64,000 nt of DNA from an uncultured Methanobrevibacter sp. Lineage in GTDB: Archaea; Methanobacteriota; Methanobacteria; Methanobacteriales; Methanobacteriaceae. The DNA lies in assembly GCF_902770715.1 (NCBI RefSeq), contig NZ_CACXTS010000009.1, positions 1 to 64,000 on the forward strand, read 5' to 3'. Within the stretch, counting starts at the first letter, position 1. Each line of letters begins with the position of its first letter. Under the pieces are notes generated by a model, which saw only the letters and a list, made by a program, of their open reading frames with translations, did not search any database and was not told the origin of the DNA. Position numbers and translations under genes: made by a program. Positions 1-64,000 of this stretch are shown piece by piece.

Positions 1-92
1 GCTTTTAATAATAAGTGTCCAACTAAAGTGGATTTTCCGTGGTCAACGTGTCCAATAAATGCTAAGTTAAGATGTTCTTTTTCTTTTGCCAT
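1..92 (-). CDS. tuf: Translation elongation factor 1-alpha (EF-Tu), 5' part only
   Basis: Only the first 30 or so codons lie in the window; the gene runs off the left edge. The translation begins [20 protein letters not shown], which is the conserved N-terminus with the P-loop GHVDHGKST that binds GTP. The factor carries aminoacyl-tRNA to the ribosome. The ATG at 90-92 is preceded by a GAGGT Shine-Dalgarno (on the minus strand, about 101-105). It follows rpsL-rpsG-fusA in the archaeal str-type order, but a 148-base gap with its own TATA-like box separates it from fusA, so it can probably be transcribed independently. Confidence 0.95.
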
Positions 93-133
93 TATAATAA
101 CCTCTTTTGTAAATATTAACAAACATATCTATA

Positions 134-157
134 AGCTTAAATGTTAGCTTAAATGTT
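134..157 (-). repeat. Perfect 12-bp tandem repeat in the tuf leader
   Basis: AGCTTAAATGTT occurs twice head to tail (134-145 and 146-157 on the plus strand). The repeat lies between the probable TATA box of tuf (173-180) and its start codon, close to the expected transcription start near 148-150. It could be an operator or a leader RNA element; its function is unknown. Confidence 0.6.
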
Positions 158-172
158 ACTTTTATACTTTAA

Positions 173-180
173 CATATAAA
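173..180 (-). promoter_or_regulatory. Probable TATA box of tuf
   Basis: Read on the minus strand this is TTTATATG, a good archaeal TATA box, in an AT-rich gap between fusA and tuf. A start about 25 bases downstream would fall near 148-150 and give a leader of about 57 nt that carries the 12-bp tandem repeat. Confidence 0.5.
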
Positions 181-240
181 TAGATAATGTTTTTTTTATA
201 AATAAAAATATAAAAATAAAAAAATTAAAAATTTTTAATT

Positions 241-2442
241 TTACATATCACCTAAGTAGTGGCTTGCAGGGAATGGTTCTGCAGATAAGCCTTTTCTTTG
301 TCTGATTTCTCTTACGATTTGATTTTGCATCTCACGTGGGAGTGGTTCAAATCCAGCGATTTCAGTAGACCATAAACATCTACCTTCAGCAGCAGATCTG
401 ATGTCACCAGCGAAACCAAACATTTCAGCTACAGGCACTTTAGATTCAATTCTTGCCATATCTCCAGTTTCTTGACCCATGTTTACAATTTGACCTCTTC
501 TGTTTTGGATTTCACGAGTACAGGAACCCATGTAATCATTAGGAGTGTCAATAACTACTTTTTGCATTGGTTCGAGTAATGCTGGTTCTGCAAGCATCAT
601 AGAACCTAAGATAGCGTTTCTGATTGCAGGCAATACTTGTGCAGGTCCTCTGTGAACTGCGTCTTCGTGAAGTTTTGCATCGTGGAGTTTGAATTTTAAT
701 CCCATGGAGATTTCTTCTCCTAAAGGTCCTTTTTTCAAGGTTTCTTCAAATCCTTCGAGTAATAATTCTTTAACTTCATCTAAGTATTGAATACCACGAG
801 TCATGTTAAGGAAGATACTTCTGTTGTGAACAGCCCATACTCTTCTAGCTTCTTCTTTATCTAAACCATGTTCCATGAAGTCGTTAGCAGATTCTTTACC
901 TTTTACTCTGCCTTCTTTAATGTCTCCTTCTTGGATTGCAGCGAAGAGTTCAGGTTCAATAGGTTCAACAGTAATGTAGAATCTGTTGTGTTTGTTAGGG
1001 GATTTACCTTCAACTTGTGGGGATAATTGTCTTACAGTTTCTCTGTATACAACAATAGGTTCGGAAGTAGTGATGTCTACACCTTTTTCACTAATTCTGT
1101 AACCGATAACTTCTAAGTGAAGTTCTCCCATACCTGATACTAAGTGTTCACCGGTTTCTTCGTTAATATCAATTTTAACGGTAGGATCTTCTTTACCGGT
1201 TTGTCTTAATACTTCAATTAATTTTGGTAAATCTTTAGTATTTTTAGCTTCTACAGCAACAGTAACTACAGGTTCAGAGATGTGTTCTAATCCTTCGAAC
1301 TCTTTAATCTTGTGTTCAGGAGAACATAAGGTTTCACCAGCGATAGCTCCTTTTGCACCAGCAATATATACAATGTTACCAGCAGGAACTTTATCGGTGT
1401 TAACCCTTTCAGGTCCAAAGTATACACCTACTTGTTGAACTCTGGATTTACCGTGAGAACCGACCATAAATACTTCTGTACCTTTTTCGATTGCTCCTCC
1501 GTAAACCCTACCGGTAGCGATTTCACCAGCGTGTTTATCTACTGATACGTTGGTAACCATTACAGCTAAAGGTCCGTCAGGAGAAGTATTTACCATACAT
1601 TCACCAGCAGGAGATTCGATGTCTCCATCCCAGATGTTAGGTACTCTGTAAACTTGAGCTTCTTTAGGGGAAGGCAAGTGTTCAACTACCATACCTAATA
1701 ATACATCGGATAAAGGTACTTTTTGAGCTAATTCTTTTTCATTGTCAGCGTTACAGTAATCAATAATATGTTTAAAGTTAATTCCAGTTTCTTGCATAGT
1801 TGGAACGTTAATAGCCCAGTTGTGATATGCTGAACCGAAAGCAACACTACCATTAGTGAAGTCTAATGCCCATTCATCTTTTTTGTCTTCAGGAGCCATG
1901 TTTTTGATCAATTTGTTAGCTTCCATGAAGATGTTGATGAATCTTTTTTGTAATTCTTCAGGTTCTAATTTTAACTCGTTGATTAATCTGTCAACTTTGT
2001 TAATGAATAAAACTGGTTTTACGTTTTCTTTTAATGCTTGTCTGAATACGGTTTCAGTTTGAGGCATGATACCTTCTACAGCACAAACTACAACTACTGC
2101 ACCATCTACAGCTCTCATAGCACGAGTTACGTCCCCACCGAAGTCAACGTGACCTGGAGTATCGATTAAGTTGATTAAGTATTCTTGATCTTTGTAATCG
2201 TGTACCATGGATACGTTAGCTGCGTCGATAGTAATACCACGTGCTTGTTCTTGTTCGTCAAAATCTAAGAATCTTTGGTCACCAGCAAGTTCTTCGGAAA
2301 TCATTCCTGCACCTGCAAGTAAGTTATCAGATAAAGTGGTTTTACCGTGATCGATGTGAGCACAGATACCAATGTTTCTGATTTGTTCAGGTTCGTACAT
2401 CAATTCTTTGATTTTTGCAATCATTTTGTCTCTTCTACTCAA
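241..2442 (-). CDS. fusA: Translation elongation factor 2 (aEF-2)
   Basis: This GTPase drives ribosomal translocation. The P-loop AHIDHGKT is at residues 28-35, followed by the switch region RGITI, the DTPGH motif and NKVD. The C-terminal domain has the DAVHRGPAQ loop, whose histidine (about residue 597) is the expected diphthamide site. I place the start at a TTG at 2440-2442, giving about 733 residues, because GGTGGT (2447-2452 on the minus strand) stands four bases upstream; the longer GTG reading would begin inside that Shine-Dalgarno. It lies just downstream of rpsG and upstream of tuf. Confidence 0.95.
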
Positions 2443-2470
2443 GATAACCACCTAAATAAACGTAATATGA

Positions 2471-3001
2471 TTAGTGTGCTGCTTTAGCAACTCTTTCTTT
2501 CTCTTCAGCTTTTTGTAAAGCAAAGCTTCTTGAATCTTCTTCAGAAGCGAGAATTAATTCATCAGCCAAACATTCAGCAACAGATTTTCTGTTTTTGAAT
2601 GAAGATTGTAAAGTACCTCTGGTTAAAAATCCTAAAGAAAGGTCAACTCTTCTTTGTGGAGAAATATCTACAGCAACTTGGTATCCAATACCACCGTATT
2701 TAATACGGGTAGTTTCTTCACGAGGTGCAGTGTTTTCAACTGCAGTAACTAAAACTTGAACAGGGTTCTTTTTACTTACGATGTTGTAAGCTTTGTTTTT
2801 CTTACCAGAGTTGAGATGGGTTCTCATAATCTTGTTCATTAATCTTTCAACAATAGATACTTTAGATTTTGCGAATTGTCTTTTTACATGTCTACCAGAA
2901 GTATGTGGAACTAAAGTTTCATCTAAGCAGATATATTTTACTAAACCTAAGTCCTCAACTTTTACTTCATCGAGATCCCATTTATCAAATAATTTACTCA
3001 T
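2471..3001 (-). CDS. rpsG: 30S ribosomal protein uS7
   Basis: An assembly protein of the small subunit that binds the 3' major domain of 16S rRNA near the decoding centre. The 176-residue protein has the archaeal type of N-terminus (MSKLFDKW) and the conserved stretch around PVQVLVTAVENTAPREE. The ATG at 2999-3001 is chosen because GGTGG lies eight bases upstream; a longer GTG reading adds four residues and starts within the Shine-Dalgarno. It lies 13 bases after the rpsL stop and 28 before fusA, so the three are almost certainly cotranscribed. Confidence 0.96.
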   Translation of the reverse strand: MSKLFDKWDLDEVKVEDLGLVKYICLDETLVPHTSGRHVKRQFAKSKVSIVERLMNKIMRTHLNSGKKNKAYNIVSKKNPVQVLVTAVENTAPREETTRIKYGGIGYQVAVDISPQRRVDLSLGFLTRGTLQSSFKNRKSVAECLADELILASEEDSRSFALQKAEEKERVAKAAH

Positions 3002-3014
3002 AAATATAACCACC

Positions 3015-3440
3015 TTATCTTACAGGTTTTTCGATTTTTCCACTTACCATTTCTGATAAAGCTACGTTATTAACTTTGGAAACTTTCCAACGGACTCCAG
3101 GAATATCCCCCATGGATCTTCCGGATGGTCCACCGATTCCTTCAATCATTACTTCATCGTGTTCATCAATGAAACCAATAGCTCCGTCACCTGGTGCGAA
3201 AGCAGTTAATTGTTTACCATTTTTAATTAATTGAACACGTACACATTTACGGATAGCAGAGTTAGGTTGTTTTGCTTCTATCCCTACTTTTTCGATTACA
3301 ATACCTCTAGCTTGAGGAGCTCCTTCAAGAGGATCCGCTTTAACGTCTAATCTTAAAGCTCTTCTTTTGTAATCTACATCTTTCCACTTAAAATTTTGTC
3401 TATTTTTTTTAAGTTTTTTTGCAGCAAAAAGTCCTGGCAT
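3015..3440 (-). CDS. rpsL: 30S ribosomal protein uS12
   Basis: A decoding-centre protein of the small subunit that controls translational accuracy. It is 141 residues from the ATG at 3438-3440, which has a GAGGAA Shine-Dalgarno, and begins [12 protein letters not shown]; the longer reading to 3473 has no support. The conserved core [15 protein letters not shown] is present, as is the C-terminal [17 protein letters not shown]. It opens the rpsL-rpsG-fusA operon. Unlike the tight nusA-rpsL linkage often seen in archaea, it is separated from nusA by 325 bases containing a terminator-like hairpin, a TATA box and palindromes. Confidence 0.96.
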
Positions 3441-3499
3441 ATTTTCTTCCTCGAATTTTTTGTTAAAAAGCATATCTAAGAATCCACCGCTGCGATTTA

Positions 3500-3517
3500 T
3501 ACTATTATCTAATAGTA
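3500..3517. promoter_or_regulatory. Perfect palindrome at the probable rpsL transcription start
   Basis: TACTATTA-TC-TAATAGTA is a perfect inverted repeat with 8-base arms. It covers the position about 25 bases downstream of the TTTATATC box at 3533-3540, where transcription of rpsL should start. It could be an operator for a dimeric regulator or a hairpin at the 5' end of the leader RNA. Confidence 0.5.
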
Positions 3518-3532
3518 CAATCTAAATTCTAA

Positions 3533-3540
3533 GATATAAA
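3533..3540 (-). promoter_or_regulatory. Probable TATA box of the rpsL-rpsG-fusA operon
   Basis: On the minus strand the sequence reads TTTATATC. A start about 25 bases downstream falls inside the 3500-3517 palindrome and gives a leader of roughly 70 nt before the rpsL ATG at 3440. Confidence 0.5.
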
Positions 3541-3558
3541 TCAGTATAATTAATTAAT

Positions 3559-3578
3559 TAGATAAAATACATTATCTA
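3559..3578. promoter_or_regulatory. Inverted repeat TAGATAA-N6-TTATCTA upstream of rpsL
   Basis: A perfect 7-base inverted repeat with a 6-base spacer lies just upstream of the probable rpsL TATA box. The same heptamer TTATCTA recurs at 3505-3511 inside the next palindrome. The position suits an archaeal activator or repressor site, but the heptamer is common by chance in such AT-rich DNA. Confidence 0.35.
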
Positions 3579-3727
3579 AAAGAAGATATCGTGATAATAA
3601 TAGTAAAAACTTAGACAAAAAGCACACATAGTCAAGTTATAAACAGTACAGATATCTTATGATAATTTATATGTTTTAACCTTTATAAAGGTATGTATTT
3701 TCTATATTAAAATAAATAAAAAAAGTA

Positions 3728-3772
3728 ATTTTAAAAAAAATAAATTATAAAAAATAGCCCGAAAGCTATTTT
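3728..3772 (-). terminator. Probable intrinsic terminator after nusA
   Basis: AAAATAGC (3751-3758) and GCTATTTT (3765-3772) form an 8-bp stem that overlaps the nusA stop codon. On the minus strand it is followed by T-rich tracts reaching down to about 3728. It would separate the RNA polymerase operon from the rpsL operon. Confidence 0.55.
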
Positions 3773-4197
3773 AATATAATATTGTCGATATTATGTTGTC
3801 TATTTGCTAATAATTTAGCTCTTTCAATATTAATTCCATTTTTACCGATAGCAATACGTTTATTGGTATTGTCTGCTGTGACAGTAGCTATTTTTTCGCC
3901 TGACTGCTTTTGACTTACTTTAACAGATTGTAATTTTGCAGGGGATAAAACATTTTTAATAAACTGTATTGGATCATCGTCTAATTCGATGATTTCAACA
4001 CCTTTATCTACTGCTCTTTGAACTTTAGATACTGAACTTCCACCTTTACCGATAGCAAGTCCCATGTCACCATTTTTTACAACAAAAGTGACTTTACCAT
4101 GTTCATCATCGATAATGCAATCTTTAACCATTGCTCCAGTCATACTTTCGAAAAGAGCTATGTATCTAATTTCATTTGCACTAAGTTTAATAGACAC
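3766..4197 (-). CDS. nusA: Archaeal NusA-type KH-domain transcription factor
   Basis: A short (143 residue) archaeal NusA that contains two KH RNA-binding domains and lacks the N-terminal and S1 domains of bacterial NusA. The KH signature loops are visible as GLAIGKGGSSVSK and RIAIGKNGINIER. It starts with GTG at 4195-4197, with GAGGT upstream. It follows eL30 by six bases at the end of the RNA polymerase operon, which is its usual archaeal place. It probably acts in elongation or termination with the polymerase encoded alongside. Confidence 0.93.
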   Translation of the reverse strand: MSIKLSANEIRYIALFESMTGAMVKDCIIDDEHGKVTFVVKNGDMGLAIGKGGSSVSKVQRAVDKGVEIIELDDDPIQFIKNVLSPAKLQSVKVSQKQSGEKIATVTADNTNKRIAIGKNGINIERAKLLANRQHNIDNIILK

Positions 4198-4203
4198 TTA
4201 AAT

Positions 4204-4503
4204 CTACCTCAAATCGTCTAATATTGTAGAATCTCCTGGATCGTTAATGATTAATGTAGCAACAGTAAATGGTTTACCACAAACAGAACCCAAATCTACA
4301 CTAGTTCCATCGTAAACGATAGATGGAATTTCGGAAAGATTTGCATAATATTCAACATCTTCAAGAATTTCTTTAGGAGCGTTAGCAGCAACTACTGCGA
4401 GTTGGCCTTTTCCTAATTTTAAAGATTGAATTGATTTTTCAGAGCCTAATATTACGTCACCAGTATCGACAGCTACTCTGATTCCTCTATCTACGTCCAT
4501 CAT
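4204..4503 (-). CDS. rpl30e: 50S ribosomal protein eL30
   Basis: A 99-residue member of the L7Ae/L30e RNA-binding family, part of the large ribosomal subunit. It shows the family pattern: a lysine-rich helix (SLKLGKGQLAVVAANAP) followed by IPSIVYDGTSVDLGSVCGKP. GGAGG stands four bases before the first ATG; a second in-frame ATG follows directly, so the start could be one codon later. The Shine-Dalgarno overlaps the end of rpoA2, which points to translational coupling in the polymerase operon. Confidence 0.94.
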   Translation of the reverse strand: MMDVDRGIRVAVDTGDVILGSEKSIQSLKLGKGQLAVVAANAPKEILEDVEYYANLSEIPSIVYDGTSVDLGSVCGKPFTVATLIINDPGDSTILDDLR

Positions 4504-4511
4504 CTAGCCTC

Positions 4512-5693
4512 CTATTTATTTTTATAATCCATTTTGACACCGACAGAACCGGTACCAAGAGGTATTGGTTGTCCAATAATAATATTTTCGATGATACCTG
4601 TTAAATCATCAACTTCGCCACGAATACTTGCGTGAAGTAAATGTTTACCAGTTTCTTCAAAAGCTGCACGAGCTAAAACACTTGATTTTTCACCACTAAT
4701 ACCATGTCTTCCAATGGATTTGACTACACCTTCAGAAGTCATAATATCTGCAACTAACATAATATGTCTTACATCAACACTAAGACCTTGTTCTGATAAG
4801 GTTTTTTGAGCTTCATCAATAATAGATTGACGAGCCGCTTCAATACCTAAAACTTGGCCGATTTCGTGAATGTTGTTAGTGGTAGTTCTTACCTGATCAA
4901 TACCTTCCATGGAAAGAACTTCCTTAAGGTTTGACCCTTCGGTATGGATAATCCATTCATCATCACGACGAATGATGACCCTTCCAATATTTTTAATACC
5001 ACTGATTTGCAAGTCACGGAATTTGTCCGCTAAAAGACGAAGTTCACGAATCACAAAATCAGAATCGGTTTTAGTGAATGATATAGTTACATCATCACCA
5101 TCAATTTTTGTAGCTTTTTTGAACTGTTTTTCGATTTTTGCATTAATTTCTTCTCTGTCAAGTCTTTTTTCTGCAATCTTCTTATTATCTAAAACAGCTT
5201 CGACTTCCATAGTACCATAATTCAAATTGAAGTCCTTGAGAATATCATTGATAGTACTTTTACCAATCTTGTTAGCTAAAGTCCTAACGAACTCCTCATC
5301 GTTCTTATATTCATCAGTGAAATAGATATCCATGGTAGGAGTTTTGATTTTTTCTCTTGCATCTACAATTTCAATAAGTCTTGGAAGACCTAATGTTACG
5401 TTTAACTCAGTTACCCCTGCATAGTGAAAAGTACGCATGGTCATCTGTGTACCAGGTTCACCAACAGATTGTGCAGCTACTGTACCAACAGCCTCGCCAG
5501 CTTCAACGTGAGCTCGGTCATAGGCAAGTTTAAGCTTAATGATGAGTTCTCTTAACTCATCGTCAGTTAAATCTCTACTGATATAATGTTCAGCCAAATC
5601 TTCGATATAACTATCTGGAAAAGCAATGTCGAGATTTTCTGTTTCATTAATCTCAGCAATCATTTCATTAATTTTAGTTCTTATTTCATCCAT
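4512..5693 (-). CDS. rpoA2: DNA-directed RNA polymerase subunit A''
   Basis: The C-terminal part of the beta'-like largest subunit, encoded separately as in most archaea. The 393 residues include the trigger-loop/bridge region [18 protein letters not shown] and the C-terminal jaw and clamp parts ending near [24 protein letters not shown] sequence (here [12 protein letters not shown]). It pairs with A' (encoded directly upstream, with a gap of eight bases) to make the active centre. Length and architecture are normal, and no intein is visible. Confidence 0.97.
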
Positions 5694-5701
5694 AGTTACA
5701 C

Positions 5702-8700
5702 CTACTTACCTTCCATCCTTATTTCATCAATAAGTTTGTCTAAGTTTGCTGCTTTACCGAAATCGGATTTTGCAGGGTCTACACCATCTTCACCGAACAT
5801 GGTTTGGATAACGTTTCCTTGGTTATCGGTAACAAGTCCGGATGGTTTGACTTGCAAGTCTTGTAAAGCGTTTACAAGTCTTCTTTGCATGTAACCGGAT
5901 TGTGCGGTACGGATCGCTGTATCTACAAGACCTTCTCTTCCTCCCATTGCGTGGAAGAAGAATTCAATTGGGTCAAGTCCGGATTTATAACTTGAGTGAA
6001 CAAATCCTTTTGCCTTTGCCCCTAACTCACCTTTCTTGAAGTGAGGCAGGGTTCTGTTGATGTATCCTCTTTCGATACGTCCACCCCTAACTGCCTGTTG
6101 TCCTACACATGCAGTAATCTGAGTAAGGTTCAACATGGATGCCCTTGCACCGGTACGAGCCATTACTACAGAGTGGTTTTCAACAGCCATTACATGGTCA
6201 TATGTATCATCAAGAGATTGCTTACCCATAGTAAGGTAATGTTCAGCGATTTGACCAGACATATCCCTAGCTTCCCCGAGAACTTGCATGATTCTCATCT
6301 CTAAGGTTTCAGCTAAACTTCTACCAGGTAAAGCTTCAAGATAACCTTCTTCATAAGCTTCAACAAGCTTATCTACTTCAGCCATCTTATTGTCTAAATG
6401 CTCATTAATACGGTCTTGAGCTTCTTCAGGAATTTCTTCATCGTTTAAACTGGTTGTAATACCGGTTTTCATGATTCCACAGATTGCTAAGTCAGTGGAA
6501 CGATCTAAGAATTCCTTAGCTCTTCCAGGACCATATTCTTTAACAATTTTATCTAATATTTTACCTGAAAAGGATCCATATGCGCTTTCGTCTATTACAC
6601 CCTGTTCAAGGATACCGTTTTTAATTATAACTTCAGCATCTTCAGGAGGATAGACCTCAGGACATTTGGAAATTTCAGCAGTATAAGATAAGTTTAAGTC
6701 ATTAGGTAACAATAATGAGAACAATTCTTTACCGGTCCATTTGTCACCTTTATCCTTGTAAATGAAAGATTCCTCATCAAAGTCAGGGTCATATTTTAAA
6801 ATCCATTGATTGGATTTGAATTCAGGAATCTTAAGGTGAGATTTTCTGATAATTTGTAAAGCTTGTTCTTCAGTGAATTCGACACCGTCACGGGTTAAGA
6901 GGTATGCTCCACTAATGTGGTCGTGAATAGCACCGATAATTGGTCCTCCGAACCTTGGAGATAAGATGTGTTCCTGTACACGCATCAATGATTTTGCTTC
7001 TGCACGGGACTCGTCAGTTTGGAAAACGTGCATATTCATTTCGTCCCCATCGAAATCCGCATTGTATGGAGGACAAACACATAAGTTTAACCTGAAAGTC
7101 TTGTAAGGTAAAACTCTTACTTCGTGTGCCATCATACTCATTCTGTGAAGAGAAGGCTGACGGTTGAATAAAACCATATCTCCATCTTTCAAGTGTCTTT
7201 CAATAATGTAACCAGGTTCCAAATTCTCAAGGATGAATTCCTTGGTCTCCTCGGTGACTCTTCTTTTGGTGTCACCGTTGATTACGTAGTTTGCACCTGG
7301 GTGAACATCAGGACCGTTTTCGATGTAGGTTCTCATTTCATCGATGTTCCATTCGTTTACGTGGACAGGCACGGTTACTTCTTTAGCAATCATTTCAGGA
7401 ACACCGACCTCATTAATACTGATGTTTGGGTCAGGTGAGATTACTGTACGGGCTGAGAAGTTAACCCTTTTACCTGAAAGGTTGGAACGGAAACGTCCTT
7501 CTTTACCTTTTAACCTTTGAGTCAAGGTTTTAAGTGGTCTGCCTGACCTGTGTCTTGCAGGCGGAACACCACTTGCTTCATTATCAAAGTAAGTTGTAAC
7601 GTGATATTGTAATAATTCCCATAAGTCTTCAACGATTAATTGTGGAGCTCCAGCCTCCATGTTTTCAAGTAAACGTTGATTGATACGTAAGATATCAACA
7701 AGCTTGTGAGTCAAGTCGTCTTCTGATCTTTCACCGGTATCCAAGATAATAGATGGCCTTACAGTTACAGGAGGAACAGGAAGTACTGTTAATACTAACC
7801 ATTCTGGTCTTGCAACTTCAGGGTTTACACCTAAAACAAATGAATCTTCATCAGTGATTTTTTCAAGTCTTTCACGAACTTCAGAAGCAGTTAACTTATA
7901 CTCTTCAATTAATCCGTTGCTGTCAACAATAGTTTTGAAAATATTGTTCAATTGGGTATTGGATAATTCATAAGAAGCATCGATTTCATCATCTGAATCT
8001 AAAATATCAATGATTTCATCAACATTATGCAAATGTTCACACAACAATTCTAAAAGATTGCTGTTAACTAACAATCTGTTTTGGAAATATTCCTCTTTAT
8101 TTTCAACTATTTCTCTTGAAATAGGACCTATTTCCCCAATGCTGATGCTGTCTGCAGACATTTCATCATAGAATACTTTCTTGAATTCGCAAAGCGGGTT
8201 GATGATTTGAACCATTGAAACAGGTTTGTCAAGAATGATTTTATCTTGAATTGTACCACAGTGAGGGCATTCATCACATTCCTTCTTGTTAGCCAATTCG
8301 TAAATCTTTTTGAGAATGCCTCCGATACTTTCATTTTGAGCTTTAAGTTCTAATATCTTATTGGTGTACTCTTTAATCTCATCATCAGTTAAAAGAGCAC
8401 GACCACATTCATTACAAGTAGAACGTAAAATCTTGTGGATGACATCACCAAAACCAACATGGATAACAGGTCTTGCTAACTCAATACTACCGAAATGTCC
8501 TTGACATACTCCTCCTTTGGAACCGCAAGTCCTACATACTAAACTTGGGTCGATAATACCTAAACGAGGATCCATTAAACCTTTATCAATAGGGAAACCG
8601 TCATCACCATAAGTATCAGGATACTCAACAGTGACAACAGACATGTCACGAATATTTTCAGGAGACATTAAACCAAAGTTAATTCTTTCAATTTTTTTAA

Positions 8701-8713
8701 TAAATGCTTTCAT
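5702..8713 (-). CDS. rpoA1: DNA-directed RNA polymerase subunit A' with an internal insertion
   Basis: The catalytic largest subunit. The Mg-binding motif [11 protein letters not shown] is at about residues 551-561. Zinc-binding cysteines are at C60-C63-C70 with H73, and at C100-C103 with C146-C149-C152. At 1003 residues it is about 100-130 longer than the archaeal A' subunits I know (about 870). The extra length falls between the second zinc site and [14 protein letters not shown] (residue 273 on), i.e. about residues 170-270, a stretch rich in Asp, Glu, Leu and Ile. No splicing motifs are seen, so it is an insertion domain, not an intein. It lies between rpoB1 and rpoA2. Confidence 0.95.
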
Positions 8714-8729
8714 GTGTTATCTCCTTTAA

Positions 8730-11171
8730 TTATGCTTTGTCTCCTAAAACTAATTTAGGGAAAATACATAAGCTCTTAAGTTCGTCTAATAATAATTTAA
8801 ATGCGTATGAAATTTCAACAGGGTATGTTTCTACATCTCCACAAATCGGACAGTATTTCTTATTTTTATTCTTATCATATACTGCCAACATACCACAGTT
8901 TTCACAGACAATTGCCTCATATTTGTCGGATTCATCAAGCAATCTTTCTTTCAATGTTAATGCTGCACCGTGTGCAATAAGACAGTCTCTTTCCATTTCT
9001 CCAAATCTTAAACCACCTTCACGTGCTCTACCTTCAGTAGGTTGACGTGTAAGCACTTGGACAGGGCCTCTGGAACGAGCATAAACCTTATCAGTGGTCA
9101 TGTGGTGTAATTTTTGATAATATGCAACACCTACAAAGATTTCAGCATCAATTCTTTCACCGGTTACACCGCTGTATAAGGATTCACATCCTGCAGATTC
9201 AAATCCGTTGTCAACAAGCAATTGTTGGATTTCTTCTTCAAGGGTTTGGTTGAATGGAGTTGCATCAACTCTTTCACCTTCAAGACATCCTGCCTTACCT
9301 GCAACCATCTCAAGCACCTGTCCAATGGACATCCTTGATGGAATAGCGTGAGGGTTTACGATTAAGTCAGGCACAACACCGAATTCTGTGAATGGAATGT
9401 CTTCAGGGGATAATATTAAACCGACAACCCCTTTCTGACCGTGTCTTGATGCGAATTTGTCACCAAATTCAGGTTGTCTTGTATCCCTTACTCTGATTTT
9501 AGCTAATCTGGAACCTTCAACGGTTTCGGATAATAGCACTGCATCAACAATACCTTTTTCACCGTGTCTTACAGTTACGGAAGTTTCTCTTCTTCTGTCA
9601 GCAACACTTCCGAAGTCTTCTTCTAAGAATCTTGGAGGTGAAGTTTTTCCGATTAATACATCACCGGATTCCACGTATGATTCAGGGTTTACTACACCGT
9701 CATCATCCAAGTTTCTGTAAGCTTGTTCGGATCTGTAACCTTTGATGTTTTTGTCAGGCACTTCAAATTTGTCTACTTGACCACCAGCGTATCTTTTTTC
9801 TGATGTGTCGTAAGCTCTGAAGAATGAAGACCTTGCTAAACCTCTTTCTAATGCTGCTTTGTTGATGACCATTGCGTCTTCCATGTTATATCCTTCGTAG
9901 GACATTAAAGCTACAACAAAGTTTTGTCCGGATGGTCTTAAATCGTAATTAGTTGAATCGATAATACGTGTTTTAACAATTGGAGTTTGAGGATGATGTA
10001 ACAAGTGTGCTCTAGTATCGGTACGTAATGCATAGTTAGATACATATAATCCTAAAGCTTGTTTTGTCATACCTGCTTCCATTGTGTTCCTTGGAGAGGA
10101 ATTGTGATCAGAGAATGGAATGATTCCGGCACAAATACCAAGCATTGTAGCTGGGTCTATTTCTAAGTGAGTGTGTTCTTCAGTCAAGTCAGCTAAGGTC
10201 ATAGCAATGTATGAGTTTTCTTCTTCTTCGGCATCCAAGTATTCAATGAGACCGTCATTAATCAAATCGTCCCATTTTAATTTTCCATTAGCCACTTTGT
10301 TTAAGTGTTCTTCTCTTAAAAGAGGAATTCCTTCTTTAACAATGATTAATGGTCTTCTTGCCCTACCTGGATCATTGAATATGTATATCTCATCATTATC
10401 TTCATAATAGGTAATGTTCATTTCATGAGAGATTTCGCCTTTCCTTCTTTTTTCTCTCATTTCTTGAGTGAAGTTGACAGGGTCTTCACAGTAACCTAAA
10501 AGTTCACCGTTAATGTAGATTTTTGTTTTAGGCTTTTCAACTTCAACAGGAGTTTCGATAACAGGTTCAATATCATCTTCATCAACAAGTTCAATTTCAC
10601 CATCATCAGACTCAACAGGTTCAATATCTCCCTCTTCAACAAGTTCAATTTCACCTTCATCAGACTCGACAGGCTCAATATCCCCTTCTTCAACAGATTC
10701 TATTTCGCCTTCATCAGACTCAACATCAGTTTCATCAACAGGAGCAATTTCACCATCATCAGATTCAGCAGTTTCGAAAACAACTTCTTCAGATTCGACA
10801 GGAGCAATTTCGCCTTCTTCGCCTTCTTCAGAAACGCCTTCAATTTCAGCGATTTTTTGAGAAATTAACTCATTTAATTCATTTTTAAATTCAGGCAAAT
10901 CTTTTTTGAGTGATTTCCATTTAGCTCTGCGTTTATCTTTTTTAAATGGAACATTCAAACTGTCATCTTCTTTTAATTCAGGAGTATCAAAGTAATTTTC
11001 AATATGCTCAATTTGTTCTTTAATCTTTTCTAATGTTTCTTCATCAGCAGCTTCTATGGCTTGTTCGATAACATCTTTAACATGATTAAAAGGAGCTAAT
11101 CTTTCAAAACCAAAATAAAAAAATGCCTTTTTCTCATCAGTACTAGCTTTTTTATAATTATCAGACAACAT
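8730..11171 (-). CDS. rpoB1: DNA-directed RNA polymerase subunit B' with a long acidic repeat extension
   Basis: The C-terminal half of the beta-like subunit. The conserved body begins near [12 protein letters not shown] (about residue 217). It includes [10 protein letters not shown] of the active-centre region and the zinc-site cysteines CENCG and CPICG near the C-terminus. Archaeal B' is usually about 600 residues; this one has 813, because residues 1-213 are extra. The extension has a charged helical part (about 1-110), then a strongly acidic part with three 18-residue tandem repeats of the type [18 protein letters not shown] (151-168, 169-186, 187-204) and weaker copies before them. The start at 11171 has a GGTG-type signal (GGAGGTGAA) upstream, 9 bases after the rpoB2 stop. 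Confidence 0.94.
10560..10721 (-). repeat. Three 54-bp tandem repeats inside rpoB1
   Basis: Three in-frame 54-bp units encode 18-residue acidic repeats with the consensus [18 protein letters not shown]. The units differ at several bases, mostly silent or Asp/Glu swaps, so they are an old, selected array and not a simple assembly duplication. Shorter degenerate copies (GEIAPV) continue up to about 10820. Confidence 0.85.
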
Positions 11172-11180
11172 TTCACCTCC

Positions 11181-12734
11181 CTAAATCAACTCTACATCCA
11201 TTTGTTCAATTACATCAATAATTTCTTTATCATCAGAACCTTCTGAAATATTACACATTAAAGCTAAGTTTTTAACCAAACCACAGTTAGGTCCTTCCGG
11301 AGTTTCGTTTGGACATATTTTACCGAATTGTGTTGGGTGCAAATCTCTTGCTTCAAAGTGAGGTTGACTTCTAGTTAAAGGAGATACAACACGTCTTAAA
11401 TGAGAAAGGGTTCCCATATAACTGGTCCTATCTAACAATTGGCTTACACCAGCTCTTCCACCAACCCAGTTACCTGTAGCAATAGCATGTTTAATGTTTT
11501 CAGTTAAAACATCACTACGAACAGCTTGTTTAATGGAAAGTTCTTTACCACGAGAAAGACTTCTTTCAAGTTGATAACTCATATCTCTGGTTAAATTAGT
11601 GAAAGCTACTCTGAATAAGTCTTCCATTAAATCTCCAGATACTCTGAGTCTTTTGTTGGTATAATGGTCCTTATCGTGAGGTTTTCTTTTCTCTTCAATA
11701 ACTTCCAATAACATTTCAGTCATTTCAGCTAAATAAATCGCCTTATCGTAACATTTATCTTCTTCAGTACCCATGTGAGGTAACAAGTAACGATTTACGA
11801 CATCTTTAGCACGTTTGTAACGATAATCTTTTGGCATGTTTTTAGCTACTCTATTACCAATGTATTTAATAGCAGCATCTTGTAATTCTTGTCTTACTTC
11901 ATCTTTAGTTCCATTTCTGATAACAGATTGATCAATGAATTTATTTAATTCCTCTTCAGAAACCTGAATATCATCTGCAATCATCATTTGGAAGTTGTTA
12001 TCTTTAGAAATTTTTGTAACAATTTCTTGGTCTGTAGCTAAACCAAGAGCTCTTAATAGCACTACTAATGGTATTTCCCCAGGAAGGTATGGGAAAGATA
12101 TTCTTAAAAATGCTTTATTTTTACGTGGTTTTTTGTATTCTAAAGTAATTCTAGCTCGGAAACCACTTTTAATTGAAGTAACAACAGCTTTTGCATGTCT
12201 GTCTTCAACTTCACCAATACGTTCAAGAATAATTTTATTTGGAGCGATTTCTTCCATTGTAACAACAGCCCTTTCGGAACCGTTTACAATAAAGTATCCT
12301 CCTAAGTCTTGAGGGTCTTCGTGTTTTTCAATTAATTCTTCATCACTAAGACCGTTGAGATGGCAAATATCTGATTTAAGCATAACTGGCAATTCACCAA
12401 TGTATACTTCTTCCAAAGGATTTTCTGGTTCTCCTTCTTCATTTAATGCCATTTCAAGATACATATCGGCAGAATAGTTTAAATTTCTAAGTCTTGCTTC
12501 AGTAGGGTCAATTTCACTTCTAGAACCATCCGCTTCTTTGTTAGATGGTTTTTCAATGCGAACTTTCCCTGTTTTTAAAGTGTATTTACCATCATCTAAA
12601 CTAATAGGATCAGTAATATCAATAATATTTTGAATCCTATTGTTTACAAAATCATTGTAGGATTTGATATGATGGTCCACTAAATCATATTTATCGAAAA
12701 ATGCATCAACTAATTTCCAATTATTCTCTGTCAT
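11181..12734 (-). CDS. rpoB2: DNA-directed RNA polymerase subunit B''
   Basis: The N-terminal half of the beta-like subunit (protrusion, lobe and start of fork). It is about 517 residues. Recognisable parts are the early GYFIVNGSERAVV motif, QLLDRTSYMGTLSHLRRVVSP and the HPTQFGKICPNETPEGPNCGL motif near the C-terminus. I chose the ATG at 12732-12734 because GGAGG is six bases upstream; the in-frame ATG two codons earlier touches that Shine-Dalgarno. It lies 235 bases after rpoH and 9 before rpoB1. Confidence 0.97.
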   Translation of the reverse strand: MTENNWKLVDAFFDKYDLVDHHIKSYNDFVNNRIQNIIDITDPISLDDGKYTLKTGKVRIEKPSNKEADGSRSEIDPTEARLRNLNYSADMYLEMALNEEGEPENPLEEVYIGELPVMLKSDICHLNGLSDEELIEKHEDPQDLGGYFIVNGSERAVVTMEEIAPNKIILERIGEVEDRHAKAVVTSIKSGFRARITLEYKKPRKNKAFLRISFPYLPGEIPLVVLLRALGLATDQEIVTKISKDNNFQMMIADDIQVSEEELNKFIDQSVIRNGTKDEVRQELQDAAIKYIGNRVAKNMPKDYRYKRAKDVVNRYLLPHMGTEEDKCYDKAIYLAEMTEMLLEVIEEKRKPHDKDHYTNKRLRVSGDLMEDLFRVAFTNLTRDMSYQLERSLSRGKELSIKQAVRSDVLTENIKHAIATGNWVGGRAGVSQLLDRTSYMGTLSHLRRVVSPLTRSQPHFEARDLHPTQFGKICPNETPEGPNCGLVKNLALMCNISEGSDDKEIIDVIEQMDVELI

Positions 12735-12969
12735 GGACATCCTCCAACATTACGTAAACGCAATAAAAATAATTAACTAAATAAAAATAATAAATAATAG
12801 GAAAAACCTAATAACTAATTCATTTAATCATTATTCTTAATTTACTCCTAACTATCTCCTTTAAGATAATTCCTCTCAAACTAAGTTCAAATTTATTATA
12901 ATGAATTTCTAAAAAAACAAAAAAATATCGAAATTATACTATATTAAACTTAATACTCTAAATTTATAT

Positions 12970-13209
12970 TTAAACTTCTACAATTCTGTAAGTGATAAAC
13001 TCGCCCGCAGTTTGACTTTCACGAGTGATTCTTAAAATATCACCAGGTTTTGCACCAATAGATTCTGCAACAGGATCAGTGACTTTAATTTTAGGAAGGT
13101 TTTTAAAATCATAATCCACATCACTAAACTCATTTGAAATTTCTTCTTCAGTCATGATTTCATGCTTGGGTACAAGTTTATGTTTTTGAATATCAAATTC
13201 ACTTTTCAA
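12970..13209 (-). CDS. rpoH: DNA-directed RNA polymerase subunit H (Rpb5-like)
   Basis: The small assembly subunit equivalent to the C-terminal domain of eukaryotic Rpb5. It is 79 residues with the hallmark LVPKHEIM near the N-terminus and the C-terminal pattern DPVAESIGAKPGDILRITR. It starts with TTG at 13207-13209, seven bases after a GGAGG. It is first in the polymerase cluster; the 235-base AT-rich gap to rpoB2 has no other gene and may hold a second promoter. Confidence 0.95.
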   Translation of the reverse strand: MKSEFDIQKHKLVPKHEIMTEEEISNEFSDVDYDFKNLPKIKVTDPVAESIGAKPGDILRITRESQTAGEFITYRIVEV

Positions 13210-13251
13210 AATATTTCCTCCAAAAGAAAAGTTAAAATATAAAATTAGAAA

Positions 13252-13325
<74 letters not shown>

Positions 13326-13347
13326 ATTATCCTATTTAAGTTTGAAG

Positions 13348-13419
13348 CGCCCTGGCCGGGATTTGAACCCGAGTCGCGGGCTCGACAGGCCCACATGATA
13401 GCCCCTACACCACCAGGGC
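13348..13419 (-). tRNA. tRNA-Asp (anticodon GTC)
   Basis: A 72-nt tRNA with acceptor stem GCCCTGG/CCAGGGC, discriminator G, anticodon loop CTGTCGA on a TGGGC/GCCCG stem, and a T-loop TTCAAAT. No CCA is encoded and no intron is present. Confidence 0.96.
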
Positions 13420-13548
13420 ATAGACACTCAAATAGCATAATACAAATAATACACTATCAATTACTATCATTTTCATCATATATAAATGTTTTGGAAAATC
13501 ACATTATTTTCCCAAAAAATATATGATTTCAAATAAATTAAATTGAAA

Positions 13549-13622
<74 letters not shown>

Positions 13623-13626
13623 AAAA

Positions 13627-13668
13627 TGGGTCCGCCCGGATTTGACGACCAAGCTACCCTACGGACCC
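13627..13668 (-). pseudogene. tRNA remnant lacking the anticodon arm (probably tRNA-Pro)
   Basis: Only 42 nt long, but both ends are intact: a perfect 7-bp acceptor stem GGGTCCG/CGGACCC with discriminator A, a D-arm beginning TAGGGTAGCTTGGTC, and the 3' half of a T-arm (TCAAATCCGGG). The 3' side of the D-stem, the whole anticodon arm, the variable loop and the 5' side of the T-stem are missing, about 32-35 nt. The D-arm resembles archaeal tRNA-Pro. It cannot decode; it looks like an internal deletion of a tRNA gene within the cluster, though assembly error or a maintained short RNA are alternatives. Confidence 0.75.
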
Positions 13669-13748
13669 ACATACAATAAGTATGTAGATAACATACTAAT
13701 AATAATCTATGCTAACCCATATATAAATGTTACTATAATTTTAACAAT

Positions 13749-13780
13749 ATTCAAAAAAATTCATATGGAACATATGAATT
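13749..13780 (-). terminator. Hairpin plus T-run after tRNA-Thr
   Basis: AATTCATATG (13758-13767) and CATATGAATT (13771-13780) form a perfect 10-bp stem with a 3-base loop. On the minus strand a run of T follows it directly. It lies three bases beyond the 3' end of tRNA-Thr and fits an intrinsic terminator or a processing hairpin. Confidence 0.55.
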
Positions 13781-13783
13781 AAA

Positions 13784-13857
<74 letters not shown>

Positions 13858-13940
13858 ACATGTTAATATTATAGAACAAATTAAATTATGTTGAAAGTTC
13901 TTTAAATACTTTACTATAAATAATAAAAATCATACTAAAA

Positions 13941-13948
13941 TTTAAATA
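13941..13948 (+). promoter_or_regulatory. Probable TATA box of thiM
   Basis: TTTAAATA lies 24-31 bases before the thiM ATG, so the transcript is probably leaderless or nearly so. No TPP-riboswitch-like sequence is present between it and the ATG. Confidence 0.45.
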
Positions 13949-13971
13949 ACAATAAATTATAATTAATAATC

Positions 13972-14838
13972 ATGATAAATGATGAAACTGAATTACTAGA
14001 AAATATTGATGAAACTTTAAAGAATATAAAAGAAAAAAATGCTTTAACCCACTGTATTACAAATTCAGTAACCATTAACGATTGTGCAAATGCAGTTCTT
14101 GCAATAGGCGGTTCACCATTCATGGCAGAAGATGCAGAGGAACTTGAAGAAGTAGTGACCATTGCCGATGTGCTTGTAATAAACATTGGTAAATTAAGCA
14201 AAGATCAGATTGAAGCTATGAAAATAAGCTGTGAAACTGCTGACAAAACCAACACCCCCATCATATTGGATCCAGTCGGTGTTGGAGTAACCGAACTTAG
14301 AAATAAAACAACAGTAGACCTAATAAAAAATCATAATATAACTGCAATTAGAGGAAATATCAGTGAAATAAAGGCTATTGCTAAATTATTTGGTGTTTTA
14401 GATGAAAGCAACACTGCAAAAGGTGTTGATGTAAATGCAGAAGATGTAATTACTGAAGAAAATCTAAAAGCAAATGGAAATCTGATTTGTGAATTGGCAT
14501 CTAAATTAAACACCGTCATATTAGCAAGCGGCCCAATCGACATTTTAACAGATGGTGAAACAACAATAGCCATTGATAACGGAGACGACATGATGCCCCT
14601 AATCACAGGCAGCGGATGCATGTTATCCTCTATTGTTGGAAGTTGCATTGGCGGTTCCAGCCCATTAGAAGGAAGTCTTGTTGCAATTCTAGCAATGAAT
14701 ATTGCGGGAGAAAAAGCAAGAGCTAAAGTTGAAGAAAAAGACGAAGGAACCGGTTCATTCAGAGCTTATTTAATCGATTACCTTTACAAAACCAATAGCG
14801 AAAGTTTAATTAACGAATCAAACATTAAGATACTATGA
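13972..14838 (+). CDS. thiM: Hydroxyethylthiazole kinase
   Basis: Phosphorylates 4-methyl-5-(2-hydroxyethyl)thiazole for thiamine salvage. The 288-residue ribokinase-fold protein has the family motifs HCITNSVTINDCAN and IGGSPFMAEDAEE near the N-terminus, ILDPVGVG in the middle, and the anion-hole/catalytic motif ITGSGCMLSS. Its last four bases overlap the thiE start (ATGA), so the two are coupled. The promoter suggests a leaderless mRNA, so regulation by a 5' UTR riboswitch is unlikely. Confidence 0.95.
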   Translation: MINDETELLENIDETLKNIKEKNALTHCITNSVTINDCANAVLAIGGSPFMAEDAEELEEVVTIADVLVINIGKLSKDQIEAMKISCETADKTNTPIILDPVGVGVTELRNKTTVDLIKNHNITAIRGNISEIKAIAKLFGVLDESNTAKGVDVNAEDVITEENLKANGNLICELASKLNTVILASGPIDILTDGETTIAIDNGDDMMPLITGSGCMLSSIVGSCIGGSSPLEGSLVAILAMNIAGEKARAKVEEKDEGTGSFRAYLIDYLYKTNSESLINESNIKIL

Positions 14839-15455
14839 AAAATATAGATTTATCATTATACCTCGTCACCGACAAAAGCGACAATGTTGAAAAATTTTTA
14901 AATACTATTGAAGAAGCAATAAAAGGCGGAGTTACAGTAGTTCAAATTAGAGAAAAAACTGCCGAAACATTAGATTTCTACAATTTAGCACTGAAAGTTA
15001 AAGAGATAACTACAAAATATAATGTTCCCCTAATTATTAACGATAGAGTTGATGTTGCACTTGCCATAGATGCTGAGGGAGTTCATGTGGGCCAATCAGA
15101 TATGCCTTGTGATGTTACCCGAAAATTAATTGGTGAAGATAAAATTTTAGGCGTGTCAGCAGCCACCATTGATGAAGCTAAAAAAGCTGAAAAAGATGGT
15201 GCTGATTATATCGGAACTGGAGCAGTATTTCCAACAGTAACCAAGGATGACGCTCCTTCAATTACAAAACAGGACTTGAAGGATGTTGTTGATTCAATCA
15301 GCATTCCTGTTGTTGCAATCGGAGGCATTACTTTAGAAAATGCATCCCAATTAAAGGATACTGGAATTGCAGGACTGTCTGTTGTAAGTGCAATAATGAG
15401 TGCTGAAAATCCTAAAAAAGCATCACAAACTCTATTAAATATATTTAATAGATAA
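14835..15455 (+). CDS. thiE: Thiamine-phosphate synthase
   Basis: Joins the thiazole phosphate made by ThiM with HMP pyrophosphate to form thiamine phosphate. It is a 206-residue TIM-barrel protein with VQIREK, the pyrophosphate and Mg site LIINDRVDVALAIDAEGVHVG, YIGTGAVFPT and VVAIGGI. It overlaps thiM by four bases and ends in an AT-rich convergent gap before pgk. Confidence 0.96.
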   Translation: MKNIDLSLYLVTDKSDNVEKFLNTIEEAIKGGVTVVQIREKTAETLDFYNLALKVKEITTKYNVPLIINDRVDVALAIDAEGVHVGQSDMPCDVTRKLIGEDKILGVSAATIDEAKKAEKDGADYIGTGAVFPTVTKDDAPSITKQDLKDVVDSISIPVVAIGGITLENASQLKDTGIAGLSVVSAIMSAENPKKASQTLLNIFNR

Positions 15456-15490
15456 TTTTATTAAAAAAAAGAGATAAAAGTAAAAAAATA

Positions 15491-16705
15491 TTATTTTTTA
15501 CTATTTTTTAAAGCTTCTACTGCAGCTAGCTTTTTGCCGGCCAGCATGCTAATGCAAGCTCCACCACCACTGCTTAAATGACTCATGTGTTCTTCCAAAC
15601 CAAGTCCTGCTGTAGCGGCTGCAATATGGCCTCCACCGATTAATGTAAATCCTTCAGATGTGGCCATTGCATTAATTAAATCTTCTGTACCCATTGAGAA
15701 TTTCGGATCTTCGAATACACCTGCAGGACCATTTGCAAAAATGTATTTGGCTTCCCTAATTTCTTTTGCATAAAAATCAATTGTTTTTACGCCAATGTCG
15801 AAAATAGCTTCGTTTGGAATTTCGCCAACATCTATATCAACTCTTTCACCATCAATTTCACAAGCCACATCCATAGGATATTTGACTTTATCTCCAAATC
15901 TTTCGATTAAATCCTTGGATTTTTCAACCATATCTTCATATCCTCTGCTTGCGATGAAATCCTTGTTGACTTGACCGATGTCTGCGCCAGATGCCCATAG
16001 GACAATGTTTCCTACGATACCGGTAGTTAGAATAGCATCAGCAGTTCCATTGCTCAATACGTTTTCCATTACATCAATGGAATCTTCCGGTTTCATTCCA
16101 CCCAATAGAAATACACATGGATGCTCTACGTTATCAAGAGCGTCTTGAATAACAGTCAATTCCTTTTCCATTACTCGTCCAGCAGCTGAAGGAGTGTTAA
16201 CAGTGAATCCAACTAGTGAAGCTTGTGACCTGTGAGCTGCTGCAAATGCATCATTGATAAAATAATCAATTAATGGAGACAAATGCCTTACCAGCAATGT
16301 TTTTGACTGTTCTTCAGGAGTTCTTGAAAGAGATTCCTCTGAGAAAAAACGTGCATTTTCAAGTAAAAGAATTTCATGAGGTTTCAACTCTTTAATAGCT
16401 TCTTTTGCAGCATTAGAAAATAAGGAATCAATGTATTTAACCCTTAAGTTTAATATTGTTGATAATGCTTCCGCATGTTGGGATAAAGTTGTGAAGTCCT
16501 TTTTACCAGGACGGCTTTGATGAGCAAGAAGTACAACTTTTGCCCCTTTGCTGGATAATTCCTTAATGGTTTGGGCATGCAATTTCAATCTAGTATCATC
16601 TAAAATAATGCCAGTACTAGGGTCTACCGGAGCATTAATATCAACTCTTACAAGCACAGTTTTATCTTCAATGTCCAAATCATCAATTGTATTAAATTCT
16701 GCCAT
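15491..16705 (-). CDS. pgk: 3-phosphoglycerate kinase
   Basis: Glycolytic/gluconeogenic enzyme interconverting 1,3-bisphosphoglycerate and 3-phosphoglycerate. It has 404 residues, normal for archaeal PGK. Visible motifs are LVRVDINAPVD at the N-terminus, LAHQSRPGKKDF, the RSQASLVGF region, FLLGGMKPEDS and the C-terminal nucleotide site LIGGGHIAAATAGLGLE. It lies nine bases downstream of tpiA, so triose-phosphate enzymes are made together for gluconeogenesis. Confidence 0.97.
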   Translation of the reverse strand: MAEFNTIDDLDIEDKTVLVRVDINAPVDPSTGIILDDTRLKLHAQTIKELSSKGAKVVLLAHQSRPGKKDFTTLSQHAEALSTILNLRVKYIDSLFSNAAKEAIKELKPHEILLLENARFFSEESLSRTPEEQSKTLLVRHLSPLIDYFINDAFAAAHRSQASLVGFTVNTPSAAGRVMEKELTVIQDALDNVEHPCVFLLGGMKPEDSIDVMENVLSNGTADAILTTGIVGNIVLWASGADIGQVNKDFIASRGYEDMVEKSKDLIERFGDKVKYPMDVACEIDGERVDIDVGEIPNEAIFDIGVKTIDFYAKEIREAKYIFANGPAGVFEDPKFSMGTEDLINAMATSEGFTLIGGGHIAAATAGLGLEEHMSHLSSGGGACISMLAGKKLAAVEALKNSKK

Positions 16706-16714
16706 TTTCTCACT

Positions 16715-17383
16715 CTATAACTTACTTACCAAATCAAGCAAAGCTTCTTTTGGATTTTCTGCTTTAATGATTCCGGATGCAAGCAGTACTCCATCAGCAC
16801 CCAAATCCATAGCAGCTTTCATATCATCCCCAGTTGTGATACCTGCACCGCATAAAACCTTAATCTTCTTATTTATTGATTTAACCTCCTTAACAGTATC
16901 TTCAACAACTTCCGGTTGAGCTTGAGATACTGGGATGCCTGTTCCGATAAGTTCAGGAGGTTCAACAGCAACAGCAACAGGATCCAATGCCGCAACAGCT
17001 TTTGAAGTTTCAATGTTGTTAGTGCAAACACAAGATTCTATTTCATTCGCTTTGCATAATTTTATAACTTCATCAATGTCAGCCAATTTCATTCTTTGTT
17101 CTGAATGATTGATTAAAGTTCCACTAATTCCAGCATCAATTAATGTATTAATCAAATTAGAACCTGTGTGCCCTCCAGGAGAAATTGGGTCAATGTGTTG
17201 AGCAAAAATAGGAAGTGAAGTTTCTTCACTTATTCTATAAATATCTGCTGCTTGAGGAGCGGCAACCATAGTAATTCCAGACTCGCCAGCAGCACTTTCC
17301 AAGTCATGTGCTAGCTCTAAAGCATTTATACCACTTGATTCCAAATAAGTTTTATAGTTCAATATCACAATTGGTGTGTCCAT
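16715..17383 (-). CDS. tpiA: Triosephosphate isomerase (archaeal short type)
   Basis: Interconverts dihydroxyacetone phosphate and glyceraldehyde 3-phosphate. It has 222 residues, the shorter archaeal form. The N-terminal ILNYKTYLE contains the active-site Asn and Lys; the catalytic His is in INHSEQR; the catalytic Glu is in VAVEPPELIGTG; and the phosphate-binding end is VLCGAGI and GVLLASG. It is cotranscribed with pgk. Confidence 0.96.
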   Translation of the reverse strand: MDTPIVILNYKTYLESSGINALELAHDLESAAGESGITMVAAPQAADIYRISEETSLPIFAQHIDPISPGGHTGSNLINTLIDAGISGTLINHSEQRMKLADIDEVIKLCKANEIESCVCTNNIETSKAVAALDPVAVAVEPPELIGTGIPVSQAQPEVVEDTVKEVKSINKKIKVLCGAGITTGDDMKAAMDLGADGVLLASGIIKAENPKEALLDLVSKL

Positions 17384-17431
17384 AATAATCCCACAATAAC
17401 TCTTTAATAATATAATATTTGAAAAACATTA

Positions 17432-18310
17432 TTAAATAAATTTTTGATTAGAAAGTCTGCTTTCGGCCAAGTCAATATACTCCTTTTTAATATCATAACC
17501 AATGTAATAACGATTATTTTTAATTGCTGCGATTGCTGTGGTTCCGCTTCCGATAAATGGGTCCAGAACAACATCACCCTCATAACTGTAAAGATTTATG
17601 AGTCTATGAGGCAATTCAATTGGGAAAGGTGCTGGATGCCCGATTTTTTTAGCGTTGACAGCAGGAAATGTCCAGATGCTCTTTGTCCATTGGATGAAAT
17701 CATCATGTTCAATAGAGTCCTTCTTTTCCTGTGCCTTGTTTTTCGAATAGGACTCCTTTGAAAAAATTAGAATGTATTCATGATAATCCCGAAGTACAGG
17801 ATTTGAAGCTGACATCCAGCTGCCCCATGCACATGACCCTCCTGCACTGGCAGACTTATCCCAAATTATTTCGCCGCGCATTAAGAAACCCAAATCCAGC
17901 ATGATTTCTATAATCATGGCGTGAAGGGGGATGTAGGGCTTTCTTCCAATGTTTGCTATGTTGATGCAAGCCCTGCCTCCGGTAACCAGCTTTTTATAAG
18001 ATTCTCCAAAGACTGCAGTCAGCAATTCCAGATACTCGTCCAGGGTCAAATCGTCATCATACTCCTTTCCAACATTATACGGCGGAGAAGTAATCATTAA
18101 ATGAATGCTGTTGTCCGGAACTTCATTCATCTTTTCGCTGGATTTGCAATATATCTTATTTAAATCATGTTCATCAATCTTAAACTCCTTAAAATCAATA
18201 TTTTTTGGAACTTTAAGGTTTTCATATAACTTTGAACTATAAAATTTCTTTGAACTGTGCGATTCCCTTAAAACAGAACCGAATGATGCAGTTTTAGTTT
18301 TTCTTACCAC
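17432..18310 (-). CDS. Type II DNA methyltransferase (N4-cytosine or N6-adenine, beta-type order)
   Basis: The modification enzyme of a restriction-modification pair. The catalytic motif TSPPYNVGKEYD lies near residue 85 and the AdoMet motif DPFIGSGTTAIAA near residue 256, so the order is catalytic motif first, as in beta-type amino-methyltransferases. TSPPY favours N4-cytosine but does not prove it. It is 292 residues from a GTG start with AGAGGT upstream. It follows the restriction gene after a single base, so the two are coupled. The recognition sequence cannot be read from the protein. Confidence 0.88.
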   Translation of the reverse strand: MVRKTKTASFGSVLRESHSSKKFYSSKLYENLKVPKNIDFKEFKIDEHDLNKIYCKSSEKMNEVPDNSIHLMITSPPYNVGKEYDDDLTLDEYLELLTAVFGESYKKLVTGGRACINIANIGRKPYIPLHAMIIEIMLDLGFLMRGEIIWDKSASAGGSCAWGSWMSASNPVLRDYHEYILIFSKESYSKNKAQEKKDSIEHDDFIQWTKSIWTFPAVNAKKIGHPAPFPIELPHRLINLYSYEGDVVLDPFIGSGTTAIAAIKNNRYYIGYDIKKEYIDLAESRLSNQKFI

Positions 18311-18311
18311 T

Positions 18312-19181
18312 TCAATACCTCTTTATAAGATTTAAAAACTTTAATCCTTTTTCTTCATAGGTGTTTTCCGCATTAGCACTTTCAATATACTTGCCTAAGT
18401 CTTTCAGATTTTCCATTCCAGAAAAGAAGTTTAAATCTTGAGTAAACAGTTTATTAATATGTGTTTTTAACTCAGATGTATTGTCAAACCTGATAAATCC
18501 TCTTTTTGGAGTGGTTTTACGAGTATTGCCGTGATTTAAAGGAAATGGATTTAATGACCAGAATCCTTGAATTATTCCTGAACTTTTGAGATAATCCGCC
18601 TTTTTGCAAAATCCATTGGACAATGGCGCATTACCTATAACAATTATTGGAATTTTAGAAGACTGTCCGTTGAAAACTCTAATATCTATGCATTTGCCTA
18701 TGGCCTTCAAGATTGAATCCGATCGTGTGAAACTTGGCTTTCCCTGGTGGGTTCTGAAATCGCCAATTTCTGTTAGCCTATTTGATTTTGCGTCATACTG
18801 CCAATTCCACACAATAGACATTTTAACTTCAAATATTACTTTTACTTCACATGGCTTTAAAATTTTTTTGTTGTTGTCTGCAATTACGATGTCCGCAGGA
18901 GAACGGGATGTAATGCCCAATGACGGAATTCTGGCTTGTTTTACAAGAAACAACCCTTCATCATCAATGAGATTGCCGAACAGATTGCAAACCCAATTTT
19001 CAGTGAACTCTCCAATCAGGGAATTGCGAGACTGCAACGTTGATTTTCTACCCCTATACCCTTTTGGCCAGTACGCCAAATAACGACCGTCATCGCTTTT
19101 GTAGAACAGTTGACTTGGAAACGCCCTGTCCATATTATTAATAAAAAATAATTTCTCTTGATTTTTATTCCATAATCTCAT
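18312..19181 (-). CDS. Probable type II restriction endonuclease
   Basis: Identified mainly by its place directly upstream of the methyltransferase. The protein (289 residues) has a PD-(D/E)XK-like core: SPADIVIAD, then CEVKVIFEVKMSI, in which D and the E-x-K pair would bind Mg. I choose the ATG at 19179-19181 because a TATA box (19204-19211) lies 23-30 bases upstream, implying a leaderless mRNA; the in-frame extension to 19235 runs through this promoter. I do not recognise the specificity family. Confidence 0.65.
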   Translation of the reverse strand: MRLWNKNQEKLFFINNMDRAFPSQLFYKSDDGRYLAYWPKGYRGRKSTLQSRNSLIGEFTENWVCNLFGNLIDDEGLFLVKQARIPSLGITSRSPADIVIADNNKKILKPCEVKVIFEVKMSIVWNWQYDAKSNRLTEIGDFRTHQGKPSFTRSDSILKAIGKCIDIRVFNGQSSKIPIIVIGNAPLSNGFCKKADYLKSSGIIQGFWSLNPFPLNHGNTRKTTPKRGFIRFDNTSELKTHINKLFTQDLNFFSGMENLKDLGKYIESANAENTYEEKGLKFLNLIKRY

Positions 19182-19203
19182 AATAAAAAATATAATTATT
19201 AAA

Positions 19204-19211
19204 CATATAAA
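19204..19211 (-). promoter_or_regulatory. Probable TATA box of the restriction-modification operon
   Basis: On the minus strand it reads TTTATATG, 23-30 bases before the ATG of the endonuclease gene. It implies that the nuclease is translated from a leaderless end and the methylase from an internal Shine-Dalgarno. Confidence 0.5.
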
Positions 19212-19313
19212 TATTTTATAAAAATATAAATACAATATTGTTCAATATTAATAAAATTTATTTCACCTTGTAAAAATGTATATACCACCAAAAATAAAAA
19301 TAACTTTGATTTT

Positions 19314-20231
19314 ATGTCATTTAATAAAAGCCAAATTGAAAAACTAGAAAAAAGCGGATACCGGTTTGTCGGTACACATGGTCATGCAGCCGTAAAAACC
19401 TGCCACTGGACTCGCCAAAGCATTGTAGATAAAGGAGTTTGCTATAAAGAGAAATTCTATGGAATCCAATCACATAGATGCCTTCAAATGTCTCCGGCAG
19501 TCCCTAATTGCCAACAGGAATGCGAATTTTGTTGGAGAGATTTAACTTATACCCAAACAGAATGGGAAGATGATGACTATGATGACCCTAAAACCATTGT
19601 AGATGGAGCTATCAAAGCACAGAACAATTTATTATGTGGCTTTTATGGAAATAAAAAGGCAAATAGAAAAAAACTAGAAGAAATTAAAAACCCTACCAAT
19701 GCAGCCATTTCCCTTGCCGGAGAACCTACACTCTATCCAAAAATCGATGAGCTGATTGGAGAATTCAACCGCAGGGACTTTACAACATTTGTAGTGAGCA
19801 ATGGCCAATGTGTCGACAGGTTAAGAAATCTAGAAAATGATCCATACCAACTATATCTTTCCTTGGATGCACCTAACGAGAAAATATTCAAAGAAGTTTG
19901 CAGACCAAGAATAAATGATGCTTGGAACAATTTAAACGAATCACTTGAAACATTAGCTAGTTTTAACTCCCGTACATGTATAAGAAATACCTGCGTTAAG
20001 GGAAGAAACATGGAACAGCCTGAAAAATATGCGGAACTGATTAAAAAAGCAGATCCCGATTTCGTAGAAGTCAAAGCATACATGTGTGTCGGCTCATCAA
20101 GAGAACGTTTGACATTGGACAATATGCCATCTTTTGATGAGGTAAAAGAATTTGCAAAAAAAATTGGTGATGAGTGCGGTAAAGAGTTAGTTAATGAATC
20201 TGAAATCAGTCGTGTTGTTCTGCTCGAATAG
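19314..20231 (+). CDS. taw1: tRNA 4-demethylwyosine synthase (Taw1), radical SAM
   Basis: Makes the tricyclic wyosine core on m1G37 of tRNA-Phe. The radical-SAM cluster motif is CQQECEFCW, Cys66-x3-Cys70-x2-Cys73. Cys30, Cys43 and Cys56 have the C-x12-C-x12-C spacing that binds the second Fe-S cluster of Taw1/TYW1. The 305-residue length is typical of archaeal Taw1, which lacks the flavodoxin domain of eukaryotic TYW1. Its 3' end overlaps the convergent flavoprotein gene by 26 bases. Confidence 0.95.
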   Translation: MSFNKSQIEKLEKSGYRFVGTHGHAAVKTCHWTRQSIVDKGVCYKEKFYGIQSHRCLQMSPAVPNCQQECEFCWRDLTYTQTEWEDDDYDDPKTIVDGAIKAQNNLLCGFYGNKKANRKKLEEIKNPTNAAISLAGEPTLYPKIDELIGEFNRRDFTTFVVSNGQCVDRLRNLENDPYQLYLSLDAPNEKIFKEVCRPRINDAWNNLNESLETLASFNSRTCIRNTCVKGRNMEQPEKYAELIKKADPDFVEVKAYMCVGSSRERLTLDNMPSFDEVKEFAKKIGDECGKELVNESEISRVVLLE

Positions 20232-20868
20232 CAATTCTTTTACCGATTTCAAATGCACTTTCTAAATCTTTTGGAAATTGTGTTTTGCGAATGTGCCTTC
20301 TCTCTTTTTCATCAAAAGAATCTGAAACATATCTTGAATAATCCTTAAATTGATATGTTTCATAAACATAGAGATGTTCAGGCTTAGAGAACATCCTCTC
20401 CAAACCCATTTCAAAGTGATCATGAAGGTCATGATATCCAATTTGATATGAAATCTCCTCTGACGCATTCATGGTGTAAATGTAAGCTAACGGCATCTTT
20501 TTATGTTCAACCGTTTCGGTTTTGCTGTATGCAACAAATGGAAATACGAATCTTTCCAAAAAGCATCTCATATTTCCAGTTACATCACTAAGGTAAATCG
20601 GTGATCCCAATATAATACCATCAGCCTGCACAATTTCATCCAGAATAGGTTTTAAGTCATCTTTTTGAACACATCTGCCATAATGCTTCCCATCTTTTAT
20701 TTTACATGCAAAGCAACTCTTGCATCCATGGAAAGGAAAATCATATAGGTTTACCCTTTCTGTCTCAGCATCAGGGAAAACTGATTTTACACCTTCTAAA
20801 GCTTTATCCAAAAGCTGTGCAGTATTACATTTTGGTCTTGGAGAACCATTAATGGCAAAAAATTTCAT
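20206..20868 (-). CDS. Iron-sulfur flavoprotein / NADPH-dependent FMN reductase-like
   Basis: A flavodoxin-fold redox protein of 220 residues. The N-terminal FFAINGSPRPKCNT is the FMN phosphate loop. A cysteine cluster GCKSCFACKIKDG...C (C-x2-C-x2-C-x10-C) resembles that of archaeal iron-sulfur flavoproteins, and ILGSPIYLSDVTGNMRCFLER is the second flavin-contact motif. The electron donor is unknown. It lies at the end of the sucC/kor operon, one base after the sucC region boundary, and overlaps taw1 tail to tail. Confidence 0.8.
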   Translation of the reverse strand: MKFFAINGSPRPKCNTAQLLDKALEGVKSVFPDAETERVNLYDFPFHGCKSCFACKIKDGKHYGRCVQKDDLKPILDEIVQADGIILGSPIYLSDVTGNMRCFLERFVFPFVAYSKTETVEHKKMPLAYIYTMNASEEISYQIGYHDLHDHFEMGLERMFSKPEHLYVYETYQFKDYSRYVSDSFDEKERRHIRKTQFPKDLESAFEIGKRIAIRAEQHD

Positions 20869-21987
20869 TTATCTCCCTTTCGCTTTTAATTCATTGCAAA
20901 TCTCAACCGCTTTTTTAGCTGCTTTTTCCATAGAGGTTTCATATGGAATTCCAGCTTTTTCCAAGATTTCCTGACCTTCTTTTTCATTAGTACCAGTTAA
21001 TCTGATAACGATTGGAACATCACGTTTAACATGCGCTAAAGCTGCGATAACACCTCGAGCAACATCATCCGCTTTAGTAATTCCGCCTAAAACATTTAAA
21101 AATACTACTTTAACAGGGTCATAGTTTAATACAATGTTTAAAGCCTGATTGATGATTTGTTCTGAAGCTCCACCACCAATATCCAAGAATGTTGCCGGTT
21201 CGCCACCATTAAGCTTAATCATATCCATTGCAGTTAAAGTCAAACCTGCACCGTTACCAATAACAGCAATGTCACCATCCAATTGAACGAAATCAACCGC
21301 TTTTTTCTTATAGTGCATTCTTTGAACCAAGTCCTCATGTCTGTATAATGAATCGTTTTCAACAACCAATTTAGCATCGGCAGCAATGAGGCCATCCGGT
21401 GTTAAAACTAGAGGGTTAATCTCGGCAGTATCGGCATCATATTTTGTAAATACCTTATACAATTTCCAGATTATATCTCCCATCGGAGAAATCAAATCGG
21501 ACGGAACTTCCATTTTGCGTGCAACTTCACGTGCTTCGTATGGTAAAAATTCAAGCAAAGGATTTGGATAGTATTTTATAATCTTTTCAGGGTTTGTTTT
21601 AGCTAAGTTTTCAATTTCAACCCCACCTTCCTTACTTGCTAAAATTACAGGTCTTCTTGCACCTCTATCAACTGAAACGGTTATGAAAAATTCATGCAAA
21701 ATTTCAGCTTTTTCTTCAATTAACAAATGGTTTACTTTTTCGCCCTTAATTTCCATTTCTAAAATTTCACTGGCGACTTTTAAAGCTTCCCCAGGGTTAT
21801 TTGCAAATTTGATACCGCCTGCTTTACCTCTACCACCGGTTAAAACTTGCGCTTTAACAACTACAGGAACGTTCATCTCTGAAGAAATGGCCATGGCCTC
21901 TTCAGGATAATTTGCAACATGCCCTTCTAAAAGTGGAATGCCTTCCTTTTGAAAAATTTGTTTTGCTACACTTTCAAAAAATCTCAT
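20869..21987 (-). CDS. sucC: Succinyl-CoA synthetase beta subunit
   Basis: The nucleotide-binding subunit of succinate-CoA ligase. It is 372 residues with an N-terminal ATP-grasp domain (PVVVKAQVLTGGRGKAGG) and the C-terminal CoA-ligase part FLDIGGGAS and NVLGGITKADDVA. The alpha subunit (sucD) is not in this window. It is the next gene after korC in the same direction, so succinyl-CoA formation and its reductive carboxylation to 2-oxoglutarate are coexpressed, as expected for the partial reductive TCA route of methanogens. Confidence 0.95.
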   Translation of the reverse strand: MRFFESVAKQIFQKEGIPLLEGHVANYPEEAMAISSEMNVPVVVKAQVLTGGRGKAGGIKFANNPGEALKVASEILEMEIKGEKVNHLLIEEKAEILHEFFITVSVDRGARRPVILASKEGGVEIENLAKTNPEKIIKYYPNPLLEFLPYEAREVARKMEVPSDLISPMGDIIWKLYKVFTKYDADTAEINPLVLTPDGLIAADAKLVVENDSLYRHEDLVQRMHYKKKAVDFVQLDGDIAVIGNGAGLTLTAMDMIKLNGGEPATFLDIGGGASEQIINQALNIVLNYDPVKVVFLNVLGGITKADDVARGVIAALAHVKRDVPIVIRLTGTNEKEGQEILEKAGIPYETSMEKAAKKAVEICNELKAKGR

Positions 21988-21995
21988 TATAACAC

Positions 21996-22544
21996 CTATT
22001 CCGCTAGAGCATATCCTGCTTCAAAGGCACTGATATTCTTCTCTTCGGTTCCTGCAGGAACACTGACTTCAATAGCCTTAATAGCTGCTTCTTTGGATAT
22101 GACTCCAGTAATTTTTGTAATTGCCCCTACCATAACAATGTTTGCTACGATTTTAAGACCGATTTCATCTGTAGCTGTTTTGGTAGCAGGAGCTTCATAA
22201 ACTTTAATATTATGCTCTTCAATATAATCCTTAACATCTTCAACATCAGTTGTTCCAGGATCAACAATTAAAGTTCCATTATCTTTTAAATCCACAATAT
22301 ATTTGATTAGAGCTTCATTAGACATTGCAACTAAAATATCAGGACTTTGAACTTTTGGATAATCAACTTTTGTATCGCTGATTACAACTTCACATTTGGA
22401 AGCTCCACCACGAGCTTCAGGACCATAAGATTGAGTTTGAACAGCTTCTTTACCGTCAAAAAGGCTTGCAGACTTACCTAAAATAATACCTGCAAGAATA
22501 ATTCCTTGACCTCCAAATCCACAAATTCTAATTTCAGTTCTCAT
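21996..22544 (-). CDS. korC: 2-oxoglutarate:ferredoxin oxidoreductase gamma subunit
   Basis: The 182-residue gamma subunit with the family N-terminus EIRICGFGGQGIILAG and YGPEARGGASKCEVVIS. I set the ATG at 22542-22544 because GGTGG lies six bases upstream; the longer reading starts with the GTG inside this signal. It is in the order korD-korA-korB-korC-sucC. Confidence 0.93.
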   Translation of the reverse strand: MRTEIRICGFGGQGIILAGIILGKSASLFDGKEAVQTQSYGPEARGGASKCEVVISDTKVDYPKVQSPDILVAMSNEALIKYIVDLKDNGTLIVDPGTTDVEDVKDYIEEHNIKVYEAPATKTATDEIGLKIVANIVMVGAITKITGVISKEAAIKAIEVSVPAGTEEKNISAFEAGYALAE

Positions 22545-22553
22545 TTTATCCAC

Positions 22554-23417
22554 CTATAACTCTGTCTCATATGCGGAATTGATAAGAGTTCTCTTACCAA
22601 ATTTCTCTACACTAATTTTGTCAACATTCTCTGTGAACTCGTCTCTTTGGGTATTTGCAAATTCACCCACGACAATTTTACCTTCCAATTCTTTTGGTCT
22701 CATCCTATCGGCAGCTGATTTGAATACTGTATTGGCTTTCATGACTGCTGCCATTGCAGTAGGAGTCTTGAGTTTGTTTTTACGACCAAAATAAGTTGGA
22801 CATTGGGTTGCAACTTCAATAAATGAAAATCCTGGATTTTTTAATCCGTCCTTAATGGAAGTTACCAAATTTTCAATTTGAACAGTTGTCCATCTTGCAG
22901 AATAAGTTGCTCCGGCAGCTGCAACAAGTTCTGCTAATTTAAATGGAGCATCTTGATTACCATAAGGAGCTGTGGTTCCAAAACTTCCTTTAGGAGATGT
23001 AGGACTAATCTGACCACCAGTCATTCCATAAATATTATTATTGATACAAATAACAGTTAGATTAATGTTTCTTCTAGCTGCATGAATTAAATGATTACCA
23101 CCAATGGAAGCGGCATCACCATCACCGGTGAATACAACCACGTCCAAATCCTTATTGGCTGTTTTCAAACCGGTTGCAAAGCTTAACGCCCTTCCGTGAG
23201 TAGTATGTAAAGAATCGCAATTCAAATATCCTGGAATTCTTGAAGAACAGCCGATTCCAGAAACCATTGCAATGTTATCGAAATCCATTTCCGCCTTTTC
23301 CATTGCAGCTAAAAATGCATTTATAATAGCACCATTTCCACAACCTGGGCAGAAAATGTGAGGTAATCTGTCTTCTCTTAAATAAGGGAGAAATCTATTT
23401 TGTTTTCCTTCAGACAT
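22554..23417 (-). CDS. korB: 2-oxoglutarate:ferredoxin oxidoreductase beta subunit
   Basis: The thiamine-pyrophosphate subunit, 287 residues. CPGCGNGAI near residue 19 contributes cluster-type cysteines. The TPP/Mg motif is GDGDAASIGGNHL, followed by INNNIYGMTGGQ. ATQCPTYFGRKN near the C-terminal third is typical of Kor rather than Por beta subunits. It is tightly packed between korA and korC. Confidence 0.94.
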   Translation of the reverse strand: MSEGKQNRFLPYLREDRLPHIFCPGCGNGAIINAFLAAMEKAEMDFDNIAMVSGIGCSSRIPGYLNCDSLHTTHGRALSFATGLKTANKDLDVVVFTGDGDAASIGGNHLIHAARRNINLTVICINNNIYGMTGGQISPTSPKGSFGTTAPYGNQDAPFKLAELVAAAGATYSARWTTVQIENLVTSIKDGLKNPGFSFIEVATQCPTYFGRKNKLKTPTAMAAVMKANTVFKSAADRMRPKELEGKIVVGEFANTQRDEFTENVDKISVEKFGKRTLINSAYETEL

Positions 23418-23418
23418 T

Positions 23419-24537
23419 TTAGTTTCCTCCTATTTCATCAATTTTCTCTAATATTTCATCAGGAGTAGGTAATAAACCTCCAATGACGCCTAACAGATGA
23501 ACATTCTTATCTTTGACAACACGGTCAACTTCATAATACATTTGACCTAAATTCATTTCCACAACAATGACATCACTTGCATTTGCTGTCAATTCTTTAA
23601 TTTGCTCTTCTGGGAAAGGCCATGGAGTGTCAATTTTGATATATCCCACTTTTTTATCTGTTTTGTTTACTGCTTCAACAACAGACCTGACAGGGGCTCC
23701 ATAAGAAACAAGGACAATGTCAGCATCGTCACAGTTTTCACTTCTTACTGAGCAGATTTTATCCCTGTTATTTAAAACCTTATCACAAATTCTTTGGATA
23801 AGCTTATCATGGGTTTCAGGTGTGTTTGTATCCGGATATCCTCTTTCATCATGAGTCAAACCGGTAACATGTATATTGAATCCATCACCGAATGCTGGCA
23901 TTGGAGTGGTTCCATTTTCAATATTTTCAAACGGCAAATAATCATCGCTTTTTTCTGGCCTTACTCTAGCGACGATTTCAATATCATCATCCACAATAAT
24001 TTTTTCTCTCATATGCCCAATAACCTCATCGGCCATTACAAAAACAGGCACTCTGTATTGTTCAGCTAAATTGAATGCTTTAATTGTAAAATCAAAGAAT
24101 TCCTGAACGCTGGATGGGGATAATGCAATTGGTTCATAATCACCATGTGAACCCCAACGAGCCTGCATCATATCACCTTGTGCGGCCATAGTCGGTTGAG
24201 CGGTTGAAGGGGAACCTCTTTGAACATCAACAATTACGATTGGAGTTTCGCTCATAAAGGCATATCCAATATTCTCTTGCATCAATGATATGCCCGGACC
24301 GGATGTTGCGGTCATTGCTTTAGCTCCACCCCATGAAGCACCAATGATGGCGCCTGCGGAAGCTATTTCATCTTCCATTTGAACAAAAGAACCTCCAACC
24401 TTAGGCAATTCACGGGCTAAGGTTTCAGCAACTTCTGTGGATGGAGTAATAGGATAACCTGCAAAGAATCTGCATCCTGCAGCTATTGCTCCTTTAGCAC
24501 ATGCTTCATTTCCTTGAATAAAAAATTCTTCAGCCAT
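23419..24537 (-). CDS. korA: 2-oxoglutarate:ferredoxin oxidoreductase alpha subunit
   Basis: The catalytic partner subunit, 372 residues, starting with FIQGNEACAKGAIAAGCRFFAGYPITPSTEV. This N-terminus, with GYPITPS and the later ATSGPGISLMQE, is characteristic of KorA. With korB, korC and korD it forms the enzyme that carboxylates succinyl-CoA to 2-oxoglutarate with reduced ferredoxin, the last step of the incomplete reductive TCA pathway to glutamate. Confidence 0.94.
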   Translation of the reverse strand: MAEEFFIQGNEACAKGAIAAGCRFFAGYPITPSTEVAETLARELPKVGGSFVQMEDEIASAGAIIGASWGGAKAMTATSGPGISLMQENIGYAFMSETPIVIVDVQRGSPSTAQPTMAAQGDMMQARWGSHGDYEPIALSPSSVQEFFDFTIKAFNLAEQYRVPVFVMADEVIGHMREKIIVDDDIEIVARVRPEKSDDYLPFENIENGTTPMPAFGDGFNIHVTGLTHDERGYPDTNTPETHDKLIQRICDKVLNNRDKICSVRSENCDDADIVLVSYGAPVRSVVEAVNKTDKKVGYIKIDTPWPFPEEQIKELTANASDVIVVEMNLGQMYYEVDRVVKDKNVHLLGVIGGLLPTPDEILEKIDEIGGN

Positions 24538-24547
24538 TTTCTAACAC

Positions 24548-24814
24548 CTACTTTTTCCCCTTTGTGAAATTAGGATTAAAGTTAATATCATTGTCTTCAT
24601 TCATCCACCAATTTTCAGGCAAGTCAACTGTGATTGCTTGATCAGGACATGCAATCTCACAAGTACCGCATTTTGTACAACGTTCTTCAAACTTGACGAA
24701 TGGCAATTGTACTCCTTTTTTATTAACTTCAGGAGATATTGCATATACGTTTTTATAACACATAAATAAACAAAGATGACATCCTTTACACAAATTTTCA
24801 TCAATAATAATCAA
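24548..24814 (-). CDS. korD: 2-oxoglutarate:ferredoxin oxidoreductase delta subunit (ferredoxin)
   Basis: An 88-residue protein with two 4Fe-4S motifs, CKGCHLCLFMC and CTKCGTCEIACP. It supplies electrons to the KorAB active site. It starts with TTG at 24812-24814 behind AGGAGAT with six-base spacing. It is the first gene of the kor operon and is divergent from the fumarate hydratase gene; the 136-base gap is AT-rich and must hold both promoters. Confidence 0.92.
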   Translation of the reverse strand: MIIIDENLCKGCHLCLFMCYKNVYAISPEVNKKGVQLPFVKFEERCTKCGTCEIACPDQAITVDLPENWWMNEDNDINFNPNFTKGKK

Positions 24815-24950
24815 TTTTTAATCTCCTAATAATTCTATGATAACTTAATCTAGAATGTATTATATTTATGTTAATAAACATTTAAATATCTTATTAAAAA
24901 TCATGATAAATTCAAAAATATTAAAATTATTAAAATATTAATATTAAAAT

Positions 24951-25442
24951 ATGAAGCACTTGACTACACCAATTTCCGATGAGGACTTGAAACATCTCCA
25001 TGTAGGGGATCAAATCAGCATTTCCGGGACAATATATACCGGACGTGACGCAGCACTTCCCCAACTTGTTGAATCAATAAAGAAAGATGAAGTTCCATTT
25101 GATTTGAATGGAAGCGTCATCATGCATACCGCATTTAGCGAAGCGGGGATAGCCCCAACAACAAGCAGCAAAGTAGAAATCGAATCAACAATCCCGTTTT
25201 TAAGTGAAAATGGTGTTAAAATTCACATTGGAAAAGGAATGTTAAGTGATAAGACAATTGAATCATTGAAAGAAAACAATTCTATTTTTGTAATAACACC
25301 GCCGGTTGCGGCATTGCTTACAAGTAAAGTTTGTGAAAAAAAGTGTGTTTTATTTGAAAATGAAGGCATGGAAGCCATGTTTGAATTAAAAGTAAAAAAT
25401 ATTCCTGGAATTGTAGCAATCCAGGATGGAAAAAGTATTTAA
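24951..25442 (+). CDS. Fumarate hydratase class I, beta (C-terminal) subunit
   Basis: The small subunit of the two-subunit Fe-S fumarase. It is 163 residues with the beta-fold motifs GTIYTGRDAALP and GKGMLSDKTIE, and ends in a typical GVAIQDGKS-like segment. It converts fumarate and malate in the partial reductive TCA pathway, in line with the divergent kor operon. The alpha subunit is not in this window. No Shine-Dalgarno precedes the ATG, so it may be leaderless. Confidence 0.9.
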   Translation: MKHLTTPISDEDLKHLHVGDQISISGTIYTGRDAALPQLVESIKKDEVPFDLNGSVIMHTAFSEAGIAPTTSSKVEIESTIPFLSENGVKIHIGKGMLSDKTIESLKENNSIFVITPPVAALLTSKVCEKKCVLFENEGMEAMFELKVKNIPGIVAIQDGKSI

Positions 25443-25451
25443 GAAAAAGAC

Positions 25452-26186
25452 TTATTCGTCTTCTTCTTCATCGTTGGATTCTTCTCTTTTTTCGAATTCA
25501 TCTACGAAATTAACTTTGGTAATTTCTTCGATGTTATCCCAGATGTCTTTAGCTATTCTGAATCTTGCAAAGGTAATGTCCATGTAAGATTGTTGGTCGA
25601 ATTTAGCCATTTCATCTAATTTGATGTTTGCTACGCCATCAACAATGTCGATTTCGGTTTTTTCAATGTCAACATTAGGGTTGGAGTAGTGTAACTCAAT
25701 CATACTTTTGATTTTGTCTGCTTCATCTTCGATGATTTCATCTACTTCAACATCATAAATTAAGTCTTTTCCTGCTAACTCATGGTTAAAGTCAACTTTT
25801 ACTCTTCCACCGTTTACGGTTAATATTCTACCAGTTGCACCTTCAGATTGGATTCTCATACCAGGAACAGGAGTCATGCCTTGTCTTTTGAATTCTTTCA
25901 TAGGCACTAATTGAATCATTTTAGGATCTCTTGGACCGAATGCATTGTCTGAATCAACTTCAACATGTTTGGTTTCTCCTTCTTCTAATCCAATGATTGC
26001 TTCTTCAATAGCAGGTAATAAGTGGTTTCCACCTACAACAATAGGAATTGCTTTGTAAGTTTTGTTCTCTTCGAAAATTCCAGCTTCTTGTGCAATTTCA
26101 TCATAAGTAGTATCGAATACTTCATCAGTTTCTTTGACTTTACCAGTAAAATTTACTCTTACAAAATCTCCGTTATCTACAGCCAT
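25452..26186 (-). CDS. FKBP-type peptidyl-prolyl cis-trans isomerase (long archaeal form)
   Basis: A 244-residue cytoplasmic folding factor. It has an FKBP domain with an inserted IF chaperone flap ([11 protein letters not shown], then [14 protein letters not shown], and [15 protein letters not shown] closing the domain). A further C-terminal domain of about 90 residues ends in an acidic tail [17 protein letters not shown] sequence. GGAG precedes the ATG. It is convergent with the fumarase gene and divergent from DUF763. Confidence 0.93.
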
Positions 26187-26339
26187 AATAATTACGCTCC
26201 TTAATAATTTTGATTAAATAATTTGTTAATAAATATAACATTAATAATTATAGTAACCATTACTTATTAAAGTTTTGTTTATTACAAACGTTATTGTAAA
26301 AAATAAATGTTACTGAAAAAATTAAATCATTCAATGGAA

Positions 26340-26361
26340 AATACTTTTCAAACGCTCTTTC
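26340..26361 (+). promoter_or_regulatory. 22-nt element upstream of DUF763, shared with top6B
   Basis: The sequence reads AATACTTTTCAAA, then CGCTCTTTC. It matches 54856-54877 (before top6B) at 20 of 22 positions. In both places it lies just upstream of the TATA box, where archaeal activators bind. Confidence 0.5.
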
Positions 26362-26399
26362 TAAAAAGATAATATTTATTATAAATATAAATATAAATC

Positions 26400-27494
26400 A
26401 TGCAAAGAAGGGGAGCAGTCAATCTACCGCTACATGGAGGCCATCCTCCAAGCTGGTTATTTTCAAGAATGGTCAAGCTGTCAGGAGCTCTAGCCTCCGT
26501 CATAATTGAAGAGTACAGCTTAAACGAATTTTTGAATAGAATTTCCAACCCCTACTGGTTTCAGGCATTCTCATGTGTTTTAGGTTTCGATTGGCACTCC
26601 TCAGGAACAACCACAACCACACTGGGGGCATTGAAGGCATCTTTAAGTCCAGAGGAACATGGAATATATCTGACCGGAGGCAAAGGTGCAAAATCAAGAA
26701 AAACACCACAGGGAATCGAACATGCCGGAGAAGTGTTTAATTTAAAAACAAAAACAACTGAAAAGCTAATTGAAACAAGCAAATTATCTGCTAAAATCGA
26801 CAACTCCTGCATTCAGGACGGCTACACATTATATCAGCACAACTTCTTCGTTACCGAAAAAGGAGATTGGGCTGTTGTTCAGCAAGGCCTGAATGCTGCC
26901 AACAAATATGCTCGAAGATATCATTGGTTAGGCTCAGAAGTTGAGAAGCTACTGAATGACCCCCACAGCGGAATATCATGTGATAAAAAAACACCAAACA
27001 CATTAAACATGTCTTCAAAAGACAGCGAAGAAGCTCAAAAAATAAGTGTTGATTTAATCAACGATAACCCTAATCACTTAAGGCAATACTTCAAAAGAAA
27101 GGACAATCAAATGCTTCTGGAAGATTTCACAATGCCGGAACATCACCCAGTTTTGGACATGGACATTTCAGATAAGGAATTTGAAGTACTGACAAAAGCC
27201 TGGGAAATACAGCCTGAAAATTATGAAGAATTAATTTTGCTTCAAGGAATTGGTCCTAAAAAAATAAGGGCTCTGGCATTAATCTCCGATTTGGTGTATG
27301 GTGAACCGGCAAGCTGGAAGGATCCTGTAAAATACAGTTTCACACACGGAGGAAAAGACGGCTTTCCCTATCCTGTCGACAGGGACGTTTACGACAATTC
27401 AATCCAAACAATTAGGGATGCCATAGACCAGGCACGTTTAAAAAAAGATGAAAAATTAAAAGCCATTAAGAGACTGGACGATTTCATCTCTTAA
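26400..27494 (+). CDS. DUF763 family protein with a helix-hairpin-helix motif
   Basis: A 364-residue member of the DUF763 family, of unknown function. The N-terminal RRGAVNLPLHGGHPPSWLF and CVLGFDWHSSGTTTT are family hallmarks. A helix-hairpin-helix-like motif LLQGIGPKKIRALALIS starts near residue 280, which suggests DNA or RNA binding. The ATG lies close behind an AT-rich TATA-like stretch, so the mRNA may be leaderless. Its stop overlaps that of convergent trm56 by four bases. A promoter element shared with top6B hints at a link to DNA metabolism, but this is inference. Confidence 0.85.
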   Translation: MQRRGAVNLPLHGGHPPSWLFSRMVKLSGALASVIIEEYSLNEFLNRISNPYWFQAFSCVLGFDWHSSGTTTTTLGALKASLSPEEHGIYLTGGKGAKSRKTPQGIEHAGEVFNLKTKTTEKLIETSKLSAKIDNSCIQDGYTLYQHNFFVTEKGDWAVVQQGLNAANKYARRYHWLGSEVEKLLNDPHSGISCDKKTPNTLNMSSKDSEEAQKISVDLINDNPNHLRQYFKRKDNQMLLEDFTMPEHHPVLDMDISDKEFEVLTKAWEIQPENYEELILLQGIGPKKIRALALISDLVYGEPASWKDPVKYSFTHGGKDGFPYPVDRDVYDNSIQTIRDAIDQARLKKDEKLKAIKRLDDFIS

Positions 27495-28030
27495 CGATTT
27501 TCATTATGGATATTTACAGTTTTTCCATGAGCTGTTGGGATAACCTCCAGCACAGGATTTTCAAATTCAAGCTCAAACTCCTTACCATCCATCAACAAAT
27601 GCTGAAATACTGCTAATGAGGATACTTCAGAATGAGGCTGTGTTGTAACGGACACATTCCAGTCAGCAGCCTTATAAACTTTTCCAGGAACCTTGGCTCC
27701 GCCAACGACTATTAAAATATCAGAACCATCTTCCCTAATTTCAGGAGCAATCTCATGAGCCTGGGAACCATACATTGTTAAATGCACTACTTTTCCACCA
27801 TCAGCTTTCCATTTATTAATAACACCCATATAACTTTCAGTATGTTCTATTTCAAAATTTCCTCCAAATCTGGAGGCAGTATCTCTTACATTTTCCATTA
27901 ATTTGTTATCCCTTTCACCGGCAAGGTATATTTTGCTTGCTCCAAATGCACGGGCGGTTAGACATACATGAGTTGTAATACGAGTATCCCTTTTTAATCT
28001 GTGATCTAATCTTAAAACATTAACGTTCAT
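27491..28030 (-). CDS. trm56: tRNA (cytidine-56 2'-O)-methyltransferase
   Basis: An archaeal SPOUT-class enzyme that methylates C56 in the T-loop of tRNA. It is 179 residues, with the N-terminus VLRLDHRLKRDTRITTHVCL and the knot-region motifs IYLAGERD, HLTMYG and DILIVVGGAKVPG. It lies tail to tail with DUF763. Confidence 0.93.
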   Translation of the reverse strand: MNVNVLRLDHRLKRDTRITTHVCLTARAFGASKIYLAGERDNKLMENVRDTASRFGGNFEIEHTESYMGVINKWKADGGKVVHLTMYGSQAHEIAPEIREDGSDILIVVGGAKVPGKVYKAADWNVSVTTQPHSEVSSLAVFQHLLMDGKEFELEFENPVLEVIPTAHGKTVNIHNENR

Positions 28031-28083
28031 AATATCAACGAATTAATTAAATTGTAAAAATAATAATCTAATATTTCAAATTA

Positions 28084-28093
28084 AAAATATATA
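28084..28093 (+). promoter_or_regulatory. TATA-like box of the candidate ncRNA
   Basis: AAATATATAA on the plus strand lies about 25 bases before the start of the long inverted repeat at 28111. No coding sequence follows on this strand, so it would drive a non-coding RNA. Confidence 0.35.
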
Positions 28094-28110
28094 ATAATTT
28101 GCTTGAAAAT

Positions 28111-28221
28111 GATGAAGTTATCATCCATATGCGAAAGCGAAAACAACAATAAATTATAGATGAGAAAAAACAATGGAGGTGAACCATACAGTGTAATAAT
28201 ATGAATAGATGATAACTCATC
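28111..28221 (+). ncRNA. Candidate structured non-coding RNA
   Basis: The gap between trm56 and cobS holds no open frame of note. GATGAAGTTATCATC (28111-28125) pairs with GATGATAACTCATC (28208-28221) with one bulge, and CATAT (28126-28130) with ATATG (28199-28203). Inside this closing stem are two small hairpins: GC-GAAA-GC (28131-28138, a GNRA loop on the plus strand) and ATGG-AGGTGAA-CCAT. A TATA-like box lies at the right distance upstream. I recognise no known family; SRP RNA, RNase P RNA, C/D box and H/ACA RNAs do not fit. Confidence 0.4.
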
Positions 28222-28300
28222 AAAAAGTATTATGAAACTTTTGATTAATAAACTAATCGTTTATTCAACTACAATATTGATTTAAAGGTGTAAAATTAAT

Positions 28301-29089
28301 TTAAATATAATATAAAGCAATTGACATGAATAACAATACAAATAAACGGCCAACTTCATTACTCATTCCAAGCACGTCACCATTAGCTAAAACGAAATTG
28401 CGCCTTGCCATTAATGCAATGATAAAACCGCTGACCATGGCACCTACCACACCAACAACACCAACTAAACCGCCCAACAACCATGCAATACAACCGACAA
28501 TGACAGTTGACGCAAAATAATTTGGAATATTGGTTTCTCGGATAAAGTAACTTCCAATTCCCGGAATCAGAGGTTCAGACAACAATGCAGTAGTGATTAA
28601 AGATGTTTTAGCCGCCATTTCACAGATAATGATACCATATATAAAATTGTAATCCAAAATATTGTATAATCCTGCAACAGTAAGGATTGCAACTAAAAAT
28701 ACGCTCGCTACCCCTCCAGCACCTACTGACGGGTCTTTCATGACTTTGATTTTACGTTCAGGATCTCCATGAACCATGACCCCATCAGCCATATCCATTA
28801 CGCCGTCCAAATGATTATAACCGGTAATCAGCATCAAGAATGCATAAACGATAGCTGCTGTGAAAAATGAATTCAAGTGCAGGAATTCTAAAGATATATA
28901 TCCGCATATGGCCGCCAATATGCCTATGAATAAATGTATGAATGGCCAGCACCAAGTTAACTTGGTCATATACTCGATTGAAGTATAAACCTTAATCGGC
29001 AATATTGTTGAAAAAGTTAAAAGTCCCAAAATAGACCTTATTGGTGAGAATTCCTCATCTTCAAAATAGCTATCATCTTCCATAATCAT
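28301..29089 (-). CDS. cobS: Adenosylcobinamide-GDP ribazoletransferase
   Basis: The integral membrane enzyme that joins adenosyl-GDP-cobinamide with alpha-ribazole phosphate in the last steps of cobamide synthesis. The 262-residue protein is hydrophobic with several membrane segments and the signature [19 protein letters not shown], whose Asp and His residues bind Mg. Start at 29089 (ATG overlapping the upstream stop by four bases) or two codons later, where GAGGA has better spacing. It is coupled to the CbiS-like gene. Confidence 0.94.
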
Positions 29090-30162
29090 TCCTCAAATAT
29101 TTTTGATATGCACCCTGCAATTAAACCGGCGAAAATATCATCAAGCACTGGCGGCAATCCATAGATAATTCCTGGTTTTGCCTCGGCATATCTTTTATAA
29201 TTAAATATCGCTTTTGTTCCTGCAATCTGATTGGAAATAGCCAATCCAAGCACCTCATCAGTGTAAAGATAAACAGATTCGTCATTTACATTGAGTTCCC
29301 TTATTCTATTTCCAGTTAAATCCTGTTCCATTCTCATTGCAGCAACCAATAATGTTATAACATTAATATCCGTTAATGATTTGAGAATTTGCTCTTTCAT
29401 TTTATCTTTTAACTCATCAGTGACATCAACATCATCAACAAGCTCCATTCCCGCATCCACCAAGTCGCCAATCAAAATTCCTTCAGAAACAAAGTAATCA
29501 AGGATTCCAAATGTTAAATTCAATTTTTCAATTGCATCCTCCAGGCTTATTTCAACTGCATCTTCAATTCTGATTTTCAAATCATCCCAATCGATTTTGT
29601 CATATTCCGCATTATTTATATCTAAAGAAGTCGCATCATTTTCAGGAATATTGGACAAGACTGCCAAAAAATCATCAGTATTTAGAATGTTTTGAATATG
29701 AAGAGGCAATGCCCTATATGCAAGGGTTTTAGCCTTGATATTTGTTACTATCTTAAATATCTTAAGCAAATCTTTTGGTGAGATTACTTTATCAATGTAG
29801 ATTACATGACTTAAATTAATCCTTGCGTTGGCAAATCCCTTTGAAGAATTGGCAACCTGCAACTGGCTAGTGAAATCTTCAATTTCAACATCATTTGACA
29901 TGAATGTGAAAACTGTCAAATCATCATAGGTATTTTCAAAATAATCAACGTTATCTACTGCTTGTGCAATATATGAACCTTGTAACTGGTTAAATCTTTC
30001 AGCACGTTTTGCAGTAGCTTCAAATTCATTTTTAGAATTGATGACATTGACATTTTCAACAATATCAATCCCATCGCTTACAGTAAAATCGCTGAATGCC
30101 AAAAAATGATTTGGATTATTAATGCAAATCCCATAATCTTTTTTGATGATATTGAATTTCAT
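29086..30162 (-). CDS. CbiS-like protein: CbiZ-like N-terminus plus CobZ/PgpA-like phosphatase domain
   Basis: A 358-residue protein. The C-terminal part (about 195-358) resembles the PgpA/CobZ fold, with [19 protein letters not shown] and [14 protein letters not shown]; the paired acidic residues would bind metal. CobZ is the archaeal alpha-ribazole-phosphate phosphatase. The N-terminal 190 residues may be an adenosylcobinamide amidohydrolase (CbiZ) domain, which would make it a bifunctional CbiS as described in Methanopyrus, but I see no strong motif. Overlap with cobS supports a cobamide role. A lipid phosphatase is the alternative. Confidence 0.65.
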
Positions 30163-30237
30163 GTTATAACCTATTGATAATATATATTAATTATTTAATT
30201 TAAATTTATATTATATCATCAAAAAGGACTTATCATT

Positions 30238-31407
30238 ATGACAATTATTATAGACCCACAAGGAAGTGGAATAGCCGGGAATATGTTAATAGGAGCATTT
30301 GTTGATTTAGGGGCGAATGCCAATGAATTGAAGGAAATCATGGAAAAATCAGCGAATGATTTTGGAAAAATAGAAGTGAAATTTGAAAAAGTTGTCAAGC
30401 ATGGAATTGATTCCACCTACTGTAATGTTGAAATGCTTGAAAATAAAGATTCCATTAATTATCCTGACTTTATTGAAAAAATAAATAATCTTGATTTGGA
30501 TGAAAAGGTTAAGAAAACTTCCATTAAAGTATTTGAAAGAATAGCTAAAGCAGAAAGCAAAGTTCATGGGAAAACCCTTGAAACTGTGCATTTCCATGAA
30601 GTCGGAGCTAGTGACGCAGTAGCGGATGTGATAGGTTCTATTTATGCATATTATAATCTAAATTTAGATGAACAAAAAGTAATTGGGCTTCCAATTGCCG
30701 TTGGAGGGGGAAGAGTAAAAACAGCTCATGGAATAATACCTGTTCCGGCACCGGCAGTTGTGGAAATCCTGAAAGGTGCCGAAATGATTGGCGGACCTGT
30801 TGACAGCGAACTTGCAACTCCAACCGGCACTGCAATCTACATGGAAATCTGCGATGAAATAAGAAAATTCATTCCAATGACTAAAGCTGAAAAAGTCGGA
30901 TACGGTGCTGGAAAGAAAGATTTTGATTATCCTAACGTTTTAAGAATTATAGAAAGTTCAGACATTACAGAAAGTGACGAAATAGATGTCATTGAAACAA
31001 ATATCGACCATTTAACAGGTGAAGAAATAGGATATCTATTTGATAAGCTTTTGGATATCGGTGCAAGAGACGTTTCCATTACACCAATAATCATGAAAAA
31101 AAATAGGCAGGGAAGTCTGTTGAAAGTAATTTCCAAAAAAGAAAACAGGGAAAACATCATTGAAACAATCTTTAAAGAAACAGGAAGTTTAGGAATTAGA
31201 ATTGCTCCAAATATCCATAGAGGAGTAGCTAAACGAGAATTTGTTAAAAAAACAGTAACCATCAATGATAAGGAATACGAAGTAACTTTCAAAATAGGCT
31301 ATGTCAATGGCGAAATCATATCAAAAAGACCGGAATATGAAGATTTAAAAAGAATAGCTGAAGATAGCCGATTGCCGCTTAAAGAAATTAAAGAGTTGAT
31401 TAAATGA
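30238..31407 (+). CDS. larC: LarC-type nickel-insertion protein
   Basis: A 389-residue member of the family (once DUF111) that inserts nickel into the pincer cofactor of lactate racemase-like enzymes by a CTP-dependent reaction. Hallmarks are the N-terminal DPQGSGIAGNMLIGAFVDLG, VHFHEVGASDAVADVIG in the middle and TPTGTAIYMEI. No larA, larB or larE is in the window. Its stop overlaps the queC start by four bases, so they are cotranscribed, though no biochemical link is known. Confidence 0.9.
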   Translation: MTIIIDPQGSGIAGNMLIGAFVDLGANANELKEIMEKSANDFGKIEVKFEKVVKHGIDSTYCNVEMLENKDSINYPDFIEKINNLDLDEKVKKTSIKVFERIAKAESKVHGKTLETVHFHEVGASDAVADVIGSIYAYYNLNLDEQKVIGLPIAVGGGRVKTAHGIIPVPAPAVVEILKGAEMIGGPVDSELATPTGTAIYMEICDEIRKFIPMTKAEKVGYGAGKKDFDYPNVLRIIESSDITESDEIDVIETNIDHLTGEEIGYLFDKLLDIGARDVSITPIIMKKNRQGSLLKVISKKENRENIIETIFKETGSLGIRIAPNIHRGVAKREFVKKTVTINDKEYEVTFKIGYVNGEIISKRPEYEDLKRIAEDSRLPLKEIKELIK

Positions 31408-32081
31408 AAAAAGCAATTTCCGTTTTGTCCGGAGGTCTTGACTGTACTGTTGCAACATCTGTTTTCAGCAAAGATCATGAAATTCATGCCATTACATTCA
31501 ATTATGGGCAAAAGGCATTCAAAAGAGAATTACAGGCCTCAAAAGAAATTTGCAATAAAATGAATTGGAACCATGAAGTGATTGACCTTCCATGGTTGGC
31601 TGAAATTAGTAATTCCAGCTTAAATACTGATGAAGACATTCCTGAACTAAAAGAAGAAGACCTGGATGACTTGAATAAAAGCCAGGAAAGTGCAATCAAT
31701 GTTTGGGTTCCCGCCAGAAATACAGTGTTCACTTCAATAGCTCTGTCCTATGCTGAAAGCATTGGCGCCGATGCAATAATTGTCGGATGGAATGGTGAGG
31801 AAGGTGCAACATTTCCAGACAATTCCAAAGAATATATGGAAAAATTCAATGAATTAATTGACGTTGGATCACCCGAAAAAATTAAAATTGAAGCACCATT
31901 GATTGATTTGAATAAAGAGGAGATAGTAACATTAGGTCTTGAATTTGGTGCTCCAATGGAATTAAGCTATTCTTGTTATAAAGGAGAAGAAAAACAATGT
32001 GGTGTTTGTGAAAGCTGCATGAGGCGGAAACGAGCATTTAAAAACTTAGGAATAAAAGATAAAAGTGAATATGAAATTTAA
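31404..32081 (+). CDS. queC: 7-cyano-7-deazaguanine (preQ0) synthase
   Basis: Converts carboxy-deazaguanine to preQ0, the precursor of archaeosine in archaeal tRNA. The 225-residue protein has the PP-loop VLSGGLDCTVA for ATP, PARNTVFTSIAL, and the zinc site SCYKGEEKQCGVCESC with four cysteines. It is coupled with larC upstream. Its stop overlaps by four bases that of the convergent VWA gene. Confidence 0.96.
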   Translation: MKKAISVLSGGLDCTVATSVFSKDHEIHAITFNYGQKAFKRELQASKEICNKMNWNHEVIDLPWLAEISNSSLNTDEDIPELKEEDLDDLNKSQESAINVWVPARNTVFTSIALSYAESIGADAIIVGWNGEEGATFPDNSKEYMEKFNELIDVGSPEKIKIEAPLIDLNKEEIVTLGLEFGAPMELSYSCYKGEEKQCGVCESCMRRKRAFKNLGIKDKSEYEI

Positions 32082-32689
32082 TCATATTCTTCCAAATCCT
32101 TTTTCCAATTAACCTCATCCAAATCACAATCGGCCCTCATACAATTAGAAACATTATCAATAGAACGATATAATCTTTCAACACCACGGGCAGATTTTTC
32201 ATAATTAGCTACACGTGACCTTCTAATTCCAATGCTTGCCGCTTCTCCATATGAATCAATGTCTGCACCAATGAATATGAATTCCCAATTGTGACTGCTA
32301 ATCATACTTTTAATCTGAGATTTTGAAAATTCAACAGAAGCATTTTCCATACCATCAGTCATTATGACAAACAAAACCTTATTGTCAATCTCCTTATCAA
32401 GGGTGACAATGGTTTTTCCGATTGCATCCAAAAGAGCAGTCATTCCTCTAACATAGTATTCATCAGAAGTGAGTTTTTTAACCTCATCAATTGGTTGCCT
32501 TTTGTATAATAATTCATATTTGTCATCGAATAATATTGTGGTCACGTTAGTGTTGGACTCTTTTTTTCTTTCCTTTTCAATAAAAGAATTGAATCCCCCA
32601 ATTGTGTCCTGTTCTGATTCATGCATGGACCCACTTCTGTCTATCAAAAAGACCAAATCTAAATCCTGGCTTTGAGCTACATCTTTCAT
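32078..32689 (-). CDS. von Willebrand factor type A domain protein
   Basis: A 203-residue, single-domain cytoplasmic VWA protein. The metal-ion-dependent adhesion site is complete: DRSGSMH near residue 17, the Thr in GMTALLDA and the Asp in VIMTDGMEN. It resembles stand-alone VWA proteins of the TerY type, which act as scaffolds for ligand binding or stress responses. No tellurium-resistance genes are nearby. GTGAAA lies upstream of the ATG. Confidence 0.85.
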   Translation of the reverse strand: MKDVAQSQDLDLVFLIDRSGSMHESEQDTIGGFNSFIEKERKKESNTNVTTILFDDKYELLYKRQPIDEVKKLTSDEYYVRGMTALLDAIGKTIVTLDKEIDNKVLFVIMTDGMENASVEFSKSQIKSMISSHNWEFIFIGADIDSYGEAASIGIRRSRVANYEKSARGVERLYRSIDNVSNCMRADCDLDEVNWKKDLEEYD

Positions 32690-32820
32690 TTTTTCACATC
32701 CTGCAAAATTTTTATAATTAATGTATAAATAAATTATTAGTAATTTATAACTAACTTATACACAATATATTATCTAATATGTAATATATAAACCTTTCGA
32801 AAATAACAACTGGTAAAAAA

Positions 32821-32860
32821 TGAAAAAATAAAAAATGTAAAAACAAGGCATATCTTGCCT
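32821..32860 (-). terminator. Hairpin with T-rich tail after the M48 peptidase gene
   Basis: AGGCA (32846-32850) and TGCCT (32856-32860) pair. On the minus strand a long T-rich tract (32821-32845) follows. A second perfect inverted repeat, AGATGCAAA-T-TTTGCATCT, lies at 32884-32902. Both lie in the 294-base gap between the M48 gene and the VWA gene, which holds no coding sequence I can support. Confidence 0.4.
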
Positions 32861-32983
32861 AAATATGGAAAATAAGATTAATTAGATGCAAATTTTGCAT
32901 CTTTTAAAATAAAATCAAAATTAAGCTTACACAAACTAACTAACTTAATTTGCAAGCTTTTCATCACTGATTGACAACAATGG

Positions 32984-33916
32984 CTAAAGCTTAACTCCGC
33001 AATTAGTGCAAAACTTAGAATCCTCTTCCAATGGAGCGCCACAACTAGGGCATTTAGGAACATTTTCAGCATTTTGAGGCGGTTGTTCGGCCTCAGTTTT
33101 TGGAGCGGAATTGTTGCCTATAACCGGTTTTGAATAAAAGTCTGTTTCATTTTCGATTTCAGCAATTAACTGTTGCATACCAGCAATTCTTTTTGAATCA
33201 GCAGGGTGTGTTGAAAAGAAATCATGTTCATTAGAGTTTTGCTTTGACATGGATTCCCAAAATGCCGGAATTTGTCTGATATCATATCCTGCCCAATGAA
33301 TAATCATCATTCCTAACCTGTCAGCTTCAAGCTCCTGGTCCCTTCCCCATGGATTCAATAATAAAAATTGGGAACCTGCACTGGCAACATTTGTAGCTGC
33401 TCTTGTCAGATTACCTAGTGCTCCCAAACCGAAAAGATCCATTGCAAGGCTACCCACCCATGCAGCGGAAGCAATTGCATTTTGGGCACTTTGAGCACTG
33501 GCTCTAGTTCTTGAGTGGTCAAGCAGTGCATGAGCCATTTCATGACCTAAAATAAAAGCAACTTTTTCTTCAGTGTCTGCAACTGAGAAAATGCCTGAAA
33601 ACATTACGATTTTCCCACCAGGCATACAGAAAGCATTTACAACATCATTGGCAACCAAATGGACATCCCAATCATAATAATTTTCAACATAATCAAGCCT
33701 GCCAATCTTGGACAAGTAATCCTGGACAGTATTGATTAAATTTAAAGCAACCTTAATAACAGCTTGTCCGGTTGGAGTATTGTCTAAAAGCTGTGACTGA
33801 TTAATCATAGCATAATACTCATTATAAGACTGTTGAAGGAATTTATCATCATTTACAATGTCAAAATGCTTTTTTCCGGTAAATGGATTTACGCCACTTC
33901 TATCATCTTTTGCCAT
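32984..33916 (-). CDS. M48-family zinc metallopeptidase with C-terminal zinc ribbon
   Basis: A 310-residue peptidase. The zinc site HEMAHALLDH is near residue 122, and a Glu in the EADRLGM motif should be the third ligand. There is no N-terminal membrane segment, unlike HtpX, so it is likely cytoplasmic. The C-terminus carries a zinc ribbon CPSCGAPLEEDSKFCTNCG that may bind partners. I start at the ATG at 33914-33916 (MAKDDRSG); the seven extra residues of the longer reading are not supported. No Shine-Dalgarno, so probably leaderless. Confidence 0.88.
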   Translation of the reverse strand: MAKDDRSGVNPFTGKKHFDIVNDDKFLQQSYNEYYAMINQSQLLDNTPTGQAVIKVALNLINTVQDYLSKIGRLDYVENYYDWDVHLVANDVVNAFCMPGGKIVMFSGIFSVADTEEKVAFILGHEMAHALLDHSRTRASAQSAQNAIASAAWVGSLAMDLFGLGALGNLTRAATNVASAGSQFLLLNPWGRDQELEADRLGMMIIHWAGYDIRQIPAFWESMSKQNSNEHDFFSTHPADSKRIAGMQQLIAEIENETDFYSKPVIGNNSAPKTEAEQPPQNAENVPKCPSCGAPLEEDSKFCTNCGVKL

Positions 33917-34045
33917 GATTAATATTATGAACAACATTTATATTAAAATTGCGGATACTGTCAATTTTAATATGCTTGCCCCATTAATTAATAGTCTTAG
34001 ATATGGCAATCCCACTATTAATTGAACCAATATAAGCAATGTTCT

Positions 34046-35044
34046 TTAATATTTAAAACAAGTGCTTGTCTTTTTAGAATAGCAATTATTGCAACTTTGA
34101 CATATTGCAACACCCTCACCATTTGCTTTCCAATCTGCTAAAAAGTCGGCTTGAGCAACAAACGGTTTTGACATAGAAATAAATTCCACATTTGAATTAT
34201 TCAATACATCATTGATTTTAGCCATTTCGCGCAGAGATCCACCAAGAACAACGGGAACGTCAACAGCATCAATCAAATCATCAACATAGATTAAAAATGG
34301 ATGTTTTACACCTTTATCATAAATTTGAGAGATTGTACGTGCGGTCAATTGTATGCTATCTGCACCGGCTTTTTCCAATTCCCGAGCAATAGCTATGCTT
34401 TCATCTGCTGTGATACCGCCTTTTCTAACATCCCACGGATTAATCCTGCAGCTTACATGCATATCCATGGTCTTTTTGATAACCTTAATTATCTCTGATG
34501 AAATTCTAACTCGGTTTTCAGTATTTCCGCCATATTTGTCCTCTCTTTGATTGAAATAAGGATTCATGAATCTTGCCAGGTAAAAATTGTTTCCCATATT
34601 TATTTGAATACCATCAAAACCTGCAAAAGAGAACTTTTTGGCAGCCATAATGACTTCTGCCTGCAATTTCCTTATCCCATCCTGTGAGATATCATTGGCT
34701 TCAACCTTCTGGTTTTCACCATCATCATAGTAAAAAAACGCCAATTGGCCCAAAATTGGAACATCATATTTGTGAACAATATCAGTGACCATCTGATAAT
34801 CTTTTATAAATCCCCTATAGTTTAAATTGGCTGAATAAGGGAAAAATCTATCCTTATGGTCAAGTGCGAAAATTTCTGATACAATCAAACCAGTCCCACT
34901 GCTTGCAATGCCTTCATACCTATCATAAATTGCAGGTGTTAAAAAGCCACCCTCTTCAGTTTCTGTCTCCCAAGTTCCGGTTCTAACAATTCTGCTCTTT
35001 AATTTTAAATCGCCTAATTTACATTCATCAAATATATCTTTCAT
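34046..35044 (-). CDS. Old-yellow-enzyme-type NADH:flavin oxidoreductase
   Basis: An FMN-dependent TIM-barrel oxidoreductase of 332 residues. The N-terminal KLKSRIVRTGTWE, the FDGIQINMGNNFYLARFMNPYFNQREDKYGG-type region (GNTENRVR follows) and the C-terminal phosphate-binding part VPVVLGGSLRE are family features. It ends with CQSCNNC plus a further Cys, as in the Fe-S cluster motif of 2,4-dienoyl-CoA reductase-like members, but the protein stops there, so the FAD and NADH domains of those are absent. Substrate unknown. Start at the ATG 35042-35044; a GTG three codons earlier is possible. Confidence 0.85.
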   Translation of the reverse strand: MKDIFDECKLGDLKLKSRIVRTGTWETETEEGGFLTPAIYDRYEGIASSGTGLIVSEIFALDHKDRFFPYSANLNYRGFIKDYQMVTDIVHKYDVPILGQLAFFYYDDGENQKVEANDISQDGIRKLQAEVIMAAKKFSFAGFDGIQINMGNNFYLARFMNPYFNQREDKYGGNTENRVRISSEIIKVIKKTMDMHVSCRINPWDVRKGGITADESIAIARELEKAGADSIQLTARTISQIYDKGVKHPFLIYVDDLIDAVDVPVVLGGSLREMAKINDVLNNSNVEFISMSKPFVAQADFLADWKANGEGVAICQSCNNCYSKKTSTCFKY

Positions 35045-35257
35045 AACAATCACAGCAAATAACTACTTCATTTTATATTATTATAATCGGAGGAATATTT
35101 AAATTTAAAGTAAGTTTGAAGTTACCGAATATTAATTCAATAATAACTAAAAAAATGAACAAACAATGAAAAAATAAAAAAAATTAATTAAAAATAGAAC
35201 ATTTAAATAAAAAAATAAATAAACTATAAAGCAACTAAGTTAAATGGAGGGAAAAAT

Positions 35258-35476
35258 ATGGTAAACGCTATTCTTGCAGCAATATTGTCCTTTATAATTC
35301 CTGGTTTAGGTCAAGCTATAGCTGGTGATATTAAAAAAGGTATAATATTCTTTATAATTGCATTAGTTTTAGGAACAATTGTTACATATGTCCTTAAGGG
35401 AGCCACCTGGGGTTACATTATAGACCTCATTTATTCCATTTATGTGGCATATGACGCATATCAAATGGCTCAATAA
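35258..35476 (+). CDS. Small membrane protein, TM2-like
   Basis: A 72-residue protein with two or three membrane segments. It has PGLGQAIAGDIKKG between the first two helices, a G-x-G-Q then G-x-x-x-x-G pattern seen in TM2-domain-like and DUF5683-like small proteins of archaea and bacteria, whose function is unknown. A strong GGAGGG stands a few bases before the ATG. It stands alone in an AT-rich region, with an AAGAAA/TTTCTT stem-like tail and T-run after the stop. Confidence 0.75.
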   Translation: MVNAILAAILSFIIPGLGQAIAGDIKKGIIFFIIALVLGTIVTYVLKGATWGYIIDLIYSIYVAYDAYQMAQ

Positions 35477-35569
35477 GAAAGATATTAACTTATTTTTCTT
35501 ATTTTATTTTTTTAAAAAAAGTAAAAACACAAAAAGAAATAATTAAAAAAAGAGTAAAAAAAAGGTAAT

Positions 35570-37282
35570 CTATTTGATTACCATTAAAGTATCACCTGCA
35601 CTAACAGCATCACCAGGTTCTACAAAGATTTCCATTACTTCACCATCAACTTCAGATTGAATGTCGTTTTCCATCTTCATAGCTTCAATGACACAGATAG
35701 TTGATCCTTTAGTGACTTTATCTCCAACATTAACGTTGAGTTTAATTACCATACCTTGCATTGAGGAAGTGACTCCTCCTTCAACAGGTTTGAAGTTTCC
35801 GCTTGCAGTCTCTTCAATTTCCATGAATCCTGTAGGCATGATTTTAACTTCATACATGTCTCCATCAACTTCAACATTATATTGAGTTGGAATTCCAATA
35901 GCTTCGTCTTCAGTGAATGCATGAGGAGCTTTGAGTTCTTCTTCTTCAGCTTCACCTTTAAGGAATTTTGGAGCGATTGGAGGATATAATGCATAAGTTA
36001 ATGCATCTTCATCAGATTTTACAAAACCTTTTTCCTCACCTTCTGACTTGAATTTATCAAATTCAGGTTCAAGCAAGTCTGCAGGTCTGCAAGTAATGAC
36101 CTCTTCATCACCAATGATTTTTTTAGAAATTTCTTCATCAACAGGTGCAGGCGGTTTACCGTACATTCCTTTCATGTATTCTTTTACTTCATTGGATACT
36201 GTTTTGTATCTTTCGCCACCTAAAACATTCATTACAGATTGAATACCAACAATTTGGCTTGTTGGAGTTACAAGAGGTGGATATCCCATATCTTTTCTTA
36301 CACGAGGCATTTCTTCCAATACATCATTGTATCTGTCAAGAGCATTTTGCTCTTTAAGTTGAGAAATAAGGTTTGAAAGCATTCCACCAGGAATTTGGTA
36401 TAATAATACATCAGCATCAATACTTGTTGAAATAGGATCTAAAATACCTAAGTATTTTTCCTTAATATCATCAAAGTATTTTTTAATATGAGCTAATAAT
36501 TTTAAATCAAGGCCAGTGTCGAATTCTGTGCCTTGTAGGGCTGCAACCATACTTTCTGTAGGAGGTTGGCTTGTTCCCCATGCAAGAGGTGAAATAGCTG
36601 TATCAAGAATGTCAACTCCGGCTTGACATGCAGCATAATAACTAATTGGTGTCATACCACTGGTACAATGACAATGCAAATCTACAAGTAAATCAGTTTC
36701 TTCTTTTAATTTTGATACTAATTCATAAGCGGAAGTAGGAGTGATTAAACCAGCCATATCCTTAATAGCTACAGAATCACAATCAAGAGCTTCAAGATTT
36801 TTAGCTAAATCAACAAAATCATCTAAAGTGTGGACTGGACTAATGGTGTAACTAATTGTACCTTGTACATGAGCCCCTTGCTCTTTAGCTACTTTAATAG
36901 CCTTTTCCATATTCCTAATATCGTTTAATGCATCAAAAACTCTAAAAATGTCTACACCGTTTTCATAGGATTTTTCAACAAATTTTGTCACAACATCATC
37001 AGGATAATGTTTGTAACCTACTAAGTTTTGCCCTCTTAAAAGCATTTGAATAGGAGTTTTGTTAAATTCAGATTTTAATTGTCTTAATCTTTCCCATGGG
37101 TCTTCGTTCAAATATCTAATACAAGTATCAAAAGTAGCTCCACCCCAAGCTTCTACTGAAAAATAACCTACTTTGTCCATTTCTTCAGCAATAGGAATCA
37201 TGTCTCTAGTTCTCATCCTGGTTGCTAGTAGAGATTGGTGAGCGTCACGAAGTGCTGTTTCTGTAAATCTTACTTTCGCCAT
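35570..37282 (-). CDS. pycB: Pyruvate carboxylase subunit B (biotin-carrying)
   Basis: The carboxyltransferase/biotin-carrier subunit that forms oxaloacetate from pyruvate, feeding the reductive TCA branch. The 570-residue protein begins RFTETALRDAHQSLLATRMR (carboxyltransferase TIM barrel), has DLHCHCTSGM at the metal site, and ends with a biotinyl domain whose EAMKMEN carries the biotinylated Lys. An Ala/Glu-rich linker lies before that domain. Subunit A is elsewhere, as usual in methanogens. Confidence 0.95.
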   Translation of the reverse strand: MAKVRFTETALRDAHQSLLATRMRTRDMIPIAEEMDKVGYFSVEAWGGATFDTCIRYLNEDPWERLRQLKSEFNKTPIQMLLRGQNLVGYKHYPDDVVTKFVEKSYENGVDIFRVFDALNDIRNMEKAIKVAKEQGAHVQGTISYTISPVHTLDDFVDLAKNLEALDCDSVAIKDMAGLITPTSAYELVSKLKEETDLLVDLHCHCTSGMTPISYYAACQAGVDILDTAISPLAWGTSQPPTESMVAALQGTEFDTGLDLKLLAHIKKYFDDIKEKYLGILDPISTSIDADVLLYQIPGGMLSNLISQLKEQNALDRYNDVLEEMPRVRKDMGYPPLVTPTSQIVGIQSVMNVLGGERYKTVSNEVKEYMKGMYGKPPAPVDEEISKKIIGDEEVITCRPADLLEPEFDKFKSEGEEKGFVKSDEDALTYALYPPIAPKFLKGEAEEEELKAPHAFTEDEAIGIPTQYNVEVDGDMYEVKIMPTGFMEIEETASGNFKPVEGGVTSSMQGMVIKLNVNVGDKVTKGSTICVIEAMKMENDIQSEVDGEVMEIFVEPGDAVSAGDTLMVIK

Positions 37283-37456
37283 CTTTTTACACCTCTTTCA
37301 ATTTTTATTTATAAATTAACCTAGAATATCCAACTATAATATATGTTTTTTGTATTATATAAAGTATACTAAATACTAAATTTTATACAAAATTCAAGAA
37401 AATGAAAAAAAATAATAATGTAATAAAAAAAGAAAAAAAGTAGAAAAATTGAAAAA

Positions 37457-38551
37457 TTATCTTTCTAATTCGCCAGAAATGAATTTTTCAACATTTTCAT
37501 ATGCTTCATCATCATCATATTGAATTGGAGGATGCTTCATAGTGTAGGAAGAGATTGAAGTTAATTGTCCACCAATACCTCTTTCCAAACCGATCTTACA
37601 ACATCTTACCGCATCAATTACACAACCTGCAGAATTTGGAGAATCTTCAACACTTAATCTGAGTTCTATGTTCATTGGAACATCACCAAATGTACGGCCT
37701 TCCATTCTGAGGAAACATAATTTATTATCGTTTTGCCATGGGACATAATCACTAGGACCTATGTGAATGTCTCTGTCATCCATCCTTTCTTTAAGAACTG
37801 ACTGAACAGCTTCAGTTTTGGATTCTTTTTTAGAGTCCAATCTTTCACGGTTGAGCATATTCAAGAAATCAGTGTTACCACCAGTATTAATTTGATAGGT
37901 TCTGTCTAATTTTACACCCCTATCCATGAATAAGCTAGCTAGTGTTCTGTGAGTGATAGTAGCACCAATTTGAGCTTTAATATCGTCCCCAACGATTGGA
38001 ATTCCTTTTTCTTTGAATTTGGCATCCCATTCATCATCACTTACGATGAATACAGGCATACAATTTACATATGCCACACCTGCATCAAGCGCACACTGAG
38101 CATAATATCTTGCAGCTTCTTCTGAACCTACAGGCAAGTAATTAACTAATATTTCAGCTCCGCTTTCTTTTAGAACTTCAACAACATCAACAGGATCTTC
38201 ATCACTAACTACAAAAGTATATTCATCATCATAATTGGACATGTGTTCTGCGACACCATCTAAAACATGACCCATACTCACTTTAACATCATATTTTGGA
38301 ATATCCTCTTGGAAAACAGTAGTGCAATTTGGTTTTGCAAAAATTGCTTCATCAATAGTTTTTCCAACTTTTCTAGCATCAACATCAAAAGCTGCGACAA
38401 CTTCAATATCACTAGGTTTATATCCTCCGATTTCCCAATGCATAAGTCCTATTGCATCTTCAGGATTTTTACCATCATAATAATGTATACCTTGAATAAG
38501 AGAACTAGCACAGTTTCCTATTCCGACAATTGCTATTTTTATCTTGTTCAA
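37457..38551 (-). CDS. ino1: myo-Inositol-1-phosphate synthase
   Basis: Makes inositol phosphate from glucose 6-phosphate, used for archaeal phosphoinositol lipids. The 364-residue protein has the NAD-binding start IAIVGIGNCASSLIQG, the inserted HYYDG/IGGYKPSDIEVVAAFDVD region, and GDDIKAQIGATITHR and NTGGNTDFLNM, which are Ino1 hallmarks. It starts with TTG (38549-38551) behind GGTGT. It is divergent from the lipid prenyltransferase gene, which fits a shared role in lipid head-group and core synthesis. Confidence 0.94.
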   Translation of the reverse strand: MNKIKIAIVGIGNCASSLIQGIHYYDGKNPEDAIGLMHWEIGGYKPSDIEVVAAFDVDARKVGKTIDEAIFAKPNCTTVFQEDIPKYDVKVSMGHVLDGVAEHMSNYDDEYTFVVSDEDPVDVVEVLKESGAEILVNYLPVGSEEAARYYAQCALDAGVAYVNCMPVFIVSDDEWDAKFKEKGIPIVGDDIKAQIGATITHRTLASLFMDRGVKLDRTYQINTGGNTDFLNMLNRERLDSKKESKTEAVQSVLKERMDDRDIHIGPSDYVPWQNDNKLCFLRMEGRTFGDVPMNIELRLSVEDSPNSAGCVIDAVRCCKIGLERGIGGQLTSISSYTMKHPPIQYDDDEAYENVEKFISGELER

Positions 38552-38667
38552 TATAACACCAGCTTAATCATTTAAGTAATAATTTAAATTAATAAAATAC
38601 TAATATTATGTTATCTAATATACTTTATATAATTAATGCTTTTATAAAAAAAATTAGAGAAGAAATT

Positions 38668-39510
38668 ATGAATCCATATATTGAAATTTTAAGACCCGGC
38701 AATGCATTGATGGGTGCTATATCCATAGTTTTAGTGGCGCTTATTGATAAAACATTCACGCTTCCGGTGATTCTTGCAATGATTGCTGTTTTTTTTGAAA
38801 CTGCTGCTGGAAATGTGATTAATGATTATTTTGATTATAATATCGATTTGATTAACAAACCCGAAAGACCAATACCATCCGGAAGAATATCCCTGAAAAA
38901 CGGGAGAAATTATGGCTACTTATTATTCCTGGCCGGGACAATATGTGGATTTTTAATCAGTTACCTTACAAATAACTGGATTCCATTCGCAATCGTACTG
39001 CTTGCAGATGTTGTCCTTTATTTATATGCCTCTAAATTAAAATCAACTCCTCTTATTGGAAATTTAACTGTCGGATTTATGACTGGTTTCGGATTCGTAT
39101 TTGCAGGATTTTCAATAAACAATCCGAACATAATAATGACATCCATATATTTGGGCTTTTTCGCATTTGTAATGACAACAGCACGTGAAATTGTAAAGGA
39201 TATTGAGGATATTGAAGGGGACAAGGCAGATGGTGCAAAAACATTGCCTATTTTAATTGGTGAGAAAAAACCTGCAATTTTGGCATTTATTTTAATTATT
39301 GTTGACTGTGCATTATGTCCAGCATTATATTACTATCATATTTTCAATTTTTATTATCTAATCATCATAACCATAGCAGTAATCCTATTTATTTACTCAG
39401 CAATATTAATACTTAGAAATCAAGATAGGAGAACAGCAAGCAAGGTTTCAAAATACTTGAAAATTGGAATGTTAATTGCATTTGTTTCATTTATATTCGG
39501 ATCATTATGA
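38668..39510 (+). CDS. Digeranylgeranylglyceryl phosphate synthase (UbiA family)
   Basis: An integral membrane prenyltransferase that adds the second geranylgeranyl chain to glycerol-1-phosphate in archaeal lipid synthesis. It is about 280 residues from the ATG at 38668. The first Asp-rich motif is NVINDYFDYNIDLINKPERPIPSG-type sequence near residue 65, and the second is REIVKDIEDIEGDKADGAKTLP. An earlier in-frame ATG would add 20 residues from the promoter region and is unlikely. Other UbiA substrates are possible but less likely. Confidence 0.87.
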   Translation: MNPYIEILRPGNALMGAISIVLVALIDKTFTLPVILAMIAVFFETAAGNVINDYFDYNIDLINKPERPIPSGRISLKNGRNYGYLLFLAGTICGFLISYLTNNWIPFAIVLLADVVLYLYASKLKSTPLIGNLTVGFMTGFGFVFAGFSINNPNIIMTSIYLGFFAFVMTTAREIVKDIEDIEGDKADGAKTLPILIGEKKPAILAFILIIVDCALCPALYYYHIFNFYYLIIITIAVILFIYSAILILRNQDRRTASKVSKYLKIGMLIAFVSFIFGSL

Positions 39511-39519
39511 GGTGCTTTC

Positions 39520-41232
39520 ATGAACTTTAAAGAACATAAAAAAGATATAATTGCAATATCTTCATTATTGATTATTGTAGGTATAATCACATTATTACTA
39601 CTTAATATTGATGGAAAAGCGGGAGTTTATTATGTTCGGGATGTTTTTTTCTATTTAAATAATGCTCTCTTTTATTCAGGTTATGATACCGGATTGGCGA
39701 ATACGCGAGGATTATCCCCACTAATTCCAATGATAACCTCAATATTTTTTAGAATGGGTTTCATATCTGATTTTACAATAATAGCCGTTAGCAGTTCATT
39801 TTATATTTTGGCGGCACTGGGAATGTATCTGCTATTAAGGTTGAGATTTAATGAAGTTTTAAGCTTTACCGGTTCCATGATTTTATCAACATTTCCGCTA
39901 ATAATAGTATGGATTACAAAAGGAATGTTGGATATTCCAGGAATGTGCCTATCAATATGGGCAGTTTATTTCACAATATTATCCTTCAGGAAAAATACCA
40001 AATTTTTATATGTTGCATTTCCTTTAATTATTTTAGGATTTTTCACAAGATATACGGTACTTTTAATGGTTCCGGTAATGTTAATTCAATTCTTATTAGT
40101 GGATGAACCTATAACCTATATTAAAACACATATTAAAGATATACTCGGAGGAATCGGAGCTGGAGCATTGGTATTTGCAATTTTTATTGGAATATATTAT
40201 TATTTGAATATTGGATTGTTTTTCATTTCACAAGGAAGCGATATTACAAATTCAACATACAATGCCCTGGTAACACCAAACAATGTCCTTTATTATATTA
40301 AAAACGTTTTAATTTACTTGGGAACTTCAAATTACATTCCTTACTCTTTAAAACCAGGAGCATTCCTAATAGAAAAAATGCATTGGATCGGTGGCCAACC
40401 ATCAATAATTTCCTATATTCTGACCATCATCCTCCTTGCTGGAATAATATTGTACTTAAAAAAACTATTCGGCAAAGAAAACAGAGATATATTGAGAAAA
40501 GAAAATGACAAATTAAAATTAGCCATATTTATCATTGCATTAGCCCTGTTCTTTATCACTTATTTAAACATATCAATTGTTGCTTCAGTAGTTATCATAT
40601 CAATATCATTATTAGCGCTTTATAAAATGCTGAATAAAACAAAAATGGATGATTTTAACTTTGATTTCATCATGTTTTATTGGTTTGTAGTTAATTTTGC
40701 ATTCATTACATATTATCATGTTAAAGTAGATCGATACTTCATGCCAATACTTCCTGTTGCGGCATATTTCATTACCCTATCACTGTCACTAATCCTTGAT
40801 AAATTTAAAACATACAAATCAATTGATAAAATTAAAGTAATCGTGCCAATAGGATTAGTTTGTTTAATTTTATTATGCTCTGGAGTGTCAGCTCTTTCAA
40901 ACTCCCCACACACATTTGACAATCAAATGCATCCCAACTTCTTTACTGCAGCTTCAGAAGAAAAGGCGGTTTGTGAATGGCTGATACAACATGATGCAGA
41001 TTATATGAACAAAACAATTTGGGCAGATAGGGGTGGAGACATATCCTTTAATTTAAGAATGCAGGTTCCATCTTATGAAAAAGTATCAAATGCTACGAAT
41101 TTTACGGATGAAATGGCAAAGCAAAAAGTCACATATTTCATTTCAAAAGACAATAAGACTATTGGTGAACCTTATATCAAACTATATCAAAATGGAGAGG
41201 TATCATTATATTATTATGATAAAGGGGAATAA
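39520..41232 (+). CDS. GT-C fold membrane glycosyltransferase (ArnT/PMT-like)
   Basis: A 570-residue protein with about ten or more hydrophobic membrane segments. After the first helix a luminal loop carries YYVRDVFFYLNNAL, with an Asp in the place of the catalytic residue of GT-C enzymes, and a C-terminal soluble part of about 100 residues follows the last helix. It should transfer a sugar from a lipid-phosphate donor to protein, lipid or glycan outside the cell. The acceptor is unknown. It begins nine bases after the prenyltransferase gene with GAGGTG upstream. Confidence 0.8.
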   Translation: MNFKEHKKDIIAISSLLIIVGIITLLLLNIDGKAGVYYVRDVFFYLNNALFYSGYDTGLANTRGLSPLIPMITSIFFRMGFISDFTIIAVSSSFYILAALGMYLLLRLRFNEVLSFTGSMILSTFPLIIVWITKGMLDIPGMCLSIWAVYFTILSFRKNTKFLYVAFPLIILGFFTRYTVLLMVPVMLIQFLLVDEPITYIKTHIKDILGGIGAGALVFAIFIGIYYYLNIGLFFISQGSDITNSTYNALVTPNNVLYYIKNVLIYLGTSNYIPYSLKPGAFLIEKMHWIGGQPSIISYILTIILLAGIILYLKKLFGKENRDILRKENDKLKLAIFIIALALFFITYLNISIVASVVIISISLLALYKMLNKTKMDDFNFDFIMFYWFVVNFAFITYYHVKVDRYFMPILPVAAYFITLSLSLILDKFKTYKSIDKIKVIVPIGLVCLILLCSGVSALSNSPHTFDNQMHPNFFTAASEEKAVCEWLIQHDADYMNKTIWADRGGDISFNLRMQVPSYEKVSNATNFTDEMAKQKVTYFISKDNKTIGEPYIKLYQNGEVSLYYYDKGE

Positions 41233-41382
41233 AGAACACATTGTAATTATTTACAATACTCTAAATCAAAGATAATGTAAAAAATAATTAAGATTAAACT
41301 AAAAAATAGGATAATTTTTAGAAACATATATAATAAAAAAAATAAAAAAATAATATCATAAAAAGTAATTAAAGAGGATAAT

Positions 41383-42924
41383 ATGAAAGTTGTATGCTGT
41401 AAGAACTGTGGTGCAAAATACCAACTCGATGATGATGATGACATCACTACATTCGAGTGTTCTTCATGTGCAGGTGACTTAGAATACTTAGAAAACTATT
41501 CTAATGAAGAAAAATCTAATCGTTCATCATTTATTAGTTCATTCAAGTATGATAATTCATACATTGTACAATGCCAAGATTGTGGATTGAAGTACAAAAT
41601 TAAAAGTAACGATAACATACTTGATTATGAATGTGATAGTTGTGGTGGATCTTTAAGATATTTAGATGATGAAATGAATGAAGAATTAGATAAATATCTT
41701 GAAGAAAGACAAAAAGATATTGAAAACATTAGAAGAGAAAATAAAGCTAAAGAACCAACATCTGAAGAAGTGACAACAGAAGATAACGTACACTCCTTAA
41801 AATCAATTACTAACAAACTTGAAAATTTCTTTTCAGAAGAGCATATGCTACAAATTGCAGATGACGAGAAAAAAGAAAAAGAATTGCAAGAAGAAGTAAA
41901 TGGTAAAACCGCAAGGACCACAATACCTCAATCTGTTTTATCCAAATTTGGAAAAGAATTCGCAGTTCCAAAAACTAATGATTATGATGTTTTGAAAAAT
42001 TTCCTTAAAACTGAATTCTTTAAAGGAATGAAAGAATATTATCCAGCAACATCAGAATCAAAATCCAATAAAAGTTTCTTAGAGAGGATTAGTTTAAACG
42101 AACCTGGTGAAAAATTAACCCCAAAAACAACCTCAATTAAAGAAAATGAAACTGATTTCGATATTAAAAACATCGATTTGAAGAATTTAGATAGTAACAA
42201 TACTATCATTATCATCGGAGCAGTTATTTTTATTTTAAGCATAATTGAGATTTTGGCTATTAACAGTGGTATAGGAATTATTGCTTTATTCATTGGAGTA
42301 ATTATCTTATGTTATGGAATTTATAAAACTAAAGACGTTAAAGAAACTGAAGAAAGAACAAGAATTATCAGAGAACACTTGTTAACCCTTTCAGAAGATT
42401 ATTACGTATTCTACAATGTTAGAACTCCAACTTCCAACTCAGGTATTAATCACGTGGTTGTAGGCCCAACTGGAATTTATGCTCTACTTTCACAAAAATA
42501 CAATCCAAAACTTAGATTAGAATCAGAAAATGAAAATCTAAATTTGATTGGATCAAGTGAATTGGATGAAGATAAAATTGAAGAAGTTCCTGTTTCTGGT
42601 AATACTAGAAGATTTAGATACACAACTAAACAAGCAAAATTCTCACAGGACAATAAAGTGAAACAAAAAGCATTAAGTTTAGGTGAAGATTTAATTAACT
42701 TCCTCAATGACAACAACATCAAGAATTGTTTTGTTGAGCCATTAGTCGGTTTCATTAACAATGAAGTTGTTGTAATAAATATGCCATTAACTGATGAAGA
42801 TTTATTCATCGAAGAACTTTTGAATAAAATCCGAACTGCTACAGTAAAATTAGATTCTGAAACAATCGACAAATGTGCTGTTTTAATAAACAAATATGCA
42901 GCAGATTGCTCTTCAGAAATTTAA
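41383..42924 (+). CDS. Double zinc-ribbon membrane protein with a NERD-like domain
   Basis: A 513-residue protein with an unusual layout. Two zinc ribbons are at the N-terminus (CCKNCGAKYQ...CSSC at about 5-30 and CQDCGLKYK...CDSC at about 64-88). A charged coiled-coil-like linker follows, then two hydrophobic helices at about residues 274-312, then a C-terminal NERD-like domain (IREHLLTLSEDYYVFYNV, HVVVGPTGIYAL). Where NERD nucleases have an E-T-K catalytic motif, this reads LLSQKYNP, so nuclease activity may be lost. GAGGA precedes the ATG. I know no characterised homologue. Confidence 0.75.
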   Translation: MKVVCCKNCGAKYQLDDDDDITTFECSSCAGDLEYLENYSNEEKSNRSSFISSFKYDNSYIVQCQDCGLKYKIKSNDNILDYECDSCGGSLRYLDDEMNEELDKYLEERQKDIENIRRENKAKEPTSEEVTTEDNVHSLKSITNKLENFFSEEHMLQIADDEKKEKELQEEVNGKTARTTIPQSVLSKFGKEFAVPKTNDYDVLKNFLKTEFFKGMKEYYPATSESKSNKSFLERISLNEPGEKLTPKTTSIKENETDFDIKNIDLKNLDSNNTIIIIGAVIFILSIIEILAINSGIGIIALFIGVIILCYGIYKTKDVKETEERTRIIREHLLTLSEDYYVFYNVRTPTSNSGINHVVVGPTGIYALLSQKYNPKLRLESENENLNLIGSSELDEDKIEEVPVSGNTRRFRYTTKQAKFSQDNKVKQKALSLGEDLINFLNDNNIKNCFVEPLVGFINNEVVVINMPLTDEDLFIEELLNKIRTATVKLDSETIDKCAVLINKYAADCSSEI

Positions 42925-42949
42925 TTTTTTTCTTTTTTTATTTTAAAAA

Positions 42950-43954
42950 TTAGGATAACATATCATATTCAATTAAAGAGCCTTTTTTAATATTTTTATT
43001 GGCGATTTTGCCTACAACATTCTCTTTTTGTGATGGAGGAATTCCAATTCCAGGCCTTTTAAATTCAATGTCAGATTCTTCAATTTTTTGGCCGGAATTA
43101 ATGTCATCTTTAGCAATGATGGATTTTCTAACATTTTTTCTTGAAAATGACTCACAAATCAAAGGCTGCTTATTTTTAAATCCATTCATTTGAGAAATAT
43201 TCCTTACATTATATTTAAAGATACGAACATCATCCTCATCCATTGCAAATTCATGGTCTTTAAGAGATTTGTCCAGTGTAAAATATTTTTCCAAAATAAC
43301 AGCACCATAATTATATGCTGTTGTCAATATGAACATGCTATTGTCTGAAATTGTGTAATCTGAATACCCGATGTTATAATCTTCAAAATACTGTGTGAGA
43401 TCCTTAATCATTAAAAGATTAGCGTCCTCTATTTTTGTAGGATAAGACAAAACAGAATGCATTAAAGCAATTTTGAAATTAGAATTATTTTCAATGCAAT
43501 TAACAGCCTCTTTAATTTCATTTAAAGTGGATGCTGCAGTGGATAAAATAATAGGTTTAGCTTTATTTGAAATATAATCAATAAACGGAATATTGGTTAA
43601 ATCGGATGAAGGTATTTTATAAACATCAACAACATCATCCAAATTATCAATGACATCAACATCTGCAGGAGTTACAATGAAAACAAGGCCCAATTCCCTG
43701 CAGCATTGGGATAATTTCCTATAATCCTCAAAAGTTAATTTGTCATCAGGATTTATATCCTCTTCTTCAAAGTTACAGTGCAAAAATTCTGAATCTCCTA
43801 CATGGAAGTTGATTCCGTCAACACCGCACTCTTTAGCTTTCTCAACTAACAGCATTGCAACATCAAAATAAGGCATCTCTTCCTTTTCAGCCAAATCATA
43901 ATAATTAAAACTGATTTCAGCTATTAAAAATGGATGTTTATTGAATATATTCAC
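42950..43954 (-). CDS. neuB: NeuB-type nonulosonic (sialic-type) acid synthase
   Basis: Condenses phosphoenolpyruvate with an N-acetyl hexosamine-type sugar to a nine-carbon acid. The TIM-barrel domain starts PFLIAEISFNY, with YKIPSSDLTNIPFIDY and ILSTAAST as family motifs, and a SAF antifreeze-like domain lies at the C-terminus (about 270-334). I put the start at a GTG at 43952-43954 because AGGTGA lies four bases before it and overlaps the neuA stop; the longer ATG reading would overlap neuA by 41 bases. Whether the product is Neu5Ac-, legionaminic- or pseudaminic-type cannot be told. Confidence 0.88.
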   Translation of the reverse strand: MNIFNKHPFLIAEISFNYYDLAEKEEMPYFDVAMLLVEKAKECGVDGINFHVGDSEFLHCNFEEEDINPDDKLTFEDYRKLSQCCRELGLVFIVTPADVDVIDNLDDVVDVYKIPSSDLTNIPFIDYISNKAKPIILSTAASTLNEIKEAVNCIENNSNFKIALMHSVLSYPTKIEDANLLMIKDLTQYFEDYNIGYSDYTISDNSMFILTTAYNYGAVILEKYFTLDKSLKDHEFAMDEDDVRIFKYNVRNISQMNGFKNKQPLICESFSRKNVRKSIIAKDDINSGQKIEESDIEFKRPGIGIPPSQKENVVGKIANKNIKKGSLIEYDMLS

Positions 43955-43958
43955 AAAC

Positions 43959-45623
43959 TCACCTTTTAATTTCGAAATCTCTGTATTTTTCTTCAACAAT
44001 TGATTTCATATTTTCAAATCCATGTTTCATATCAATGTTTTTCATTTTTTGATTCATTTCAATTCTAAGCTCAGGATTATTCACTAAAGCTACAAACTGA
44101 ACAACAATTTCTTGTTTTGTCAAAGATTCACCCATTCCCATATTTACTATTCCATTGGCATTATTTGCAAAAACATGAGTTGCTTCCAAATCATTTTGAC
44201 AAACACAGATTGTTGGAATGGCTAATGAACATGAATCATACATTGTTTTGCTGGCAGATGTTATTATAATATCCGCCTTAAACATGAATTCACTGACATT
44301 TGAAACATTTTGATAAATTTGAACTAATGGATTGGATTCGTATTTTGCCACTAATTGGTCTACACCATCATATCCTCTGTCTAAAATTACATTAATCCTA
44401 TTTTCATAATTTGTAGAAAGTATGGCATCCAAAAATTTTTCAGTCAGATGATTAGAATCATTGCCTTCAAACATGATCAATACATTCTTAACTTCCTGAG
44501 TAATGACCTTAGGAGGCTGGAAATAAAATTCATCTTTAAGAACATGGTACTTCTGTCCAGTATAAACATTATTATCGCTTAAATCATGTTCATATAAAGA
44601 GTCAAAAACAACATCGGCAAATTGAGCTCCCACACCCAAATCATCAAAATTAACAACGAAATATCCATTCTCTTTTAATCTTAACATGTACTCTTCCGAA
44701 GTGTCTAATATATCATTAACGACTATTTCGGCACCGAATTCTTCCAATATGGAAAATAATTCGTCAAAACCATCGTAAACTTTGAACTGGAAGCCAAAAT
44801 TATCAACTAATTTTTGACCTAATTCATGATTTTCATCTAAAATAAACAGTAAATCATCAGTAACTAGCTTTGAAGCAATTGACAGGCAATTATCGATGTG
44901 CCTAGTTCCAATCTCATCATTGGCATTTACAACTATAGCTATCTTTTTCATTCGAATATAGTTCTCCACAACCCACCAATCTTCATAAGCATCAATAGTT
45001 ACGCTTTCTTCACGAGATAATGGAATTATATCCACACTTGATCCAATAGTTGATATTTCACTTATAAATCCTCTACGAGTTGCCACAATAGCGCCAGTCT
45101 CTCTGAATGACTGAGGCAAATCTCTTTGATTAAGCCTTTCAATATAATTTGGGAAAAACCTTTGATTATTTTGATCATATCCCCAGCTTAAATGTTTATC
45201 TTCAACTACAGATATTACAGTTTCAATACCGAAATTCTCAAATTTCTCGATAGCTGAGTCTAAAGTTTCTGTCTTAAGCAAAGGAGAAGTTGGCAACATT
45301 GTAATTACAATATCATATTCATCGAACGCCAGTTTTTCCTTTTGAATCATAGCATCATAGACAACAGCATCCAACGGAACATCATCACCGGATAATTCTT
45401 GGGAGCGCCTAATAACGCTTGCTCCGAATTTTTCGGAAATTAATGCAATTTCAGAATCATCAGTAGTTACAACAATATCATCAACATATTCGGATTTCCT
45501 AGCAATGTTTATTGCATAATAAATTAACGGTCTATTATTTAATAAACGTATGTATTTGTTTGGAATTCCCTTTGAAGTTCCTTTTGCAGGAATAACGACT
45601 AAAATTTTATTATTATTAAACAT
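43959..45623 (-). CDS. CMP-nonulosonate cytidylyltransferase fused to a PseG/SpsG-like domain
   Basis: A 554-residue fusion. Residues 1-230 are a NeuA-type cytidylyltransferase: LVVIPAKGTSKGIPNKYIR for the nucleotide, then TTDD, and LPTSPLL. Residues about 231-554 (starting IAIVVNANDEIGTRHIDNCL) resemble PseG/SpsG, the GT-B-fold UDP-sugar hydrolase of pseudaminic and legionaminic acid routes, with YDSCSLAIPTICVCQND near the end. Together with neuB this implies synthesis and CMP-activation of a surface nonulosonic acid. The rest of the pathway is not in the window. Confidence 0.85.
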   Translation of the reverse strand: MFNNNKILVVIPAKGTSKGIPNKYIRLLNNRPLIYYAINIARKSEYVDDIVVTTDDSEIALISEKFGASVIRRSQELSGDDVPLDAVVYDAMIQKEKLAFDEYDIVITMLPTSPLLKTETLDSAIEKFENFGIETVISVVEDKHLSWGYDQNNQRFFPNYIERLNQRDLPQSFRETGAIVATRRGFISEISTIGSSVDIIPLSREESVTIDAYEDWWVVENYIRMKKIAIVVNANDEIGTRHIDNCLSIASKLVTDDLLFILDENHELGQKLVDNFGFQFKVYDGFDELFSILEEFGAEIVVNDILDTSEEYMLRLKENGYFVVNFDDLGVGAQFADVVFDSLYEHDLSDNNVYTGQKYHVLKDEFYFQPPKVITQEVKNVLIMFEGNDSNHLTEKFLDAILSTNYENRINVILDRGYDGVDQLVAKYESNPLVQIYQNVSNVSEFMFKADIIITSASKTMYDSCSLAIPTICVCQNDLEATHVFANNANGIVNMGMGESLTKQEIVVQFVALVNNPELRIEMNQKMKNIDMKHGFENMKSIVEEKYRDFEIKR

Positions 45624-45702
45624 GCCAAATCCCTATACATAAAATTTAATTAATACAATTATAAATATAGGTATAATATATTATTAAATCTTCGGTGTAA
45701 CT

Positions 45703-46755
45703 ATGAATATGAAAAACATGTCAGAGAAATTATTGGAAAAAATAAATGAATTATCTACACCCGTTAAAATAATGCACGTTTGCGGTTCACACGAACATAC
45801 AATAATGGAAAATGGAATAAGAAGCCTGCTTCCAGAAGAAGTAGAAATCATTGCAGGCCCAGGATGTCCTGTTTGTGTAGTCCCTTCAAGGGAAATAGAT
45901 GAAGCATTGGAACTAATAGACAGAGGAGTTACAATAACTACTTTTGGAGATATGTTAAGAGTTCCAGGTTCTGAAAGATCACTTGCAGATGCCAAAGCAG
46001 AAGGCGGAGATGTGAGAGTTGTTTATGGAATCAACAGAGCAATTGAAATAGCACAAAAAGAGGACAATGATGTTGCTTTCATATCTGCCGGTTTTGAGAC
46101 AACCGCTCCGACCACAGCAGCCGAATTATTAGCAACCCCTCCTGAAAACTTTTCAGTGCTATCCTGTCACAGGCTAATACCTCCAGCAATTGATTTTTTA
46201 ATTAACTCAGGTGAAACAAGCCTCAATGCATTGATTCAACCTGGACATGTTTGTACAATTATTGGAACCAAACCATTCGAATATTTCTCAACAGACTTCG
46301 GAATACCACAAGTAGTGGCCGGATTCAATCCATTAGACATATTAATGTCAGTATACATGATTTTAAGACAGATTCACAATGAAACACCGAAAATAGAAAA
46401 TGAATACAAAAGAGCTGTCCGAGATGAAGGAAATGTGATAGCTCAAGACATGATTGAACAGGTATTTGACGTGACTTCAAGAGAATGGAGAGGATTTCCT
46501 AAAATACCAAATTCAATTTTGGAAATTAAAGATGAATTCAGTGAATTTAATGCACGTGAAAAATACGACATTGAAGTGAAAGATGTTACCGAAGCCCCGA
46601 AAGGATGTATCTGCGGACCTATTTTAAGAGGTCTTGCAAGACCTGAAGACTGCAAACTATTTAGAAAAGCATGCAACCCATTGCACCCTATCGGAGCATG
46701 TATGGTAAGTAAAGAAGGAACTTGTAACATCGCCCATAGATATTCAAGAGGATAA
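45703..46755 (+). CDS. hypD: Hydrogenase maturation protein HypD
   Basis: The Fe-S scaffold on which, with HypC, the Fe(CN)2CO group of NiFe hydrogenases is assembled. It is 350 residues. The conserved HVCGSHEHTIMENGIR, GPGCPVCVVP and the C-terminal cysteine set (GCICGPILRG ... C ... NPLHPIGACMVSKEGTC) bind the cluster and iron. It matches the need of a hydrogenotrophic methanogen. It is followed after one base by the phosphatase gene. Confidence 0.96.
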   Translation: MNMKNMSEKLLEKINELSTPVKIMHVCGSHEHTIMENGIRSLLPEEVEIIAGPGCPVCVVPSREIDEALELIDRGVTITTFGDMLRVPGSERSLADAKAEGGDVRVVYGINRAIEIAQKEDNDVAFISAGFETTAPTTAAELLATPPENFSVLSCHRLIPPAIDFLINSGETSLNALIQPGHVCTIIGTKPFEYFSTDFGIPQVVAGFNPLDILMSVYMILRQIHNETPKIENEYKRAVRDEGNVIAQDMIEQVFDVTSREWRGFPKIPNSILEIKDEFSEFNAREKYDIEVKDVTEAPKGCICGPILRGLARPEDCKLFRKACNPLHPIGACMVSKEGTCNIAHRYSRG

Positions 46756-46756
46756 T

Positions 46757-47461
46757 ATGACAATAGAAGCAATAGCAGTAGACATTGATGGAACAATAAC
46801 CGATGAAAGAAGGCGGATATGCATTTCAGCCATTGAAGCCTTAAGAAAAGCAGAAGACAAAGGCATTCCAACAATAATCGTTACAGGAAATGTGGTTAAT
46901 TATGCCTATGCTACAGAAGTGCTTATCGGATGTAGTGGAGGAATCGTTTGTGAAAATGGAGGAGTTGTTTTCAAAGAAGGGGAAAACAACAATGCAGTTG
47001 AGACATTAGTTGACAGGGACTTTGTAACCTCCGCCGAAGACCATTTGAAAGAAAAACTAGGAGAAAAATTTGACATTCATGCATCCCACGACAACATGTA
47101 CAGATTAACAGAAACCGTTTTTTATAAAACCCTTAAAAGAGAGGAATTGGAAGACGCATTAAAAGACTTCAAATATCTGGACGAACTTGAAATTTACGAC
47201 AGCGGCTTTGCATTGCATATTACCGACAAAAGAGTAAACAAGGGAACTTCACTCAGATACCTGTGTGAAAGAAACGGAATCAACATGAATAATGTGATGG
47301 CGATTGGAGATAGCCAAAATGATGAAGATTTCCTTAAAGAAGCAGGATATAAAATAGCTGTAGGCAATGCGGAAGACAGATTAAAAGAAATAAGTACATA
47401 CACCTGTGAAAAAATGTTCGGTGATGGAGTAGCGGAAGCTATTGAAAAATTTGCACTTTAG
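46757..47461 (+). CDS. Phosphoglycolate phosphatase, archaeal HAD type
   Basis: A 234-residue HAD hydrolase of the archaeal phosphoglycolate phosphatase/Cof-like group. The nucleophile motif is AVDIDGTITDERR, and motif IV is MAIGDSQNDEDFL. The cap domain lies between (about residues 85-155). Phosphoglycolate clearance is the family's accepted role, but some members act on other sugar phosphates. It sits in a likely hypD-phosphatase-pmbA operon. Confidence 0.85.
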   Translation: MTIEAIAVDIDGTITDERRRICISAIEALRKAEDKGIPTIIVTGNVVNYAYATEVLIGCSGGIVCENGGVVFKEGENNNAVETLVDRDFVTSAEDHLKEKLGEKFDIHASHDNMYRLTETVFYKTLKREELEDALKDFKYLDELEIYDSGFALHITDKRVNKGTSLRYLCERNGINMNNVMAIGDSQNDEDFLKEAGYKIAVGNAEDRLKEISTYTCEKMFGDGVAEAIEKFAL

Positions 47462-47468
47462 TGATATT

Positions 47469-48782
47469 ATGATATACGAAATCGCAGAAAAAGCAAAAAA
47501 GGCAATTGAAAATGATTGCGATTCTTATGAAATTTACATTGATGAAACCAAATCCATTGAACTTGATTCCCGAAAAGAAGAATTGAACTTTTCTAAAGAA
47601 GAAATCGAATGTGGAGTTGGAATTAGAGTTATCAAAGATAATAAAGTCGGTTTTGCATTTACTTCAAATATGGAAAAAATCGTTGAAACCGCAAAACAGT
47701 CAATTGAAAACACAAAATTGAATAAAGTTGATGAAAATTACACTTTTGCGGAAGTTGAAAAGGTTCCGAGTGTTGAAAAAGTTTATGATAAAAAATTTAA
47801 TGATTTAAGCCTTGAAGAATCCATTGAATTTTTAAAAAGCACAATAGACACCGCTCTTGACAGCGGATGTGAAGTAACTGGCTCCGGATTTTCAGCAAGT
47901 GAAGGCAGATCCTTGATTTTGAATTCAAATGGAGTTTCAATTGAAGATGAAGGGACTGGATTTGGCATAGGTTTGTCTGTAACCATACAGAAAGACGGGC
48001 AAATAGCAACAGCCTATAATTCCCAATCCTCCAGATTTTTTGATTTGGATGGGGAAAAACTAGCTACTGAAGTATGTGACCTTGCTAAAAGTTCTTTGAA
48101 TACAAAACCTATTGAAACAAATGATTATAACGTAGTCCTCGACTATTATGCTGCAACAGGACTTTTGCAAACATTCATTAGTGCTTTTAATGGTGAAAAT
48201 GTTATGAGAGGAAGGTCCATTTTAAAAGATAAGATGGGTTGTGAAATAGCTAATTCTAACTTGAGCATTATAGACAATCCTCTTCTAGAAAAAGGAATGC
48301 TTACTGCAAAATGTGATGGTGAAGGAAGCGTAAGCCAAAAGACCGACTTGGTAAAAGATGGTGTTTTAAATTCATTCATTTATGACATCTATACTGCAAA
48401 CAAAGCAGGTGTTGAAACCACATCAAACGGACTTAGAGGATCCTATTTGACAACACCAATGATTTCTCCTACAAATCTTGAGTTTAAGTTCAGTGAAATG
48501 AAAGATTTAGAGGAAATTGATAAAGGAGTGCTAACCACAAGCGTTTTAGGAGCTCATACTGCAAATCCAATTTCTGGAGATTTCTCAGTCGAAGCAAGCA
48601 ATGCCTTTAAGATAGAAAATGGAGAGTTAACAGATCCAATCAACAAAGCCATGATTTCTGGAAATATCTTTGAGATAATGAAAAATGTAGAAGGATTAAA
48701 ATCAGAAATAAAACAATACGGACAATTCATAATACCAAAACTGCTTGTCCATGATTTGAGAGTTGTTGGTCAAAATCAATGA
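47469..48782 (+). CDS. PmbA/TldD-family metalloprotease-like protein
   Basis: A 437-residue member of the TldD/PmbA family. It has the N-terminal MIYEIAEKAKKAIENDCDSYEIY and a C-terminal part with the TYDIYTANKAGVETTSNGLRG-like sequence and GAHTANPISGDFSVEASNAF. In bacteria the pair acts as a peptide protease. PmbA-type members lack the HExxxH zinc motif of TldD, and none is seen here. The partner TldD is not in the window. I chose the ATG at 47469; the longer reading would overlap the phosphatase gene. Confidence 0.88.
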   Translation: MIYEIAEKAKKAIENDCDSYEIYIDETKSIELDSRKEELNFSKEEIECGVGIRVIKDNKVGFAFTSNMEKIVETAKQSIENTKLNKVDENYTFAEVEKVPSVEKVYDKKFNDLSLEESIEFLKSTIDTALDSGCEVTGSGFSASEGRSLILNSNGVSIEDEGTGFGIGLSVTIQKDGQIATAYNSQSSRFFDLDGEKLATEVCDLAKSSLNTKPIETNDYNVVLDYYAATGLLQTFISAFNGENVMRGRSILKDKMGCEIANSNLSIIDNPLLEKGMLTAKCDGEGSVSQKTDLVKDGVLNSFIYDIYTANKAGVETTSNGLRGSYLTTPMISPTNLEFKFSEMKDLEEIDKGVLTTSVLGAHTANPISGDFSVEASNAFKIENGELTDPINKAMISGNIFEIMKNVEGLKSEIKQYGQFIIPKLLVHDLRVVGQNQ

Positions 48783-48802
48783 TTAAAAAAAAGAAAGAAA
48801 AA

Positions 48803-49054
48803 TTAAATCTTTTTTAATTTTTCTCTATACCTATCAATGGTATCCTGCTTGTAATCAATATTTAAATAATCAGATTTTAATTTTTTATTTTCATCAAAAT
48901 CTTTAATTTTCATATCAAGCATCTTGTCGATTTCTTTATCTAATTTTTTTATTCTGTTTTCAAAAGAATATTCAGAACCCCTAATGTCAATATTGGATTT
49001 GCGGGCAAGTCTTTCAATTTCTTTATCAACATCAAATTCTTCTTTTTTAGACAT
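48803..49054 (-). CDS. Small charged helical protein, unknown
   Basis: An 83-residue protein rich in Lys, Asp and Glu, with heptad-like spacing of Ile and Leu (IKKLDKEIDKMLDMKIKDFD), likely coiled coil. AGGTGTT lies just before the ATG, and it follows the GyrI-like gene by eight bases, so it is likely translated. No family recognised. Confidence 0.6.
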   Translation of the reverse strand: MSKKEEFDVDKEIERLARKSNIDIRGSEYSFENRIKKLDKEIDKMLDMKIKDFDENKKLKSDYLNIDYKQDTIDRYREKLKKI

Positions 49055-49062
49055 TTAAACAC

Positions 49063-49524
49063 CTACATTTCAATGATAGGTAATTGGATTTCGGTGATAT
49101 AATCATTTTCATTATCACAATTATGCATACCTTTGATTAAAACCTCTTTAGGTGATCCGATTATATCATAATGATTTGCTTGAGCAACTTCGACTAATTC
49201 CGCATAAGTATCTAAAATAGTATCTGTTGGACCGTAATGCTTTCCTGCTAATACTTTGTTTTCAATCATGTCAACAACGCGAATTCTATCGGTTTCTTCA
49301 GCATCCTCTTTAATCGCAATACTTACATCGTAAACTACATCACCTTGATTGACCTCATGCCTTGGTGAAAAATAAACAATGAAAGGTTCGCCATCAGTTT
49401 CAATTTCTTTTGCATCAACCCAACCCATTAACATGGAAAGAAATATTCCTAAATCTTCAATGGGAGTTTTACAATTAATAACTCCTAATTTTTGTTCTGG
49501 AATAACTTTTACTTCATAATCCAT
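49063..49524 (-). CDS. GyrI-like small-molecule-binding domain protein
   Basis: A 153-residue stand-alone GyrI-like (effector-binding) domain, as found at the C-terminus of AraC-type and MerR-type regulators: paired beta-alpha-beta repeats, with KVIPEQKLGVINCKTP and a central AGKHYGPTDTILDTYAELVE. It has no DNA-binding domain. The ligand is unknown. It lies between moeA and the 83-residue gene on the same strand, with AAGGTGT upstream. Confidence 0.75.
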   Translation of the reverse strand: MDYEVKVIPEQKLGVINCKTPIEDLGIFLSMLMGWVDAKEIETDGEPFIVYFSPRHEVNQGDVVYDVSIAIKEDAEETDRIRVVDMIENKVLAGKHYGPTDTILDTYAELVEVAQANHYDIIGSPKEVLIKGMHNCDNENDYITEIQLPIIEM

Positions 49525-49550
49525 AATTACACCTTACTTAAATTATAATC

Positions 49551-50774
49551 TTAATTAAATAAATATACTTCTACTTCCTCGCCTTCATCTAAAAGTTCGA
49601 CAGATTTCGGAACTTTAACATAACCATCAGCAGTTGAAAGTGAAAAAATTGCACCAGAATCCTTAAATATCGGATGAACATTCTCCCCATCAACTTTAAC
49701 TAGCTGATACTGCATTCTTCCAACAGGGGAGTGAATTCTTCTGGTCATTTTGCCCCTTACAGTTTTAAGTTCAAAGTCCCTATCTATACCTGCCAATTTG
49801 GTTAGAGGCTCTGCAACAAATGCATTGAATATCATTAAAGCAGATACGGGATTTCCCGGAAGACCAATTACTACCTTGCCATCAATTACTCCAACAATTG
49901 TAGGTTTGCCTGGTTGAACTGAAATGCCGTGAATGTGAACTTCACCTAATTCATCCAAAACATGTTTCAAGACATCCCCCAGTCCTGCAGAAGTTCCTCC
50001 AGAGCAAAGTAGAATGTCGACTTCTTTAAGTGACTCTGTGATTTTTTCTTTTACTTCATCGTAATTATCTCTCATGATGCCTAAAAAATGAGCATCTGCA
50101 CCGCAGGAAAATGCTGCGTTTTTAATCATTCCTCCGTTAACATCATAAATTTTACCGTATGTTAATTCCTCACCTTGAAGAGTGATTTCATTTCCGGAGG
50201 ATATTACTCCCAAACTAGGTTTTTTATAAACTTCAATTGTTTCAAATCCCTGTGAAAGCAATACTCCAATCTTACCTGGATTTAAAAAGTCCCCTTTTTT
50301 AAGAATTAAATTTCCTTCCTCAATATCGGAACCTTTTTTGGCAACATCCTGTGAGGGAGTTGCGGTGGTTAACAGGTTAACTTTATCATCAAACTTTTCG
50401 GCATATTCTACCATTACAACAGATTCTGATCCTTCAGGCATTGCTGCACCAGTACTGATTTCAATACATTTTCCTTTTTCGACTTTTTTATCTGTTGTTG
50501 AACCCGCTTCTAAAAAATCAATCACTTCTAAAGTGTTAGGAGATTCCTCTGAAGCACCAAAACTATCTTCGGCAAGAATTGCAAAACCATCTTTTAAAGC
50601 TTTGTTAAAAGGTGGAAAATCCATTCTGGAGTAAACATCTTCAAATAAAATTCTTCCATAAGCTTCACTGACAAGAATTTCTTCACTTTGTGGCTTTAAA
50701 TTTTCATCGAATAAATTTTGAATAATATCTATAGCGTCATCACATTCTTTAATTTTTAAAAATTCAGTTCCCAT
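49551..50774 (-). CDS. moeA: Molybdopterin molybdenumtransferase
   Basis: Inserts molybdenum (or tungsten) into molybdopterin, needed for formylmethanofuran dehydrogenase. It is 407 residues. The N-terminal part has AYGRILFEDVYSRMDFPPFNKALKDGF-type sequence. The MPT-binding domain has SSGNEITLQGE, YDVNGGMIKN, LLCSGGTSAGLGDVLK and VVIGLPGNPVSA. The ATG at 50772-50774 with GGTGAT upstream is the better start; a GTG three codons earlier overlaps this signal. Confidence 0.95.
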   Translation of the reverse strand: MGTEFLKIKECDDAIDIIQNLFDENLKPQSEEILVSEAYGRILFEDVYSRMDFPPFNKALKDGFAILAEDSFGASEESPNTLEVIDFLEAGSTTDKKVEKGKCIEISTGAAMPEGSESVVMVEYAEKFDDKVNLLTTATPSQDVAKKGSDIEEGNLILKKGDFLNPGKIGVLLSQGFETIEVYKKPSLGVISSGNEITLQGEELTYGKIYDVNGGMIKNAAFSCGADAHFLGIMRDNYDEVKEKITESLKEVDILLCSGGTSAGLGDVLKHVLDELGEVHIHGISVQPGKPTIVGVIDGKVVIGLPGNPVSALMIFNAFVAEPLTKLAGIDRDFELKTVRGKMTRRIHSPVGRMQYQLVKVDGENVHPIFKDSGAIFSLSTADGYVKVPKSVELLDEGEEVEVYLFN

Positions 50775-50880
50775 AATCACCACTTATATAAAATACAATA
50801 AATTAATATATAATATATTGATAAATATATAAATAATTTAATCTTATGGAGAAACATATTATTATTTTGGAGGAGAGTAT

Positions 50881-51186
50881 TTGTCTAAACCTAATAACAA
50901 TCAACAACAAGAGTACAGAAGAGTGAGAACACCTAAAAAAGGAGAAATCCCAGGAGTGGTTGAGCAAATCATGGGGCATGGTAAATTAAAAGTCCGTTGT
51001 GCTGATGGAAATATCAGAATGACCAGAATCCCTGGTAAAATGAAAAAACGTATTTGGATTCGTGAAGGAGACGTAATCCTTGTAAAACCTTGGGATTTCC
51101 AATCTGATGAAAAAGCTGATGTAATCTGGAGATACACAAAAACAGAATCAAATTGGCTTGAAAGAAAAGGCTACTTGAAAATGTAG
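50881..51186 (+). CDS. eif1a: Translation initiation factor aIF1A
   Basis: An OB-fold (S1-like) initiation factor that binds the A-site of the small subunit. The 101 residues contain RVRTPKKGEIPGVVEQIMGHG and the OB core KVRCADGNIRMTRIPGKMKKR. It starts with TTG (50881-50883) seven bases after GGAGG. It begins the conserved archaeal block with rio1, pno1 and topoisomerase VI. Confidence 0.96.
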   Translation: MSKPNNNQQQEYRRVRTPKKGEIPGVVEQIMGHGKLKVRCADGNIRMTRIPGKMKKRIWIREGDVILVKPWDFQSDEKADVIWRYTKTESNWLERKGYLKM

Positions 51187-51212
51187 TCTAACCACTTATT
51201 TTTTTGATTTTA

Positions 51213-51986
51213 ATGGATTCTAAAATAGCTAAAGCAGATGCGAAACACGAAAAGATACATTCCCGAAAAAGAAAAAAAGACAGTTCTGATAGAAAAGTGG
51301 GAAATGAAATTTTCGACAAACTAACACTGGAAACATTATACAAATTAGCTAATCAAGGATACATTGACATTTTAAACGGTGCAATAAGTACAGGCAAGGA
51401 AGCTAATGTGCTTACAGGTATTACCGATGATGAAAAATTTGTAGCAGTGAAAATTTATAGGGTTGCTACTTCTGATTTTAAAAAGATGGATTATTATCTG
51501 AAAGGAGATCCAAGATTTAACGTCAAAACCAAAAATAAAAGAAAAATAATTTACTCTTGGGTAACAAAAGAGTTTAAGAATTTAACCAGATTATATTCTG
51601 CAGGTGTCAATGTTCCAGAACCAATCACAAGCTCAAATAATGTATTGATTATTGAGTTTATTGGGGATGAGGACGGCAATCCCGCACAGCCTGTAAAAAA
51701 CCAACCGCCAAAAGACCCTGATGAATTTTTCAATAAATTGCTTGTAAATCTAAAATTATTCGTAAATGAAGCTAAATTGGTTCATGGCGATTTATCAAAT
51801 TATAATATTTTAAATAAAGATGAAGAACCAGTCATTATTGACGTTTCACAATCAGTAGTTTTAGATAATCCAATTTCTAAAGAACTACTCGAAAGGGATA
51901 TCAACACGCTTGTTCGTGAATATACCAAACTTGGCGTTAAAACTAGCTTTGAAGAAATTTGGGAATATGTGAACCCCAAATTTTAG
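51213..51986 (+). CDS. rio1: RIO1-type serine/threonine protein kinase
   Basis: An atypical kinase/ATPase involved in late small-subunit ribosome maturation. It is 257 residues. The P-loop-like segment is STGKEANVLTG, the ATP lysine lies in VAVKIYRV, the catalytic loop is VHGDLSNYNIL, and the metal-binding loop is IIDVSQSV. I start at the ATG 51213-51215; the TTG three codons earlier lacks support. Proximity to aIF1A and pno1 fits ribosome assembly and initiation. Confidence 0.95.
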   Translation: MDSKIAKADAKHEKIHSRKRKKDSSDRKVGNEIFDKLTLETLYKLANQGYIDILNGAISTGKEANVLTGITDDEKFVAVKIYRVATSDFKKMDYYLKGDPRFNVKTKNKRKIIYSWVTKEFKNLTRLYSAGVNVPEPITSSNNVLIIEFIGDEDGNPAQPVKNQPPKDPDEFFNKLLVNLKLFVNEAKLVHGDLSNYNILNKDEEPVIIDVSQSVVLDNPISKELLERDINTLVREYTKLGVKTSFEEIWEYVNPKF

Positions 51987-52037
51987 CATATAGTCCAACA
52001 GATTACCATTACAATAGTTTTTAAAGGAACTGCAGTT

Positions 52038-52808
52038 TCATTCACCGTAAATGCTTTTTCGAATATTACCGACTAATTCCTTTTCATCATCAGTTAAGTG
52101 AACGTTCTCCAAACTATCCTTACTACCGCGCTTAATACGAATTATAAAGGTTAGAACAAGAATTAATAAAAAGGATAATAAGCTTAACATTGGGGATATG
52201 AATGCAAGGATAATAGATATTACTGAACTTATTACAGGAGCCAATAATATATAAAACAAAGTTAAGGTAACGCCTCTTATATATAATTTTAAATTAGGAA
52301 ATTCGATTCCATCATCATAAGAATCTTGAATAGTAGTTTTTATTTCATCCTTTTTATCAAAATACTCGCTGAAATTATTTTTAATCAATAACATGAACAT
52401 TACAATGTACAATAAACTGATCACTAATATCAATAATGAAAAGAATATATTTACATCAAAATAATTGTAAAATCTAAAAAGAAATCCTGTTGCAAATGGT
52501 ATTAAACAAACAGTTGCCATTGTAAGCATGTTTAATGTTAAAATAGCATAGCTTATTTTTTTAAAATTAAAAAGAACGACTGTATTTTCCCAAAAATTAT
52601 ATACAATATAAAAACTTATGAAATATATTAAAATAGAAGGTGCTAGAAAATTTATAAAATAATCTTTTAAAACAACCCCCGATGATATATCCGCCATTGT
52701 TGGAACTGCAATCTCTAAAACAAGAATTGTCATAGCGATTGCAAAAACACCATCAGTAACCGCAGCATGCCTATCAGTAAATTTATTAAAAAGTTCAATA
52801 TTTGCCAT
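52038..52808 (-). CDS. TMEM175-family (DUF1211) membrane channel
   Basis: A 256-residue protein with about six hydrophobic helices. The N-terminal RHAAVTDGVFAIAMTILVLEI matches the pore-lining first-helix motif of TMEM175 potassium channels (R...F-S-D form; here TDGVFAI). Archaeal and bacterial members conduct K+ weakly selectively. It lies on the opposite strand to the surrounding aIF1A-rio1-pno1-top6 block and appears inserted there. Confidence 0.8.
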   Translation of the reverse strand: MANIELFNKFTDRHAAVTDGVFAIAMTILVLEIAVPTMADISSGVVLKDYFINFLAPSILIYFISFYIVYNFWENTVVLFNFKKISYAILTLNMLTMATVCLIPFATGFLFRFYNYFDVNIFFSLLILVISLLYIVMFMLLIKNNFSEYFDKKDEIKTTIQDSYDDGIEFPNLKLYIRGVTLTLFYILLAPVISSVISIILAFISPMLSLLSFLLILVLTFIIRIKRGSKDSLENVHLTDDEKELVGNIRKSIYGE

Positions 52809-52875
52809 TAATATAAATAATGTAATTTATTTTATATAATATTAATGTAACCCCAACAATTTGATTTGAAACATT

Positions 52876-52896
52876 CGGTTCAAACGAATTGAACCG
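52876..52896. repeat. Perfect inverted repeat in a structured intergenic stretch
   Basis: CGGTTCAA-ACGAA-TTGAACCG is an 8-bp perfect stem with a 5-base loop. About 30 bases on, 52925-52952 (CACTTGG...CCCTAGTG) can pair with one mismatch. Together they form a GC-richer pocket in the 278-base gap between the channel and the secreted protein genes. No coding sequence seen; a small RNA or a leader is possible. Confidence 0.35.
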
Positions 52897-53086
52897 TTTA
52901 CCCTAAAATTAATTATATAATTCACACTTGGCGTCGGAAAGGTACCCTAGTGCAAATAGAAAATATATGATGAAAACGGATATAAATTTACAACATTGGG
53001 AGAATGGTAAATAACAAAATAATTAGTGCAAATATATATCCGAAATCATATTTCTTAAATTTTAAAATAAGGAAAAATGAAGATAA

Positions 53087-53572
53087 TTAGAATGCAATCG
53101 CATCCACATTATTATCCTTATTAAATTCATTTAAAAGTGAAGATAAATCAGATTTTTTCACATCACTGGTATCTTTTGCCCAGAACACTACAATAAATTG
53201 TTGTCCATCACAATCTATGAGCTCTGCAATGCCATGTTCACTATGATCAATGTCTGTGAAATCTACTGTATTATCAGAATTTTTATCAATTTTCATATCA
53301 TCATCGGCAGTGAGGTAATCTTGACCCTCACCATGAATGAGATTATCATAAGCATCGTCACTTTCATTATCGTATGCATCATCATTTGCATTTTTAAAAA
53401 TTGTAATGCCGGAATCTTGTTTTTCATTTAAAGATAATGAATAATATGTTCCATTATGCACATTATCATAAGATTTATCGATGGCAAAATCATTGACGTT
53501 TTTTGCAGCACAAACACTACCAATCAATAGTGTTGAAACCAGTAACATTAAAAATATCTTTTTAGCATCCAT
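53087..53572 (-). CDS. Secreted acidic protein of unknown function
   Basis: A 161-residue protein with a clear signal peptide: MDAKKIFLMLLVSTLLIGSVCA, with likely cleavage after the VCA-A region near residue 23. The mature part is rich in Asp, Asn and Glu and has a short repeat DDAYDN twice (about residues 65 and 73). A more globular C-terminal half follows (DCDGQQFIVVFWAKDTS, then a helix). AAGGTGA precedes the ATG. No family recognised; surface or cell-wall attachment is not evident. Confidence 0.7.
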   Translation of the reverse strand: MDAKKIFLMLLVSTLLIGSVCAAKNVNDFAIDKSYDNVHNGTYYSLSLNEKQDSGITIFKNANDDAYDNESDDAYDNLIHGEGQDYLTADDDMKIDKNSDNTVDFTDIDHSEHGIAELIDCDGQQFIVVFWAKDTSDVKKSDLSSLLNEFNKDNNVDAIAF

Positions 53573-53918
53573 TTTTTCACCTTAATTCTTATTATTACAA
53601 ACTCCAAGAAAAGATTTATTTTTAAATTAGAACTTCATGTTCAAGTAAGTGTATGAAAACATCAGCATATAAAGTTTTTCGAATGCAAGTGCTCACTTAC
53701 ATCTTTAAATTGTAAAAAAATAAAAAATAGAGGGTTATTCTAAAAAAATAATGCGTTTAGTGTTTTGACATATAATAAACCCCCATAATAATTGTTTGAT
53801 TCAAAATAATGAAAGTGCATTTTCCACCAAATTCTTTGTTGATAACATGACTAATTAAATTAATCCTAAATTTTAAATAATTTTGATTAAATAATTATTA
53901 ATTGACAAGGTGAAAATT
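53573..53918. other. Gene-free stretch before pno1
   Basis: No coding frame of note. It must hold the divergent promoters of the secreted protein gene and pno1. GTAAGTG (53645-53651) and CACTTAC (53694-53700) form a spaced inverted repeat, and AAGTG-CT-CACTT (53687-53698) a tight one. Neither is linked to a known family. Confidence 0.4.
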
Positions 53919-54536
53919 ATGCCGGAAACAGATTATCTAAAAATACCACAGAATAGAGTAGGGGCATTAATTGGAAGCAATGGAAAAGTTAAAAAGTCCA
54001 TTGAAAATGCAACTGGAACAATCCTTGACATAGACAGTGAGGAGGGAACAGTTTACATCACACCTAGAGATGATATGGAAGATCCGTTAGGCGTATGGAA
54101 TGCCAACCATATCGTTAAGGCAGTGGCACGTGGATTTAATCCAGAAGTTGCATTGAAATTAGTTAGTGATGACATTTATTTAGAAGTGATTAGTTTACCA
54201 TTATACATAGGAAAATCTAAAAAGGCCCTTGCAAGACATAAAGGACGAATTATTGGAAAAGATGGAAAAACCCGTGAAATCATAATGGAAATGGCTGAAG
54301 TAGATATGGCAATTTATGGTAAAACCGTTTCCTTAATCGGTGAAATGGACAACATCATGGTTGCTAAAGAAGCTATTGAAATGATTTTAAATGGTTCTAG
54401 ACATAAATCAGTTTATGGATTTTTAGAACATAAAAAAGAAGACTTGAAAATGAAAGAATTCAAGGATCTTGTCGGAATCGAAGATGATAAAATCGAGTTT
54501 AAAGATGGAATCGACTTCGATGAGAAAGATTATTAG
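53919..54536 (+). CDS. pno1: KH-domain ribosome-maturation protein (Pno1/Dim2-like)
   Basis: A 205-residue RNA-binding protein with two KH-type domains: [19 protein letters not shown] near the start and [19 protein letters not shown] in the middle. Archaeal Dim2/Pno1 binds the 3' end of 16S rRNA during small-subunit assembly. I start at the ATG 53919-53921, six bases after AAGGTGA; the GTG reading lies within this signal. Near rio1 and aIF1A as in other archaea, although an islet now separates them. Confidence 0.92.
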
Positions 54537-54564
54537 GAGTTTAAACTCCTAACCCTATTTTTTT
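54535..54564 (+). terminator. Terminator after pno1
   Basis: AGGAGTTTAAACTCCT (54535-54550) is a perfect 16-base palindrome that overlaps the pno1 stop codon; a run of seven T follows at 54558-54564. Confidence 0.6.
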
Positions 54565-54938
54565 GATAAATTAAATTAACATTATATTTCAACACAACAT
54601 TCCCACCCCAGGCAACTTTTATTTAATTTTGAAAATGGAATGTGAAACATCAAAAAAGTACTATAACATAAATATTACAAAAGTACCTATGTTTTAATAA
54701 AAGATTACTATAAAAATTACATCAATACCAGTAAACTTTTATATACTTTAACGGACATATATAGATAACATAGTACAAATACTATATTTTTTACATGTTT
54801 TAAAATTATTATTTCACCACATATTTAATCAAGGCAGATAGGGTAATGTATGAATAATACTTTTCAAATGCTCTCTCATTTGATTTAAATATAGTCATGA
54901 TAATAAATTAAAATATATTTATTTAAGGAGGAAAAATA
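54565..54938 (+). other. Long gene-free region upstream of top6B
   Basis: About 370 bases without a gene. A first TATA-like box TTTTATATA lies at 54737-54745, followed by ATAGTA-CAAA-TACTAT (54770-54785), a 6-bp inverted repeat. A second, nearer TTTAAATATA (54884-54893) suits a start near 54915, just before the AGGAGG at 54926-54931. ACATTCC (54598-54604) and a later GGAATGT can also pair. Two promoters or an upstream small RNA are possible. Confidence 0.35.
54856..54877 (+). promoter_or_regulatory. 22-nt element upstream of top6B, shared with DUF763
   Basis: AATACTTTTCAAA, then TGCTCTCTC, matches 26340-26361 at 20 of 22 positions. It ends six bases before the proximal TATA-like TTTAAATATA (54884-54893). 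Confidence 0.5.
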
Positions 54939-56639
54939 TTGGCTCAACAAGGAATTGATTGGGATGAAGATTTTGACAGATTAACCCCATCCCAGTTCTT
55001 TAGAAAAAACAAGCAGATGTTAGGATTTACTGGTAAAATCCGTTCATTAACTATTGTATTCCACGAATTGATTACAAACAGTTTTGATGCATGTGAAGAA
55101 GCAGGAATATTGCCAGATATTGACATCGAATTAAAACGTGTTGACAAGGAACATTATATCTTAAGACACAAAGACAATGGTCCTGGAATTCCTGAAGATT
55201 ATGTAATGCAAGTATATTGTATGATGTTTGCAGGATCCAAATTTAGAAACATCCAATCTAGAGGACAACAAGGTTTAGGTTGTAGTGGTTGTGTGCTTTT
55301 ATCACAAATGACAACCGGTAAACCTGCTCGCGTAATTTCATGTTACAAAGAGGGCGATGAAATTAAAGGAGTTAAAATGAAGTTCCAAATGGATGTTGAA
55401 AACAACCGTGGAATTTTAATGGAAAGGGAAGATTACCCTGCCGAAAGTACTGGAGTATGTATTGAATTACAATTCAAAGATGTATCCTACTCCCTTGCAG
55501 AGCAAGGTGCTTTTGAGTACATTAGAAGAACAATGATTGGAAATCCTCATGCAAAAATTACCTTCAGAGATCCATCAGGACACAAATACATATTTAAAAG
55601 AGCAGCAGATGTTGTTCCAGTTCAACCAAAAGAAGTATTGCCTCACCCAAAAGGTGTAAGTGCTGATGACTTAATGACAATGGCAAAAAATACCGACAGC
55701 AGAAGATACAAAAGTATGTTAACCTCATCAATGTCAAGAATGTCCAACAAAAGAGTTGATGAAATCGCTGAAATTACTGGAATTGACATGAACAAACGCC
55801 CTAAAGCAATGACATTCCCAGAAGCAGAAGCTATTGTCCATTGCTTTAAGAAAATGAAATTCATGGCTCCTCCAACTGATGGGCTCATACCTATCGGATC
55901 AGAACAAATTGAAAAAGGTATGAAACAAATCCTTAAACCGGAATTTGTAACAACAATAACCAGAAAGCCTGTAACCTACCAAGGTGGTGTTTCATTCATT
56001 ATAGAAGCAGGTCTTGCATATGGAGGTAACTCCGGAAGAGTCGTTAGCGAAAAAAGAAAATCTGAAATTATGAGATTCGCAAATAGAGTTCCATTAACAT
56101 TCGATGCAGGAAGCTGTGCTATTACAGAAGCTCTAAAAAGTATCGATTGGAGACGTTACGGCTTAAAAGATATGGATAACACTCCATTAACTTTATTCGT
56201 TAATATTATTTCTACTCAAGTACCCTACCTTTCAACAGGTAAACAAAGTGTTTCCCCAGAACCTGAAATTGTTCATGAAATCAGACAGGCAACAATGAAA
56301 TTGGCCCGTAAATTACAAAAACATATCAGGGCTAAAAGAGCAGCTAAAGAAAAAGAAAAACGTTCAAAAGTATTTGAAGAATATGTTCCAGTAATTATTG
56401 AAGAAGCTGCAAAACTTGGTGAAACTGGAGTTCCTGAATACCAAGAAGTTTTAGCGAAGGTTACTAAAAGAGCGCTTGCAGAACTGCTTGGTGAAAAAGT
56501 TGAAGAAGAAGAGGAAGAAGAAGAACTTGATGCAATCATCATGGAAGAAGTTGATGAATTTGGACATACTGTTGAAGAAGGCCATTCCACATTAGACAAC
56601 TTCATTGAAGATGATGTTGATGAATTTGAGGACGAATAG
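54939..56639 (+). CDS. top6B: DNA topoisomerase VI subunit B
   Basis: The ATPase subunit of the type IIB topoisomerase. It is 566 residues. The GHKL ATP site shows [15 protein letters not shown], then DNGPGIP and [12 protein letters not shown]. The transducer domain follows, with a charged C-terminal tail rich in Glu ([13 protein letters not shown]). It starts with TTG (54939-54941) after AGGAGG with seven-base spacing. It is followed by top6A after eight bases. Confidence 0.97.
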
Positions 56640-56647
56640 GTGATTAA

Positions 56648-57745
56648 ATGGCTGAAGCAAAAAAAGAAGGCAAATCACATAAAGAACTTAGGAAAGAATA
56701 CACCTACAATAAACTTAAAGGTTTAGGTGAAGAAATTATTGAAGAAATTGAAAAAAATAAAGTTCCTAATATTAAAGTTCCTTCAAGAGGTACTGGAAAC
56801 ATCGTTTATGATGATGCTAAAAGATACTATGTACTAGGTGACAGATACGGAAGAAGATCTTTAGGAAACGTAAAGCAAATCAGAAAATTAGGGCAAATGG
56901 TTTACGTTGCCAATTTCTGTAAAGATTTAGTAGCTCGTGAAAAAACAGCTACCATCAGGGAAATGTATTACGTTTCCGAAGGTTGGGGAATCAGTTTTAA
57001 ATCACAACAAGAATCCAACATTGTTGGAGAAGACCTTGAAGTAACTCTCGGTACCACCCGTGAAGATTTAGGTTTAATGCCAGAGGAAGACGGTGCATCA
57101 GTATACGGAGACATTACTTTGCTTGATGAAGTGGAAGTTAATGCTTCAAAAATGGGAAAATCAGGTTATACCATTTCACCTACAATCGACCAAGTGGACT
57201 TCTTAGATCATAATGTGGACAAAGTATTGGCAGTGGAAACAATGGGAATGTTCCACAGGTTAGTTCAAGAGAATGCACATGAAAGATTTAATTGTTTAAT
57301 TGTTGGGCTTAAAGGACAAGCAGCACGTGCTACAAGAAGATTTATTAAAAGAGTCAACACAGAACTCAAACTTCCTGTATACATCTGTAACGACGGAGAC
57401 CCTTGGGGATTCCACATTGCACAGGTAATTATTTCCGGAAGTGCAAAACTAGCTCACGTTAATCATGACCTCGCTACTCCTGACGCTAAATTTATTGGAG
57501 TAACCGCATCTGATATTATCAATTATGATTTACCTACTGATAAACTCAAAGATGTTGACGTTATGAGGCTTAAAGAGCTTGCAAAAGACCCAAGGTATAA
57601 AACTGATTTCTGGCAAACAGAAATTAAAAAGATGCTTAAAATCGGTAAAAAAGCAGAACAGCAATCTTTCTCCAAATATGGGCTTGAGTATGTCGTAGAC
57701 GAATACTTCCCAGCTAAATTTGAAGAAATGGAAAATCAAGCATAG
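56648..57745 (+). CDS. top6A: DNA topoisomerase VI subunit A (Spo11-like)
   Basis: The DNA-cleaving subunit, 365 residues. The catalytic Tyr lies in [11 protein letters not shown] in the winged-helix domain. The Toprim acidic residues appear in [10 protein letters not shown] and [13 protein letters not shown]. It is cotranscribed with top6B with AGGTGAT before the ATG. The convergent or downstream T-rich stretch after the stop may terminate it before the csoR cassette. Confidence 0.97.
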
Positions 57746-57798
57746 TCTTGAAATTTTCCTCCTTTTTTTATTTTTTTTAAAATATTTTTAAGATAACC

Positions 57799-57806
57799 TT
57801 TATATA
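57799..57806 (+). promoter_or_regulatory. TATA box of csoR
   Basis: TTTATATA; the expected transcription start about 25 bases downstream lies within the operator at 57819-57836. Confidence 0.5.
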
Positions 57807-57818
57807 CTAGAAAAACCT

Positions 57819-57836
57819 TATACCCCTATAGGTATA
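57819..57836. promoter_or_regulatory. CsoR-type operator upstream of csoR
   Basis: TATACCCCTATAGGTATA is an imperfect palindrome that shares the frame TATACCC-N4-(G/A)GGTATA with the site before the ATPase gene. The C-tract/G-tract dyad is the usual form of CsoR-family operators. It overlaps the start of transcription, so it should repress. Confidence 0.65.
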
Positions 57837-57848
57837 GGATGTGTTATT

Positions 57849-58121
57849 TTGAAACAATGTATGGATAGCGAAAATTTACATAGGAGACTTAAAAAGATTA
57901 TTGGCCAATTAAATGCAATTGACAGAATGATCGATGAAGATATCCCCTGTGAACAAATATTAATGCAAGTAAATGCATCAAAATCAGCATTACATAAAGT
58001 TGGACACATAATTGTTGAAGGACACTTGGAACATTGTGTAAAACAGGCAATCAAAGATAACGATTCTGATGAAGCAATAAGTGATCTTACATCAATTTTG
58101 GAATACTACTCCAGACTTTAA
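57849..58121 (+). CDS. csoR: CsoR-family metal-sensing repressor
   Basis: A 90-residue all-helical repressor. Counting from the TTG start (57849-57851), Cys34, His59 and Cys63 have exactly the C-x24-H-x3-C spacing of the Cu(I) site of CsoR. An ATG four codons later is an alternative start. It should release its operators when Cu(I) binds. It is directly followed by the P-type ATPase gene and a CopZ-like chaperone gene, each expected to be under its control. Confidence 0.88.
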   Translation: MKQCMDSENLHRRLKKIIGQLNAIDRMIDEDIPCEQILMQVNASKSALHKVGHIIVEGHLEHCVKQAIKDNDSDEAISDLTSILEYYSRL

Positions 58122-58139
58122 TTTTTTTTAAAATAACTT

Positions 58140-58157
58140 TATACCCTATGGGGTATA
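58140..58157. promoter_or_regulatory. CsoR-type operator upstream of the P-type ATPase
   Basis: TATACCC-TATG-GGGTATA is a perfect 7-bp inverted repeat. It overlaps a TATA-like TTTATA (58138-58143) that lies 24-29 bases before the ATPase ATG at 58167, so binding would block TBP and the mRNA would be leaderless. Confidence 0.65.
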
Positions 58158-58166
58158 CCTGTACTA

Positions 58167-60047
58167 ATGGGGCTGTTTAATATGAACTTTACAAAAAATG
58201 AAAAATATGACATACTACGTATAATCATATCCGTAATGAGTATAATCATTAGTTTCATACTCTCTCTAGATTATATTTCATGGATAGCAGTAATATTATG
58301 TGGAATACCAATAATTAAAGAATGTATTGACAGTTTAATAAAGGAATTTGATTTAAAAGCAGATTTGCTTGTTTCATTGGCCATCATTTCATCCATCTTA
58401 ATTGGTGAAGTCTTTGCAGCAGGTGAAATTGCAACAATCATGGCAATTGGAGGATTCTTAGAAGAATATACCGTAACAAAAACACAAGGAAGAATTAAAG
58501 AACTTGTCAACATGTCACCTCAAGTTGCAACAAGAATTAAAAATGGAATTGAAGAAAAAATATCTGTCGAAAATGTACAAGTCGGAGATATCTTAAAAGT
58601 GCTTCCTGGTGAAAGCATACCAACAGATGGCATTATACTCTATGGAGAAACTTCAATTGACCAATCAACATTGACTGGAGAATCTTTTCCAGTTGATAAA
58701 ACAGAAAACGATGAAGTATATAGTGGAACAATAAATCTTTATGGTTCATTTACCATGAAAACAACAAAGATCAGCCAAGAGAGTTCTCTCCAAAAATTGA
58801 TAAGATTGGTTGAATCATCAAAACCAGAAAATTCAAAAATTGTAAGAACTGCAGACAAATGGGCGACAATTATTGTTGTGCTGGCTTTCATATCTGCAAT
58901 ATTAACATATCTATATACATTTGAAATAACAAGGTCAGTTACAATTTTAGTGGTTTTCTGCCCATGTGCGTTAGTTCTAGCTACACCAACAGCAATCATG
59001 GCTACAATTGGAAATTTAACTAAATATGGAATTTTAGTAAAAGACGGAGAATCTATTGAAGAGCTAGCTCATGTAAGTGAATTTGTATTCGATAAAACCG
59101 GAACATTAACCTATGGTTCTCCAAAGGTTGTTAATATTATCTCAAATGATTCAGAAGAGTTAATGTATCTACTTGCATCTCTTGAATCCAAATCAGAACA
59201 TCCTCTTGCAAAGGCAATAGTTGAATATTATGACAATGACGATTTTGCTTATGTGGATGACTTTAAAATGCATATTGGAAAAGGCATCAGCGGGAAAATA
59301 GGCGGTTCAAGAATAATTGCCGGGAATAAAAAATTATTAGAATCAGAAAATATTTCCTTAAACTCACCTGGTCAATCCCAAAATGGTGAAATCACAATAT
59401 ACGTGGCAAAAGAAGGAGAGCTGATTGGAAAAGTTTATCTTGCAGACACATTACGGGAAAGTTCAGAGCAAACAATAAAAAATCTCAAACGATTAAGAAT
59501 AAAAACAACCCTGCTTACAGGAGACAATGAAAAAACTGCAAGATATATTGCAAAAAAAATTAAAATCCGAAATGTCAAATCTGATTGCCTGCCAGAAGAT
59601 AAAACAGATTACATTGCACGAGAGCAAATTCTTGGACATAAGGTCGCAATGATTGGAGACGGAGTAAATGACGCACCATCCCTTAAAAAAGCAAATGTTG
59701 GAATAGCAATGAGCAAAATCGGAAGCGACATCAGTGTTGAGGCGGCGAATATTGCACTAATAAATGACAATATAGAGGACATTCCGCAATTAATTGGAAT
59801 TGCAAAAAAAACTGTGAGAACAATTAATATAAACATTGGATTGGCATTAACATTGAACATAATAGCAATGGCATTGGCAATCTTAGGCATTTTAAACCCA
59901 ATTGAGGGAGCATTAATCCACAATATCGGTTCAGTCATGGTAATTATCTATTCAACATCATTGACAAGATACAAGATTTCCAATAAGGACTGTAGAAAAT
60001 CAAAAAAGTTAGGCGTAACTAAAAGTTTAAATAAAGCAATGACATAA
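58167..60047 (+). CDS. P1B-type heavy-metal-exporting ATPase
   Basis: A 626-residue pump without an N-terminal metal-binding domain. Motifs: TGES at 170-173, the metal-site CPC at 265-267 (VVFCPCALVLATPTA), DKTGT at 309-313, the HP motif SEHPLA and GDGVNDAP. The context (CsoR, CopZ) suggests copper. Yet the last membrane helix reads NPIEGALIHNIGSVMVI and lacks the M-x-x-S-S of Cu(I) pumps; H-N-x-G-S is nearer to Zn/Cd-type or other P1B groups. The substrate is therefore open. The ATG choice follows the TATA position. Confidence 0.9.
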   Translation: MGLFNMNFTKNEKYDILRIIISVMSIIISFILSLDYISWIAVILCGIPIIKECIDSLIKEFDLKADLLVSLAIISSILIGEVFAAGEIATIMAIGGFLEEYTVTKTQGRIKELVNMSPQVATRIKNGIEEKISVENVQVGDILKVLPGESIPTDGIILYGETSIDQSTLTGESFPVDKTENDEVYSGTINLYGSFTMKTTKISQESSLQKLIRLVESSKPENSKIVRTADKWATIIVVLAFISAILTYLYTFEITRSVTILVVFCPCALVLATPTAIMATIGNLTKYGILVKDGESIEELAHVSEFVFDKTGTLTYGSPKVVNIISNDSEELMYLLASLESKSEHPLAKAIVEYYDNDDFAYVDDFKMHIGKGISGKIGGSRIIAGNKKLLESENISLNSPGQSQNGEITIYVAKEGELIGKVYLADTLRESSEQTIKNLKRLRIKTTLLTGDNEKTARYIAKKIKIRNVKSDCLPEDKTDYIAREQILGHKVAMIGDGVNDAPSLKKANVGIAMSKIGSDISVEAANIALINDNIEDIPQLIGIAKKTVRTININIGLALTLNIIAMALAILGILNPIEGALIHNIGSVMVIIYSTSLTRYKISNKDCRKSKKLGVTKSLNKAMT

Positions 60048-60077
60048 CTATACATATCGATAATAAGGTGATTTATT

Positions 60078-60281
60078 ATGGCTGAAAAAGAAATTAAAGT
60101 TGTGGGCATGCACTGCCCATCATGCGTAAATGCTGTAGAATTATGTTTAAAAGATGTTGACGGAATTGAAGATGCGAAAGCAGACCTCGATTCAGGAATT
60201 ACTACAATTACAATGTCTGGCGACGTAAGCGATGCAGACATCAATGAAGCTGTTGAAGAAGCAGGTTTCAAAGTAGAATAA
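60078..60281 (+). CDS. copZ: CopZ-like metallochaperone (HMA domain)
   Basis: A 67-residue heavy-metal-associated domain with the metal loop VVGMHCPSCVNAVE (M-x-C-x-x-C) and a ferredoxin-like fold pattern. It should pass Cu(I) to the ATPase, which lacks its own such domain, or to CsoR. GGTGAT precedes the ATG 30 bases after the ATPase stop; no separate operator is seen, so it is probably read from the ATPase promoter. Confidence 0.9.
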   Translation: MAEKEIKVVGMHCPSCVNAVELCLKDVDGIEDAKADLDSGITTITMSGDVSDADINEAVEEAGFKVE

Positions 60282-60283
60282 TT

Positions 60284-61051
60284 CTATTCTTCTTTTCTTT
60301 TTTTATAAAAATTTTTTAAAATGTTTAATATTTCCAACTGATTTTTCCCAACAAGCAAGTTATGCTTTGTATCATCAAAAATGATTATTTCAGAGTTATC
60401 AACTTTACTTTTCAACTCTTTTTGCAAATCAACTGGAGTAATGTCATCATATTTTCCGGCCAAAATTAATGTAGGAATCTTGATGTGTGACAAATCATCT
60501 TCAAAATCCGCACTCGATAAAGCATCAATCGCTTTAATATATGCTTTTGTATTGGCAGTTTCTGAAGCAATCCCCTTTAAAAATTCAAGCTCCTCTTTAT
60601 TATCATTAATGACATTAGGACATAATACCCTCGGCAAAATTAAATCATAAAAGTCATTGAAACTATTTTCAAGAGCATTCTTAAATTGGACAAATACCTC
60701 CTCTAAATGGCCATTTAACTTGTAAAAACTGGACATTAACACCAGTGATGATACCATTTTAGGATATTTTCTATTGAAATCAAGTGCAACAATACCACCC
60801 AATGAAAATCCTATTAAGTTAACATTTTGAATTTTTAACTCATCCAAAAGATTTTTTAAGTCCAGAACATAAGTATCAATTGTAATTTCATCATTTCCTA
60901 ACTCAGAACCCCCATGACCTCTTAAATCAATCCTTAAAATTTGATAATTGCCTTTAAGATGGTTTGCCAAAAATTCCCAATAAAGTAAATTATCCGAGAG
61001 TCCATGAATGAAAACCAAAGTTTCACCGCTGCCTTCCAATTTATAATTCAT
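60284..61051 (-). CDS. Alpha/beta-fold hydrolase
   Basis: A 255-residue serine hydrolase of unknown substrate. The oxyanion loop is VFIHGLSDN, the nucleophile elbow GFSLGG, the probable acid lies in LAGKYDDITP and the catalytic His in DDTKHNLLV. RIDLRGHGGS is typical of esterase/lipase- and BioH-like members. It is convergent with copZ with only two bases between, and T/A-rich runs overlap both ends. Confidence 0.88.
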   Translation of the reverse strand: MNYKLEGSGETLVFIHGLSDNLLYWEFLANHLKGNYQILRIDLRGHGGSELGNDEITIDTYVLDLKNLLDELKIQNVNLIGFSLGGIVALDFNRKYPKMVSSLVLMSSFYKLNGHLEEVFVQFKNALENSFNDFYDLILPRVLCPNVINDNKEELEFLKGIASETANTKAYIKAIDALSSADFEDDLSHIKIPTLILAGKYDDITPVDLQKELKSKVDNSEIIIFDDTKHNLLVGKNQLEILNILKNFYKKRKEE

Positions 61052-61196
61052 ATTAATAATTTAGGGAATGAATACTTTAAATAGATTACAGAATTACTTT
61101 AACATCAAAATTAATCATCAAATTTTAAATAACTTAAATAACAAATCATAATTCATATAATTATTTTATAAAATTATAACTAAAAAAGGGATTGAA

Positions 61197-62213
61197 ATGA
61201 AAACTGTTGCTATTAATGGTTATGGAACCATCGGTAAAAGAGTGGCTGATGCTGTTGCTGCTCAAGATGACATGAAGGTAGTTGGTGTAAGTAAAACTAG
61301 ACCAAACTATGAAGCAAGAACAGCTGTTGAAGAAAAAGGCTATCCATTATATATTGGAATTCCAGAAAGAGAACAAATGTTCAAAGATGCTGGAATTGAA
61401 ATAGCAGGTACTGTTGAAGAAATGATTCAGGAAGCAGATGTTGTTGTTGACTGTACTCCTGGAACTATCGGACCACAAAACCTTGAAATGTATAAAAAAG
61501 CTGGCGTCAAAGCAATTTATCAAGGTGGAGAAGACCACGAATTAACCGGTCTTTCTTTTAATTCTATTTCCAATTATGATGATTCATATGGTGCGGATTA
61601 TACCAGGGTAGTTTCATGTAACACTACTGGATTAACCCGTACATTACATACAATCGACAAAATTGCAGACATTAAAAAAGTAAGAGCAGTGATGGTTAGA
61701 AGAGGATCCGACCCATCTGAAGTCAAAAAAGGACCAATTAATGCAATTGTTCCAAATCCTCCAAAAGTACCTTCTCACCACGGTCCTGATGTACAGACCG
61801 TAATGAAAGGAATTGACGTTACAACAATGGCATTGCTCGTTCCTACTACTTTAATGCACCAACACAACATAATGGTTGAAATCAATAATGATGTGGAAAC
61901 CGAAGAAATTATCGAAGCTTTGGAAAAACGTTCTAGAGTAATTATTGTTTCTGCTGAAGAAGGCTTAGGATCCACTGCTGAACTGATGGAATATGCTAAA
62001 GAACTTGGAAGAAACAGAAATGACTTATATGAAATTCCAGTTTGGAAAGAGTCAATTAATGTTGTTGGAAATGAATTGTTCTACATGCAAGCAGTACATC
62101 AAGAATCTGATGTAGTGCCTGAAAACGTTGATGCTATTCGTGCACTTTTAGAAATGGAAAGTGACAACGAAAAGTCAATTGCAAAAACTAACAAAGCTAT
62201 GGGAATATTCTAA
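61197..62213 (+). CDS. gap: Glyceraldehyde-3-phosphate dehydrogenase, type II (archaeal)
   Basis: A phosphorylating NAD(P)-dependent dehydrogenase for gluconeogenesis/glycolysis, 338 residues. The N-terminus [17 protein letters not shown] binds the cofactor; the active-site Cys lies in [35 protein letters not shown] is the archaeal-type signature. It works with pgk and tpiA, which are elsewhere in the window. A GGGAT-like element is near the ATG but no strong Shine-Dalgarno. Confidence 0.97.
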
Positions 62214-62248
62214 ATTCCCCTTTTTTTACTATTTTTTTAATGATTTGA

Positions 62249-63085
62249 ATGAAAAACCAAGTACTTTTTGGACCTGCAGGAAGTCCAGTTGATTATAAGG
62301 GCGCAGCATATAAAGCCCCAAAATATATTCAGAATGAAGGACTTGATTCCTACGAATATCAATCGCCATATGGAGTAAGAATTGGTGAAAAAGCTGCAAC
62401 CACCTTAAAAGAAGAATCTCAAAAGCATGATATTTTAGTTTCCATGCATGCACCCTATTACATTAATTTGTGTGCAAAAGAAGAAGAGAAACTTGATAAA
62501 AGCATTGGACATCTAATAGCTGCTGCCCGTGCCGGAGAATGGATGGGTGCTTACAGATTAGTTTTCCACCCCGGAGCTTATCTAAATAGAAAACCTGAAA
62601 AAGCTATGGAAATATCTAAAAATACTGTCAATCGCTTGTTTGAAGAACTTGAAGCTGAAGGAATTGAAGAATTTACCTTTGCTCCTGAAACTACAGGTAA
62701 ACGAACACAGCTTGGAAATGTAGGTGAGGTTGTTGAACTTTGCGCCAGTTTTGACCATTTTGAACCGACAATTGATTTTGCTCATGTTCATGCAAGAGGC
62801 AGAGGATTCTTAAATAAAAAAGAAGATTACAACTGCATTTTTTCAACTATAGAAGACCATTTGGATATTGATATCCTACATTGTCACTTCACAACCATTG
62901 AATATGGAATGGGTGGTGAAGTAAAGCATCATACTTTAGATGAAAGCGGTGAATACGGGCCGAATATCAAAGATTTATTATCCAATTTAATCGATAATGG
63001 TTGGAATGCAAATATCATATGTGAAACTCCACTCAGAGACATAGATTCTTTAAAAATGAAACAACTTTACGAAAGCATGATATGA
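62249..63085 (+). CDS. nfo: Endonuclease IV-type AP endonuclease
   Basis: A TIM-barrel DNA-repair nuclease for abasic sites, 278 residues. Metal ligands are suggested by SMHAPYYINL, LVFHPGAYL, FAPETTGKRTQLGN, the DFAHVHARG segment, ILHCHFT and the ICETPL end, which together supply the His, Glu and Asp of the three-zinc site. It lies 36 bases after gap, an adjacency I recall from other Methanobacteriales. Confidence 0.93.
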   Translation: MKNQVLFGPAGSPVDYKGAAYKAPKYIQNEGLDSYEYQSPYGVRIGEKAATTLKEESQKHDILVSMHAPYYINLCAKEEEKLDKSIGHLIAAARAGEWMGAYRLVFHPGAYLNRKPEKAMEISKNTVNRLFEELEAEGIEEFTFAPETTGKRTQLGNVGEVVELCASFDHFEPTIDFAHVHARGRGFLNKKEDYNCIFSTIEDHLDIDILHCHFTTIEYGMGGEVKHHTLDESGEYGPNIKDLLSNLIDNGWNANIICETPLRDIDSLKMKQLYESMI

Positions 63086-63098
63086 TGGATGTGTTTAA

Positions 63099-64000
63099 AT
63101 GCATTTAAATACTGAAGTTTATTGGGAAAAACGATTTAAAACCGATTGGAAAGACCTTAAAGGAGCAGAACAAACTTTAATACATTACGAAACAATACTC
63201 ACTCATTTACCGCAATGGATGAAAGATGTGGTTGAAAATAATAAGTATTCCATATGTGACATGGGTTGTGGAATGGGTGAAGGAACAAATGAATTACATA
63301 AAACTTTCCCTAAATCAAAAGTATTTGGAATGGATTTTTCACAAACCGCCATCGATGAAGCTAATAAGCAATACAATGATGAAAATCTAACCTATTTCAA
63401 AGGGGATATGCGTGATTGTGATGAAAAATTTGACATTATAGTTACCTCCCATACTCTAGAACATTTTTATGACCCTTTTGAGATTGTTGAAAAATTATCT
63501 CAAAATTGCAAATATTTAATTATTACCGTACCATTTAGAGAGGAGGATTTGTGGAAAGAACATTGCTTTTCATTCCAATATGAATCATTTCCATTAACTA
63601 TCCATAATAAAAGATTAATTTATTATAAAGAAATAGAACCCATGTTCTTTTCTGCAGGCAATTATATGCTAAAAGAACAAATCTTAGTTATTTATGCAAA
63701 TAATGAATTGGTTGAGGACTTTTCATTAGATAAATTAAATTCATTCTATGATGAAAAAGTAATTCTTCAAAATAAATTGGAAAAGCTAAAAAAAGAAAAG
63801 GAAGCGTTAGATAAACAAAATAATCTTTTCAAATCAACAAAAGCTTATAAAATGTGGATTGAAGATACTGGCATTGGAAAGAATAACAAAAATAATTTCG
63901 AAGATGATGAGTCATTTAATGACATGATGACTGCCAAAAATGATGTTGCTATTTTATCTGCAAGCAATGTTGTTATGACTTATAAAGATGGATCTGCTTA
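63099..64000 (+). CDS. SAM-dependent methyltransferase, 3' end beyond the window
   Basis: An open frame of 300 codons from the ATG at 63099-63101 that runs off the right edge. Residues about 50-160 form a class I methyltransferase domain: SICDMGCGMGEGTNEL (AdoMet loop), FGMDFS, and TSHTLEHFYDP. A lysine/glutamate-rich coiled-coil-like stretch (about 225-245) follows and then DVAILSASNVVMTY, which may begin a second domain, perhaps a glycosyltransferase. Such fusions are common in cell-surface glycan loci; the target is unknown. Confidence 0.75.
   Translation, partial: MHLNTEVYWEKRFKTDWKDLKGAEQTLIHYETILTHLPQWMKDVVENNKYSICDMGCGMGEGTNELHKTFPKSKVFGMDFSQTAIDEANKQYNDENLTYFKGDMRDCDEKFDIIVTSHTLEHFYDPFEIVEKLSQNCKYLIITVPFREEDLWKEHCFSFQYESFPLTIHNKRLIYYKEIEPMFFSAGNYMLKEQILVIYANNELVEDFSLDKLNSFYDEKVILQNKLEKLKKEKEALDKQNNLFKSTKAYKMWIEDTGIGKNNKNNFEDDESFNDMMTAKNDVAILSASNVVMTYKDGSA

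Follow-up and report, generated by a model that had tools for sequence, protein, structure and literature searches.

J-domains recruit the Hsp70 chaperone, and their HPD motif, which lies between helices II and III, is the usual Hsp70 trigger. The core subunits of RNA polymerase are among the most conserved proteins. In M. smegmatis, DnaK is reported to associate with RpoB, to stabilise it and to keep it soluble, and heat-denatured RNA polymerase from E. coli is cited in the same paper as being reactivated by DnaK (PMC8092207). Pam16/Tim16 is described as a degenerate J protein retained to regulate a true J protein (PMC3806816). In this report, we analysed a window of 64,000 nucleotides from an uncultured Methanobrevibacter sp. 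and focused on its RNA polymerase subunit B', which carries an N-terminal extension that we consider, at somewhat better than even confidence, to be a J-derived module: from sequence, the HPD-bearing copies in sister genomes would recruit and activate DnaK on RNA polymerase, while the window form is likely an HPD-less docking arm.

The B' extension resembles several described systems and differs from each of them. Like J-domain (DnaJ/Hsp40) proteins (PF00226), the B' N termini of the sister clade resemble PF00226 and show its helical pattern and HPD motif, but an acidic linker joins them to a core subunit of RNA polymerase, and the window copy has no HPD. With Pam16-like regulators, the window shares by homology a J-derived domain without HPD, for which we claim a likeness of kind and not common descent; Pam16/Tim16, the partner of Pam18/Tim14, belongs to mitochondrial protein import and has no demonstrated sequence link to B'. 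SV40 T antigens (profile match E 4.2e-5) likewise begin with a J-domain and act on DNA, but they serve viral replication and are not related to RNA polymerase. Finally, the window body has Rpb2 domains 4-7 as in ordinary archaeal B', although it is preceded by 216 residues where B' without an extension has 0-12 (by a mechanical start rule). Among the open-licence PMC papers listed by our searches, judged by title and abstract start, we found no published description of a J-domain in an RNA polymerase subunit, and this agrees with the initial annotation, which was aware of no such domain in an archaeal polymerase. The features of the locus are collected in the table.

Features of the rpoB' locus in the window
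Feature	Position	Strand	Size or B' residues	Basis or remark
rpoB' ORF, RNA polymerase subunit B'	8730-11171	minus	813 aa	
B' conserved body	8730..10523	minus	residues 217-813	Pfam Rpb2 domains 4, 5, 6, 7; PDB archaeal RNAP
Putative J-like core, without HPD	10986..11147	minus	about residues 9-62	alignment with HPD-bearing relatives, hhalign, profile score, AF2 model
Helical tail of N-terminal domain (predicted)	10836..10985	minus	residues 63-112	AF2 model
Acidic linker	10524..10835	minus	residues 113-216	acidic composition of residues 111-216
Three tandem repeats within linker	10560..10721	minus	18 residues (54 bp) each	Tandem Repeats Finder and unit comparison
Shine-Dalgarno sequence before long ATG	11173..11180	minus		GGAGGTGA
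rpoB''	11181..12740	minus	519 aa	directly upstream of rpoB'

In the window, the extension falls where B'' and B' are split, and rpoA' lies downstream of rpoB'. Pfam places Rpb2 domains 4-7 (PF04566, PF04567, PF00562 and PF04560) at B' residues 218-808, with domain 4 beginning at 218, and alignments to PDB chains of archaeal RNA polymerase begin only at residues 191-216, so the extension comprises about 216 residues. Both alignments bear out the initial annotation, which had the body starting near residue 217 with an extension in front of it. The span given there (10560-11171) is accurate for residues 1-204 but ends too early, as the linker continues to about 10524. Similarly, the acidic tail described there stands, but the "charged helical segment" before it was under-read: it is the more informative part and, judging by eight HPD-bearing sister sequences, is related to J-domains.

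Translation from the long start is well supported. The sequence GGAGGTGA is a strong Shine-Dalgarno immediately 5' of the long ATG, which lies 9 bp past the B'' stop. In the window B' frame, the codons between 92 and 238 include no ATG, GTG or TTG, so none of the usual start codons could serve near residue 210; together with the Shine-Dalgarno at the long start, this led us to reject initiation there, a possibility raised by the initial annotation. GGAGG, GAGGT or AGGTG is found at the start in 30 of 43 distinct extensions, with a weaker G-rich sequence in the other 13, and in the seven rows of the window's clade without extension, a motif of GGAGGG or GGGGG type precedes a TTG at the body. 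In 14 chosen pairs, with the domain taken as residues 1-80 (HPD-bearing) or 1-100 (others), dN/dS of the N-terminal domain was 0.10-0.16 in five HPD-bearing pairs and 0.12-0.51 in nine HPD-less pairs, compared with 0.009-0.057 for the B' body. The N-terminal domain is thus under purifying selection, far less strict than that on the body, and in 11 of 13 comparable pairs its dN/dS is lower than that of the linker. The start and Shine-Dalgarno data combined with dN/dS argue that the domain is made and selected as protein. An assembly artefact was rejected, since each of 43 genomes contributes its own distinct extension and purifying selection was seen in all 14 pairs tested.

The relationship to J-domains is clearest in eight sister genomes, where a J-domain with an HPD motif occupies the equivalent place of B'. 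H40-P41-D42 and its loop are invariant in these eight rows, a set that the motif itself defines. All eight match Pfam DnaJ by hmmscan (18.1-27.7 bits, E 2.9e-6 to 2.9e-3), each below the cut-off of 27.8, and two of them exceed that cut-off in a six-frame scan (29.3 and 28.0). Compared with E. coli DnaJ in the PDB, the HPD-bearing domain gives an E value of 3.9e-5, or 2.2e-5 by profile. A J fold is predicted for this domain: its AF2 model has a pLDDT of 72, and J-domains occupy the leading Foldseek and VIA rows, with DnaK-bound DnaJ as the top Foldseek row (prob 0.99, E 0.12) and Tim16 as the first VIA row. A database fragment, P0122, has PF00226 beside Rpb2 domains. Searching with the J part of B' retrieved seven B'-type proteins, and with the J part alone four small proteins, encoded on short contigs and probably fragments, of which two have PF00226. 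B' of the cultured Methanobrevibacter millerae SM9 is one of the HPD-bearing forms; the main text of the genome paper for this strain makes no mention of RNA polymerase or DnaJ (PMC4987999). A J-like family of about 250 aa (L166/L167) and a 170-aa protein (L168) were considered as sources of the J-domain and rejected, the HPD core being common by eye only, with no sign of parentage. In L166:477-1217 and L167:510-1244, this core lies in the middle of a protein of about 250 residues, and the same small neighbour is found after or before it in both.

By profile homology, the window extension appears to be a J-domain-derived module, an HPD-less J-like domain followed by an acidic linker. The AF2 model of window residues 1-112 (mean pLDDT 85) has a core of three predicted helices (11-19, 28-41 and 44-60) and tail helices at 80-84 and 93-111. 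Window-type and HPD-bearing domains align by hhalign over 74 columns with helices I and III matched (E 8.8e-13). The window extension scores 17.6 bits against the HPD-bearing profile and its shuffles at most 9.8, and 42 of 43 extensions, including that of the window, outscore the best of 2150 shuffles against this profile, which was built from eight of those rows. HPD-less rows L030 (90.4 bits, an intermediate), L004 (33.5) and L019 (31.3) score clearly. The HPD motif is missing from the window domain and from 35 of the 43 distinct extensions. A Pfam scan of the window B' gave no PF00226 row for the domain at E up to 1, a PDB search with the pooled 43-row extension profile did not retrieve any J-domain, and Foldseek with the window model returned no significant fold match. 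The domain's Pfam and NCBIfam matches were all under cut-off (Chalcone_3 and others), and naming it directly was rejected for that reason.

The extension is restricted to one lineage. Among 67 genomes of the genus, 63 have a B' match and 60 a readable B' N terminus; in these, the domain is present in 43 (eight with HPD and 35 without), 12 have no extension, four a short one of another kind and one a fused B, while the other seven genomes gave no match or a fragment only. Run against 150 genomes of the order, the HPD-bearing profile matched eight HPD-bearing and 15 HPD-less B' frames, all from the genus Methanobrevibacter, and no B' of another genus. Outside the genus, B' matched only from residue 180-217 on in a first survey; the homologue survey lists 120 of 2381 homologues and keeps 80 of 323 loci. 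In the named Methanosphaera, M. cuticularis and M. filiformis loci, as in four of five Methanovirga loci, little or nothing precedes the body; the fifth Methanovirga locus has a B' frame that runs on upstream. Genome G034, which we take to be M. smithii, also has B' without extension. The extension is therefore not common to all archaeal B' subunits, the other possibility raised by the initial annotation, whose view of it as real, selected and lineage-restricted is supported by dN/dS, the long start and this distribution. In a tree built from the B' body together with B'' (106 rows, quick search, SH-aLRT support only), every domain-bearing row falls in one 50-row group (support 98), consisting of an 11-row clade (support 100) with eight HPD-bearing, two HPD-less and one short row, and a 39-row clade (support 100) with 32 HPD-less rows, including the window, and seven without the domain. 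Presence and absence require four changes, e.g., one gain and three losses; at least three losses imply that the arm is dispensable. HPD was lost twice more within the HPD-bearing clade (L030 and L057). As a separate observation, B'' and B' form one continuous frame, a fused B, in L068, L071, L079, L083, L094, L109 and others, which are scattered over several places of the tree (six changes), and in L100 (Candidatus Methanoflexus mossambicus) the fused B frame has 1380 residues, of which the extra 230 or so are not at the B''/B' junction.

The second part of the extension is strongly acidic, with 48 D/E and two K/R in residues 111-216 (net charge about -46). Tandem Repeats Finder reports a 54-bp unit in 3.1 copies at 10560-10725 (87% matches, score 248), and the three units of 18 residues occupy 10668-10721, 10614-10667 and 10560-10613. 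The initial annotation took divergence at silent sites as a sign that the repeats are selected as protein, which holds for units 1 and 2 (six synonymous and one non-synonymous codon differences) but not for units 2 and 3 (one and three) or 1 and 3 (four and four); dN/dS between species is better evidence of selection. Among relatives, linker length varies and dN/dS is 0.15-0.57 (obtained for 13 of the 14 pairs). Between the acidic part and the body, the extensions of L009, L019 (L129), L033 (L113) and L076 (L123) have one or two carboxypeptidase-regulatory-like beta-sandwich domains, with PF13620 over cut-off in all four long relatives scanned. A flexible spacer fits the linker better than a specific surface because of its fast evolution, its variable length and the carboxypeptidase-regulatory-like domain after it, although the linker might do more than space.

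Candidate partners for such an arm are encoded in these genomes. DnaK was matched in 67 of 67 genus genomes and DnaJ-family proteins over cut-off in 62 of 67, armless relatives included, and the window's own genome encodes DnaJ (G000:C4) and DnaK. HPD loss is not explained by a missing DnaK, which is matched throughout. Besides ordinary DnaK, Hsp70-like matches occur in open frames roughly 840 and 1170 residues long (G078:C26, G014:C1:813126-814199 and others). In the scenario that we propose, the common ancestor of the clade would have acquired a J-domain with HPD at the point where B is split into B'' and B', and the linker would act as a spacer holding the J-like domain away from the polymerase. 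The HPD-bearing arm would then bring DnaK to its own polymerase, where DnaK could help split-B assembly, or repair under stress. In the window's clade, HPD would have been lost and the domain retained to bind a partner, which may be DnaJ, DnaK or another polymerase-bound protein. By analogy, this arm has likely changed role after HPD loss; a docking role like that of Pam16 is our best guess, since the Hsp70 trigger is gone and selection on the domain persists. That core RNA polymerase is in one clade itself an Hsp70 co-chaperone, tethering DnaK through the J-domain of B', and in the window's sister clade has a Pam16-like dock, coupling transcription to protein quality control, is a tentative idea to which we give slightly less than even weight.

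Other explanations of the extension have to be weighed against a J-derived arm. One is that the window's clade replaced the J-domain with an unrelated helical domain in the same position. The window type does lack a direct DnaJ match, its model has no significant fold match, and a dN/dS of 12-51% denotes fairly fast sequence change. However, the profile-profile alignment with helices I and III in register, the scores of the HPD-less rows L030, L004 and L019, the identical position, the similar Shine-Dalgarno context and the sister relationship of the two clades all speak for common descent, and we regard replacement as very improbable. The view put forward in the initial annotation, that function resides in the acidic tail, which could bind histones, DNA-mimic partners or transcription factors, could draw on the net charge of the window linker and on an acidic share of 20-48% in 33 HPD-less and 30-45% in eight HPD-bearing rows. 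Since the sequence and length of the linker vary, and the N-terminal domain is the more constrained part in most comparable pairs, we judge it improbable.

An HPD-less relic kept just as a solubility or assembly aid for split B, with no Hsp70 link left in either clade, would be consistent with the repeated loss of the arm, with the two further HPD losses in L030 and L057, and with a fast-evolving acidic linker that could by itself aid solubility. Against this stand the invariance of HPD and its loop in eight of eight rows and the low dN/dS of their domain, which are hard to explain without Hsp70 contact, making such a relic unlikely. If, as we favour, the HPD-bearing arm works in DnaK recruitment, RNA polymerase would be an enzyme with its own chaperone recruiter and would allow a direct test of Hsp70 action on it in the cell, be it in split-subunit assembly, repair or release of stalled complexes. 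Sister clades with and without HPD, plus armless close relatives, constitute a natural experiment within the one group of gut methane-making archaea that hosts the J-linked extension, and M. millerae SM9 (genome G014) is a cultured strain with a sequenced genome that has the HPD form.

A further observation concerns the neighbouring subunit A' (5702-8713, minus strand), in which about 97 extra residues (167-263, window positions 7925-8215) follow the second zinc-binding stretch. This insert matches no Pfam family over cut-off. It is present in L001, L006, L018 and L120, the four rows of the window's six-row subclade that can be read here, and in no other row listed. In L031, L038 and L051, the A' frame after B' is 1147-1156 aa long, compared with 866-940 aa in most other complete frames.
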